40,962 nt of DNA, from the NCBI GenBank assembly GCA_937127435.1, contig CAKZLZ010000141.1:1-40962 (forward strand). The letters run 5' to 3'. Source of the DNA: an uncultured Verrucomicrobiota bacterium. Its GTDB lineage: Bacteria; Verrucomicrobiota; Kiritimatiellia; SS1-B-03-39; UBA6053. This document shows positions 1 to 40,962 of this stretch, piece after piece (the first letter of the stretch is position 1; every line of letters starts with the position of its first letter). The position numbers and the translations under genes were made by a program. The notes below the pieces were generated by a model. That model saw nothing but the letters and a program-made list of their open reading frames with translations, made no database searches and was not told the origin of the DNA.

Positions 1-738
1 AACGGATTTTTTCCGGAAATCCCGGACCAGAAAGTGGACCTCATCTACATCTGCAGTCCCAACAATCCCACCGGCACCGTAGCCACCCGTGCCCAGTTGG
101 AAGGATTTGTAAAATACGCCCTGGAAAACAAAGCGGTGATCATTTTTGATTCCGCCTACGCGGCCTTTATTTCCGACGAAAGTCTTCCCCGCTCCATATA
201 CGAAATTCCCGGGGCCCGCAAATGTGCGATCGAAGTGAACAGCTTCTCCAAAACCGCCGGCTTTACCGGGGTGCGTTTAGGCTGGGCCATTGTTCCCACC
301 GAACTGGAAGCCGAAGACGCTGAAGCCGGAGTGCTCCACAAAATGTGGACCCGCCGTCAAAACACCTATTTTAATGGAGCCTCCAATATCGTACAAGCCG
401 GCGGACTCGCCACCCTCAGCGACGAAGGCAAAAAACAAACCGATGAACTGGTTTCAACCTACATGGAAAATGCCCGTATCATCCGCGAATGCCTGCAGGG
501 CATCGGACTCACTGTTTTCGGTGGTAAAAACGCCCCTTATGTGTGGATGAAAACACCGGAAGGGATCAGCTCCTGGGAATTCTTCGATAAACTGCTCGGT
601 GAATGCAATGTCGTCGGAACCCCCGGCGCCGGATTCGGTCCCAGTGGCGAAGGCTACTTCCGCCTCAGCGCCTTCGGCCATCGCAAAAATATCCTCGAAG
701 CCACCGAGCGAATTAAGAATCAGTTGAAGTTGGTTTAG
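1..738 (+). CDS. dapL: LL-diaminopimelate aminotransferase (3' part)
   Basis: The reading frame is open from base 1, so the N-terminal part lies outside the window. The product is a fold-type I PLP aminotransferase that converts tetrahydrodipicolinate directly to LL-2,6-diaminopimelate for lysine and peptidoglycan synthesis in the cytosol. Visible motifs are [10 protein letters not shown] (substrate/PLP loop), the D-x-A-Y-A block, and [15 protein letters not shown], which holds the Schiff-base lysine and the phosphate-binding arginine. The block [18 protein letters not shown] is typical of DapL rather than of other class I/II aminotransferases. The C-terminus is complete and ends normally. 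The next gene is convergent, and GC-rich hairpins follow the stop. Use of the DapL pathway is common in Verrucomicrobiota and Chlamydiae. Confidence 0.93.
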
Positions 739-800
739 CTGGATCGGGGGCGCCCCGCCCCCACAAATTCTCTAACAGGGGGACAGCGATGTCCTCCTGT
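739..800. repeat. Two GC-rich REP-like hairpins after dapL
   Basis: Bases 739-764 (CTGGATCGGGGGCGCC...) match, with one mismatch, the inverse of 3126-3151 and closely match 3080-3106. Bases 775-785 and 790-800 form an 11-bp stem (one G-T pair) around the tetraloop GCGA, with the core GGACA-NNNN-TGTCC seen at several other gene ends here. They may act as a terminator for dapL. They are best read as dispersed palindromic repeats. Confidence 0.6.
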
Positions 801-817
801 TTCGCTTAAGAGCGGTC

Positions 818-1852
818 TTATAGACTCATCAACAAAAATAAGATCGCTATCGCAATACTGCCAACCCCCAGTATCAAAATAATTACCGAAAAAACCGATT
901 GAGTGAACGCGAAAACCCATGAGAGTTTGAGCATTTTCATTAAAGAGAAACTGCAGACACACCAAGCGATCAATAAAGCCAAGAGAGCGCCTCCCGGAAT
1001 CACGTAAGCAGTAAGGCTAAGAGTAAAAAGTCCGGCAGTTACGCCCATCAGGCAACTGCACCATTTTCGAACAAAGAAGAAAGGACGTGCATTGATGTCG
1101 TTGAGGAAGAGTCCAAACGTCCATAATGTTGCGGGAATCGTAGTGGCAAGTAAGATGAAAGCCCAAAAAGGTAAACCGAGAGATCGAGACATCATCTTCC
1201 AGCCCTCCGCATGGAGTTCGAAGATCGACAAATCCTCAGCGCTTGAGTGTGCTGGCCGAATCAACAATATCTGAAGAGCGTAATTCTCCATAAAATCCTC
1301 GTAAGGCTCTTTGTAATTGTGAATCTCCCCTGCTCTGGCCACTGAATCTAAAACATCGAAGGCATTTTGTTCGGCATCAACCCCAACGAGGGTGATCCAA
1401 TGTAGATTTCCATTTTCACGGCGGTGAATCAGGGCTGCAGCAAGGTATCCCTCCTCAAGATGTCCTAATATGCGTTCGCGTGCACCTGCCTCATTGGGTT
1501 CAAGTGCCTCGACCTGAAAATGATCCTGAACCAAAACCCTTACCATGTCTGCTTGAACGGTTCCGGTCGTAGTTTCATCCAGGGAGAACAAGGGAACGTC
1601 GGTCCCTAACCGTTCTCTCAGCCGCCACAAATCTGGTTTGAGACCGTGGGCCTTGTATATTGTAGAGAGCGTATGGAACCCACAAGTATGCACTTCGGTC
1701 TGCACCTCGGGAGTCGGCTGTGAAGGAAAAGGCTTGGGCCAAGCCCGGTAAGGCGCAGGGGAAAGTCCGCGATCTCCGGCATTAGCGAACGCTATGGGTA
1801 GCAGGAAAATCGCCAGCATTCTTTTCCAAATTTTTAATGAAGGACAACACAT
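818..1852 (-). CDS. Exported/membrane protein with C39-like cysteine peptidase domain
   Basis: About 344 residues. I choose the ATG at 1852 because it gives a normal signal peptide (K-I-W-K-R, hydrophobic stretch, cleavage after A-N-A). An ATG at 1897 and longer versions are possible, and no site has a strong Shine-Dalgarno sequence. Residues about 45-190 resemble the papain-like C39 fold: VHTCGFHTLSTIY with the candidate nucleophile Cys57, GNLHWITLVGVD with His151, and FDVLDS with Asp166/Asp169. The C-terminal third has about four hydrophobic membrane segments. The domain would probably face the periplasm. No ATP-binding cassette is attached, so this is not a bacteriocin exporter, and no substrate can be named. 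It is divergent from an unknown exported protein at 2030. Function is inferred only from the catalytic triad pattern. Confidence 0.6.
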   Translation of the reverse strand: MCCPSLKIWKRMLAIFLLPIAFANAGDRGLSPAPYRAWPKPFPSQPTPEVQTEVHTCGFHTLSTIYKAHGLKPDLWRLRERLGTDVPLFSLDETTTGTVQADMVRVLVQDHFQVEALEPNEAGARERILGHLEEGYLAAALIHRRENGNLHWITLVGVDAEQNAFDVLDSVARAGEIHNYKEPYEDFMENYALQILLIRPAHSSAEDLSIFELHAEGWKMMSRSLGLPFWAFILLATTIPATLWTFGLFLNDINARPFFFVRKWCSCLMGVTAGLFTLSLTAYVIPGGALLALLIAWCVCSFSLMKMLKLSWVFAFTQSVFSVIILILGVGSIAIAILFLLMSL

Positions 1853-2029
1853 TTTAAACAAGTGAATTAATGATGCTCTGCTTATCTTGATCCACATGGG
1901 GTCCCGTTTGCAAGTTATATCATACGATACCCCCATTCCGAAACCCGCTAAACATCCCGGACAAGGCGACAGAGCACCCCGCTCCCGCTTTCCCCTTGAC
2001 TTCGAAGCGCATCTGAACAACAAAAAATC

Positions 2030-3073
2030 ATGTGTTCAAATATTCAAGCGCAGCCCCGATGGCAGAGGTTGATTTACCGGCCTCTTCTTTTTTCTTTTCT
2101 CAGTATCTTGATTTTGTCTTCCTTGAAGATTCCCGCCCAGGAACCGGCCAGCGCAGAAAAGGCCCAAGTCATGTGGGCTTTGTCAGGCGTATTGCCCCGT
2201 GACCGGGCACACTGGATTCGAAATTTTGACTTTCGTCAAATGGTGCCGGGAATTTCAGTGATGCCCATAGATCTCATTCCGGAAGATCCGCTTTTCCGAT
2301 TTCAACCTGAGGATTTACGTCAACTTGCCTCCATCTGTGATGAAGCCGGATGCCGGTTTTTCTTTGTGGTGGAACTCTCCGGATTGAGCGAACAAGTACA
2401 CAGTACCCGGGAGGGAAAACGGCAGAATTTTCAGCAAATCTTCAGTCAAAACGTTTCCTTAACCGCCTACCGCAAAGCTCCGGGCAGCACGGTTTGGGAA
2501 AAAATAAATCCAGTAAGCGAAACCGCTCAGCACAAGGATATGATCGGGACCTCTGACGATCCCCAGGAACAACGCGCTTTCAACATCAATCGTCAGCGTT
2601 GTGAATTTTTAAGGGAAGTTCCCGCCGAAACCGCAGCAAACCTGGTTGGGGAAATGGTGGTGGAACTTAAAAAAAGTCCAAAGCCCCCGGAAAACAAGCC
2701 TCCGGGCAGTATTGCGTTCACATTGACCAACCGGTCGCCTCTCGAACTCAACTCACTGTATATATGGGTCCCCATGAAGGGGAAGTATGAAACCCGGGAT
2801 CAAGAATTTTTATTTGGGGAAACCCAGAAACAGATGACCCCACTGGGTCCCTATGAATCCAAATCGGGTATGATCACCATAACCCCGGAAAAAAATTGGG
2901 AACCTCAAACCGGGCAGGCCCGGGTAACGGTATCAGGCTGGAGTCAGGAAGAATTGAACCACAGCCGCGGCCGAAGAAAACGCCTCCGCAAACAACGCAA
3001 CGACTGGGTAGAACATAAAAACCTTCCTCCGTCAGCCCATGAAATGGATTGGGAAACCGAGGAAGGAGAATAA
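2030..3073 (+). CDS. Exported protein of unknown function
   Basis: I do not recognise this 347-residue protein. The N-terminus has basic residues (R-W-Q-R, Y-R) followed by a hydrophobic segment and an S-L-K-I-P-A-Q stretch, consistent with a signal peptide ending near residue 37. The body is soluble and mixed alpha/beta. Around residues 90-140 it has a segment C-D-E-A-G-C-R-F-F-F-V-V-E-L reminiscent of curli-assembly CsgG-like or ABC-type lipoprotein sensor proteins, but I cannot confirm that. The C-terminal half (about 225-310) looks like a beta-sandwich, and the last 40 residues are very basic (RGRRKRLRKQR) and then acidic. Its neighbour on the left is divergent and its neighbour on the right, leuA, is convergent, so it is probably monocistronic. 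Confidence 0.7.
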   Translation: MCSNIQAQPRWQRLIYRPLLFSFLSILILSSLKIPAQEPASAEKAQVMWALSGVLPRDRAHWIRNFDFRQMVPGISVMPIDLIPEDPLFRFQPEDLRQLASICDEAGCRFFFVVELSGLSEQVHSTREGKRQNFQQIFSQNVSLTAYRKAPGSTVWEKINPVSETAQHKDMIGTSDDPQEQRAFNINRQRCEFLREVPAETAANLVGEMVVELKKSPKPPENKPPGSIAFTLTNRSPLELNSLYIWVPMKGKYETRDQEFLFGETQKQMTPLGPYESKSGMITITPEKNWEPQTGQARVTVSGWSQEELNHSRGRRKRLRKQRNDWVEHKNLPPSAHEMDWETEEGE

Positions 3074-3079
3074 TCAAGT

Positions 3080-3151
3080 CTGGACCGGGGGCGCCCCCGC
3101 CCCCACGAAAGAAATTTTGGAAACTGTGGGGGCGAGGCGCCCCCGATCCAG
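3080..3151. repeat. Large GC-rich inverted repeat between convergent genes
   Basis: Bases 3080-3106 and 3126-3151 are near-perfect inverse copies (about 26 bp) of the element starting CTGGATCGGGGGCGCC, separated by 19 bases. A single copy follows dapL at 739-764. It lies between the stop codons of the 2030 gene and leuA and would serve as a bidirectional terminator structure, though neither side has a long T tract. Confidence 0.65.
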
Positions 3152-3157
3152 TCTCTT

Positions 3158-4690
3158 TTACTTCGCCAAGTAGCGGTTGATGCAGTTCAGATAGGCCTTC
3201 GCACCTGCTTCCACAATGTCCGTGCTGGAAGCTTTTCCGGTCAGAAGGGTCTTTTCGTCGAAGCGAACCGTCACCGTCACTTCCGCCTGGGCATCTTTGC
3301 CACTGGTAATCGACTGCAGGGCAAAATCGGACAAGGTGGCGTTTACCTGGGTGATGCGCTCGATGGTATTCAAGGCGGCATCCACCGGACCATCGCCACA
3401 AGCGGCATCGGCAAGGATTTCACCATCTTTTTCCAATTTTACGGTGGCAGTGGGAACGGTGGTATTGCCGGTGGAAACATGCAGATATTTCAGCATATAA
3501 GCACCGGTCACCTCGTTCAGGCTCCGCTGCAAAATTGCCACCAAGTCATCGTCATAGATATGTTTTTTCTTGTCGGCCAAATCAATGAAATCTTCAAAGG
3601 CCTGTTGCAATTGATCGCCGTCCAATTTGAATCCCAGCTCTTGAATATGCTCGCGAAAGGCATGGCGTCCGGAATGTTTTCCCAGAACCAATTCGGATCC
3701 GGTGGTCAGACCGATATCTTCCGGATTCATAATTTCGTAGGTACTGCGTTCTTTCAGCATGCCATCCTGATGAATCCCGGATTCGTGGGCAAAAGCATTC
3801 GCCCCCACAATCGCTTTGTTGCGCTGTACATGCAAACCGGTCAACTGACTGACCAGGCGGCTGGTACGGTAAATTTCTTTGCTGTTTATACCGGTCCACA
3901 GTCCCCCGTAAAAATCAGATCGGGTTTTCAATCCCATCACAATTTCTTCCAAAGAACAGTTTCCGGCCCGTTCACCGATGCCGTTGAGGGTACATTCCAC
4001 TCCGCGGGCACCGTGGCGAATCGCTTCCAGGGAGTTGGCGACCGCCAATCCCAAATCATCGTGACAGTGTACATGAATGACGGCTTGATCAATATTCCGT
4101 ACGTTTTCCTTCAAGTACGAAATGCAACGACCAAATTCGGCCGGAACCGTATAGCCTACGGTATCGGGAATATTAATGGTGGTGGCACCGGCATCAATGA
4201 CCGCTTCCGTCACTTCCGCCAGGAAATCCAACTCGGTGCGGGAAGCATCTTCGGGAGAAAACTGCACATCCGCCACCAAACTCCGGGCTTTCTTTACCGA
4301 AGCCACGGCGGTTTTGATGATTTCTTCTTTGGCTTTGCGCAATTTAAATTCGCGGTGAATGGCAGATGTGGCCAGGAAAACGTGGATGCGTCCGCGATCC
4401 CCGGCCGGGGAGACGGCTTCGGCCGCCACTTCAATATCTTTGTCCACACAACGGGCCAAACCGGCAATCCGGGGACCCTTCACCGTTTCCGCAATTTTCT
4501 GTACCGCTTCAAAGTCACCGGGAGAAGCAATGGGGAAACCGGCTTCAATGATATCCACATTCAGACGTGCCAGTGCCTTTGCGACCTGCATTTTCTCTCC
4601 GAGACCCATACTGGCCCCCGGACATTGTTCGCCGTCTCTCAAGGTGGTATCGAAAATCAATACCCGATCTGATTCATTTTTTTCCGTCAT
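3158..4690 (-). CDS. leuA: 2-isopropylmalate synthase
   Basis: About 510 residues, the usual length of type 1 LeuA. It condenses acetyl-CoA with 2-oxoisovalerate, the first committed step of leucine synthesis. The catalytic HMGL-like TIM barrel starts with [16 protein letters not shown] (metal Asp and catalytic Arg), continues with [16 protein letters not shown] (metal His pair), NGIGERAGN and the linker motif HESGIHQDG. Residues about 390-510 form the LeuA dimer regulatory domain that binds leucine. The ATG at 4690 is chosen because AGGAAAAG lies just upstream and the protein aligns from there. The frame stays open upstream to 4813, but that part covers the attenuator hairpin. Expression is predicted to be controlled by the leader peptide and terminator at 4736-4859. 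accD is divergent. Confidence 0.96.
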
Positions 4691-4735
4691 TGTCTTTTCC
4701 TGTTTTTCTAAATTCCGCCGGGACCCCGGCGCTTC

Positions 4736-4769
4736 AAAACAAAACACCCGCCGGTCCGCGGCGGGTGTT
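4736..4769 (-). terminator. Attenuator (intrinsic terminator) in the leuA leader
   Basis: On the minus strand, AACACCCGCC (4769-4760) pairs perfectly with GGCGGGTGTT (4752-4743) across a 7-base loop and is followed directly by TTGTTTT. It lies between the leader peptide gene and the leuA start. A second GC hairpin (4716-4731) sits between this terminator and the leuA ribosome-binding site. Confidence 0.85.
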
Positions 4770-4790
4770 GTTTCGTTTTTACTCAAATGC

Positions 4791-4800
4791 ACACACGCCG
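4791..4800 (-). promoter_or_regulatory. Antiterminator strand of the leu attenuator
   Basis: On the minus strand this is CGGCGTGTGT, beginning 2 nt after the leader stop codon. It resembles the 3' arm of the terminator and can pair with the terminator's 5' arm at nine of ten positions. A ribosome that reaches the leader stop would cover it. A ribosome stalled in the leucine codons would leave it free to form the antiterminator. Confidence 0.7.
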
Positions 4801-4802
4801 AA

Positions 4803-4859
4803 TCATCCTTCACGTAGAAGGAGAAGCAGGCCTAGAAGCATGTTTGAGTTAAAGTTCAT
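4803..4859 (-). CDS. leuL: leu operon leader peptide
   Basis: An 18-codon ATG-to-TGA frame encodes MNFNSNMLLGLLLLLREG. Seven of the 18 residues are leucine, five of them consecutive, and CTA is used twice. It is placed exactly as a transcription-attenuation leader should be: downstream of a consensus promoter, upstream of an antiterminator strand, an intrinsic terminator and leuA. The -10 box ends 6 nt before the ATG, so the mRNA probably starts at or next to the A of the start codon and no Shine-Dalgarno sequence is possible or present. The peptide is presumably not functional itself. It senses leucyl-tRNA supply through ribosome stalling. The sequence is unlike enterobacterial LeuL apart from the leucine run. 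Confidence 0.85.
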   Translation of the reverse strand: MNFNSNMLLGLLLLLREG

Positions 4860-4865
4860 GAGAGC

Positions 4866-4893
4866 AAAATACGGATAAAGCGCGCTCTGTCAA
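4866..4893 (-). promoter_or_regulatory. leuL-leuA promoter
   Basis: Minus strand: -35 TTGACA (4893-4888), 16-bp spacer, -10 TATTTT (4871-4866). The expected start point falls at about 4859-4860, the first base of the leader peptide ATG. Confidence 0.75.
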
Positions 4894-4985
4894 AGAAAAA
4901 TTCACCCTCTGTTGCAAACCGGCGGTTCCGGCGCATCCTCCCCGCAGGTCTGAAAATGAACCTCTTTCCCTATGCGCTTCTGGAT

Positions 4986-5014
4986 TTGACAGAGCCCTCT
5001 CTAATCACTAGGGT
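4986..5014 (+). promoter_or_regulatory. accD promoter
   Basis: -35 TTGACA (4986-4991), 17-bp spacer, -10 TAGGGT (5009-5014), then 6 nt and the accD ATG at 5021. The expected start point coincides with the start codon, implying a leaderless transcript. There is no Shine-Dalgarno sequence before this ATG. Confidence 0.65.
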
Positions 5015-5020
5015 GGTTTC

Positions 5021-5875
5021 ATGTCATCATTCTTTGCCCGTCGTTTTGGATTTAATCGTTCCCGTAAAAAAGACATTCCCGGTGGACTGTGGAGTAAATG
5101 CCCCAGTTGCGCGGAAATGTTGTATCAGGAGGACTTGATTAAAAATCTTCAGGTCTGCACCTCCTGCGGACATCATTTTCCTATGGAACGTGAACAGCGT
5201 ATTGCCATGTTCTGCGATCCGGAATCCTTTGAAGAATGGGATGCGGGGATGATCAGTGAAGATCCCCTGCAATTTACCGGTACAGACTCCTATGTGGCCA
5301 AACTGAAAAAGAATCAGGATAAAACCGGTTATGCGGATGCGGTCTCGGTTGGAAAAGGGACTTTAGAAGGCATGCCCATCGGATTTGGTGCCATGGACTT
5401 CAGTTTTATGGCGGCAAGTATGGGATCCGTGGTGGGTGAAAAAATCACCCGGCTGATCGAAAAATCCACTGAAGAAGACATGCCCGTGGTATTGGTTTGT
5501 GCTTCCGGCGGTGCCCGGATGTACGAAGGGGTGCTGAGTTTGATGCAGCTTGCAAAAACCAGTGGCGCCCTCGCCCGCCATGCGGAAAAAGGTCTGCCCT
5601 ACATTCCCATTCTCACCCACCCCACCACTGCCGGGGTGATGGCCAGTTTCGCCACCCTGGGCGATGTGATTGTCGCCGAACCGGAAGCCTTGATTGGATT
5701 TGCCGGTCCGCGGGTGATTAAAGAAACCACCTTGCAGGATCTGCCCGAAGGTTTTCAACGTTCCGAATTCCTCCGTGACAAAGGTCTCATCGACCAAGTG
5801 GTTCCCCGGGGAGAATTACGTCCGCTGATCATCGATCTCCTGCAAGCCTTTATGGCGGCACGGAATCCGGCGTAA
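5021..5875 (+). CDS. accD: Acetyl-CoA carboxylase carboxyltransferase subunit beta
   Basis: 284 residues, normal for AccD. With AccA it transfers the carboxyl group from carboxybiotin to acetyl-CoA, making malonyl-CoA for fatty acid synthesis in the cytosol. The N-terminus carries the four-cysteine zinc ribbon (CPSCAEMLY ... CTSCGHHF, residues about 27-49). The carboxyltransferase core includes the [13 protein letters not shown] block and [24 protein letters not shown], followed by [35 protein letters not shown] and the [15 protein letters not shown] tail. The ATG at 5021 gives the family's usual N-terminus. It is divergent from the leu attenuator; tatD is convergent on the right. Confidence 0.96.
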
Positions 5876-5902
5876 GTTTAGGAAATAGGGAATTGGAAAT
5901 TT

Positions 5903-5924
5903 AAGGAATTAAGGAAGATTCCTT
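5903..5924. terminator. Possible weak terminator between accD and tatD
   Basis: AAGGAAT (5903-5909) is inverse to ATTCCTT (5918-5924), followed on the plus strand by TATTTCCC. The stem is AT-rich and the right arm touches the tatD stop region, so this is only a tentative bidirectional terminator. Confidence 0.3.
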
Positions 5925-6691
5925 TATTTCCCTGTTTGAAAAAATTCCTGACTATTCTTTTCGATTTCCCGAAGAAGCAAGGGAAGTTCTTCGCCCCGGA
6001 TTTCGGCAACTTTCTCTGCAATCACCAGTAGACCCGCGGGTTCCTGACGTACTTTGAGCCCTTGCGGATGCTGATAAGGCGCATCGGTCTCCAATAACAG
6101 ACGATCCTTCGGTACTGCCCGCAAAGCGCTGGCCATCTTTTTGGAATTCGGATGACGCAACAAGGCACCCCCAAATGAAAAATATGCGCCATACGCCTTA
6201 AAAGCACTTACCTGCTCCGCACTTCCCCGGAAACTGTGCATCAAAAACTGCTTGGGTGCATGCACATTCAAAACCGACCAAAACTCCTCCCAGGCCTTGA
6301 TGATATGAAAGGTACAGGCACGGTTGTATTCACAAGCCAACTTTACTTGCTGAGAGAAAATATCGACCTGCAAAGACATCGCCGTATCCGTAAGTTTACG
6401 ATCCAATCCAATTTCCCCCAAACCGGCTTGGGGAAATCTCAGTAGATATCCCTTCAACTCCTCCAACCAGTTTTCGGGTAAATTTTCCACCTTCCAGGGA
6501 TGAACCCCAAATTGTGGCAGTACTTCCGGGTGCATTTTTGCTAATTTCGCAACTGCCGGCCAATCCGCAGGACAAGTCCCATTGACCCCGAACCGACGGA
6601 TGCCAAAAGCCTTCGCCCGTTCAAGTATGATATTCAATTCCCCGGCAAAAGCCGGATCTTGCAGGTGACAATGGGCGTCGGTGAGGGTCAT
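5924..6691 (-). CDS. tatD: TatD family metal-dependent hydrolase
   Basis: 255 residues, the usual TatD size. The family are amidohydrolase-fold nucleases acting on 3' ends of DNA or related substrates. Motifs: TDAHCHLQD at the N-terminus (first metal His pair), FGVHPWK, GEIGLD (metal Glu), FHIIKAW, FLMHSFRGS, and LLETDAPYQHP near the C-terminus (metal Asp). It is read in the same direction as the PIN-domain gene just upstream, 6 bp away, and so may share its transcript. The precise substrate cannot be read from sequence. Confidence 0.92.
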   Translation of the reverse strand: MTLTDAHCHLQDPAFAGELNIILERAKAFGIRRFGVNGTCPADWPAVAKLAKMHPEVLPQFGVHPWKVENLPENWLEELKGYLLRFPQAGLGEIGLDRKLTDTAMSLQVDIFSQQVKLACEYNRACTFHIIKAWEEFWSVLNVHAPKQFLMHSFRGSAEQVSAFKAYGAYFSFGGALLRHPNSKKMASALRAVPKDRLLLETDAPYQHPQGLKVRQEPAGLLVIAEKVAEIRGEELPLLLREIEKNSQEFFQTGK

Positions 6692-6697
6692 GGGTCT

Positions 6698-7093
6698 TTA
6701 AAGTTTCTGGCAATTGGAGTGTGAGGCCATTTTACGATCCAAGGTAAGGGTCATCATCTGAGCTTTTTCCCCCTGTAAAGCAATCAAATGATCCAAGAGT
6801 CCCGCTCCTTTGGTGGAAGCTAAGATTTCAAGGACCTCAGGTCCATCCATAGGGGTGAGAAGACCGCTCGTCAGCACATCCAACATGGCCATTCGCACCA
6901 CTTTTTTTTCTAATCCGTAATGGTGCTGAATTGCCATGTAAGCTTCACCAATGACCATGGAACAAACCATCAGTTCAACCCCTTTTTTTTGTAGATCCAA
7001 TAACTTATTCAGAACCTCGGTTGCCGTCTGAGCAGGATGCCCGGTTAACAGGCGAACAAAAATGGATGTATCAATCGCGTAAGCTTTGTTCAT
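6698..7093 (-). CDS. PIN-domain protein, likely VapC-type toxin
   Basis: About 131 residues from the ATG at 7093, which is preceded by a good ribosome-binding sequence (GGCGGAAAGGAT). The frame extends upstream, but that part covers the neighbouring antitoxin gene. PIN ribonuclease acidic residues are visible: Asp in AIDTSIFVRLL near the N-terminus, Glu in VIGEAYMAI, Asp in GLLDHLIAL and Asp in LTLDRKMA. The 23-bp overlap with an AbrB-fold gene immediately upstream is the classic VapBC/MazE-PIN arrangement, so it is probably an RNase toxin neutralised by the upstream protein. It could also be a solitary PIN nuclease with a regulatory partner. Confidence 0.82.
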   Translation of the reverse strand: MNKAYAIDTSIFVRLLTGHPAQTATEVLNKLLDLQKKGVELMVCSMVIGEAYMAIQHHYGLEKKVVRMAMLDVLTSGLLTPMDGPEVLEILASTKGAGLLDHLIALQGEKAQMMTLTLDRKMASHSNCQKL

Positions 7094-7331
7094 ATCCTTT
7101 CCGCCTGAATTCTTCGATGATGAGTTCCGTTTTCTCTGCTGGAATAATATTTTGTAGCGGGAAAATTTTTGTTTTCTCCACCTGTGGAACCGCCAGCGCA
7201 TAACCCGTCTGGGTTTCTCGAACTTCAAGAACATCACCGGGTGCCAGCTTCAAAGCATCCATCACTACTTTTGGAAACGTAACTTGACGTTTACTCGTTA
7301 CTTTCAGTCGATATATCTTTTCCTTACTCAT
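7071..7331 (-). CDS. AbrB/MazE-fold antitoxin
   Basis: 86 residues. The N-terminal half (YRLKVTSKRQVTFPKVVMDALKLAPGDVLEVRETQTGYAL) is a textbook SpoVT-AbrB swapped-hairpin DNA-binding domain. The C-terminal half is a short helical tail that would bind the PIN toxin encoded by the overlapping downstream gene. It probably represses its own operon. A near-perfect promoter (TTGACA-17-TACTAT) ends 7 nt before the ATG, so the transcript is expected to be leaderless or nearly so. Confidence 0.86.
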   Translation of the reverse strand: MSKEKIYRLKVTSKRQVTFPKVVMDALKLAPGDVLEVRETQTGYALAVPQVEKTKIFPLQNIIPAEKTELIIEEFRRKGYEQSLRD

Positions 7332-7338
7332 ACTTTAA

Positions 7339-7367
7339 ATAGTAAGGTGGAGGTTAATTCGTGTCAA
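7339..7367 (-). promoter_or_regulatory. Promoter of the AbrB-PIN pair
   Basis: Minus strand: -35 TTGACA (7367-7362), 17-bp spacer, -10 TACTAT (7344-7339), then 7 nt to the ATG at 7331. This is the closest match to the sigma-70 consensus in the window. Confidence 0.75.
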
Positions 7368-7378
7368 GAATTTAACCA

Positions 7379-7436
7379 ATGACACAACGAAGTTGCAAAT
7401 GACTATCTCGAAGTGACAAATGACGCGGCGAAGCCG
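7379..7436. repeat. Three imperfect ~20-bp direct repeats
   Basis: Units beginning AATGAC at 7379, 7398 and 7418 share the pattern AATGAC-NNNN-CGAAG-NNNC. They fill the space between the antitoxin promoter and the end of recJ. No function is evident. They could be remnants of an intergenic repeat. Confidence 0.4.
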
Positions 7437-9158
7437 CTATTCTGCCGGGCGGATATCCTGTAGCATCAGCTGCATGCGGGCTTCACCGCGGAAGACATTG
7501 CGTCGCAGTTGGAAAGCCAAATCCACAGGACCGCGAAGCCCTTTACGGTTTCCAAAACCAAATCCGATGGCATCCTGCATGCCATTCGGGGTTTTAAACA
7601 AAATCCGTAAATGTTGTTTTTCTCTTCCCACCGGCTGAAATTTTTCGATTTCCACATTGCGGATGCCCCACACCGGCACCGGATTGTCGTGACCAAAGGG
7701 CATCAACCGGTTCTGTGCTTTCAAAAATTCTTCATTCAGATCCGAAATCTCAATCCAGGCATCAATATGCTGACGGGGACGCAAATCCGTATCCGCCATC
7801 ACTTCTACCGCCCGGGCGTTGATGCGATCACGGAAGGTCTCAATATCTTCTTCTCGAATATCCAGTCCGGCCGCCATGCGGTGTCCGCCATATTGAAGCA
7901 ATATATCTTCAGCCACCTGCAGATTCTGAATCAAATCAAAGCCTTCGATGCTCCGGCAACTTCCGCGGCCAATTCCGTCTTCTGCGATCGAAATCACAAT
8001 GGCCGGCCGATGGAAAAGCCGGACCAATCGGGAGGCCACAATCCCCACCACCCCGGCATGCCAACCGCGCTTGGCCACCACCATCACGCCCGGCACTTTC
8101 GAATCGTAAGTCGGATTCAGTTTTTCCACTGCTTCCACCCGAATCATTTCTTCAATGGCCTGGCGTTCTTTGTTCGCTTTTTCCAGAATCTTCGCCTGCC
8201 GGTCCGCATGACGGGGGGAAGAGGAAAGCAACATTTCCAAGGCAATATCCGGAGAATCAATTCGACCGGCCGCGTTGATGCGGGGTCCGAGTACAAAACC
8301 GATGTGGTAGCTGCTCATCTCCTGATCGATCTTGGCATTTTTCACCAAGGCCTCAATGCCGGGATCCGGAAGCCGGTTCAACACATCGATGCCAAAACGG
8401 GCCAAAATCCGGTTTTCCCCGATCAGCGGCACCATATCCGCAACGGTCCCCAAAGCGACCAGATACATTAAGGGCCGCATATCCACCTGATGACTGGTCG
8501 GATAATTCTGATTACGGCCCCATTTAATCATGGCATGACAAAGTTTAAACGACACCCCTACCCCGGCCAACATGCGCAAGGCTTCCACATCCCCCAGTTT
8601 CGGATTCACCAATGCGTGGGCTTTGGCAATCTCTCCGCTGGCTTCGTGGTGATCCGTTACCACCACATCCACACCTTGTTCCCGGGCAATCTCTACCGCT
8701 TCGGCCGAACCGGTCCCGCAGTCAACGGTGACAATGAGTCCGGGATGATAGGTTTCCAAACAGTGGGTAATCGATTCTTTGCTGAGCCCGTATCCGTCAT
8801 CTTTCCGGTTGGGAATAAAGCGATCCACTTTACCCCCCAGCTTTTCCAGCACCCGGGAAAGAAAAGCGGTGCTGGTGACCCCATCCACATCATAATCTCC
8901 AAAGATCAGAATGTTTTGTTTTTCTAAAATGGCGTACCAGATCCGGATCACCGCCTTTTCCATATCCGGTAACAGAAAGGGATCGCTTAATTTTTCCAGG
9001 CGGGGATGCAAAAAGGATTCGATTTCCTCTTCAGTTTTTAAACCGCGCTGCGCCATCAAGCCGGCAATAGGCATAGGCAGGTCATACCGTTCCGAGAGTT
9101 TTTGGCTCTCTTCAGGTAAAGCGTCAGCTTCCAGCCATATGCGGGATAAGGATTGCAT
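7437..9158 (-). CDS. recJ: Single-stranded-DNA-specific exonuclease RecJ
   Basis: 573 residues, the standard RecJ length. It degrades single-stranded DNA 5' to 3' in recombination and repair. The DHH domain shows ILIFGDYDVDGVTSTAFLSRVL (metal aspartates), VTVDCGTGS and VVVTDHHEASGEIAKAHALVNPK (DHH motif), followed by GPRINAAGRIDSPDIALEMLL. The DHHA1 domain includes the GRGSCRSIEGFDLIQNLQ and QYGGHRMAAGLDI blocks, and a C-terminal OB-like domain follows. The ATG at 9158 has GGAAGGG upstream. It lies 72 bp downstream of secDF on the same strand, and the yajC-secDF-recJ order suggests co-transcription. Confidence 0.95.
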   Translation of the reverse strand: MQSLSRIWLEADALPEESQKLSERYDLPMPIAGLMAQRGLKTEEEIESFLHPRLEKLSDPFLLPDMEKAVIRIWYAILEKQNILIFGDYDVDGVTSTAFLSRVLEKLGGKVDRFIPNRKDDGYGLSKESITHCLETYHPGLIVTVDCGTGSAEAVEIAREQGVDVVVTDHHEASGEIAKAHALVNPKLGDVEALRMLAGVGVSFKLCHAMIKWGRNQNYPTSHQVDMRPLMYLVALGTVADMVPLIGENRILARFGIDVLNRLPDPGIEALVKNAKIDQEMSSYHIGFVLGPRINAAGRIDSPDIALEMLLSSSPRHADRQAKILEKANKERQAIEEMIRVEAVEKLNPTYDSKVPGVMVVAKRGWHAGVVGIVASRLVRLFHRPAIVISIAEDGIGRGSCRSIEGFDLIQNLQVAEDILLQYGGHRMAAGLDIREEDIETFRDRINARAVEVMADTDLRPRQHIDAWIEISDLNEEFLKAQNRLMPFGHDNPVPVWGIRNVEIEKFQPVGREKQHLRILFKTPNGMQDAIGFGFGNRKGLRGPVDLAFQLRRNVFRGEARMQLMLQDIRPAE

Positions 9159-9230
9159 AGATGCACCCTTCCGGAAATCCCTTTCATCCCATCAATCGAA
9201 TGACGGGATCAAAGAGTCTTCCGAAAGACC

Positions 9231-11717
9231 TTAAGCGGCTTTGTCCTCTTTGTGCCACAGCAACATAACCGGCGTGGCGACAAAGATGGATGAGTAGGTA
9301 CCGACCAAAACACCGATACAGAGGGCGAGGGCGAAGTCAAAAATTGCACCTCCACCAAAGACCAGCAACATGATCACGGTGACCAGGGTCGTAAGTGAGG
9401 TCAACAGTGTCCGGCTCAAGGTCTGGTTAATACTGAGGTTGGCAATTTCCTTATACGGTTTGCCCTTCAGCAGTTTCAGATCTTCGCGGATCCGGTCAAA
9501 TACTACAATGGTATCATTCGCGGAATACCCGACAATGGTCAGCAGGGCCGCCACAATCGGCAAGCTCAACTGACGTCCGAAGAGGCAGTAAATACCCACG
9601 GTCAGCAATACATCATGCGCAAGCGCGGCGATGGTACCCATGGCGAAGGCAAATTCGAATCGCAGGGTAATGTAAATGACGATACCGAGCAGGGCGAAAA
9701 GAATGGCTTTAATTCCTTTCGCGCGAAGTTCTTCGCCCACTTGCGGACCAATCACGTCGTTCTGCAATAAGGTGAAGCCATTGCCTTCTGCATAAGTTGC
9801 TTCGATAACTTTCTGGGTGGTTTCCGCATACTCAGAGTCAACGCGGACCTGCAAGGTGCGCTCTTCAACTTCATCCCCGTCTTTAATCAGGGTTTGATAC
9901 TGAATGACTGCTTCCTGTACCCCTTCGTCGGACAAAAGATTACGCACGTCATCTTCCGTGGGGGCTTCGGCATATTCCTCGCCTTCCAACACTTCGTACA
10001 ACATGGACGCGCCCCCGGTGAAATCGATACCGAGCACATCTTTGCCCTTCATCCCGATATTCACCGCGGTTCCGATCAGAATCAGCGCACTGAGTCCGAA
10101 GGCAATTTTTTGCTTGGACAAGAACTGGATGTTCAGATTTTCCGGCAGGATGGAAAGCATTTTGATTTTATCCACCGCAGTGCGGGTGATGAGATCAAAT
10201 CCCATGCGGGTAAAGAACAATGCGGTAAACATGGATACCAGAATACCCGCAGTCAACATCACCGCGAACCCGCGGATGGGACCGGAGCCCTGGGTGTAGA
10301 GAATAAATGCAACCAACAGAGTGGTGATATTCGCATCAAAAATCGTGCTGAACGCTTTGTCGTAGCCTGCGCTCACCGCAGAAGCCAAACGTTTGCCGGC
10401 TTTTTGCTCTTCACGAATGCGTTCAAAAATCAGCACGTTCGCATCCACCGCCATACCAATGGTCAATACCAGTCCGGCAATACCGGGAAGGGTTAAGGTG
10501 GGAAGTGCATTGATATCCGCCACTCCGGCACCTCCGCCGGAAGCAAAGATTCCCAAAACGCCGGCCGCTAGGAACATTCCCAAAGGAAGCAGAACCGCAT
10601 CGAGCACCAAGGCAAAATTTACCACCACGCCCGCGAGCATGTAGTAGATAAACATAAAGACCACAACCGCAGCCAAACCGGCCAGGGCGGCTTTCACCCC
10701 TTGGGTAACCGATTCAGCACCCAAAGTGGGTTCGACCGACTGTTGCATGAGGATTTCAATACCGACCGGCAAAGAACCGGAGTTTAAAGCATTGGAAAGA
10801 GAGGCAGCGGTTTCATAATCAAAATTACCACTGATCACCGCGGATCCGCCGGCAATCACATCATTCAGACGGGGAGCACTGTATAAGGTCTCATCCATAA
10901 TGATCGCCAACAGACGACCTTGATCACTGGGGTTTTCCGTTCCGTTGGGAGAATACTGCTTGGTGATGTTAAAGAACTGTTTGGTTCCTTCTCCGGTCAT
11001 GGACAGGGCCACTTGCACCTGACCATATTCATCGTAATCCGGACGGGAGGATTTAATTGCGTCCCCTTTCAGCAAAGCACGGATATCCACATAATAGGGA
11101 ACGTACATTTTACCGTAGGTCTCGATGACTTCCTCTTCCAGCATCAATTCATACATCGGAGAAATGCGTCCGGTACTCGCAACCTGAAATTTGTATTCAT
11201 CCGAACTGCGGTTTCCTTCAAATTCTTCGTCCAACTGATAATACTTACGTCCATCCACGGTCACCATGCGGTATCCGGGCGGCACCAGGTTGTCTGAAAG
11301 CAGTTTGCTGACCAGTTCGGCATTGTTTTCATGCACCAAACGGAATTCGAGCACTGCAGGACGTTTAATCAAATCTTCGAGTTTCTGACGTTCGTCGTCC
11401 CCGACCCCCGGGATTTCAAAAACGATACGGCCGGAATCTTCCTTATAGATGACCGCTTCACGGGTACCCGCAGAGTCAATCCGGTTACGAAGGACTTCCA
11501 AAGCTTGGTCCTGCGCGCGTTTGCGTTCATCCGCCGTGGGTTTTTTCCCATCTTCTGTGGGAAGGCTGTCATAATCGACATCCAGCACAAAACGGAATCC
11601 ACCACTAAGGTCAATGCCGAGGGTAATTTTATCTTTTAACGGATAGGCCAGCATTACGGACCAGGCGCAAAGCCCGATCAAGAGCAGCCAGCGCCACATC
11701 ATGTTATTTTTCTTCAT
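9231..11717 (-). CDS. secDF: Fused protein translocase subunit SecDF
   Basis: 828 residues in one continuous frame, so SecD and SecF are fused. The protein sits in the inner membrane and uses the proton gradient to help SecYEG release exported proteins. The SecD half has an N-terminal membrane segment, LGIDLSGGFRFVLDV, a large P1 periplasmic domain and the TM block with GIAGLVLTIGMAVDANVLIFERIREE. The SecF half starts near residue 540 with IDFTGGASMLYEV and ends with GYSANDTIVVFDRIREDL and several membrane helices. Twelve membrane segments are expected in total. GGAAC lies before the ATG. It is 52 bp downstream of yajC, the usual partner. Confidence 0.96.
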   Translation of the reverse strand: MKKNNMMWRWLLLIGLCAWSVMLAYPLKDKITLGIDLSGGFRFVLDVDYDSLPTEDGKKPTADERKRAQDQALEVLRNRIDSAGTREAVIYKEDSGRIVFEIPGVGDDERQKLEDLIKRPAVLEFRLVHENNAELVSKLLSDNLVPPGYRMVTVDGRKYYQLDEEFEGNRSSDEYKFQVASTGRISPMYELMLEEEVIETYGKMYVPYYVDIRALLKGDAIKSSRPDYDEYGQVQVALSMTGEGTKQFFNITKQYSPNGTENPSDQGRLLAIIMDETLYSAPRLNDVIAGGSAVISGNFDYETAASLSNALNSGSLPVGIEILMQQSVEPTLGAESVTQGVKAALAGLAAVVVFMFIYYMLAGVVVNFALVLDAVLLPLGMFLAAGVLGIFASGGGAGVADINALPTLTLPGIAGLVLTIGMAVDANVLIFERIREEQKAGKRLASAVSAGYDKAFSTIFDANITTLLVAFILYTQGSGPIRGFAVMLTAGILVSMFTALFFTRMGFDLITRTAVDKIKMLSILPENLNIQFLSKQKIAFGLSALILIGTAVNIGMKGKDVLGIDFTGGASMLYEVLEGEEYAEAPTEDDVRNLLSDEGVQEAVIQYQTLIKDGDEVEERTLQVRVDSEYAETTQKVIEATYAEGNGFTLLQNDVIGPQVGEELRAKGIKAILFALLGIVIYITLRFEFAFAMGTIAALAHDVLLTVGIYCLFGRQLSLPIVAALLTIVGYSANDTIVVFDRIREDLKLLKGKPYKEIANLSINQTLSRTLLTSLTTLVTVIMLLVFGGGAIFDFALALCIGVLVGTYSSIFVATPVMLLWHKEDKAA

Positions 11718-11769
11718 GAAACGTTTGTTCCTTGTGTTTGTTTTTTAAAAGGGGTTGGCGCGCTTAAGC

Positions 11770-12111
11770 CTACGCGGCATCGTTGACATCGTCGTCGCCG
11801 GTGATCACTGCGGTGATGGCACCCCGTGCAACATCCAGGCGCACACTGTCCGATACTTTGATAGTGGCGGTTTTGTCATTGATTTGAAAAATGGAGCCGA
11901 TGAGTCCGCCGGCAAATAAGACTTTGTCGCCTTTTTTGAGTTCGGCCAGCATGGCTTTACGCTCTTTTTCTTTGCGCTGCTGCGGACGGATCATCATCAC
12001 ATACATAATCCCGAAAAACAGGATCATCATGCCCATAAAGCCTACCGGAGACTGTTGAGAATTTTGACCTTGAGTGCCGGCCATAGCGATAAATTGAGAA
12101 AGCGGATTCAT
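11770..12111 (-). CDS. yajC: Preprotein translocase subunit YajC
   Basis: About 113 residues from the ATG at 12111, preceded by GGAG at good spacing. The ATG four codons upstream is less well placed. There is one membrane segment (FMGMMILFFGIMYVMMIRPQQ) followed by the conserved RPQQRKEKERKAMLAELKKGDKV block and a small cytosolic beta domain with GGLIGSIFQINDKTATIKV. YajC associates with SecDF in the Sec holotranslocon. It is the first gene of the yajC-secDF-recJ run. About 290 bp separate it from the divergent sensor gene, and I see no riboswitch there. Confidence 0.94.
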   Translation of the reverse strand: MNPLSQFIAMAGTQGQNSQQSPVGFMGMMILFFGIMYVMMIRPQQRKEKERKAMLAELKKGDKVLFAGGLIGSIFQINDKTATIKVSDSVRLDVARGAITAVITGDDDVNDAA

Positions 12112-12400
12112 GTGAGACTCCAAAAAACGGGGATTTTGTAAAATGAAAGGGGGCTATTCCTGCACAGAAAAGGGTCAAACGTCAATGCTGGAGTGGGAAT
12201 ATGTGTATTGTGCGTACAGCAATCCCACCACCGTCCGCGCTTGAAAATGACTTGATTTTGTCCGGAGATGCCGGAACCACGAAGAGGATGGATACCTGGG
12301 CTCACTTTTTCCTCTCTTTGATTTAAAGCGAAAAATGATTTTCCATTGTCCCCATAAACATGGCAATTAACTTGATAAGATGTTCACGACCCCACAGATG

Positions 12401-14113
12401 AAACGTAACTTTGTCCTTACGATATACGTATGCTTAAGTGTGATGTGGATACACCCCGGGAAGGCCCAGCCCTTGGAACCGGTCGTCCTGCAACTCAAAT
12501 GGCACCATCAGTTTCAATTTGCCGGTTATTATGCGGCGCAAATTCAAGGGTATTATATAGAAGAAGGTTTGGCAGTTGAATTCCTTGAAGGTGAAAATGT
12601 GGATACTGTGGCCACTGTACTTTCAGAAAAAGCCGATTTCGGCATCGCATTATCTGATTTGGTACTCAGTTTTGAAAATGATCAACCTGTGGTCGCACTT
12701 GCTACCGTTTTTCAACACTCGCCCCTGGTTTTGATTCGTCGGGAAGCCTCCGCCAACGGCAGTGTGCATGATATGGAAGGCACCCGGGTGATGCTGGAAA
12801 AACACAGCCAAGAACTCGAAGCCTACCTTGCGGAAATGGACGTCACCGTCAGTGATCTGATTCGTCACCCTTACGGAAATGCCACCCAAAGCCTGCTTTC
12901 GGGGGAAGTGGATGCGATTTCCGCTTATATCACCGACGAACCTTATCACCTCCGTCAACAGGGCGTCCCCTTACATATCAGTTCTCCCCGGGCCGTGGGC
13001 ATCGATTTTTACGGGGATACGCTTTTTACTTCCCGGGCATATCTCCAATCCCATCCCGAAACCGTTGAAAAATTCCGGCGGGCTTCCATGCGCGGTTGGG
13101 CATACGCCCTCGAAAATCCCGGGGAACTGATCGATTTTATTCTCAAAACATGGCCGGAAGGCAACCAGCGGGAAGCTTTGGAATACGAAGCCAAACAAAT
13201 CCAAAAGTTGATCCGGAATGATTTGGTTGAAATCGGGTATATGAACCCCGGACGATGGCAACACATCGCAGATGTATATGCAGATCTGAAGATCTCCAGC
13301 CGAAATGTGGATCTGAATACTTTTCTGTACAGCCCTGAAAATACCTCGGTTTTAAAGAAATTTCAGGGAATTTTACTCTCCCTCTCTTTACTTCTTTGCT
13401 TGGTGACCCTGTTCGCGCTGTACCAAAGAAGACAGAGACGGACCCTGTCTGAAACTTTTAGAAAGCTGGAAGTCCTTCAACGTCAACATTCTACGCTTTT
13501 AAAGAATATGCCGGGATTGGCATACCGTTGCCACAATGACGGGGGCAATTGGGTTATGGAATACATCAGTAGCGGCGCTACCGAACTCACCGGTTACCTT
13601 CCAGAGGAATTAACCGGTAGTGAGGGGCTGGTATTTGGAGATTTGATTCATGACGATGACAGGGAGGCCCTGGTCATGGAGATTAAGCAAGCAAATGCGG
13701 AGAAGCGGCGGTACCGCTTGCAGTATCGCATCAAACACTTGAATGGCGAAATCCGTTGGGTGTGGGAACAGGGGATACGGGTAGAATCCGACAATGAAGA
13801 AGGGATGCTGGAAGGATTTATTTGTGATATTTCAGATCAAAAACGCCTGGAAACTGAAAAGGAAGCCGATTTTCAAAAATTGCAAAAACTCCTGAATGAA
13901 ATTAAGATCCTCCGGGGAATCATTCCCATTTGTTCCTCCTGTAAAAAGATCAGGAATGACTCCGGGGCCTGGGAGCAGATGGAAGCCTATATCCGCGCCC
14001 ACACCGAAGCGGATTTTAGTCACGGCATATGCCCCGACTGTGTAAAAACGCTATATCCGGATCTGATGAAACCATCTACAGATGATGAAAAGGCTCACGG
14101 CAACGAAGGGTAA
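12401..14113 (+). CDS. Sensor protein: NMT1-like periplasmic domain, TM, PAS, Cys-rich tail
   Basis: About 570 residues from the ATG at 12401 (MKRNFVLT..., a proper signal peptide); an in-frame ATG at 12380 would lengthen the N-region. Residues about 25-310 form an NMT1/ThiY-like solute-binding domain (VVLQLKWHHQFQFAGYYAA, then GYYIEEGL). A membrane helix follows (ILLSLSLLLCLVTLFALY), then a short coiled linker and a PAS fold with PAC motif (MEYISSGATELTGY ... RWVWEQGI). The last 60 residues carry the pattern ICSSCKKIRNDSGAW ... HGICPDC with Cys511, Cys514, Cys544 and Cys547, a tail often found at the end of PAS-containing signalling proteins. There is no histidine kinase, GGDEF or HD domain. 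The ligand is unknown; pyrimidine-like or sulfonate-like compounds are typical for this binding fold. Confidence 0.82.
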   Translation, partial: KRNFVLTIYVCLSVMWIHPGKAQPLEPVVLQLKWHHQFQFAGYYAAQIQGYYIEEGLAVEFLEGENVDTVATVLSEKADFGIALSDLVLSFENDQPVVALATVFQHSPLVLIRREASANGSVHDMEGTRVMLEKHSQELEAYLAEMDVTVSDLIRHPYGNATQSLLSGEVDAISAYITDEPYHLRQQGVPLHISSPRAVGIDFYGDTLFTSRAYLQSHPETVEKFRRASMRGWAYALENPGELIDFILKTWPEGNQREALEYEAKQIQKLIRNDLVEIGYMNPGRWQHIADVYADLKISSRNVDLNTFLYSPENTSVLKKFQGILLSLSLLLCLVTLFALYQRRQRRTLSETFRKLEVLQRQHSTLLKNMPGLAYRCHNDGGNWVMEYISSGATELTGYLPEELTGSEGLVFGDLIHDDDREALVMEIKQANAEKRRYRLQYRIKHLNGEIRWVWEQGIRVESDNEEGMLEGFICDISDQKRLETEKEADFQKLQKLLNEIKILRGIIPICSSCKKIRNDSGAWEQMEAYIRAHTEADFSHGICPDCVKTLYPDLMKPSTDDEKAHGNEG

Positions 14114-14150
14114 AATGACATCAAAGCCCTAAATCGAAGGCTGGTTTCGC

Positions 14151-14168
14151 GGGGACAGGAAAGTCCCC
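14151..14168. repeat. REP-like hairpin GGGGAC...GTCCCC
   Basis: GGGGAC (14151-14156) and GTCCCC (14163-14168) form a small GC-rich hairpin between the convergent sensor and PEP-CTERM genes. It belongs to the same GGACA-loop-TGTCC family as 775-800, 20841-20860 and 36849-36930, with one base altered in the core. Confidence 0.5.
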
Positions 14169-14175
14169 GGTCCGT

Positions 14176-14880
14176 TTATGAACTACGTTTGCGCAATAAA
14201 AGTAACCCTGAGGCTCCGGAAAGGAACAACAGCATCAAGGTCGACGGTTCAGGAATAGCAGTGTAAGTAATCTCCAGACTGGGACGACCGGGATTCGAAT
14301 CATCAATCAACCGAAAAATTCTGCGGTCATTGGCCTCTGTTTCAAGTTTCACCAACAGATAAAGGTTCCCGCCGGCGGCAGCTTCTACAGCGGAAGTAAG
14401 TCCGGCACTGGAAAAAACCAATTCAGGACTTACGGTGTTCCGGGGATTACCAGAGGCTGAAGCCAGTTTAGTTGTGAAATCTCCACCCGGGGTTGCCCAG
14501 GTATTTCCTGTCGAATAACTGTTCCATGTCGCTTGGCCATTGTCGAATGCTTGATCCAACTCATAAAGATCCACAGTGATAATTTCACTTACAGAATTCA
14601 CATCACCACTATCCTGGGTCAAGGTGAAGGTGACATCGGATACCGTTGCACCAGCCCCGATATGAGAAAGATCATACGTATAGACTGCCCGCAATACATC
14701 TGAACTGTTGACCGTTCCCACCAATACCAATCCCCCGTCATTGTTCGTATTTGGCGATCCACTTCGAAGAAAGGTATCATCGTATTCCGTAGAAGGCACC
14801 GTGTAGACATCTGCAAACAGGGTTGAGCACAGGCAGATCACCAAAGGGACACCCGTTTGTAAAAATTTAAATGTTTTCAT
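14176..14880 (-). CDS. PEP-CTERM exported protein with DNRLRE-like domain
   Basis: 234 residues. A signal peptide (MKTFKFLQTGVPLVICLCSTLFA) is followed by a beta-rich domain resembling DNRLRE modules (YDDTFLRSGSPNTNNDGG near residue 32, with the usual tolerant repeat pattern and a terminal SLEITYT strand). The C-terminus is a full PEP-CTERM sorting signal: IPEPSTLMLLF, a hydrophobic helix, then RKRSS. Such proteins are processed by exosortase and anchored or secreted with exopolysaccharide. AAGGAG lies 6 nt before the ATG, a strong ribosome-binding site. It is divergent from a LacI regulator whose operator lies between the two genes, so it may be under that regulator's control. Confidence 0.85.
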   Translation of the reverse strand: MKTFKFLQTGVPLVICLCSTLFADVYTVPSTEYDDTFLRSGSPNTNNDGGLVLVGTVNSSDVLRAVYTYDLSHIGAGATVSDVTFTLTQDSGDVNSVSEIITVDLYELDQAFDNGQATWNSYSTGNTWATPGGDFTTKLASASGNPRNTVSPELVFSSAGLTSAVEAAAGGNLYLLVKLETEANDRRIFRLIDDSNPGRPSLEITYTAIPEPSTLMLLFLSGASGLLLLRKRSS

Positions 14881-14992
14881 TATGACTCCTTATGATTGAG
14901 GGTTCAGACCGGTTTCGAGATCCTCGGCAGGAACCTTAGATTTGTTTGTATAGATTAAAATTAACCTATAAGAGGCTCTGAATGAAAGCTCG

Positions 14993-15018
14993 ACAAAATG
15001 CCCACTGTGGCATTTTGT
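14993..15018. promoter_or_regulatory. Palindromic operator upstream of lacI-type regulator
   Basis: ACAAAATGCC (14993-15002) and GGCATTTTGT (15009-15018) are perfect inverse 10-mers separated by 6 bases. The site lies 8 bp before the LacI-type ATG and 113 bp from the divergent PEP-CTERM gene. It has the size and symmetry of a LacI/GalR-family operator and suggests autoregulation. Confidence 0.7.
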
Positions 15019-15025
15019 AAAGGCT

Positions 15026-16033
15026 ATGAGAGTATCTATGCGTGAAATCGCCAAAAAAGTCGGGGTAAATCCCACCACCGTTTCCCGGGCACTCCGGAAA
15101 GATCCCCGGGTAAAACTTTCCACCCGCATCCACATAGAGCAAGCGGCGGAAGAGATGGGGTACACCCGGGATGCCGCCCTTTCCGCGCTGAATGCCTATC
15201 GCAACCAGAAACAATCCCATCGCATTGAAAACGTCATGGCCTGGGTGACCAATTTTTCCGAGCCGGATGGCTGGCGGCAATTCAGTACCTACACCCAAAT
15301 CTTTGAGGCCATGCAACCGGTCGCAGCCAAAGCGGGCTACCGGGTCGAAGAATTCTGGGTGAACGAGCAACATATGCCTTCCAAACGTCTCAGTGAAATC
15401 TTGCGGGCGCGGGGCATCCGGGGGGTATTTCTGGGTGTCACCCGGGAACACGATGCCTATATTCAACTGGACTGGGAGCACTTTTCAGCGCTTTCCCTCT
15501 GTCTGCGCTATGGAAAACATAAACTCAATGCGGTGCGTCGGGATTATTTTCACGATGTCGAGCTTTCCACCACGCAATTGATACAAAACGGGGCCCGTCG
15601 GCCGATTTTCATTTTGAAAAACCGTCTGGATCAATATCAGGGTCGAATTGTCCGCAGCGCTTTTGAATCCACCACCCGCGATTTATTAGGGAAAGTCGGG
15701 CCCGTCTTTGTTTGTCCACAGGATCAGCCATCGGAACAAATAAGGACCTGGATCCGGAAGAGTCGGGCGGATGCGGTCCTCACCAACTTTAACAAAGAGT
15801 ATAACGTCGCCTTGCAGAAGATAGCCCCCTCGGAACATCCGCTCTGTGCATCTCTTCATACATTGGAAGACACTTTACCGGGCATCTTATTCGAACCCGA
15901 GGTCATCGCCACCACCGCCATTCATCAACTGATCGGCATGATGCACCGTTTCGAACAGGGCATCCCCCACCATCCACTGGTCACCCATATTCCGGGGAGA
16001 TGGACAGACGGAAAGCCAACAATACAAGGATAA
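15026..16033 (+). CDS. LacI family transcriptional regulator
   Basis: 335 residues. The N-terminal LacI helix-turn-helix and hinge are clear: MREIAKKVGVNPTTVSRALRKDPRVKLSTRIHIEQAAEEMGY. A type 1 periplasmic-binding fold for a sugar-like effector follows. The ATG at 15026 is used here; a second ATG four codons in is equally possible. Its own promoter region contains a perfect 10+6+10 palindrome. The neighbouring polysaccharide genes (GH127, sulfatase) suggest a carbohydrate effector, but an AraC-type regulator lies between them and this gene, so the true target may be the divergent PEP-CTERM gene. Confidence 0.92.
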   Translation: MRVSMREIAKKVGVNPTTVSRALRKDPRVKLSTRIHIEQAAEEMGYTRDAALSALNAYRNQKQSHRIENVMAWVTNFSEPDGWRQFSTYTQIFEAMQPVAAKAGYRVEEFWVNEQHMPSKRLSEILRARGIRGVFLGVTREHDAYIQLDWEHFSALSLCLRYGKHKLNAVRRDYFHDVELSTTQLIQNGARRPIFILKNRLDQYQGRIVRSAFESTTRDLLGKVGPVFVCPQDQPSEQIRTWIRKSRADAVLTNFNKEYNVALQKIAPSEHPLCASLHTLEDTLPGILFEPEVIATTAIHQLIGMMHRFEQGIPHHPLVTHIPGRWTDGKPTIQG

Positions 16034-16059
16034 ATCATCATTCATTAGGTAAAGTATAC

Positions 16060-16292
16060 TTCCCGCCCGAGCAGGGATACGCTTAAACCATTTCCTGCAT
16101 TTTTGTACCTCAGATTTATTTGTCTCAGGTGGGACAAATAAATCTGAACAACCATGCAACAGGTGAAAGTTATTCTAAATGATGATTCCCGCCCGACCAG
16201 GGATACGCTTAAACCATTTCCTGCATTTTCAACCTCAGATTTATTTGTCTCAGGTGAGACAAATAAATCTGAACAACCATGCAACAGGTGAA
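16060..16292. repeat. Tandem pair of ~107-bp repeats, each with a 16-bp-arm palindrome
   Basis: Copy 1 (16060-16167) and copy 2 (16186-16292) are about 95% identical at a period of 126 bp. Each contains a palindrome: CAGATTTATTTGTCTC, loop AGGT, inverse arm (16111-16146 with one mismatch, 16236-16271 perfect). They lie between the convergent LacI-type and AraC-type genes. Short frames that cross the repeats on the minus strand are themselves repetitive and are not called as genes. The unit may be a miniature mobile repeat or a doubled terminator. Confidence 0.8.
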
Positions 16293-16313
16293 CTAATATT
16301 CAACAACATATGA

Positions 16314-17195
16314 TCAGCTCGGTCGTTTCTCTCCGGCACGATATGCAGAAGGACTCAGATGATAGCAGCGTTTAAACGCCACGGAGAAGGCAAAGGCGTT
16401 GGCGTAACCCAGTAAACCCGCCAGCAACTCCAGCTTGTAATCGGTTCCGCGCAACAGCTCTGCTCCTTTTTGCATCCGCAAACCCGTTACCCATTGCAGT
16501 GGTGTCTCTCCCAGCAACTCTTTGCATATCCGGGAAAAATGATCCCCACAGATATGAAGTCCGGACGCGCGGGCCAGGCGGTCGACCGTCCAGGCCGCCG
16601 CTAAATCCGCTTCCACTTTTTCCCGGAGCAGAAAAAGCTGACTTCGCTGCAGATTTTTAAGATCAGAATGCCCCAAAGGATGAAATTCGCGTTCCAAATA
16701 GATACAGATCTGACGGACGAAAGCCGCCGATAACTCCGAGGATCCCGGCAAGCTGGATTCCAACTCCTTATATAAGCCCAGCACCGACGCCCGCAAAAAT
16801 GAACCCCATTGGGCGGGATATAAGCCACTCGGACGCGATGCCACATGTTCCCGCCACCAAAGCGAATCCGGATCAAAAACAAACCAGAGAATTTCCCAGG
16901 GAAATCCCTGCTTCAATCCGTAATGTTGCGACTCTCCTTCCCGACAAAGCAACAACGTTCCGGGGATCGCGTCGTAGTTCTGGCTCTGTTGACGGAACCA
17001 GCCTGCACCTTCCAGCGTAAACAGAAGTTGATGACCTTTTCGGTGCTGCCGCCTGATTTCATAAACATCCTTTTCAAGTCCGTGCCCGGCTGCGATCAGG
17101 CCTAAGGGTTCAAGAAAGGGATTTTCCGATTCCAGAGCCAGCACATGGCTTTCGTGGCAACACGGGGAAATTTTTATGATGTCGTTTTGAAACAT
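16314..17195 (-). CDS. AraC family transcriptional regulator
   Basis: About 293 residues. I use the ATG at 17195, which has GAGG six bases upstream; a GTG at 17210 is also in frame. The N-terminal cupin-like ligand domain (about 20-160) includes HQLLFTLEGAGWFR and GTLLLCREGESQHYGL. The C-terminal AraC double helix-turn-helix (about 195-290) has DRLARASGLHICGDHFSRICKELLGETPLQWVTGLRMQKGAELLR and the LLGYANAFAFSVAFKRCYHLSPSAYR signature. It is divergent from the GH127-sulfatase operon, with only 57 bp between the start codons, so it most likely controls that operon in response to a sugar. Confidence 0.92.
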   Translation of the reverse strand: MFQNDIIKISPCCHESHVLALESENPFLEPLGLIAAGHGLEKDVYEIRRQHRKGHQLLFTLEGAGWFRQQSQNYDAIPGTLLLCREGESQHYGLKQGFPWEILWFVFDPDSLWWREHVASRPSGLYPAQWGSFLRASVLGLYKELESSLPGSSELSAAFVRQICIYLEREFHPLGHSDLKNLQRSQLFLLREKVEADLAAAWTVDRLARASGLHICGDHFSRICKELLGETPLQWVTGLRMQKGAELLRGTDYKLELLAGLLGYANAFAFSVAFKRCYHLSPSAYRAGEKRPS

Positions 17196-17252
17196 GGGAA
17201 CCTCGGTCACAAATATGGTCCAAATCCGTGGCTTTTGATAGAACTAACTCCC
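17196..17252. promoter_or_regulatory. Shared divergent control region araC-type / GH127
   Basis: These 57 bases must hold both promoters and the regulator's binding site. GGTCAC (17205-17210) and the nearby ATGGTCC may be degenerate half-sites. I cannot fix -10/-35 boxes with confidence. Confidence 0.4.
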
Positions 17253-19298
17253 ATGAATATTGATCTGATTCCCTCTCTCACGCCTAAATTTTCCTCGCGA
17301 AACCCCCTCAACAACCAGGCCCCTTTGCATTCCTTGAAAATGTTTCAACTTCCTCTGGGGTCGGTGCGGCCGGGGGGCTGGCTTCGACATCAGTTGGATC
17401 TCATGCTGGAGGGGATGACCGGGCGTCTGGATGAAATCAGTCCTTTTCTCGACACGGAAAATGGCTGGTTTGTGGATGGAAATGAAGGCTGGGAGGAACA
17501 ACCCTACTGGTTGCGGGGCTACTATGCCTTGGCGGTTCACACTCAAAATCCGGCCGCCCTCCAAAAAGCTCAATCCTGGATCGAAGCGGTATTAAACAGT
17601 CAGACCGAAGAAGGATGGTTTGGATCCAGCTACCACCGGGCACGCAAGGGCAGTCGGGATCGGATAATTGCAGACCTGTGGCCGCACATGGTGATGTGCG
17701 ATGCCTTGCGTCTTCACTATGAATTTACCCGGGACGAACGGGTGATAAGCTGTATGACCCGGTTTTTCGATTACTGCCGGAATATTCCGGATGAAGAATT
17801 TATTCCCAGAGTCTGTGGGTCACAGTGGCAGGAATACCGCGAAGATTTTGGCGATTGGAAAGTCGGGGTACAAATGAAACGGGCCGGCGAAATGCTACCC
17901 CATCTGTATTGGCTCTACAACCAAACCGGTGAAGCAAATCTCCTCAAACTGGCCATCCGGTTTTATCATAGCATTTTGCCACCGGTGTCAGAGTTTCTGG
18001 ATATCCATGTGGTAAATTTTGTTCAGCGTTACGGATATCCCGCTCTTTACGGACAACAGGCCCATCCTGACCGCGGGGTGGAAGAAAGTGAATACTGGTA
18101 TGCACAACATATGGCAGTGTGGGGTCAACAACCCCGGGGCGCCTACGGTGCCGATGAAATGATCCGCTCCGGCAAAACCGATCCCAGTCAGGGAATGGAA
18201 ACCTGTGCCATGATCGAGTTTGCCCGCAAGTTTTATGAACTGGGTCGCATCACCGGTCAGGCCAAATATGCGGACCGTTGCGAAGATCTATTGTTCAATC
18301 ATTTTCCGGCCGCCCAAACTCCGGACCTCAAAGGTCTGCATTATCTGACCGCCAGCAACCTGCCCCAGTTGGACCACGGAAGCGGACATGATTTCTGGAA
18401 CGAGGAACAGGCGCGCAGCCGGAAGGAAGCGTATCCGATGCTTTCCTATTCTCCCCACCGCTATCGATGCTGTCAGCACAACGTCGCCATGGGTTGGCCT
18501 TTTTACGCTATGAATCTCTGGCAGGCCTCAGCCGACGGCGGACTGGTGGCATGGATGTACGGCCAATCAGAAGTAGAAACTGATCTTCCCGACTGCGGAC
18601 GGGTGCGCCTCTCCCAGTCGACCTCTTATCCATTCTCCGGCAAGGTGGAAATTTTGATCGAGGAAGGGAACGGAAATTTCCCAGTCTATTTGCGGATTCC
18701 CGCTTGGGCACATTCTCTGAGTCTGCATGTGAATGAAGAAACCCAAACCCTTAAACGGAATGGAAACGATTTTCTCCGCATCACCCGTTCGTGGAAACCA
18801 GGGGATAAAATATCTCTCGATTTTGAGATGACCTGCACCCAAACCCGGTGGCCACGAACCGGGTCCATCACTGTAGATCGAGGCCCCTTAAGTTATTCAC
18901 TGTTGATTGAAGAAGCGTGGAAAAAATGTGGAGGCAATGAACCGTGGCCGGAATGGGAAGTTTTCCCCTCCACCGAATGGAACATGGGCTATGTGACCGA
19001 TGAACAGGGCAAAGTACAAATTCTGAAAGAGGAATCTGTGAATACGCTTGCCGGCCAACCCTGGACGATAGAGAATGCGCCGATCAAACTGACCGCCCTC
19101 GTCCGGAAAATTCCCCAATGGACACTCGAGTCCGGCGGCAGTCCGCAGGAGCTTAGAAAGAGTCCGATTTTATCTACCGAACCCGATGAACAAATGACCC
19201 TGATTCCTATGGGCTGCGCCCGCTTGCGCATGAGTTGTTTGCCCGAAATCAATCAATCTCCGGAAGCCAGGATTTGGAGCAATTTCAAAGACTGCTAA
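17253..19298 (+). CDS. Glycoside hydrolase family 127 (DUF1680), beta-L-arabinofuranosidase-like
   Basis: About 681 residues from the ATG at 17253; the frame is open further upstream, but that part overlaps the regulator. The fold is an (alpha/alpha)6 barrel followed by beta-sandwich domains. The GH127 zinc site is visible: GMETCAMIE gives Glu316 and Cys318, and YRCCQHN gives Cys406 and Cys407, matching the Glu-Cys-Cys-Cys zinc cluster with its nucleophilic cysteine. Other family blocks are RPGGWLRHQLDLMLEGMTGRLDEISPF and GWEEQPYWLRGYYALA. No signal peptide is seen, so it probably acts on imported oligosaccharides. The sulfatase gene begins 14 bp downstream, implying an operon that breaks down a sulfated, arabinose- or similar-containing polysaccharide. 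Confidence 0.9.
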   Translation: MNIDLIPSLTPKFSSRNPLNNQAPLHSLKMFQLPLGSVRPGGWLRHQLDLMLEGMTGRLDEISPFLDTENGWFVDGNEGWEEQPYWLRGYYALAVHTQNPAALQKAQSWIEAVLNSQTEEGWFGSSYHRARKGSRDRIIADLWPHMVMCDALRLHYEFTRDERVISCMTRFFDYCRNIPDEEFIPRVCGSQWQEYREDFGDWKVGVQMKRAGEMLPHLYWLYNQTGEANLLKLAIRFYHSILPPVSEFLDIHVVNFVQRYGYPALYGQQAHPDRGVEESEYWYAQHMAVWGQQPRGAYGADEMIRSGKTDPSQGMETCAMIEFARKFYELGRITGQAKYADRCEDLLFNHFPAAQTPDLKGLHYLTASNLPQLDHGSGHDFWNEEQARSRKEAYPMLSYSPHRYRCCQHNVAMGWPFYAMNLWQASADGGLVAWMYGQSEVETDLPDCGRVRLSQSTSYPFSGKVEILIEEGNGNFPVYLRIPAWAHSLSLHVNEETQTLKRNGNDFLRITRSWKPGDKISLDFEMTCTQTRWPRTGSITVDRGPLSYSLLIEEAWKKCGGNEPWPEWEVFPSTEWNMGYVTDEQGKVQILKEESVNTLAGQPWTIENAPIKLTALVRKIPQWTLESGGSPQELRKSPILSTEPDEQMTLIPMGCARLRMSCLPEINQSPEARIWSNFKDC

Positions 19299-19311
19299 CC
19301 CAAAGATTTTT

Positions 19312-20760
19312 ATGAAAAATGATGCACCGAATATTCTCTGGATCTGTAGCGATCAACAACGTTGGAACACTTTGGGGTGTACCGGCAATCCCTGGGTGAA
19401 CACCCCGCATCTTAATCAACTCGCCGCCGGCGGATGTTTGTTTGAAAATGCTTTTTGCCAAAATCCTCTGTGCACGCCCAGCCGTGCCAGCTTTCTGACC
19501 GGACGCTTTCCGCGCACCACCCGTTGTTATCAAAATGGACAAAGCCTGCCCGCATCCGAAGTTCCGGTAACTGCCATCCTGGCGGATGCCGGTTACACCT
19601 GCGGGCTCGCCGGCAAGTTACACCTCGCGGCCTGTGATCCCTCCGTTTGTCCCGAAGAAGAACCCCGTATTCATGATGGCTACAGTGAATTTAATTGGTC
19701 CCATCATTCCTTTCCCGGCATGCGCAAAAGCAATCAATACCGTCAGTGGCTGGAAGACAAAGGCGAAACATTTCGTTGGACCGATCATCCTGAAACGGAA
19801 TTTGTAAAAGTAGGGATGCCGGACGAATTGCATCAAACCACCTGGTGTGCGGAAAAAGCGATAGCGTTTATGAATGCCCATGCGGAGGATGATGCGCCTT
19901 GGTTATTTTCCGTAAACATGTTCGATCCCCACAGCGCTTTTGATCCTCCGCAAAGCCGCCTCGACCCCTATCTTGAAAAGTTGGACGACATTCCCCTGCC
20001 CCATTTTATTCCCGGAGAATTGGAGAACAAACCCATCTGGCAATCGATCGATCATCAGGGATCCCACGGCGGAAAAAGTCCGCTTGCCTATACCCGCTTA
20101 AATGAACGTGAACACCGACTGATCCGCGCAGCGTATTGGGCGATGTGCGATCTTATCGACGATCAGGTCGGACACATGTTGAGGGCCCTCGAAGAAAGTG
20201 GTCAGTTGGAAAACACCCTGGTCATTTACATGAGTGATCATGGAGAGATGCTAGGTGATCACGGAATCTATTTGAAAGGTCCGTATCTCTATGAAGAGTT
20301 AATTCATGTTCCCCTGATTTTTTCCTTCCCCGGGAAAATTATCCCGCAACGAAGTACTGCGTTGGTCGAGTTAATGGATCTTCCCCAAACTTTGCTCGAC
20401 GCCGCGGGCATTCCTGCACCCGCGAGCATGCAAGGTCAAACATTGTGGCCCCTGCTCACGGGTGCGGCCGACTCCGGCCTTCACAAACCGGATGTCTATT
20501 GTGAATTTTACGATGCCATGTCCTGTCATCAAAATCCGTCTCCACGTCTAAGTATGATCCGTGACACCCACTACAAACTGGTGGTGGACCATTGTCATTC
20601 CCAGGGCGAATTATATAATTTAAAAACGGATATTCATGAACACCAGAATCTTTGGGAGGACCCCGCCTACAACCTCATCAAATCCGATCTGTTGCTTCGC
20701 CTGAGCAACCGCATGGCTTCCACGGTTGACCCTACCCCTTTCAGGACCGCTCCATGGTAG
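19312..20760 (+). CDS. Type I sulfatase
   Basis: 482 residues, alkaline-phosphatase superfamily. NILWICSDQQRWNTLGCTGNP supplies the metal-binding Asp pair. LCTPSRASFLTGR holds the C-x-P-S-R motif whose Cys54 is oxidised to formylglycine by a separate maturase. VYMSDHGEMLGDHG (second metal site) and KGPYLYEELIHVPLIFSFPG are also family features, and the C-terminal LYNLKTDIHEHQNLW block is typical of polysaccharide sulfatases. There is no obvious signal peptide, so the enzyme may be cytosolic and act on imported sulfated oligosaccharides together with the GH127 enzyme encoded 14 bp upstream. The sulfated sugar cannot be named from sequence. Confidence 0.93.
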   Translation: MKNDAPNILWICSDQQRWNTLGCTGNPWVNTPHLNQLAAGGCLFENAFCQNPLCTPSRASFLTGRFPRTTRCYQNGQSLPASEVPVTAILADAGYTCGLAGKLHLAACDPSVCPEEEPRIHDGYSEFNWSHHSFPGMRKSNQYRQWLEDKGETFRWTDHPETEFVKVGMPDELHQTTWCAEKAIAFMNAHAEDDAPWLFSVNMFDPHSAFDPPQSRLDPYLEKLDDIPLPHFIPGELENKPIWQSIDHQGSHGGKSPLAYTRLNEREHRLIRAAYWAMCDLIDDQVGHMLRALEESGQLENTLVIYMSDHGEMLGDHGIYLKGPYLYEELIHVPLIFSFPGKIIPQRSTALVELMDLPQTLLDAAGIPAPASMQGQTLWPLLTGAADSGLHKPDVYCEFYDAMSCHQNPSPRLSMIRDTHYKLVVDHCHSQGELYNLKTDIHEHQNLWEDPAYNLIKSDLLLRLSNRMASTVDPTPFRTAPW

Positions 20761-20840
20761 ATAAAAAACCGAATCTGGTATATATTTTCGGGAGGTTTCG
20801 GGATTAGAAAATAAAATTTTATCAAAGGGTTTCTTTTTTG

Positions 20841-20860
20841 CGGGGACAAGAATGTCCCCG
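20841..20860. repeat. REP-like hairpin with AGAA tetraloop
   Basis: CGGGGACA (20841-20848) and TGTCCCCG (20853-20860) are perfect inverse 8-mers around AGAA. It sits between the convergent sulfatase and tgt genes, preceded by a T-rich stretch, and is followed by ATCCA as in the GATCC-containing repeats at 739 and 3126. Confidence 0.6.
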
Positions 20861-20875
20861 ATCCAAAGTTGAGAC

Positions 20876-22036
<1,161 letters not shown>

Positions 22037-22070
22037 TCAGGCAATGCTTTTATAGATAATAAGAAAGGGT

Positions 22071-22099
22071 TTGTAATCATTGCTAAATCCCCCTATTTT
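22071..22099 (+). promoter_or_regulatory. Promoter of the DnaQ-like exonuclease gene
   Basis: -35 TTGTAA (22071-22076), 17-bp spacer, -10 TATTTT (22094-22099), then 6 nt to the ATG at 22106. The start point should fall on or beside the ATG. Confidence 0.6.
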
Positions 22100-22105
22100 C
22101 AATGC

Positions 22106-22717
22106 ATGATTGATTTTGTAGCATTTGATTTAGAAACCACGGGTATTATGCCCCTCGAAGATGGCATTGTGGAAATTGGCGCGGTTAAATTTATCGACGG
22201 CCTCCCCCAGAAAGATTTTTGTATGCTGGTAAACCCCGGAATGGAAATTCCGATTGAAGCGTATAAAGTTCATGGCATCAGCAATGAAGAAGTGAAAGAC
22301 AAGCCCCCGATTGCGGATATTATGGCTCCTTTCACTGAATACTGCGGGGAACTCCCTTTGGTGGCCCACAATGCCAAATTTGATTTCAAGTTTTTGGAAG
22401 CGGCCGTGAAACGGGACAAATGCAAGGCCCCCACCGGTCAAGTGTTGGATACCTACGGCCTGGCCAAAAAAGTATTCCCGGGCATGCTGAATTACCGTTT
22501 GGAGACGCTGACCAAATTTTTCGAATTTCCGAACACCGTTTTCCACCGTGCATCCGAAGATGCTGAATATTGTGGCAAAGTTTTCCTGCGAATTCTGGAA
22601 ACGCTGGAAAAAAATGATATTTCCACTGAAGTGCCTTCTTTGGTTCAACTCGGGGAAATGCGGGAGATGCGTTTTCCGCAAATCGCTCCCGCCGGCGAAC
22701 AACTAGGGTTGTTTTAA
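22106..22717 (+). CDS. DnaQ/DEDDh family 3'-5' exonuclease
   Basis: 203 residues. The exonuclease motifs are FVAFDLETTGIMPLEDGIVEIGAVKF (ExoI Asp and Glu), PLVAHNAKFDFKFLE (ExoII Asp) and HRASEDAEYCGKVF (ExoIII His and Asp). It resembles the epsilon proofreading subunit or a free-standing PolC-type exonuclease. With no polymerase domain it cannot be assigned as dnaQ proper. The last residues (EQLGLF) resemble a QL-x-LF clamp-binding peptide, which would tether it to the beta clamp. No ribosome-binding site is visible, and the promoter ends 6 nt before the ATG. Confidence 0.9.
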   Translation: MIDFVAFDLETTGIMPLEDGIVEIGAVKFIDGLPQKDFCMLVNPGMEIPIEAYKVHGISNEEVKDKPPIADIMAPFTEYCGELPLVAHNAKFDFKFLEAAVKRDKCKAPTGQVLDTYGLAKKVFPGMLNYRLETLTKFFEFPNTVFHRASEDAEYCGKVFLRILETLEKNDISTEVPSLVQLGEMREMRFPQIAPAGEQLGLF

Positions 22718-22726
22718 ATCGCAGTA

Positions 22727-22857
22727 TCCACGCACGGCGTGCGTGAAAATAATGGCTTTAGCTCTTGTTTGATTTCTAAAGCGTAGTTCATGCACTCCGT
22801 GCGTGAAAATAATGGCTTTAGCTCTTGTTTCATTTCCACGCACGGAGTGCGTGGACT
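22727..22857. repeat. Two 60-bp direct repeats with terminal palindromes
   Basis: The 30-base stretches at 22741-22770 and 22801-22830 are identical, giving an exact 60-bp period. The ends are palindromic (CACGCACGGAGTGCGTG near 22837-22853). The inverse of this element recurs at 27664-27738. It lies between the 3' ends of the DnaQ-like and adenosyltransferase genes. Confidence 0.75.
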
Positions 22858-23395
22858 ACATTTTTTTCCGCGGAATGACTGCATCCCCTTCCATCTGCCG
22901 GGCCAACAACCATAAATGATCCGAAATCCGGTTGAGCCAGGTTAATACCAGTGGATTGTGGAGAAAATCGGCATTCCATAATGCGGTGGCTTCCTGTTCA
23001 CATCGACGGAAGACACAGCGGGCATGATCCAAATGTGCGGCCACCAGATTTCCTCCCGGCAACACAAAACCTTTCGGCATGGGAGTCACTGCCTCCAAAT
23101 CATCCCGCATTTTGTCTAAAGTCGCCATAAAGGCTTCATCTACCCGTTTGCGTTTTCGGGCCTGATCATCCGGATGGGTCGCCAATTCGGCGCCAACTTC
23201 AAAGGCTGCGTTTTGAATGTAGAGAATCTGCTCCTTTAAAGATTCTGAATCTGTGGTCGCCCGCACAATCCCCAATACACTTACGGCTTCATCCAAAGCC
23301 CCATAAGCACGGGGTGCCAAATCGGATTTTGAAACTTCCTGTCCGGAAAAGAGTCGGGTGCGGCCTTTGTCGCCATTTTTTGTGGTGATGCTCAT
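22856..23395 (-). CDS. PduO-type cob(I)alamin adenosyltransferase
   Basis: 179 residues. It transfers the adenosyl group of ATP to reduced cobalamin, making adenosylcobalamin. The N-terminal ATP site TKNGDKGRTRLFSG is characteristic of the PduO family, followed by YGALDEAVSVLGIVRA, an IQNAAFEVGAEL helix, FVLPGGNLVAAHLDHARCVFRRCEQEA, and LTWLNRISDHLWLLAR at the C-terminus. It forms a trimeric helical bundle in the cytosol. No cobalamin riboswitch is present; the promoter (TAGACA-17-TATTAA) ends 7 nt before the ATG. The stop codon touches the repeat at 22727-22857. Confidence 0.93.
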   Translation of the reverse strand: MSITTKNGDKGRTRLFSGQEVSKSDLAPRAYGALDEAVSVLGIVRATTDSESLKEQILYIQNAAFEVGAELATHPDDQARKRKRVDEAFMATLDKMRDDLEAVTPMPKGFVLPGGNLVAAHLDHARCVFRRCEQEATALWNADFLHNPLVLTWLNRISDHLWLLARQMEGDAVIPRKKM

Positions 23396-23402
23396 GTCAA
23401 AT

Positions 23403-23431
23403 TTAATAGAGAGATTGATGAAGCTTGTCTA
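23403..23431 (-). promoter_or_regulatory. Promoter of the adenosyltransferase gene
   Basis: Minus strand: -35 TAGACA (23431-23426), 17-bp spacer, -10 TATTAA (23408-23403), then 7 nt to the ATG at 23395. A leaderless or 0-1 nt leader transcript is predicted. Confidence 0.6.
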
Positions 23432-23440
23432 TGAAAGAAA

Positions 23441-23526
23441 GCGAACATCGAACGTTCAACATTGAAGACAGAACATCGAAGGTATATTTCAAGGTTGGAT
23501 GTTGAATGTTCGATGTTCAGCGTTCG
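23441..23526. repeat. Inverted repeat GAACATCGAAC...GTTCGATGTTC
   Basis: Bases 23443-23462 and 23499-23518 are inverse 20-mers with one mismatch, and a further GAACATCGAA lies between them. The element ends 3 bp from the DeoR-type stop codon and lies upstream of the adenosyltransferase promoter. It could terminate the regulator transcript, but it looks like a dispersed intergenic repeat. Confidence 0.65.
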
Positions 23527-23529
23527 CCT

Positions 23530-24291
23530 TTATTTTTCCTTCAGCACTCTCAGCCCGGCCCGTGAAAGCGCTTTGTCATGTTCCCGGCTTATTTTAGGAT
23601 CGGTAATCACCACGTCCACATCCTCAATTGCCGCAAAGAAATATCGGGATCTCGAATCCATTTTACTATGATCCGCCAACAATATGACTTTTTCGGCGTG
23701 ATGAATCACCGCCCTTTTTAAATTCATATGTCGTACCGAGGCATCGCTGAAGCCGCGTTGAAAATCCAGGGCCTTACAACCTAAAATCGCTTTGGTAATG
23801 TGTATACTGGTCAACATTTGCTCCGCCAAAGGACCGGTAAAACTCGCGTGCCGCCGGTCATACAAGCCTCCGGTCGAAACCAATTCCACATTGGTCAGGT
23901 TCGAGAGGGTCCGGAAAATGGGTTCGGAGTGGGTTAAGACCGTACAGCGAATATCCGGAAAAATGCGGGCCAACTGAAAAGCTGTGGTACTGCCATCAAA
24001 AAAGACCACGTCTTCTTCTTCAATTTCATTCAGCGCACAGCGGGCAATACTGCGTTTGGCATCCACCTCTTCCATCTGACGGTGTTGATACGGAAGGGGA
24101 TCCCGTTCTGAAATAATGGGAATCGCTCCGCCATGAATTCTTTTTAAGCGTCCTTCATTCTCCAGTTTCAACAAATCGCGCCGAATGGTTTCTTCGGTGA
24201 CATCCATCCGCGAAGCCAAATCCGATACCCGCACGCCCCCTTGATGTTCGAGGGTTTGAAGAATTTCTGCATGTCGTTGAGGCTGAAACAC
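23530..24291 (-). CDS. DeoR family transcriptional regulator
   Basis: 253 residues starting at a GTG (24291). The N-terminal DeoR helix-turn-helix is clear: RHAEILQTLEHQGGVRVSDLASRMDVTEETIRRDLLKLENEGRLKRIHGGA. The C-terminal DeoR sensor domain has the ISOCOT-like fold with VVFFDGSTTAFQLAR, LVSTGGLYDRRHASFTGPLAE, LGCKALDFQRGFSD and VILLADHSKMDSRSRYFFAAIEDVDVVITD. The effector is usually a sugar phosphate. It is divergent from rsmB and has no metabolic operon attached, so its target is unknown. Confidence 0.93.
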   Translation of the reverse strand: MFQPQRHAEILQTLEHQGGVRVSDLASRMDVTEETIRRDLLKLENEGRLKRIHGGAIPIISERDPLPYQHRQMEEVDAKRSIARCALNEIEEEDVVFFDGSTTAFQLARIFPDIRCTVLTHSEPIFRTLSNLTNVELVSTGGLYDRRHASFTGPLAEQMLTSIHITKAILGCKALDFQRGFSDASVRHMNLKRAVIHHAEKVILLADHSKMDSRSRYFFAAIEDVDVVITDPKISREHDKALSRAGLRVLKEK

Positions 24292-24380
24292 GTTGAGAAG
24301 AGGGGGAAAGTATGCTTAATGGACTTTCATCATAATCTTTTCATCAAAAAGTACAACGCAATAGAATCATCCCCTCCTCT

Positions 24381-25658
24381 ATGAATTCAGAAATCAATTC
24401 CAACCCATCTCCGGAAAGAGACCAGGCCATCAGTTTGCTCAAAGACTGGATTCTTAAAGGATCTTTGCCCTCGGATTCCGGCGACTGGCAAAACTGCAGT
24501 TCGTTAACCCGGGAAATTGTTTTTACCTGTATGCGTCATCGGGGATCTTTGGATGCCTGGATCGATCAACTTTCACATAAACGTCCCTCTCAAATTATGA
24601 TTCCCTCTTTGTGGGTGGGTTTATGCCAGATTCTTCTCCTCGACGGTGTCCCGGAACATGCAGCCGTGCATGAAACCCTCGAAGCGGCCAAACGTTCCGG
24701 CGTACCCCCAGCCCGTATCGGCTTTGCCAACGCCCTGTTCCGGAGAGCCCTGCGGGAAAAGAACGAATTATTAAGTTGGTCAGAAAATCAGTTACCGGGA
24801 ATCCGGTATTCTCATCCGAAAATGTTGGTCGACCGTTGGACGGAAAGTTTTGGTGAAGATAAAACCGAAGAAATCCTCTACTGGAATCAACAACGATCCT
24901 TTACCTATGCCCGACTCACGTCCATCGGTCGTAAACTTCATTCAGAACTGGGTCTGCCTGAAGGGTCGGTTCCACACATTTTTGATGGAAAAGAAACAGA
25001 TTTTTATCAGTTGCCCCGAAGCTTTTCGCCTCAGGAACTTCCTGATTTCTATGCAGGAGCCTGGTATATTCAGGATCCATCCACTTCCATGGCTCCACGG
25101 ATGCTCAATGTTCAGCCCGGAGAAAGAGTTTTAGATGCCTGTGCTGCCCCGGGTGGGAAAACCACGATTTTGGCAGAGGCTTTGGGAGAGGAATCGAAAC
25201 TTTTATTGGCCTGTGACCCCAATCCAAAACGCTGTCGACGTCTCCAGGAAAATTTGGACCGCTTGCAATTTACAGATGTACAAGTTAGAGCCAGAGAAAT
25301 TACCGGAATATCAGTATCTAAAGACGGACTGTTTGATGCCATCCTTTTAGATGTCCCTTGTAGCAATACCGGGGTTTATCAACGGCGGCCGGATGCCAAA
25401 TGGAGTTTCCGGAGAAAGTTGCTTACCGGCCTGATCCAACTTCAGTATCAAATCCTGCAGGATGCCATAGCGCTTCTCAAACCCGGAGGACGTTTGGTTT
25501 ACAGTACTTGTAGTATTGAAGTGGAAGAAACCACACGTCAAATGGAAAACTGGCTGGGTCAACATCCGGAATGCCACCTGGAGAGCCAAAGGTTGTTGCT
25601 TCCCGGTGAAGAAAAATGTGATGGCGCCTTTGCGGCCCTTATTCGAAAGAATGCATAA
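24381..25658 (+). CDS. rsmB: 16S rRNA m5C methyltransferase RsmB (Sun) family
   Basis: 425 residues. The N-terminal NusB-like RNA-binding domain (about 10-140) shows the LLLDGVPEHAAVHETLEAAKRSG block. The Rossmann methyltransferase domain has DACAAPGGKTTILAEAL (SAM loop), DVPCSNTGVYQRRPDAKWSF (motif IV with the first catalytic cysteine context) and LVYSTCSIEVEETTRQM (motif VI with TCS cysteine). RsmB methylates C967 of 16S rRNA. The C-terminus is slightly shortened but normal (GAFAALIRK). It is the last gene before the 727-bp gap with repeats and the candidate origin. Confidence 0.93.
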   Translation: MNSEINSNPSPERDQAISLLKDWILKGSLPSDSGDWQNCSSLTREIVFTCMRHRGSLDAWIDQLSHKRPSQIMIPSLWVGLCQILLLDGVPEHAAVHETLEAAKRSGVPPARIGFANALFRRALREKNELLSWSENQLPGIRYSHPKMLVDRWTESFGEDKTEEILYWNQQRSFTYARLTSIGRKLHSELGLPEGSVPHIFDGKETDFYQLPRSFSPQELPDFYAGAWYIQDPSTSMAPRMLNVQPGERVLDACAAPGGKTTILAEALGEESKLLLACDPNPKRCRRLQENLDRLQFTDVQVRAREITGISVSKDGLFDAILLDVPCSNTGVYQRRPDAKWSFRRKLLTGLIQLQYQILQDAIALLKPGGRLVYSTCSIEVEETTRQMENWLGQHPECHLESQRLLLPGEEKCDGAFAALIRKNA

Positions 25659-25669
25659 AATTTCTTAGG

Positions 25670-26075
25670 GTTCTCTCCAAGCAAGGGAATGCGAAGGGTT
25701 AGGTGGAACTTGGGTTCTGAAACCGGATCCCTGAAGGTATCCGATAGAACCGCCTAAAGTCGGGACTCCGAACCCAGTCGAGTGGGACTCCAGTGGGAAA
25801 GTTCAGAGTTCCATCTTTAGATGGTTTTCCCGAAGCGTTTACGCAAAGGGTCTCTCGGAACACGGGTTCTGAAACCGGATCCCTGAAGGTATCCTATAGA
25901 ACCGCCTGAAGTCGGGACTCCGAACCCAGTCAGTGGGACTCCAGAGGGAAAGTTCAGAGTTCCATCTTTAGATGGTTTTCCTGAAGCGTTTACGCGAAGG
26001 GTCTCGCGGAACCCGGGTTCAGAAACAGCATACCAAAAGGTCTCCTTAAAACTCTCTAAAATCGGTATTCAAAAG
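25670..26075. repeat. Tandem array of ~152-bp units
   Basis: Unit 1 starts at 25712 and unit 2 at 25864 (period 152), and a decayed unit 3 starts at 26015 (period 151). A partial degenerate unit precedes unit 1. Units 1 and 2 are over 90% identical. Each is packed with hairpins: GGTTCT...AGAACC enclosing GGATCC...GGTATCC, then CCATCTTTAGATGG and GCGTTTACGC within CCC...GGG. There is no coding frame conserved through the array. Together with the next feature it fills the 25659-26385 gap between convergent gene ends. Confidence 0.85.
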
Positions 26076-26084
26076 TTATTCCTA

Positions 26085-26300
26085 AATGCCTGTCAATAAC
26101 TCTACAATAGCTGTTCAGAAAGATGTCGATAACCCGGGACTTATAAATGGCTTGTCATTAACCCCTGTCTTTTGCAGAGCCCTCTAACAATCCACTAACA
26201 GCATTCATTTTCATAAGTTACTTTATCAAAAGTATTTACAACCTTATCAACATATCAACACCCCATAAGAATAATAAGATTTATATACGTTTAATGACTA
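26085..26300. other. Candidate chromosomal replication origin (oriC)
   Basis: This AT-rich stretch has six DnaA-box-like 9-mers (consensus TTATCCACA). On the minus strand they are TTATTGACA (26091-26099), TTATCGACA (26124-26132) and TTAATGACA (26153-26161). On the plus strand they are TTATCAAAA (26223-26231), TTATCAACA (26244-26252) and ATATCAACA (26252-26260). It lies between two gene 3' ends, so no promoter is needed here. A very AT-rich segment (26260-26300) could unwind. Supporting context: three parS sites 4-5 kb away, mnmE/mnmG nearby, and a change in gene orientation around this point. None of the boxes is a perfect consensus, and dnaA itself is not in the window. Confidence 0.5.
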
Positions 26301-26333
26301 CTTCTCTTATGAATGGGTATTTAGGAGCCTGAA

Positions 26334-26377
26334 AGCTCTGATTTCAGAGCTCAAAAGGTGAAGCCTGTGGAACAGGC
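26334..26377 (-). terminator. Two hairpins downstream of the CpXC-domain gene
   Basis: GCCTGT/ACAGGC (26363-26377) and AGCTCTGA/TCAGAGCT (26334-26351) follow the stop codon of the minus-strand gene. The second is followed by only a short TTTC, so termination strength is uncertain. Confidence 0.4.
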
Positions 26378-26385
26378 ATGACCCT

Positions 26386-27069
26386 TTAAATTTCATCCTG
26401 AATCAGATAGGCCCTCGCAGAGGTGTAGGGTCCGGGAAACAATTGTTGAATCAAACTTAACTCACCGTCTTGCACCAGGAGTTCAATTAAATCTTCGTAG
26501 GTTTCCCGTTTGTAATGCAACAGGCTTTCAAGTTTACGGGTTTCCATGTCTTGAACCACAAAGCAGAGATTTTCTTCGGTGCATTCCTGGCCATTGAGTA
26601 ACAAGGCTGAATTTTCAGGCATGTATTTATCCAGGTTCTGGGTGTAGATCAAATATTTCACATATTCGATGACCCGTGGATCCAATTCAGCTTCACGCAC
26701 AAAGATTCTTTCCACCAATTCAATTCGGGAAAGCACCAAGTCCACCGGAGGTAACTCTTGACCGGAGGGCAAGAGATCCTTCATATCCCGAAGCACTTTA
26801 TCAAATTCGGCAATGGCGGTTTCCGCGTCCTCCAAGCTGCTGGGACTGAGAAAGATCATCCAGCCTGCTCTTGAATCATGATAAAGCAGGTTTTTATCCA
26901 GATTAAATTCGAAATGGCAGCTGTTACACTTAATCCGGTTTAATTTATTCTCTAAAAGCTGTTTCCGCAATTCGGGTTCTTTGCCTACATCCAAACTGTC
27001 ATATAGAACTTCATCTTGTTGACTCTTGCATTCAGGACATTGGATGGGATAAGTACTTGTTTGTGCCAT
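26386..27069 (-). CDS. CpXC domain protein
   Basis: 227 residues. The N-terminal half matches the CpXC domain: YPIQCPECKSQQDEVLYDSLDV, then PELRKQLLENKLNRIKCNSCHFEFNLDKNLLYHD, with two Cys-x-x-Cys pairs that should bind zinc. The C-terminal half is helical and acidic with no recognised motif. The family is of unknown function, soluble and probably cytosolic. GAAAGGAA before the ATG is a plausible ribosome-binding site. It is divergent from a gene of unknown function and convergent towards the candidate origin. Confidence 0.82.
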   Translation of the reverse strand: MAQTSTYPIQCPECKSQQDEVLYDSLDVGKEPELRKQLLENKLNRIKCNSCHFEFNLDKNLLYHDSRAGWMIFLSPSSLEDAETAIAEFDKVLRDMKDLLPSGQELPPVDLVLSRIELVERIFVREAELDPRVIEYVKYLIYTQNLDKYMPENSALLLNGQECTEENLCFVVQDMETRKLESLLHYKRETYEDLIELLVQDGELSLIQQLFPGPYTSARAYLIQDEI

Positions 27070-27115
27070 GGGGTTCCTTTCTAAAATTATGTCGTTGGGT
27101 TAAAAAAATCAGACT

Positions 27116-27664
27116 ATGACTATACGCAGCATCTATCCAGAATCAACGCAAGAACCGATTGACTCCTACACCGTCGTCATTGATGGTAAGGATATGACTC
27201 CCGGTAAAAGCGAATCAGACGTTCTCTCAGCCAGAGAACAGGTAGAAATTTTGCAGAAGCTGGTTAAAATTCAAAAATCCGAAGACTGGGAAATTTGGGT
27301 TTTATTTAATGGAGAACCCTTGCACCAAGTGGAGCACGGAGGAGATTTCTTAGGAATCCGGGTCTTTTTCTCCCCTACCCCGCCCCAACGTATCCCCACT
27401 TTGCTCGAATGTGTGAAAGTTTTAAGTAAATCGGATCAAAAAACCTTAATGGTGACCAATGATCCCAATTTAGAAACCCGGGCCATTGCATTGGGAGCGG
27501 CCACCTTGCGTGCGGATACCCTCAAAAAGGGATATGAAAATCTGTTTGTGAGCCGTTCCAGACCTCAAAGCCGCCTCATGCGTCACCGCACTGTCGATCA
27601 GCGCAAAAGTCAGTTAAGAGAAGATGAAGGTCCGGATATCAGAGATCTGATCGATTTGGTGTAG
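27116..27664 (+). CDS. Protein of unknown function, possibly NYN/PIN-like
   Basis: 182 residues, not firmly recognised. The central part has an order suggestive of an NYN/YacP-type PIN-like nuclease: TVVIDGKDMTPG, W-E-I-W-V-L-F-N-G-E, G-I-R-V-F-F-S-P, then KTLMVTNDPNLETRAIALGA with a strand-loop-acid pattern. The tail is basic and arginine-rich (SRSRPQSRLMRHRTVDQRKSQLR), suggesting nucleic-acid contact. It is divergent from the CpXC gene and convergent with the TrmH-family gene. The repeat at 27664-27738 begins at its stop codon. Confidence 0.65.
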   Translation: MTIRSIYPESTQEPIDSYTVVIDGKDMTPGKSESDVLSAREQVEILQKLVKIQKSEDWEIWVLFNGEPLHQVEHGGDFLGIRVFFSPTPPQRIPTLLECVKVLSKSDQKTLMVTNDPNLETRAIALGAATLRADTLKKGYENLFVSRSRPQSRLMRHRTVDQRKSQLREDEGPDIRDLIDLV

Positions 27665-27738
27665 TCCACGTTCTCCGAACGTGGAAATGAAACAAGAGCC
27701 TAAGCTTCGATTTCCATGCTCGGAGATCGTGGACCACG
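27664..27738. repeat. Palindromic repeat matching 22727-22857 in inverse orientation
   Basis: The element begins GTCCACGTTCTCCGAACGTGG and contains GGAAATGAAACAAGAGC, which is the inverse of sequence at 22824-22840, then ends GGAGATCGTGGACCACG. It overlaps the last codons of the minus-strand methyltransferase gene. Confidence 0.7.
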
Positions 27739-28530
27739 TTGTCTTAAAACCTCATAAAGCGTAATGGCAGCCGCAGTAGACACATTCAATGAATCCGCTA
27801 GCCCTTCCATGGGCAGGGAAACTTTCATTTCGGCTCTTTCCAGCCAATGATCGCTTAAACCCAGCATTTCTGATCCTACCGCTACGGCCACCGGCCCTTG
27901 TAAATTTGATTGATACAAACTTCGATCCGCATGGGGGGTCATGGCCAACAGTGGAATTCCCTGTTCAAGCAACCAGGATCCGCATTCTTCAAATGTACTT
28001 TCAATGACCGGGACTGAAAACAGAGTCCCCACACTGGCACGAACGGTATTGGGATTGTAAATGTCGGTGACCGCATCGCAGAGAATGACTGCATCCACCC
28101 CGGCAGCATCCGCTGAACGCAACATGGTCCCCAGATTTCCGGGCTTCTCAATCCCCACCAGAAGTAAATAAAAGGGATTTTCTCCGGTTTCCAGATTCTC
28201 CAGTCCCAAGTGAAGTTGGGGAGCCAAGGCAATTAATCCGTCCGGCCGGTCCCGATAGGCAACTTTACGAAACACTTTTTCCGAGCAATCATAAAGTCGA
28301 GCCCCGCTTTCTTTGGCAGCTTCGATCAATTCCGGTTCATTTTCTCCCAGCCACAGGTCTTTGCAATAAAAGAAATCCTGGATGGGCCATCCGCTTTGCA
28401 TGGCACGCAGACATTCCCGGTACCCTTCAATCAGAAAAATTTGTTCCTCATCCCGAAAGCTTCGTTTCCGGAGTTTGGTCAGATATTTAATTTTAGGATT
28501 TTGTGGACTGGTGAGTTCTTGAGCTTCCAT
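27700..28530 (-). CDS. TrmH/SpoU family RNA 2'-O-methyltransferase
   Basis: 276 residues. An N-terminal substrate-binding domain (SPQNPKIKYLTKLRKRSFRDEEQIFLIEGYREC) precedes the SPOUT trefoil-knot domain with its three motifs: EKPGNLGTMLRSADAAG, AVGSEMLGLSDHW and VSLPMEGLADSLNVSTAAAITLYEVLRQR. It should methylate a ribose in rRNA or tRNA; the exact target (RlmB- or TsnR-like) cannot be decided. The last dozen codons (after LRQR) fall inside the palindromic repeat at 27664-27738, so the C-terminal tail appears to have been supplied by the repeat. Confidence 0.9.
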   Translation of the reverse strand: MEAQELTSPQNPKIKYLTKLRKRSFRDEEQIFLIEGYRECLRAMQSGWPIQDFFYCKDLWLGENEPELIEAAKESGARLYDCSEKVFRKVAYRDRPDGLIALAPQLHLGLENLETGENPFYLLLVGIEKPGNLGTMLRSADAAGVDAVILCDAVTDIYNPNTVRASVGTLFSVPVIESTFEECGSWLLEQGIPLLAMTPHADRSLYQSNLQGPVAVAVGSEMLGLSDHWLERAEMKVSLPMEGLADSLNVSTAAAITLYEVLRQRGPRSPSMEIEA

Positions 28531-28652
28531 GCAGTCCTATTAGCATATTTCCCTTGTCTACTCCTTAATTTTCTTTCATAACCTTTTTCTTAGCCCTGAA
28601 TGATTTTCTGTTTTTTTCTCTCTCTTAACTTCCATCTACTCTCTCCTGAAAA

Positions 28653-29207
28653 ATGAACTTACCTCCCCATAAAATTGAAGAACTTATTTCCGCCAAAGAT
28701 TTGCATGACCGGGTAACAAAAATTGTAGATGATATTACGCAACAACTTGATGACAAACCTCTTGTGATTGTGGGTGTGCTTCGGGGGAGTTTTATGTTCC
28801 TGGCCGATCTGGTTCGGGAACTCCATCCCCGTAAATTTCATCCGCAAATCGATTTTATGACCCTGCAGAGTTATGGAAGCGCCACCGTAAGTAGCGGCAA
28901 CGTGAATATTACCAAAGATGTGACTGTCAGCTTAGATGACATGACCGTTTTGCTGGTTGATGACATTCTCGATTCAGGCCGGACTCTTAATTTTGCGGTA
29001 AAACACGTACTCAATAAAGGGGCGAGCAAAGTTTTGAGTTGCTGCTTACTGGATAAACCCGAGCGACGCGTAGTGGATATCAAAGCAGATTTCATTGGAT
29101 TTGATATTCCGGACACCTTTGTGGTGGGTTATGGCCTCGATTACGACAGCCATTACCGCGAGCTTCCCTATATTGGAAAAGTCGTGTTTGATGAAGACAA
29201 TAAATAA
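28653..29207 (+). CDS. hpt: Hypoxanthine phosphoribosyltransferase
   Basis: 184 residues. It salvages hypoxanthine (and often guanine) by reaction with PRPP. Signatures: VIVGVLRGSFMFLADLVREL, IDFMTLQSYGSATVSSG, and the PRPP loop VLLVDDILDSGRTL. FIGFDIPDTFVVGYGLDYDSHYRELPYIG at the C-terminus is the classic HPRT base-binding region. Length is normal. It is the first gene of a plus-strand run with mnmE and mnmG, but a 100-bp repeat-containing gap separates it from mnmE. Confidence 0.95.
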   Translation: MNLPPHKIEELISAKDLHDRVTKIVDDITQQLDDKPLVIVGVLRGSFMFLADLVRELHPRKFHPQIDFMTLQSYGSATVSSGNVNITKDVTVSLDDMTVLLVDDILDSGRTLNFAVKHVLNKGASKVLSCCLLDKPERRVVDIKADFIGFDIPDTFVVGYGLDYDSHYRELPYIGKVVFDEDNK

Positions 29208-29266
29208 TAGCGAATTGCGGAGGGATAATGGCGAATGGTTGACAAAAGCCTGAGCTGAATCATTTT

Positions 29267-29294
29267 GACCTCCGACTTCCGACCTCCGACTTCC
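29267..29294. repeat. Heptamer repeat GACYTCC x4 before mnmE
   Basis: Four tandem heptamers (GACCTCC, GACTTCC, GACCTCC, GACTTCC) end 13 bp before the mnmE ATG. The same heptamer recurs five times before the gene at 35743. Confidence 0.8.
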
Positions 29295-29307
29295 ACAATT
29301 TAATCCC

Positions 29308-30675
29308 ATGGAAACCATTGCAGCCATCATTACCGCTCCGGGTGAAGCCGGGGTTTCAATTGTCCGGGTGAGTGGTCCTGAATCTTTAAAGATAGCAGAT
29401 AAGATTTTTGAATGTAACTCCCCTGCCCCTTCTTCCAGAAAAGCCAATACATTTGTATATGGAAAAGTAATGGATGGAGAGATGGAAGTGGATGAAGGAT
29501 TGTTGCTCCTTTTCCACGGACCCCATAGTTATACCGCTGAAGATGTGGTGGAATTTCAGTGTCACGGAGGAGGCGCTTCTGCAAAACGGGTACTGAGATC
29601 CTGCTTTAATGCCGGGGCGCGGGCAGCGGATCCCGGGGAGTTCACCCGCAGAGCTTTTCTGAATGGACGCATCGATTTGCTCCAGGCCGAAGCAATAATG
29701 GATTTGGTTCGCGCGCATTCTGATCGTTCACAAACTGCTGCCCTTCAACAACTTGAAGGAAAATTAAGTCAGTCTTTTCAAGGCTTATATGACGGACTGC
29801 TCCAGGTAGCCGCACAACTGGAAGCCACTTTAGATTTTCCGGAAGATGAATTACCGGAATCGGTTTTACCCCAAATTCTCACCAATTTATCCAAAACATT
29901 ATCAGATCTTGATGGCCTTTTAGACACTTGGAATGAAGGTCATGTGTTACGGGATGGTGCCCTGGTCGTACTCAGCGGAAAACCCAATGTAGGGAAAAGT
30001 ACCCTGCTCAATACCCTGCTTGGACACGAACGCGCCATTGTATCAGACATTCCCGGCACCACCCGTGACAGCATTGAAGAGGAGTTTATTCTGGAAGGAA
30101 TTCCCATGCGGTTGGTGGATACGGCCGGATTGCGGGAATCTGTGGATGTCATTGAACAAAAAGGAATCAGTCGTACCAAACAATATTTGGAAAAGGCGGA
30201 TTTACACATTCATGTTATTGATCTAAGCCAGGCTGCGGATACACAGACCCTGGAGAACTTTGCAGACTTGATTCCCGGAAAAAGTATCTTGGTCTGTAAT
30301 AAAAGTGATCTGCCTCGATTGTTCCACGTGGAACAATGGCCGGAAGGTATTCCGGTGGTTGAAACCGCGATTAAACAGGAAGTGGGATATCCGGCTCTGA
30401 AAATTGCGCTCAAAGAATTGTTAAGTTCATCTATTGATCTTTCAGCCCGTCCCCATGCGGTAATTTCTGAACGGCACCGTTTGGTATTAATGGACGTAAA
30501 ATCTGAACTATCCGGCATAGAGGCCCTTTTATCCGGGAAATTTGGGGATGAAGCCCTGGTTTTAGCCATTCCCGGACTTCGTGAAGCTTTAATACGTCTC
30601 GGAGAAGTTACCGGACGTGAATATCACGAAGATCTCCTGGATGAGGTCTTTTCAACTTTCTGTATTGGAAAGTAG
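29308..30675 (+). CDS. mnmE: tRNA modification GTPase MnmE
   Basis: 455 residues, the usual length. With MnmG it installs carboxymethylaminomethyl groups on U34 of tRNAs. The N-terminal tetrahydrofolate-binding domain (METIAAIITAPGEAGVSIVRVSG) is followed by a helical domain (EFTRRAFLNGRIDLLQAEAIMDLV) and an inserted GTPase domain with G1 GKPNVGKS (224-231), G2/G3 PGTTRDS and DTAG, and G4 NKSD. The C-terminal FCIGK cysteine motif is intact. The loop just after G4 contains LFHVEQ (338-343), whose codons form a perfect parS site. A further parS lies 2 bp after the stop codon. Confidence 0.97.
   Translation: METIAAIITAPGEAGVSIVRVSGPESLKIADKIFECNSPAPSSRKANTFVYGKVMDGEMEVDEGLLLLFHGPHSYTAEDVVEFQCHGGGASAKRVLRSCFNAGARAADPGEFTRRAFLNGRIDLLQAEAIMDLVRAHSDRSQTAALQQLEGKLSQSFQGLYDGLLQVAAQLEATLDFPEDELPESVLPQILTNLSKTLSDLDGLLDTWNEGHVLRDGALVVLSGKPNVGKSTLLNTLLGHERAIVSDIPGTTRDSIEEEFILEGIPMRLVDTAGLRESVDVIEQKGISRTKQYLEKADLHIHVIDLSQAADTQTLENFADLIPGKSILVCNKSDLPRLFHVEQWPEGIPVVETAIKQEVGYPALKIALKELLSSSIDLSARPHAVISERHRLVLMDVKSELSGIEALLSGKFGDEALVLAIPGLREALIRLGEVTGREYHEDLLDEVFSTFCIGK
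30318..30337. other. parS: parS site 1 (inside mnmE)
   Basis: ATTGTTCCACGTGGAACAAT is a perfect 20-bp palindrome. Its 16-bp core TGTTCCACGTGGAACA is the known ParB-binding parS sequence of several bacteria, for example pseudomonads. It is encoded in frame as L-F-H-V-E-Q. Confidence 0.93.
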
Positions 30676-30676
30676 C

Positions 30677-30696
30677 ATTGTTCCACGTGGAACAAT
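30677..30696. other. parS: parS site 2 (between mnmE and mnmG)
   Basis: The same perfect 20-bp palindrome as site 1, beginning 2 bp after the mnmE stop codon and 359 bp from site 1. Confidence 0.93.
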
Positions 30697-30837
30697 CCAG
30701 GTTAAGATAATGAATGAGGGATACAGGGTTCAAATATGGGATTATACATTCCAGGATTGTAAACAGACGATTTTGGCATAGTTATAAAGCATTATACCCT
30801 TATTCCTTCTTCTCTATCCTTTTTCCTTTCCTATAAA

Positions 30838-32688
30838 ATGACTCCTACTTTTGATGTACTTATTGTTGGTGCCGGCCATGCAGGCTATGAAGCTGCCCTG
30901 GCTTCTGCACGTTTAGGGGCTAAAACGGCGCTTTTAACCATGGATAAAGACGCAATTGGTCGAATGAGCTGTAATCCCAGCATTGGGGGCATGGCAAAGT
31001 CGCACATTGTGTGCGAATTAGATGCACTCGGGGGTGAATTGGGAAGAAATGCTGATTTTACCGGAATTCAATATAGAACCTTGAATCTCCGGAAAGGACC
31101 TGCGGTTCAGGCCACCCGGGTTCAAAATGATAAAGATGCTTTTCCACTTCGGATCCAGGCCGTCATAGCCGCACAGGACAATTTAGAGGTACTGGAGTGT
31201 ACTGCGGGTCAAATATGGACCGAAAATGGTCGGTTACAGGGCATTATCACTGAAAAGAACGAAAATATCCGGGGAAAATGCGTGGGTATTGCTTCCGGAA
31301 CCTTTCTGGGTGGAAAAATTCACATTGGTGATAAAAATCATGCCGGCGGACGGGTATTTGAACCGGCAGCCTATCAACTGTCCGAATCTTTCAAAAATCT
31401 GGGATTTCGATTGGGTCGCCTTAAAACCGGAACCCCTCCGCGTCTACACAAAGATTCCGTTGATTATTCAGTAATGGAAATTCAGCCGGGATTGGAACCA
31501 CCACCGTTTTTCAGCCGGGCAGCGCGGAAAAGACGAAAAGAAGTGGAATTGTTCCACGTGGAACATAAACCTTCCGCATTGGAGCCATGGATTCCCGGAT
31601 CTGAGCAGATTCCTTGCTGGTTAACCCACACAACTGAGCAAACACACCAAATCATTGAGGATAATCTGAAAAACTCCGCAATGTATGGCGGGCATATTGA
31701 TGCCACGGGGGTGCGGTATTGTCCTTCGATTGAAGATAAAATCGTAAAATTCAGGGATAAAGACCGTCATCACGTGTTTATCGAACCTGAGGGGCGGTTT
31801 TGTGATACTATTTATCCCAATGGCACCTCCAACAGTCTACCAGAGGATGTTCAGAAAGAAATGATCCATTCAATCCCAGGAATGGAGAAAGCGGTGTTTA
31901 CTTTGCCCGGATATGCGATTGAATACGATTTTTCCGATCCAACCCAGTTATTTCACAGTTTAGAGAGTAAATTGGTGGAAGGATTGTTCCTGGCCGGTCA
32001 AATCAATGGCACCACCGGATATGAGGAAGCGGCAGGGCAGGGCTTTATGGCCGGAGTCAATGCCGCCCGCAAAGCTTTAAAAATGGATACATTTGTATTG
32101 GGACGACATGAAGCGTATATTGGAGTGCTGATTGATGACCTGATTAATAAGGGAACAGACGAGCCCTATCGCATGTTTACTTCGCGTGCAGAACACCGTT
32201 TGCTCTTACGCCAGGACAATGTAGACTTCCGTTTGCGGGGAAGGGCAGGGGAGTTGGGCATTCATTCAGAGGCACATTTGGCTGAAATTGACAGAATTAA
32301 CCTCGCTATAGAGAGCGAAATGGCCCGTTTGGAAAAAACTTTTGTCAACGGTAAGCCTCTGGCCGGGTTGTTGAGACAGCCTGAAAATGAATATAAAGAC
32401 CTTCCTGACCTCCCCGGAGGCTTGGAAGATGAGGTGATGCAACAGGTAGAAATCCGCATGAAATATGCCGGATATATCGACCGGGAATCCCGCCAGGCCG
32501 CCAGAGCGGTAAAATTAGATAAAGTATTGATACCCAAAGATATAGACTATGATGATATCGTCTCTATCCGCTATGAATCCCGGGACAAACTCAAAAAAAT
32601 CCGCCCGGAAAATTTAGGACAGGCCGCCCGGATCAGCGGGGTGAATCCTGCCGATATTTCGATTCTGCAGGTGTTTTTGAAAAAGTAG
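30838..32688 (+). CDS. mnmG: tRNA uridine-5-carboxymethylaminomethyl modification enzyme MnmG
   Basis: 616 residues, FAD-binding partner of MnmE. The dinucleotide fold [28 protein letters not shown] opens the protein. [25 protein letters not shown], the [11 protein letters not shown] block, LKTGTPPRL and the conserved [26 protein letters not shown] follow. [21 protein letters not shown] closes the FAD domain, and the C-terminal helical MnmE/tRNA-binding domain includes [17 protein letters not shown] and GYIDRE. Between PPFFSR and QIPCWLTHT there is a longer-than-usual loop holding LFHVEH (238-243), which overlaps a parS site. No ribosome-binding site is clear before the ATG. Confidence 0.97.
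31550..31565. other. parS: parS site 3 (inside mnmG)
   Basis: TGTTCCACGTGGAACA, the perfect 16-bp parS core, 871 bp from site 2. It is read in the same frame as site 1 and encodes L-F-H-V-E-H. Confidence 0.92.
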
Positions 32689-32953
32689 ATCAGATATACG
32701 CCAAGTCTGGAGTATAAAGAGATCCGCGGTTCTGTACAGTTCTTTACCATTGGCAGGAAAGCACTCGTTAAATTTTTGGATAAGAAAAATATAGGCACCC
32801 GTTTGTTCCCGATACACGAAAGCTACCACAGAAGTAAATCCAGGATGATTTAAAATCACCGCAGCGCCTGAAAGTTCTTTTCATATATAAGTTTCGAATA
32901 ATACATATTGTTATTGAATATTTATAACAAAGTTGTTTCGTATTCTGAACGAA

Positions 32954-33409
32954 ATGAAGAAGAATATCCGTTATACGCTAATTGCTTTCACCACTATTTT
33001 TCTCGGAATCCAACTGATTCCAGTGGATAGACATAATCCGCCTGTTGTTTCAGATTTTGAAGGGCCGCTTGAAATAAAAACACTTTTGAAGCGAAGTTGC
33101 TACGACTGTCATTCAAACGAAGTTAACTGGCCTTGGTATAGTTACGTCGCGCCCGTTTCATGGTTGGTGGTGCATGATGTAAAGGAAGGTCGTGAGGAAT
33201 TAAACTTTTCTGAATGGAACAAATATAGCGGCGATTCAGAAATGAAGGATGAAATTATTGAGGAGATTGCGGAAGGTGAGATGCCTCTTCCGATATATCT
33301 TGTTACACATCGAGATGCTTCTGTAAGCGAACAAGAACTACTCGTACTTAAACAATGGTCAGGATATTCAGCCCATTCACATAAAAAAGATCACGGGGAT
33401 GAGGATTAG
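32954..33409 (+). CDS. Haem-binding domain (c-type) exported protein
   Basis: About 151 residues from the ATG at 32954 (MKKNIRYTLIAFTTIFLG, an uncleaved or cleaved N-terminal hydrophobic segment). A TTG seven codons upstream is less likely. The sequence SCYDCHSNEVNWPWYSYVAPVSWLVVHDVKEGREELNFSEW is characteristic of the Haem_bd family, with a CxxCH site for covalent haem. EGEMPLPIYLVTHRDASVSEQE near the end supplies the probable distal Met ligand. It would sit in the periplasm, anchored to the inner membrane. The gene is visibly more AT-rich than its neighbours and stands alone, which may reflect transfer from a Bacteroidota-like source. Confidence 0.87.
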   Translation: MKKNIRYTLIAFTTIFLGIQLIPVDRHNPPVVSDFEGPLEIKTLLKRSCYDCHSNEVNWPWYSYVAPVSWLVVHDVKEGREELNFSEWNKYSGDSEMKDEIIEEIAEGEMPLPIYLVTHRDASVSEQELLVLKQWSGYSAHSHKKDHGDED

Positions 33410-33633
33410 AGAAAACAAGACTCTCGATTCAACCCTGCTACTGACCCGTACCTAAGATTGAAAAGCTACAAGTGAAGTGCCGTCTTAGGAAGTAATTCTG
33501 CACATGAGGGGGCTTCTTTTTACAAGTATTCTTGGATGGTTGATCATGCCCGCCACGTCCTTGAACTCCCTGTGTAGACGTGTTAAGTGGGTATCGATTT
33601 TAAATACAAACGATACGATTAAAAGGAAACCTT

Positions 33634-34854
33634 ATGCCGAAATTAAAAGTCTTGAATGGAAATATGTTGATTGCCCAAAGTGGGGGACCGACAGCCGTCA
33701 TTAATCAAACATTGGTGGGTGCGGTGCTGGAAGCACGTAACCATGCTTGCATCGAAAAAGTATTCGGAGCCAAACACGGTATTCAGGGAATTCTGGATGA
33801 AGATTTTGTAAACCTTGGACGTGAGTCCGAAGCCAATTTGGAAAAAGTGGCACAGACACCGTCATCCGCTTTGGGCTCGGTGCGCAAAAAACCAACGGCC
33901 GAAGATTGCGAAAAAATCTTTGAAGTATTGAAAAAATACAATGTGCGATACTTCTTTTATATTGGTGGAAATGATTCGGCGGAAACCACCCACATTATTA
34001 ATCAGGCCGCACGCAAAGCAAAATTTGATTTCCGTTGTTTCCATTTGTGTAAAACCATCGACAACGATTTGCGTCAGAATGATCATACGCCCGGTTTCGG
34101 ATCTGCGGCCCGTTTTGTGGCTTCCGCATTTATGGGCGACAACCAGGACAACCGCGCACTGGGCGGGGTGAAGATTAATGTGGTGATGGGACGGCACGCA
34201 GGATTTCTTACCGCGGCTGCTGCGTTGGCGAAAGTGCATCCGGATGATGGTCCTCATTTAATTTATTTACCCGAACGCGCTTTCTCCATGGTGAAATTTG
34301 CCAAGGATGTGAAAGCGGTGATGAAAGAATACGGCCGCTGTGTGATCGCGGTGAGTGAAGGGATTTGTGACAGCAAAGGGCAGCCCATTATTGCCGCCCA
34401 TACCAAAGAAGTGGACAGTCACGGAAATCTGCAACTTTCAGGTACCGGTGCGCTGGGTGATATTCTCGCGGACGAATTAAAGAAACGTACCGGGATCTCC
34501 CGGGTGCGGGCGGACACCTTTGGATATTTGCAACGTTCCTTTCCGGGAGTGGTTTCTCCCACGGATGCAAAAGAGGCGCGGGCAGTGGGTACGTCAGGTG
34601 TTAAATTTTCAGTCAAAGACTTTTCGGATGGTTCTGTAGCCATAAAGCGCAAAGACAGCAAGCGGTATGCAGTCACCTTTGAACGGGTTACCCTCAAATC
34701 TGTGGCCAAAGAAACCAAACACATGCCTGCAAAATTTATTCACAAAGACGGCAATCAGGTGACGTCCGCATTTATCGACTATGTGAAACCGCTGGTCGGA
34801 CCTTTGCCGGTAATCGGACGTCTTAAAGATGTTCCGGTGGCCAAACAAAAATGA
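33634..34854 (+). CDS. Pyrophosphate-dependent 6-phosphofructokinase
   Basis: 406 residues. It interconverts fructose 6-phosphate and fructose 1,6-bisphosphate in glycolysis and gluconeogenesis. LIAQSGGPTAVINQTLVGA opens the nucleotide/PPi site. FYIGGNDSAETTH carries the Asp that selects PPi over ATP in place of the Gly of ATP enzymes, with Asn instead of the usual Asp just before it. CKTIDNDLRQNDHTPGFGSA carries the Lys typical of PPi enzymes and the catalytic Asp pair. VVMGRHAGFLTAAAAL and the AVSEG block complete the fructose-6-phosphate site. AAAAGGAAA before the ATG is a good ribosome-binding site. Its stop overlaps the ATG of the next gene (ATGA). Confidence 0.93.
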   Translation: MPKLKVLNGNMLIAQSGGPTAVINQTLVGAVLEARNHACIEKVFGAKHGIQGILDEDFVNLGRESEANLEKVAQTPSSALGSVRKKPTAEDCEKIFEVLKKYNVRYFFYIGGNDSAETTHIINQAARKAKFDFRCFHLCKTIDNDLRQNDHTPGFGSAARFVASAFMGDNQDNRALGGVKINVVMGRHAGFLTAAAALAKVHPDDGPHLIYLPERAFSMVKFAKDVKAVMKEYGRCVIAVSEGICDSKGQPIIAAHTKEVDSHGNLQLSGTGALGDILADELKKRTGISRVRADTFGYLQRSFPGVVSPTDAKEARAVGTSGVKFSVKDFSDGSVAIKRKDSKRYAVTFERVTLKSVAKETKHMPAKFIHKDGNQVTSAFIDYVKPLVGPLPVIGRLKDVPVAKQK

Positions 34855-35600
34855 AAAACCTTTTACTGATTTTGGGGTTGCTGACTTCAACCGTTACTTT
34901 CGCGCAGACGCGTGATGTTTCGGGGAATCAGGAAGAAGAGAAACCTATACCGAAAGGACCGGAGTTGATGCAGCAAGTACGCGCACAACTGCCTCCGATG
35001 CCGCTTGAGTTGAGAGGAAAAATTTCGACCTTTCAAAATCGTAAAAGACAGGACCGCCGATTGGTATCGGTTTTGCGTTTCGGGGATGCGGTGCCATCGG
35101 CCACCTACACCCTTTCGGATGGCTTCGGGGATTCCATCACAAAAGTACAAGTGAAGTGGCCCCGGGGAATTCCGGTATTTTCACAGTGGGATGCGGAAGG
35201 TAAAGCGATGCCGGCTCCCGCCCCTCAGGATGAAGTGGCGGATACCGGTTTGAACTGGTCGGATCTGGCCTTGGATTTTTTGTGGTGGCCGGGTGCGAAG
35301 TCGGTCGAACGTGAAATCGTAAAAACCCGTTCGGCGGTCATTCTGTTTTTACCCGCACCTCCGGAACGTGAAGACCTGCATCAAATAAAATTGTGGGTGG
35401 ATGAACGGGCGCTGTTTATTGTGCGGGCCGAAATGTTGGATGCGGATGGTGAATTGGTAAAACAGATTGAAGTGGACAGCATCAAAAAAGTGCGGGAAGA
35501 TTTTTGGATGGTGAAGGATCTGAAAATTTATGATCCCATTTCGAAAAGCCGCATAGGGATTCGTTTTGAGGATGTGATTGAACTTGAGGCTGGGGAATGA
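34851..35600 (+). CDS. Exported LolA-like outer-membrane lipoprotein-sorting family protein
   Basis: 249 residues with a clear signal peptide (MKNLLLILGLLTSTVTFAQ). The rest is beta-rich: LELRGKIS, DRRLVSVLRFGD, SATYTLSD, then LALDFLWWPGAKSVERE, LHQIKLWVDERALFIVRAEMLDADGELVKQIEVDSIKKV, and DFWMVKDLKIYDPISKSRIGIRFEDVIE. This matches the half-barrel LolA-like / outer membrane lipoprotein-sorting protein family, which moves lipids or lipoproteins across the periplasm. The cargo is unknown. It overlaps the phosphofructokinase gene by 4 bp, so the two are translationally coupled although no functional link is evident. Confidence 0.78.
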   Translation: MKNLLLILGLLTSTVTFAQTRDVSGNQEEEKPIPKGPELMQQVRAQLPPMPLELRGKISTFQNRKRQDRRLVSVLRFGDAVPSATYTLSDGFGDSITKVQVKWPRGIPVFSQWDAEGKAMPAPAPQDEVADTGLNWSDLALDFLWWPGAKSVEREIVKTRSAVILFLPAPPEREDLHQIKLWVDERALFIVRAEMLDADGELVKQIEVDSIKKVREDFWMVKDLKIYDPISKSRIGIRFEDVIELEAGE

Positions 35601-35699
35601 ATAGCTGTTCGCGCTGAGCGCGGGCTTCAGCCAGAAACAGGGAATGAATGAATTTTCGATTTCATTTGCGATTTCGATTTTGATATCGAATATTTTCCC

Positions 35700-35740
35700 G
35701 ACCTCCGACCTCCGACCTCCGACCTCCGACCTCCGACCTT
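35700..35740. repeat. Heptamer repeat GACCTCC x5 plus partial
   Basis: Five perfect tandem GACCTCC units (35700-35734) and a partial sixth end 2 bp before the ATG of the next gene. The same motif lies before mnmE. A preceding stretch repeats ATTTCGATT. Confidence 0.85.
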
Positions 35741-35742
35741 AA

Positions 35743-36843
35743 ATGAATACACTTTCAAAAACTCTGCGACTTTTTCTCGATAGCATTGGCCGTCGATCGG
35801 AATACGAATTTTATCTCAAAAAATTCCAATCCGATCGGTCTGTCTGTTTTGCCTTGGTGTTACCGGACAGTGCCAGTGTGGAGAACTCGGGGGACTTGAT
35901 GACCTTCGATTTGCAGTTTTTGTTGCGCCTGGAACTCTGCCCCTTGTTGTTGCTTTGCGGAAAGGATGCGAAGGCGAATGCGGAAAAGCTCATGCAACAC
36001 GGAACCTATCACCTCATTGAAGATCTTCAGCCGGATTCGGATCCGGCCCTGTGGCGGGAGCGTCTGAAATTCTGTTTGCAGAAAGGAGAGATCCCGGTTT
36101 TTTGTCGTCCGGATCTGGAAGACACCCAAGCGGTAAAAGAACTGATGCCGCGATTGGTCACCCGCCTGCATGTGTTGAGAAATGCGGGGATGTTGATGGA
36201 TGAGAATGAAGAAAAAATATTTTACTATTACACCCGCCGGGCCACTGAACAAATCCTGAATGTCCAGGACAAGGCTTTGGTTCAAAAAGCGGAACAGTGG
36301 TTGGAGCACAATCCCCAGTTGCACATCTCGGTTTCATCTCCCTTATATTTATTACAGGAAATGTTCACGGTGCGCGGACGGGGAAGTATCATCCGTCCCG
36401 GCAGTCAAATTGAGCATGTGAGTGATATTGGCGATTTGGATCTTTCGAGATTGTTGACCATGATTCAGAATGCTTTTGGCCGGGAGTTAAAAGATCCTGA
36501 ACAACTACGCAATGCCACTGACTTTTATATTGAATCCAGATATCGCGGAGCGGTGATTTTGGAAACCCATGCTTCGGGAAAATACCTTTCCAAATTTACG
36601 GTGGGAACCGAAGCGAGGGGGGAAGGGGTGGCCCAGGAATTATGGGAAGCAGCCTGCGAAACCCAGGAGCGTTTGTTTTGGAGATCCCGCAGCGACAATC
36701 CAGTCAACCAGTGGTATGAGCGTCACGCCTCCGGACATCATCGGGAAGGAAAGTGGACCGTATTCTGGAAAGGAGTGGCACCCGCACAACTTCCGGAAAT
36801 TATTTCCTATTGCCTGGACCGTCCCAGTGATTTTATGGAGTAA
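35743..36843 (+). CDS. N-acetylglutamate synthase-like protein (NAT/DUF619 domain)
   Basis: 366 residues. The N-terminal 210 residues look like a degenerate amino-acid-kinase (N-acetylglutamate kinase) fold: LCPLLLLCGKDAKANAEKL, EIPVFCRPD, and LYLLQEMFTVRGRGSIIRPG at the end. The C-terminal 150 residues match the NAT acetyltransferase domain of vertebrate-like NAGS and bifunctional NAGS/K: YRGAVILE ... YLSKFTVGTEARGEGVAQELWEAACE ... LFWRSRSDNPVNQWYERHASGHHR-x-x-x-WTVFWKG. It would use acetyl-CoA and glutamate in arginine synthesis. The kinase half seems to lack ATP-binding glycine motifs, so it is probably a synthase only. No arginine genes are adjacent. Confidence 0.8.
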   Translation: MNTLSKTLRLFLDSIGRRSEYEFYLKKFQSDRSVCFALVLPDSASVENSGDLMTFDLQFLLRLELCPLLLLCGKDAKANAEKLMQHGTYHLIEDLQPDSDPALWRERLKFCLQKGEIPVFCRPDLEDTQAVKELMPRLVTRLHVLRNAGMLMDENEEKIFYYYTRRATEQILNVQDKALVQKAEQWLEHNPQLHISVSSPLYLLQEMFTVRGRGSIIRPGSQIEHVSDIGDLDLSRLLTMIQNAFGRELKDPEQLRNATDFYIESRYRGAVILETHASGKYLSKFTVGTEARGEGVAQELWEAACETQERLFWRSRSDNPVNQWYERHASGHHREGKWTVFWKGVAPAQLPEIISYCLDRPSDFME

Positions 36844-36848
36844 GCAAA

Positions 36849-36930
36849 CGGAGCGCGGACAATCCTGTCCCAGCGGAGACCTAATTAGCGTCAGATTCGA
36901 TTCCGCTGGGACAGGATTGTCCGCGCTCCG
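36849..36930. repeat. Perfect 29-bp inverted repeat (cruciform-like)
   Basis: Bases 36849-36877 and 36902-36930 are perfect 29-bp inverse copies separated by 24 bases. Each arm contains the core GGACA-ATCC-TGTCC, so the arms can also fold singly. The start CGGAGCGCGGACA resembles 40164-40176 near the transposase gene. Confidence 0.85.
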
Positions 36931-36934
36931 GCAC

Positions 36935-36967
36935 AAAAAAACCACGCGGTGAAGCGTGGCCTTTTTT
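36935..36967. terminator. Bidirectional intrinsic terminator
   Basis: A seven-A run, the stem CCACGC/GCGTGG with a short GGTGAA loop, then CCTTTTTT. It can stop plus-strand transcription from the NAGS-like gene and minus-strand transcription from fkpA. Confidence 0.8.
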
Positions 36968-37071
36968 GGAGTTCGTCGATTGCAGATCGAAGTTAGGGCT
37001 TTCCCTATCTTCTTCCGGCCGTTCACGGGCCGGCATCTACAATCTTCAATCTCCCTTAATGGGTTCACCCA

Positions 37072-37881
37072 TTATTTCACTTCGATCAATTCGACTTCGA
37101 AGTCCAGAACCTGATTGGGTCCAATGGCAGGAGGTCCCTGTTCGCCATAAGCGAGAGCGGAGGGAATCCAGAAGCGGTATTTTGCACCGGGAGACATCAG
37201 TTGAAGACCTTCGGTCCAACCGGGGATGACGCGGTTCAAGGGGAATTCAACCGGCTCGCCGCGTTCGACGGAGCTATCAAATACGGTGCCGTCGAGCAGA
37301 CGTCCGGTGTAATGAACTTTTACGGTATCGGTGGCTACAGGTTTGTCGCCTTCACCTTTTTCGATCACCTGATATTGCAGACCGGAAATGGTGGTCATCA
37401 CGCCTTCTTTGCCGGCATTCTCGGTGAGGAAAGCTTTTCCTTTTTCCAGGTTTCCTTCAGAAGCCTGTGCAGTCGCTTGTTGCTGTTGTTGTTGACGTTC
37501 CTGCAGAAAGCGTTGGGCTTCCGCATTGGCGGCTGCCATTTCTTCATCCGTGTAGGGAGGAGGGGTTCCGGCTTTTTTGTCTTGAATGGCTTTCAGAACT
37601 TGATCGGGCATCATGCCGCGACGGGCGACCTGGGTCGCGATGCCTGCACCTTCGGCATAGGCAATTTTGTCAGTGTCCAATGTCTGTCCAATGGCATCCT
37701 GGAAACCTTTGACCATTTGTTCCTGATTCAAATTGGGGTTTTGTGAAAGTTGGTTGGCGATGTTTAATCCGGTGCCGTAGCTGATTTTCTGCATGATATC
37801 TTCAGGCAGGGGCTCTTGAGCAAAATTGGGCATGTTCATAATCATGAGGGCCACGAGGGCAAAAATTCCAGTATACTTCAT
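37072..37881 (-). CDS. FKBP-type peptidyl-prolyl isomerase (FkpA/Mip-like)
   Basis: 269 residues. A signal peptide (MKYTGIFALVALMIMNMPNFAQ) leads into a helical FKBP_N dimerisation domain (about 23-130, with ISYGTGLNIANQLSQNPN and a glutamine-rich stretch). The FKBP catalytic domain (about 165-269) has VKVHYTGRLLDGTVFDSSVERGEPVEFPLNRVIPGWTEGLQLM, the YRFWIPSALAYGEQG loop and the VLDFEVELIEV end. It would fold proteins in the periplasm. GGAG nine bases before the ATG is the ribosome-binding site. It faces the tRNA-Leu gene on the opposite strand. Confidence 0.93.
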   Translation of the reverse strand: MKYTGIFALVALMIMNMPNFAQEPLPEDIMQKISYGTGLNIANQLSQNPNLNQEQMVKGFQDAIGQTLDTDKIAYAEGAGIATQVARRGMMPDQVLKAIQDKKAGTPPPYTDEEMAAANAEAQRFLQERQQQQQQATAQASEGNLEKGKAFLTENAGKEGVMTTISGLQYQVIEKGEGDKPVATDTVKVHYTGRLLDGTVFDSSVERGEPVEFPLNRVIPGWTEGLQLMSPGAKYRFWIPSALAYGEQGPPAIGPNQVLDFEVELIEVK

Positions 37882-37996
37882 TTAGTGTTCTCCAGTTGGT
37901 TGTGATTGGGCTGAACGTGGTCAGAAACTGCGAAAAAGTCCAATCCTTTTCCGGCAAAATATCACGTTCAGCGATGAAAGATCCGTTAAAATGTCC

Positions 37997-38025
37997 TTGC
38001 CTCTTGCCCCGAACGAAGGTACGTA
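37997..38025 (+). promoter_or_regulatory. Probable promoter of tRNA-Leu
   Basis: TTGCCT (37997-38002), 17-bp spacer, TACGTA (38020-38025), 15 bp before the mature 5' end of the tRNA. Confidence 0.45.
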
Positions 38026-38040
38026 GCACTCCAATTCCCT

Positions 38041-38126
38041 GCTCGGGTGGTGGAATGGCAGACACGCCAGCTTGAGGGGCTGGTGCCCGCAAGGGCGTGT
38101 GGGTTCGACTCCCACTCCGAGCACCA
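38041..38126 (+). tRNA. tRNA-Leu (anticodon GAG)
   Basis: An 86-base class II tRNA with encoded CCA. The acceptor GCTCGGG pairs with TCCGAGC (one G-T), discriminator A, then CCA. The anticodon arm is CCAGC-TTGAGGG-GCTGG, giving anticodon GAG, which reads CUU and CUC. A long variable arm (GCCCGCAAGGGC) and the T arm GTGGGTTCGACTCCCAC are present. CUU and CUC both occur in the leuL leucine run in this window, so this tRNA is one of those the attenuator would sense. Confidence 0.97.
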
Positions 38127-38132
38127 TTTTCG

Positions 38133-38168
38133 ACCCCGCCTATAATCTGATGTTTTGGCGGGGTTTTT
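38133..38168 (+). terminator. Terminator of tRNA-Leu
   Basis: ACCCCGCC (38133-38140) pairs with GGCGGGGT (38157-38164), followed by TTTTT. It begins 7 bp after the tRNA 3' end. Confidence 0.85.
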
Positions 38169-38283
38169 AATTGTCTATCCTTAGAGGGGGGCGGGGCATA
38201 AAACGTTCAAAAATAGATTTTATCTGGATTGGACTTCCGCCATCGGATGTTTTTTAATGAGGTAACTATTTAAAGGAGAAAAG

Positions 38284-38688
38284 ATGCCGACGAAAAAAAT
38301 ACGGATTAAAAAGAAAAACGTGGTTCTAAGTCCCAGGTCAATCGAACACGTAATTTCGGAACCGGCGGTACCCGATGCCTCACAAACCTTGCACATTGAT
38401 GATCCGGATGAGGATGTCATAGACAACTCCGCATCGACGGTGGTTGAACTGAACAGCTCCACCATGAAAGATCCGGTGGAACAACGTCCTTTGGAACCGG
38501 AGAAAACCAAGGCCTCACCCAAAATAGATCTCACCCAGGATCTTTCTGAGCCCACATTTAAATTTTTCTGTTACCGTTGCGGACAAAAACTGAAAGTGCC
38601 CCTTTCCTGGGCGAATTTGAGCACGTCCTGTGCACGTTGCAAACACGACGTCGTGGTCCCGCCACCCCTTGACGGAGATTTGGATTAA
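38284..38688 (+). CDS. Small protein with C-terminal zinc ribbon
   Basis: 134 residues, otherwise unknown. A very basic start (MPTKKIRIKKKNVVLSPRS) is followed by a long, probably disordered acidic/serine-threonine-rich middle. The last 45 residues form a zinc ribbon: FFCYRCGQKLKVPLSW ... TSCARCKHDVVVPP, with two Cys-x-x-Cys pairs. Such ribbons are common in PVC proteins. AAGGAG lies 8 nt before the ATG, a strong ribosome-binding site. The stop codon overlaps the ATG of the NUDIX gene (TAATG), so translation is coupled. Confidence 0.8.
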   Translation: MPTKKIRIKKKNVVLSPRSIEHVISEPAVPDASQTLHIDDPDEDVIDNSASTVVELNSSTMKDPVEQRPLEPEKTKASPKIDLTQDLSEPTFKFFCYRCGQKLKVPLSWANLSTSCARCKHDVVVPPPLDGDLD

Positions 38689-39200
38689 TGGCGGAATGGT
38701 TTGATTTGGTGGATGAGCAGGGAAACCCGACCGGAGAGAAAGCCCTTCGTTCCGAATGTCATGGCAATCCCGAGTTGATACACCAGGCGGTGCATGTGTT
38801 TGTAATCAACCAGGCAGGCAACTTGTTTCTGCAAAAACGGTCGATGCAAAAAGATATTCAACCCGGCAAGTGGGATACGTCGGTGGGGGGACATGTGGAT
38901 GCGGGAGAAATGCCGGCCGCTGCGGTTTGCCGTGAATTGCGTGAGGAATTAGGGATTCCCGAAGGGCATCCGGAGTTTTTATACCAGTATGTCTGGCGCT
39001 CACCCGTGGAGACGGAAGTGATCCGCTCCTTCCGTTTTCGTTACGAAGGGCCTTTTGAATTGCAGGCCTCGGAATTGGATGACGGAAGATTTTGGACAGT
39101 AGCTGAAATTGAAACCGGGTTGGGAAAAGAGATTTTTACCCCGAATTTTGAATTTGAGTGGGTGAAAATCCGGCCCCATCTGGAGCCTGCCACTTCGTGA
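38688..39200 (+). CDS. NUDIX hydrolase (YfcD / IPP-isomerase-like)
   Basis: 170 residues. WFDLVDEQGNPTGEKALRSECHGNPELIHQAVHVFVIN and QKRSMQKDIQPGKWDTSVGGHV match the YfcD-like branch related to isopentenyl diphosphate isomerase. The NUDIX box GGHVDAGEMPAAAVCRELREELGI is complete with all metal-binding glutamates. The substrate is probably a nucleoside or isoprenoid diphosphate. It overlaps the upstream zinc-ribbon gene by one base (TAATG) and the downstream lipoate ligase gene (GTGA), indicating a tight operon. Confidence 0.92.
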   Translation: MAEWFDLVDEQGNPTGEKALRSECHGNPELIHQAVHVFVINQAGNLFLQKRSMQKDIQPGKWDTSVGGHVDAGEMPAAAVCRELREELGIPEGHPEFLYQYVWRSPVETEVIRSFRFRYEGPFELQASELDDGRFWTVAEIETGLGKEIFTPNFEFEWVKIRPHLEPATS

Positions 39201-40123
39201 AGTTCTACGCACCGTCCGGAATACAAGGCGTGATTCGCGCCCTGGCCTTGGAAAGTCGGATGTTGGAAGACCCGGCGGGTGAAGATGGGCTGTTGTTCTG
39301 CTGGTCCGGGGAAAAAGCAGTGGTGATGGGTAAAAACCAGAACCCCTGGCGGGAATGCGATTTGGATTTTATACGGGAAACCGATTGTACATTGGCGCGG
39401 CGGGTTTCCGGTGGGGGAACGGTTTACCACGATCCGGGCAATTTGAATATTTCGTGGGTGCTGCCCCGGGACAAATATCGGGCAGAAGAAATGCACGGCA
39501 TTTTGATTCGGGCGCTGAATCAATTGGATATCACCGCGGAGTTGGGGAACGGGGGGAGTTTGGTGGTTGCGGGCAAAAAAATCTCAGGTTCCGCTTTTTG
39601 TTACCGCAAAGACCGGGTGTTACATCACGGAACCTTGTTATTGGATGCGGATCTGGGGGAATTACGGGCGGCGCTTGCCCCTCCTAAAATGCGGATTGAA
39701 ACCCATGCGGTGGACAGCGTCCCGGCGCCTGTCATTAATCTGAAAACCCTCCAACCTGAAATAGACAAGAGACTAATTCAGGAGAGCTTGCTGAAGGAAG
39801 CTGAAAAGACATTTGGGAATTTAGAGCCCTTGCAGGAACTTCCCGATATTCAATCCGAAGCCGATCACTTGACGACCGATGAATGGCTTTGGGGGCAGAC
39901 GCCCGCCTTTACGAGTCAGGTGAAGCTACCCGAAGGTGGAGAGCTCCATTTTAAGGTGCGCAAAGGGAAAATAACTGAATGCCGGGTGGGAGGGCAGAAA
40001 ATCGACCTGGCCCCGGCCCCGGGATTTCCGGACGGAGATTACGCGGAGTTGGATCAGGCACTTGGGCTCAGGGCTGGCGGCATGGATGCGTTGTTTAAAC
40101 AAAGTGGCTGGATGAAAATTTAG
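39197..40123 (+). CDS. Lipoate-protein ligase A family protein
   Basis: About 308 residues starting at a GTG (39197) that overlaps the NUDIX stop as GTGA; an upstream ATG in frame would overlap the NUDIX gene by 43 bases and is less likely. The BPL/LplA/LipB domain is clear: RRVSGGGTVYHDPGNLNISWVL, GKKISGSAFCYRKDRVLHHGTLLLDADLGELRAAL, with the lysine of GKKISG expected to activate lipoate. The C-terminal part (from about residue 230) resembles the small accessory domain, with LWGQTPAFTSQVKLPEGG. It attaches lipoate or octanoate to 2-oxoacid dehydrogenase or glycine-cleavage proteins. Confidence 0.9.
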   Translation: MKFYAPSGIQGVIRALALESRMLEDPAGEDGLLFCWSGEKAVVMGKNQNPWRECDLDFIRETDCTLARRVSGGGTVYHDPGNLNISWVLPRDKYRAEEMHGILIRALNQLDITAELGNGGSLVVAGKKISGSAFCYRKDRVLHHGTLLLDADLGELRAALAPPKMRIETHAVDSVPAPVINLKTLQPEIDKRLIQESLLKEAEKTFGNLEPLQELPDIQSEADHLTTDEWLWGQTPAFTSQVKLPEGGELHFKVRKGKITECRVGGQKIDLAPAPGFPDGDYAELDQALGLRAGGMDALFKQSGWMKI

Positions 40124-40161
40124 GCTGTGGTATCCGCAACGGATGAGAATAGGATAGTTGG

Positions 40162-40258
40162 AACGGAGCGTGGGCACATTTGCCCACATAAGATTCGGAC
40201 AGATCAGCGTTGAAACGTGTCCGAGCTCCATTGAAACGCTGAAACGTATCCGAGCTCC
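40162..40258. repeat. REP-like hairpin and 29-bp direct repeats upstream of the transposase
   Basis: GTGGGCA (40170-40176), loop CATT, TGCCCAC (40181-40187) is a perfect hairpin preceded by ACGGAGC, as in the repeat at 36849. TGAAACGTGTCCGAGCTCC (40211-40229) and TGAAACGTATCCGAGCTCC (40240-40258) are direct repeats with one mismatch. TTCGGACA (40194-40201) is inverse to the nearby TGTCCGA. Confidence 0.65.
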
Positions 40259-40338
40259 GTGGGTATGAAAGGAATTGGGTGTTTATTTTAGAAAAGATAC
40301 TCATTTACACGGGAGCACATTTTATTTAAGGTATACGT

Positions 40339-40953
40339 ATGAATGGTTATTTAAATCCCAGGATTCCTATTCAAAAGCATGAGCATGGGCTCCCCCATTG
40401 GCAACAGCAGGAGTCCACGCTCTTTTTAACCTGGCGATTGGGGGATTCGTTACCACAGAAAGTTGTGATGGAGTGGAAGCGTCAGCGGGATCAGTGGGTA
40501 CGGACCCATCCGAAGCCTTGGGGGGGAAAGGTGGAAAATGAATTCCATAACCGGTTTTCACGGAAAATAGATTTTTGGTTGGATCAGGGGGAGGGATGTT
40601 GCCTGCTCAAAGAACCGGAGGCATCCAGCCTGGTCGCAAAGGCGATCCAGAGGGAATCGGGGTTTCGAGGGAGGACACATGCATTTGTGGTGATGCCCAA
40701 CCATGTTCATTTGCTCTTTTCTTTGTATGCCCATTCGAAGCTGGAAGAATTGCTGAAAAGCATCAAAGGTCGCTCATCCAGAGGATTGAATCAACTACGT
40801 GGAAGCAGAGGGAAAAATTGGCAATCCGGGTATTGGGATCGGATTGTGCGAGGCCCAGAGCACTTTGAGCGTTGTAAATCCTATATTTTAGAAAACCAAA
40901 AGAAAGAGAATTTGAGGCCGGGGGAGTATTTTTTGTGGATGGAGGAGGACTGA
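40339..40953 (+). CDS. REP-associated tyrosine transposase (Y1/HUH, RAYT)
   Basis: 204 residues, related to the IS200/IS605 transposase domain. LPHWQQQESTLFLTWRLGD opens the fold. FVVMPNHVHLLF contains the H-x-H metal motif, and CKSYILENQKKENLRPGEYFLW holds the catalytic tyrosine. Such single-copy transposases act on REP hairpins rather than on typical IS ends. REP-like elements lie immediately upstream (40162-40258) and at many gene ends in this window. The gene is complete and ends 9 bp before the window edge, so any downstream REP lies outside. Confidence 0.9.
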   Translation: MNGYLNPRIPIQKHEHGLPHWQQQESTLFLTWRLGDSLPQKVVMEWKRQRDQWVRTHPKPWGGKVENEFHNRFSRKIDFWLDQGEGCCLLKEPEASSLVAKAIQRESGFRGRTHAFVVMPNHVHLLFSLYAHSKLEELLKSIKGRSSRGLNQLRGSRGKNWQSGYWDRIVRGPEHFERCKSYILENQKKENLRPGEYFLWMEED

Positions 40954-40962
40954 GCTGCGCGG

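Follow-up and report, generated by a model that had tools for sequence, protein, structure and literature searches.

The closest described relatives of the locus studied here are the parS clusters of ParABS systems of the Bacillus, Caulobacter and Pseudomonas type, with which it shares a 16-bp palindrome with the GTTNCACGTGNAAC core, grouping of the sites near the GC-skew minimum, and a ParB with equivalents of R173 and G201. Unlike in typical ParABS systems, parB is remote (about 2 Mb away in G010, a genome of the same genus) and no parA is seen beside it on its 29-kb contig in the window genome, the sites are located on mnmE–mnmG, and TGTTCCACGTGGAACA is nearly the sole form observed.

Intragenic parS sites are known elsewhere, e.g., in spo0J of B. 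subtilis, and hence are not new in kind here. For P. aeruginosa, extracts of a published study place parS sites in recF (PMC3909081). Moreover, among the best 80 named MnmG loci (nine verrucomicrobial by title and 71 not named as Verrucomicrobia, of which two records, L177 and L179, carry no phylum name), we observe parS-like sites inside mnmG in five of the 71, at nt 1397–1415 in Burkholderia, Caballeronia and Hydrogenophilales (L141, L172, L175, L178) and at nt 1556 in Listeria (L189), none of them in the verrucomicrobial loop position. Like these cases, the present locus has an origin-proximal site within a gene, which can even be mnmG; unlike them, it has a loop insert devoted to parS, of varying length and frame, across the class and into other classes of the phylum. 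This conserved, expandable loop hosting parS is the part that we have not found described in the literature, judged mostly by titles and abstracts; the parS survey of Livny 2007 could list such sites.

The MnmG protein itself is a full-length family member with the same fold as the MnmG/GidA structures (PDB 2zxi, 3ces, 3cp8, 9hip), unlike which it has about 20 extra residues between S226 and Q257, including the parS-coded LFHVEH. The three TGTTCCACGTGGAACA sites very probably constitute the parS centromere of the chromosome, a predicted ParB loader by the origin, with one site in a loop insert of MnmG that other phyla lack.

Sites in and around mnmE and mnmG

Genes of the window (the whole stretch of 40,962 nt that was analysed) were assigned from open reading frames and NCBIfam profiles; an Rfam scan of the window yielded a tRNA and nothing else. 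The features relevant here are as follows.

27700..28530, minus strand: SpoU-type RNA methyltransferase (trmH/rlmB-like); NCBIfam RlmB, 114.1 bits, cut-off 160.15
28653..29207, plus strand: hpt, hypoxanthine phosphoribosyltransferase; TIGR01203, 180.6 bits, cut-off 150
29308..30675, plus strand: mnmE, tRNA-modification GTPase; NF003661, 389.3 bits, cut-off 380
30320..30335, no strand: candidate parS site 1, within mnmE; LFHVEQ, codons 338–343
30679..30694, no strand: candidate parS site 2, in the mnmE–mnmG gap, 3 bp past the mnmE stop codon
30838..32688, plus strand: mnmG (gidA), tRNA uridine-5-carboxymethylaminomethyl(34) synthesis enzyme; TIGR00136, 745.7 bits, cut-off 524.85
31516..31605, plus strand: coding insert of MnmG carrying the candidate parS; residues 227–256, 30 aa
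31550..31565, no strand: candidate parS site 3, within mnmG; LFHVEH, codons 238–243

The match of MnmG to TIGR00136, an equivalog model, is full-length and above the cut-off, and the top Foldseek matches are MnmG/GidA structures. For the SpoU-type methyltransferase, RlmB is the best NCBIfam match, yet below the cut-off.

The earlier note had claimed three perfect parS sites clustered on mnmE–mnmG, and a search of the window indeed yields three copies of TGTTCCACGTGGAACA with no mismatches, at 30320–30335, 30679–30694 and 31550–31565, spanning 1.25 kb: the first in a variable stretch of mnmE downstream of the NKSD motif of the protein, the second in the 162-bp gap between the genes, the third in mnmG. 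All three also fit perfectly the palindromic consensus TGTTNCACGTGNAACA. A chance origin, which the same note had deemed improbable, finds no support in 100 dinucleotide shuffles of the window, in which, even with up to three mismatches allowed, the mean number of matches was 0.14, the maximum was two, and no shuffle reached three. The draft genome (G000; 5,200,065 bases in 236 contigs, 93% complete), scanned as a whole, has no perfect copy outside the window, so that counting TGTTCCACGTGGAACA genome-wide, as had been proposed, shows no scatter, with 3/3 perfect copies in one cluster. Two matches with two mismatches are found elsewhere in the genome, and a control with the pattern read backwards, under equal tolerance, matches once on each strand.

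Replication origin, dnaA and ParB

The cumulative GC skew of the window has a minimum near 29 kb, turning from negative to positive; hpt lies near this turn and the leftward SpoU-type methyltransferase gene adjoins it. In G010, which is a single contig of 4,432,027 bp, the sites are at 525,981, 526,809 and 527,190, and the skew turns at approximately 528.5 kb (500-bp bins), 1–3 kb from the sites. The 20-kb means sampled there keep one sign on each side: without exception they are below zero from 2.94 Mb across the contig ends to 0.51 Mb, and above zero between 0.54 and 2.73 Mb. The proximity of the cluster to oriC, expected in the earlier note, is thus borne out by the turn at about 29 kb in the window and by that at 528.5 kb in G010, with sites at 526.0–527.2 kb.

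Similar positions are observed in two further one-contig genomes of the class. In G074 the site is at 3,344.4 kb, dnaA at 3,338.0 kb and parB at 2,530.1 kb, with a local skew minimum at about 3,338 kb, some 6 kb from the site; in G087 the first site is at 1,365.0 kb, dnaA at 1,386.2 kb and parB at 2,712.0 kb, with a local minimum at about 1,383 kb, some 18 kb from the sites. In both genomes the stretches sampled on either side of the minimum have opposite signs, the exception being one weakly negative 20-kb stretch (1.48 Mb) on the positive side in G087. Overall, the distance from the sites to the skew minimum, as placed from sampled stretches, does not exceed about 20 kb in any of the three one-contig class genomes examined (G010, G074 and G087).

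DnaA boxes (TTATCCACA, at most one mismatch) occur in the window and in the fetched relatives as scattered singles with no cluster at hpt–mnmE, and hence the origin itself is placed by the skew. The trmH–hpt gap was considered as a conserved origin element and rejected, since its length varies from 98–122 bp (the window, G009 and G010) to 744–975 bp (six others), and in these six genomes a short coding frame is apparent by eye in the long gap.

The positions of dnaA and parB vary more widely. In G010, dnaA is at 458 bp, that is 0.53 Mb from the parS sites, and parB at 2,995,167, near the skew maximum; on a circular contig, parB would be some 1.96 Mb away from the sites. dnaA is located about 5–110 kb from mnmG in G223, G086, G068, G035 and G088, and on a different contig from mnmG in G051; parB is 0.18–2 Mb from mnmG in all five genomes with both genes on one contig (G010, G074, G087, G223 and G035). 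In the window genome dnaA is on contig C183 and parB on C204, consistent with the earlier observation that parB is absent beside mnmG, which the distance in G010 also agrees with. We infer that dnaA and parB have changed place, with mnmG remaining linked to the origin. According to extracts of a study of 12 gut strains including Akkermansia muciniphila, most parS sites are clustered and served, along with GC skew, to locate the origin, which does not systematically coincide with dnaA (PMC10197239); the positions reported here agree with these extracts on parS, the origin and dnaA.

A parB gene, on whose presence in the genome the earlier interpretation depended, does exist: one ParB scores above the TIGR00180 cut-off in the draft genome (197.6 bits against 58.45; contig C204), with two further ParB-like hits, at 43.7 and 32.6 bits, falling short of it. 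No ParA-type P-loop ORF is found on the 29-kb parB contig. In G010, a ParA-like P-loop ORF is located about 7 kb from parB; it resembles an Mrp-type ATPase.

The ParB of the window genome contains ParB_N and HTH_ParB domains, with a GLGRGL motif in its N-terminal part. An alignment to Caulobacter ParB (6t1f) shows equivalents of R173, A179, A184 and G201, positions being mapped by eye in the numbering of Jalal 2020, with the offset set by matching residues named in the available text of that paper (PMC7383237). According to the same text, the R173/G201 pair is invariant among ParB proteins and replaced in Noc. It also names six contact residues that ParB and Noc have in common, and at two of these the present ParB departs from the list, with G for S172 and K for R204. 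Given the R/G pair, this ParB is predicted to prefer parS over Noc sites.

The palindrome could instead be an operator of an mnmE–mnmG regulator, or a ParB/Noc-type site serving regulation or nucleoid occlusion and not segregation, as the sites are grouped on a single pair of genes resembling an operon and the Noc model gives this ParB 230.4 bits. That score is below the cut-off of 315, and the protein carries R and G in place of Q173 and R201 of Noc, as the latter are given in the text of Jalal 2020 at hand; moreover, two of the sites are 712 bp (mnmG) and 1012 bp (mnmE) into the coding sequence, which is unusual for an operator, and the closeness to the skew minimum in 3/3 one-contig genomes also argues against this alternative, making it very unlikely.

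For the centromere reading, the steps that follow binding, i.e., loading and spreading of ParB and recruitment of ParA and SMC, are those of ParB biology in other bacteria. By analogy, ParB dimers would bind the sites and close into CTP-dependent sliding clamps; the clamps would spread across mnmE–mnmG, recruiting ParA and SMC, and the mnmE–mnmG region would be segregated first as a result of ParB loading.

The MnmG loop and its conservation

Site 3 is located in the 30-residue insert of MnmG, a position occupied by 9–13 residues in the 71 loci not named as Verrucomicrobia among the best 80 named loci. By automatic alignment, the number of residues between S226 and Q257 is 14–94 (median 41) in 139 MnmG proteins of the class and 10–50 in the nine verrucomicrobial named loci of the best 80, compared to a median of 10 in the other 71; the lowest verrucomicrobial values (10 in L120, 15 in the fragment G094) are misplaced by the alignment, the loop of L120 comprising some 34 residues by eye. 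Among 25 named loci aligned, the insert is present in all nine titled Verrucomicrobia, Opitutia, Puniceicoccales, Rubritalea or Lentisphaerales, and in none of the 16 others. HMMER alignments to the MnmG proteins of Aquifex (2zxh) and E. coli (3cp2) have gaps at the parS-coded stretch. In the AlphaFold2 model of the window MnmG (mean pLDDT 89.8), residues 235–245, i.e., the parS-coded stretch, form the only segment of at least three residues with pLDDT below 50. The coding insert and its conservation go beyond what the earlier note had claimed.

In the order, matches were found in 10 of 12 genomes, and all 24 sites are exact TGTTCCACGTGGAACA, despite two free positions in the pattern. In the class, 167 of 224 genomes match TGTTNCACGTGNAACA, and in all 30 class loci returned with this search the site is in mnmG. 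mnmG DNA was analysed for 139 class genomes, 122 of the 167 with an exact match and 17 of the 57 without; this set is enriched for matches (122/139 vs. 167/224 searched), and genomes outside it are those without an MnmG match at E 1e-60 or without a location, as well as, e.g., G193, G199, G215–G221 and G223. Taking the best mnmG site per genome, 118 of the 139 have a perfect one (counting G051, where the assembly interrupts mnmG), 17 have one with a single mismatch, three have one with two mismatches, and one genome has none.

In 137 of 139 genomes, that of the window included, the anchors of the loop enclose this best site; the exceptions are G093, where the site is lost and the loop has 22 residues, and G094, a gene fragment starting in the loop. 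An exact or near-exact copy in the same loop of so many genomes suggests that mnmG is the likely carrier of the centromere. A genome-wide count in the 139 genomes gives 215 exact matches: mnmG accounts for 195 and the flanks fetched with it for 16, which leaves four, one of them in mnmE of G003, on a separate contig. Among the 17 genomes without an exact match, 16 retain an mnmG site with one or two mismatches, and G093 none.

The trait extends to other classes. An exact match is found in 221 of 383 genomes of the phylum, class included, and in 24 of 30 other-class genomes, chosen for having a match, a perfect parS is inside mnmG; in the remaining six, no perfect parS is in mnmG within the locus fetched: the site is just upstream of the gene in two and elsewhere in three, and the sixth, G368, has two more sites outside the fetched DNA. 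FHVE is present in every one of the 26 mnmG loops obtained from other classes, and in some lineages it abuts a conserved Q-x-x-C. The trait is not universal in the phylum, as genomes sampled from families f48, f54 and f60 contain no exact match.

These data also bear on the possibility that an old synteny holds mnmG near the origin and that parS is there by chance in this genus. Chromosomal parB is, according to an extract of PMC10653881, commonly encoded near gidA and mnmE, and a parS-like site with at most one mismatch is present in the fetched stretch of 27 of the 71 loci not named as Verrucomicrobia (of the best 80), inside mnmG in five. Chance fits poorly with a site in the same loop in 137/139 class genomes, with perfect mnmG sites in 24/30 other-class genomes chosen for having a match, and with the absence of the long loop from the same 71 loci, and we assign this explanation next to no probability.

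DNA or peptide as the probable target of selection

A functional peptide motif FHVE(H/Q) of MnmG and MnmE, with the palindrome a mere by-product of codons, would be in line with the reading frame of most sites: perfect mnmG sites are read as FHVE in 160 cases, as CSTWN in 22 and as VPRGT in 12 (158, 22 and 12 without G051). FHVE is also retained in the 26/26 other-class loops, some of which lack a perfect site, and silent changes that break the palindrome and keep FHVE occur in some mnmG sites (CAT for CAC, GTA for GTG; e.g., G067 and G071). On the other side, 34 of the 192 perfect sites encode VPRGT or CSTWN, the same 16 bases are present in the non-coding mnmE–mnmG gap, and the stretch has pLDDT below 50. 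Moreover, all four parS codons are found in 179 of 195 FHVE motifs compared to 5.8 expected from the codon usage of each gene, a figure that overstates the significance because related genomes are not independent and the set is enriched for matches. We consider the peptide explanation scarcely probable. As the DNA is kept in three frames and parS codons are far above codon usage, selection appears to act on the DNA, not on the peptide.

For the centromere reading, the loop may then owe its persistence to the parS within it; being poorly ordered and expandable, this part of MnmG would tolerate any peptide that parS happens to spell. We think it fairly likely that in much of Verrucomicrobiota the centromere is an expandable insert in MnmG, the loop existing to house parS and its peptide being set by the frame, and that this fixes the gene at the origin, leaving dnaA and parB free to move. 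One stretch of DNA would be under two selections, as a centromere and as part of an enzyme gene; of the two, the role of the DNA seems to prevail, given the three reading frames, the nearly fixed codons and the variable loop. This offers a testable reason for mnmG staying at the origin in these bacteria, a lineage where parB, parS and dnaA have come apart, and would make the mnmG-loop parS an origin marker for verrucomicrobial draft genomes, where dnaA can mislead.

The mnmE site has a narrower distribution: FHVEQ following NKxDLP is observed in nine of 125 MnmE stretches, all nine from the family of the window genome, and two other-class genomes (G302 and G314) also carry an mnmE site.

parS-like sites in mnmG away from the verrucomicrobial loop

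Four mnmG genes from records not named as Verrucomicrobia (L141, L172, L175 and L178; hosts Burkholderia, Caballeronia and one Hydrogenophilales bacterium) carry a parS-like site at nt 1397–1415, and the Listeria gene (L189) has one at nt 1556. As all these sites lie away from the verrucomicrobial loop, the coding insert that carries parS in class genomes, their positions suggest separate origins.

Variation of the loop and of its parS copies

Repetitive peptides, e.g., SEQSAVGS in L093, are observed between two parS copies in the MnmG loops of L093, L095 and L096; the pattern resembles what would result if a dispersed repeat in the DNA had spread into this coding segment. In genome G093 (locus L235), mnmG has lost parS, the loop is 22 residues long, and no exact parS match was found across the whole draft genome. 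Both parS copies are intact in G051 (L251), despite the frame-broken mnmG of that assembly.

Matches outside mnmG and features relative to the GC-skew turn

Three genomes of other classes have a sole match each, outside the mnmG locus (neighboring frames named by eye): immediately upstream of an argS-like frame in G227 (L393), inside a long helicase/nuclease-like frame in G436 (L381), and adjoining lepA/lepB-like frames in G340 (L369).

In the one-contig chromosome of the window's genus (G010; L407, L402), the GC-skew turn is 0.53 Mb from dnaA, and parB is located close to the skew maximum; the dnaA–mnmG distance is approximately 5–110 kb in most other near-closed class genomes checked. Close to the window's own skew turn, the hpt–mnmE gap contains a tandem repeat:

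29267–29294, two tandem copies of GACCTCCGACTTCC
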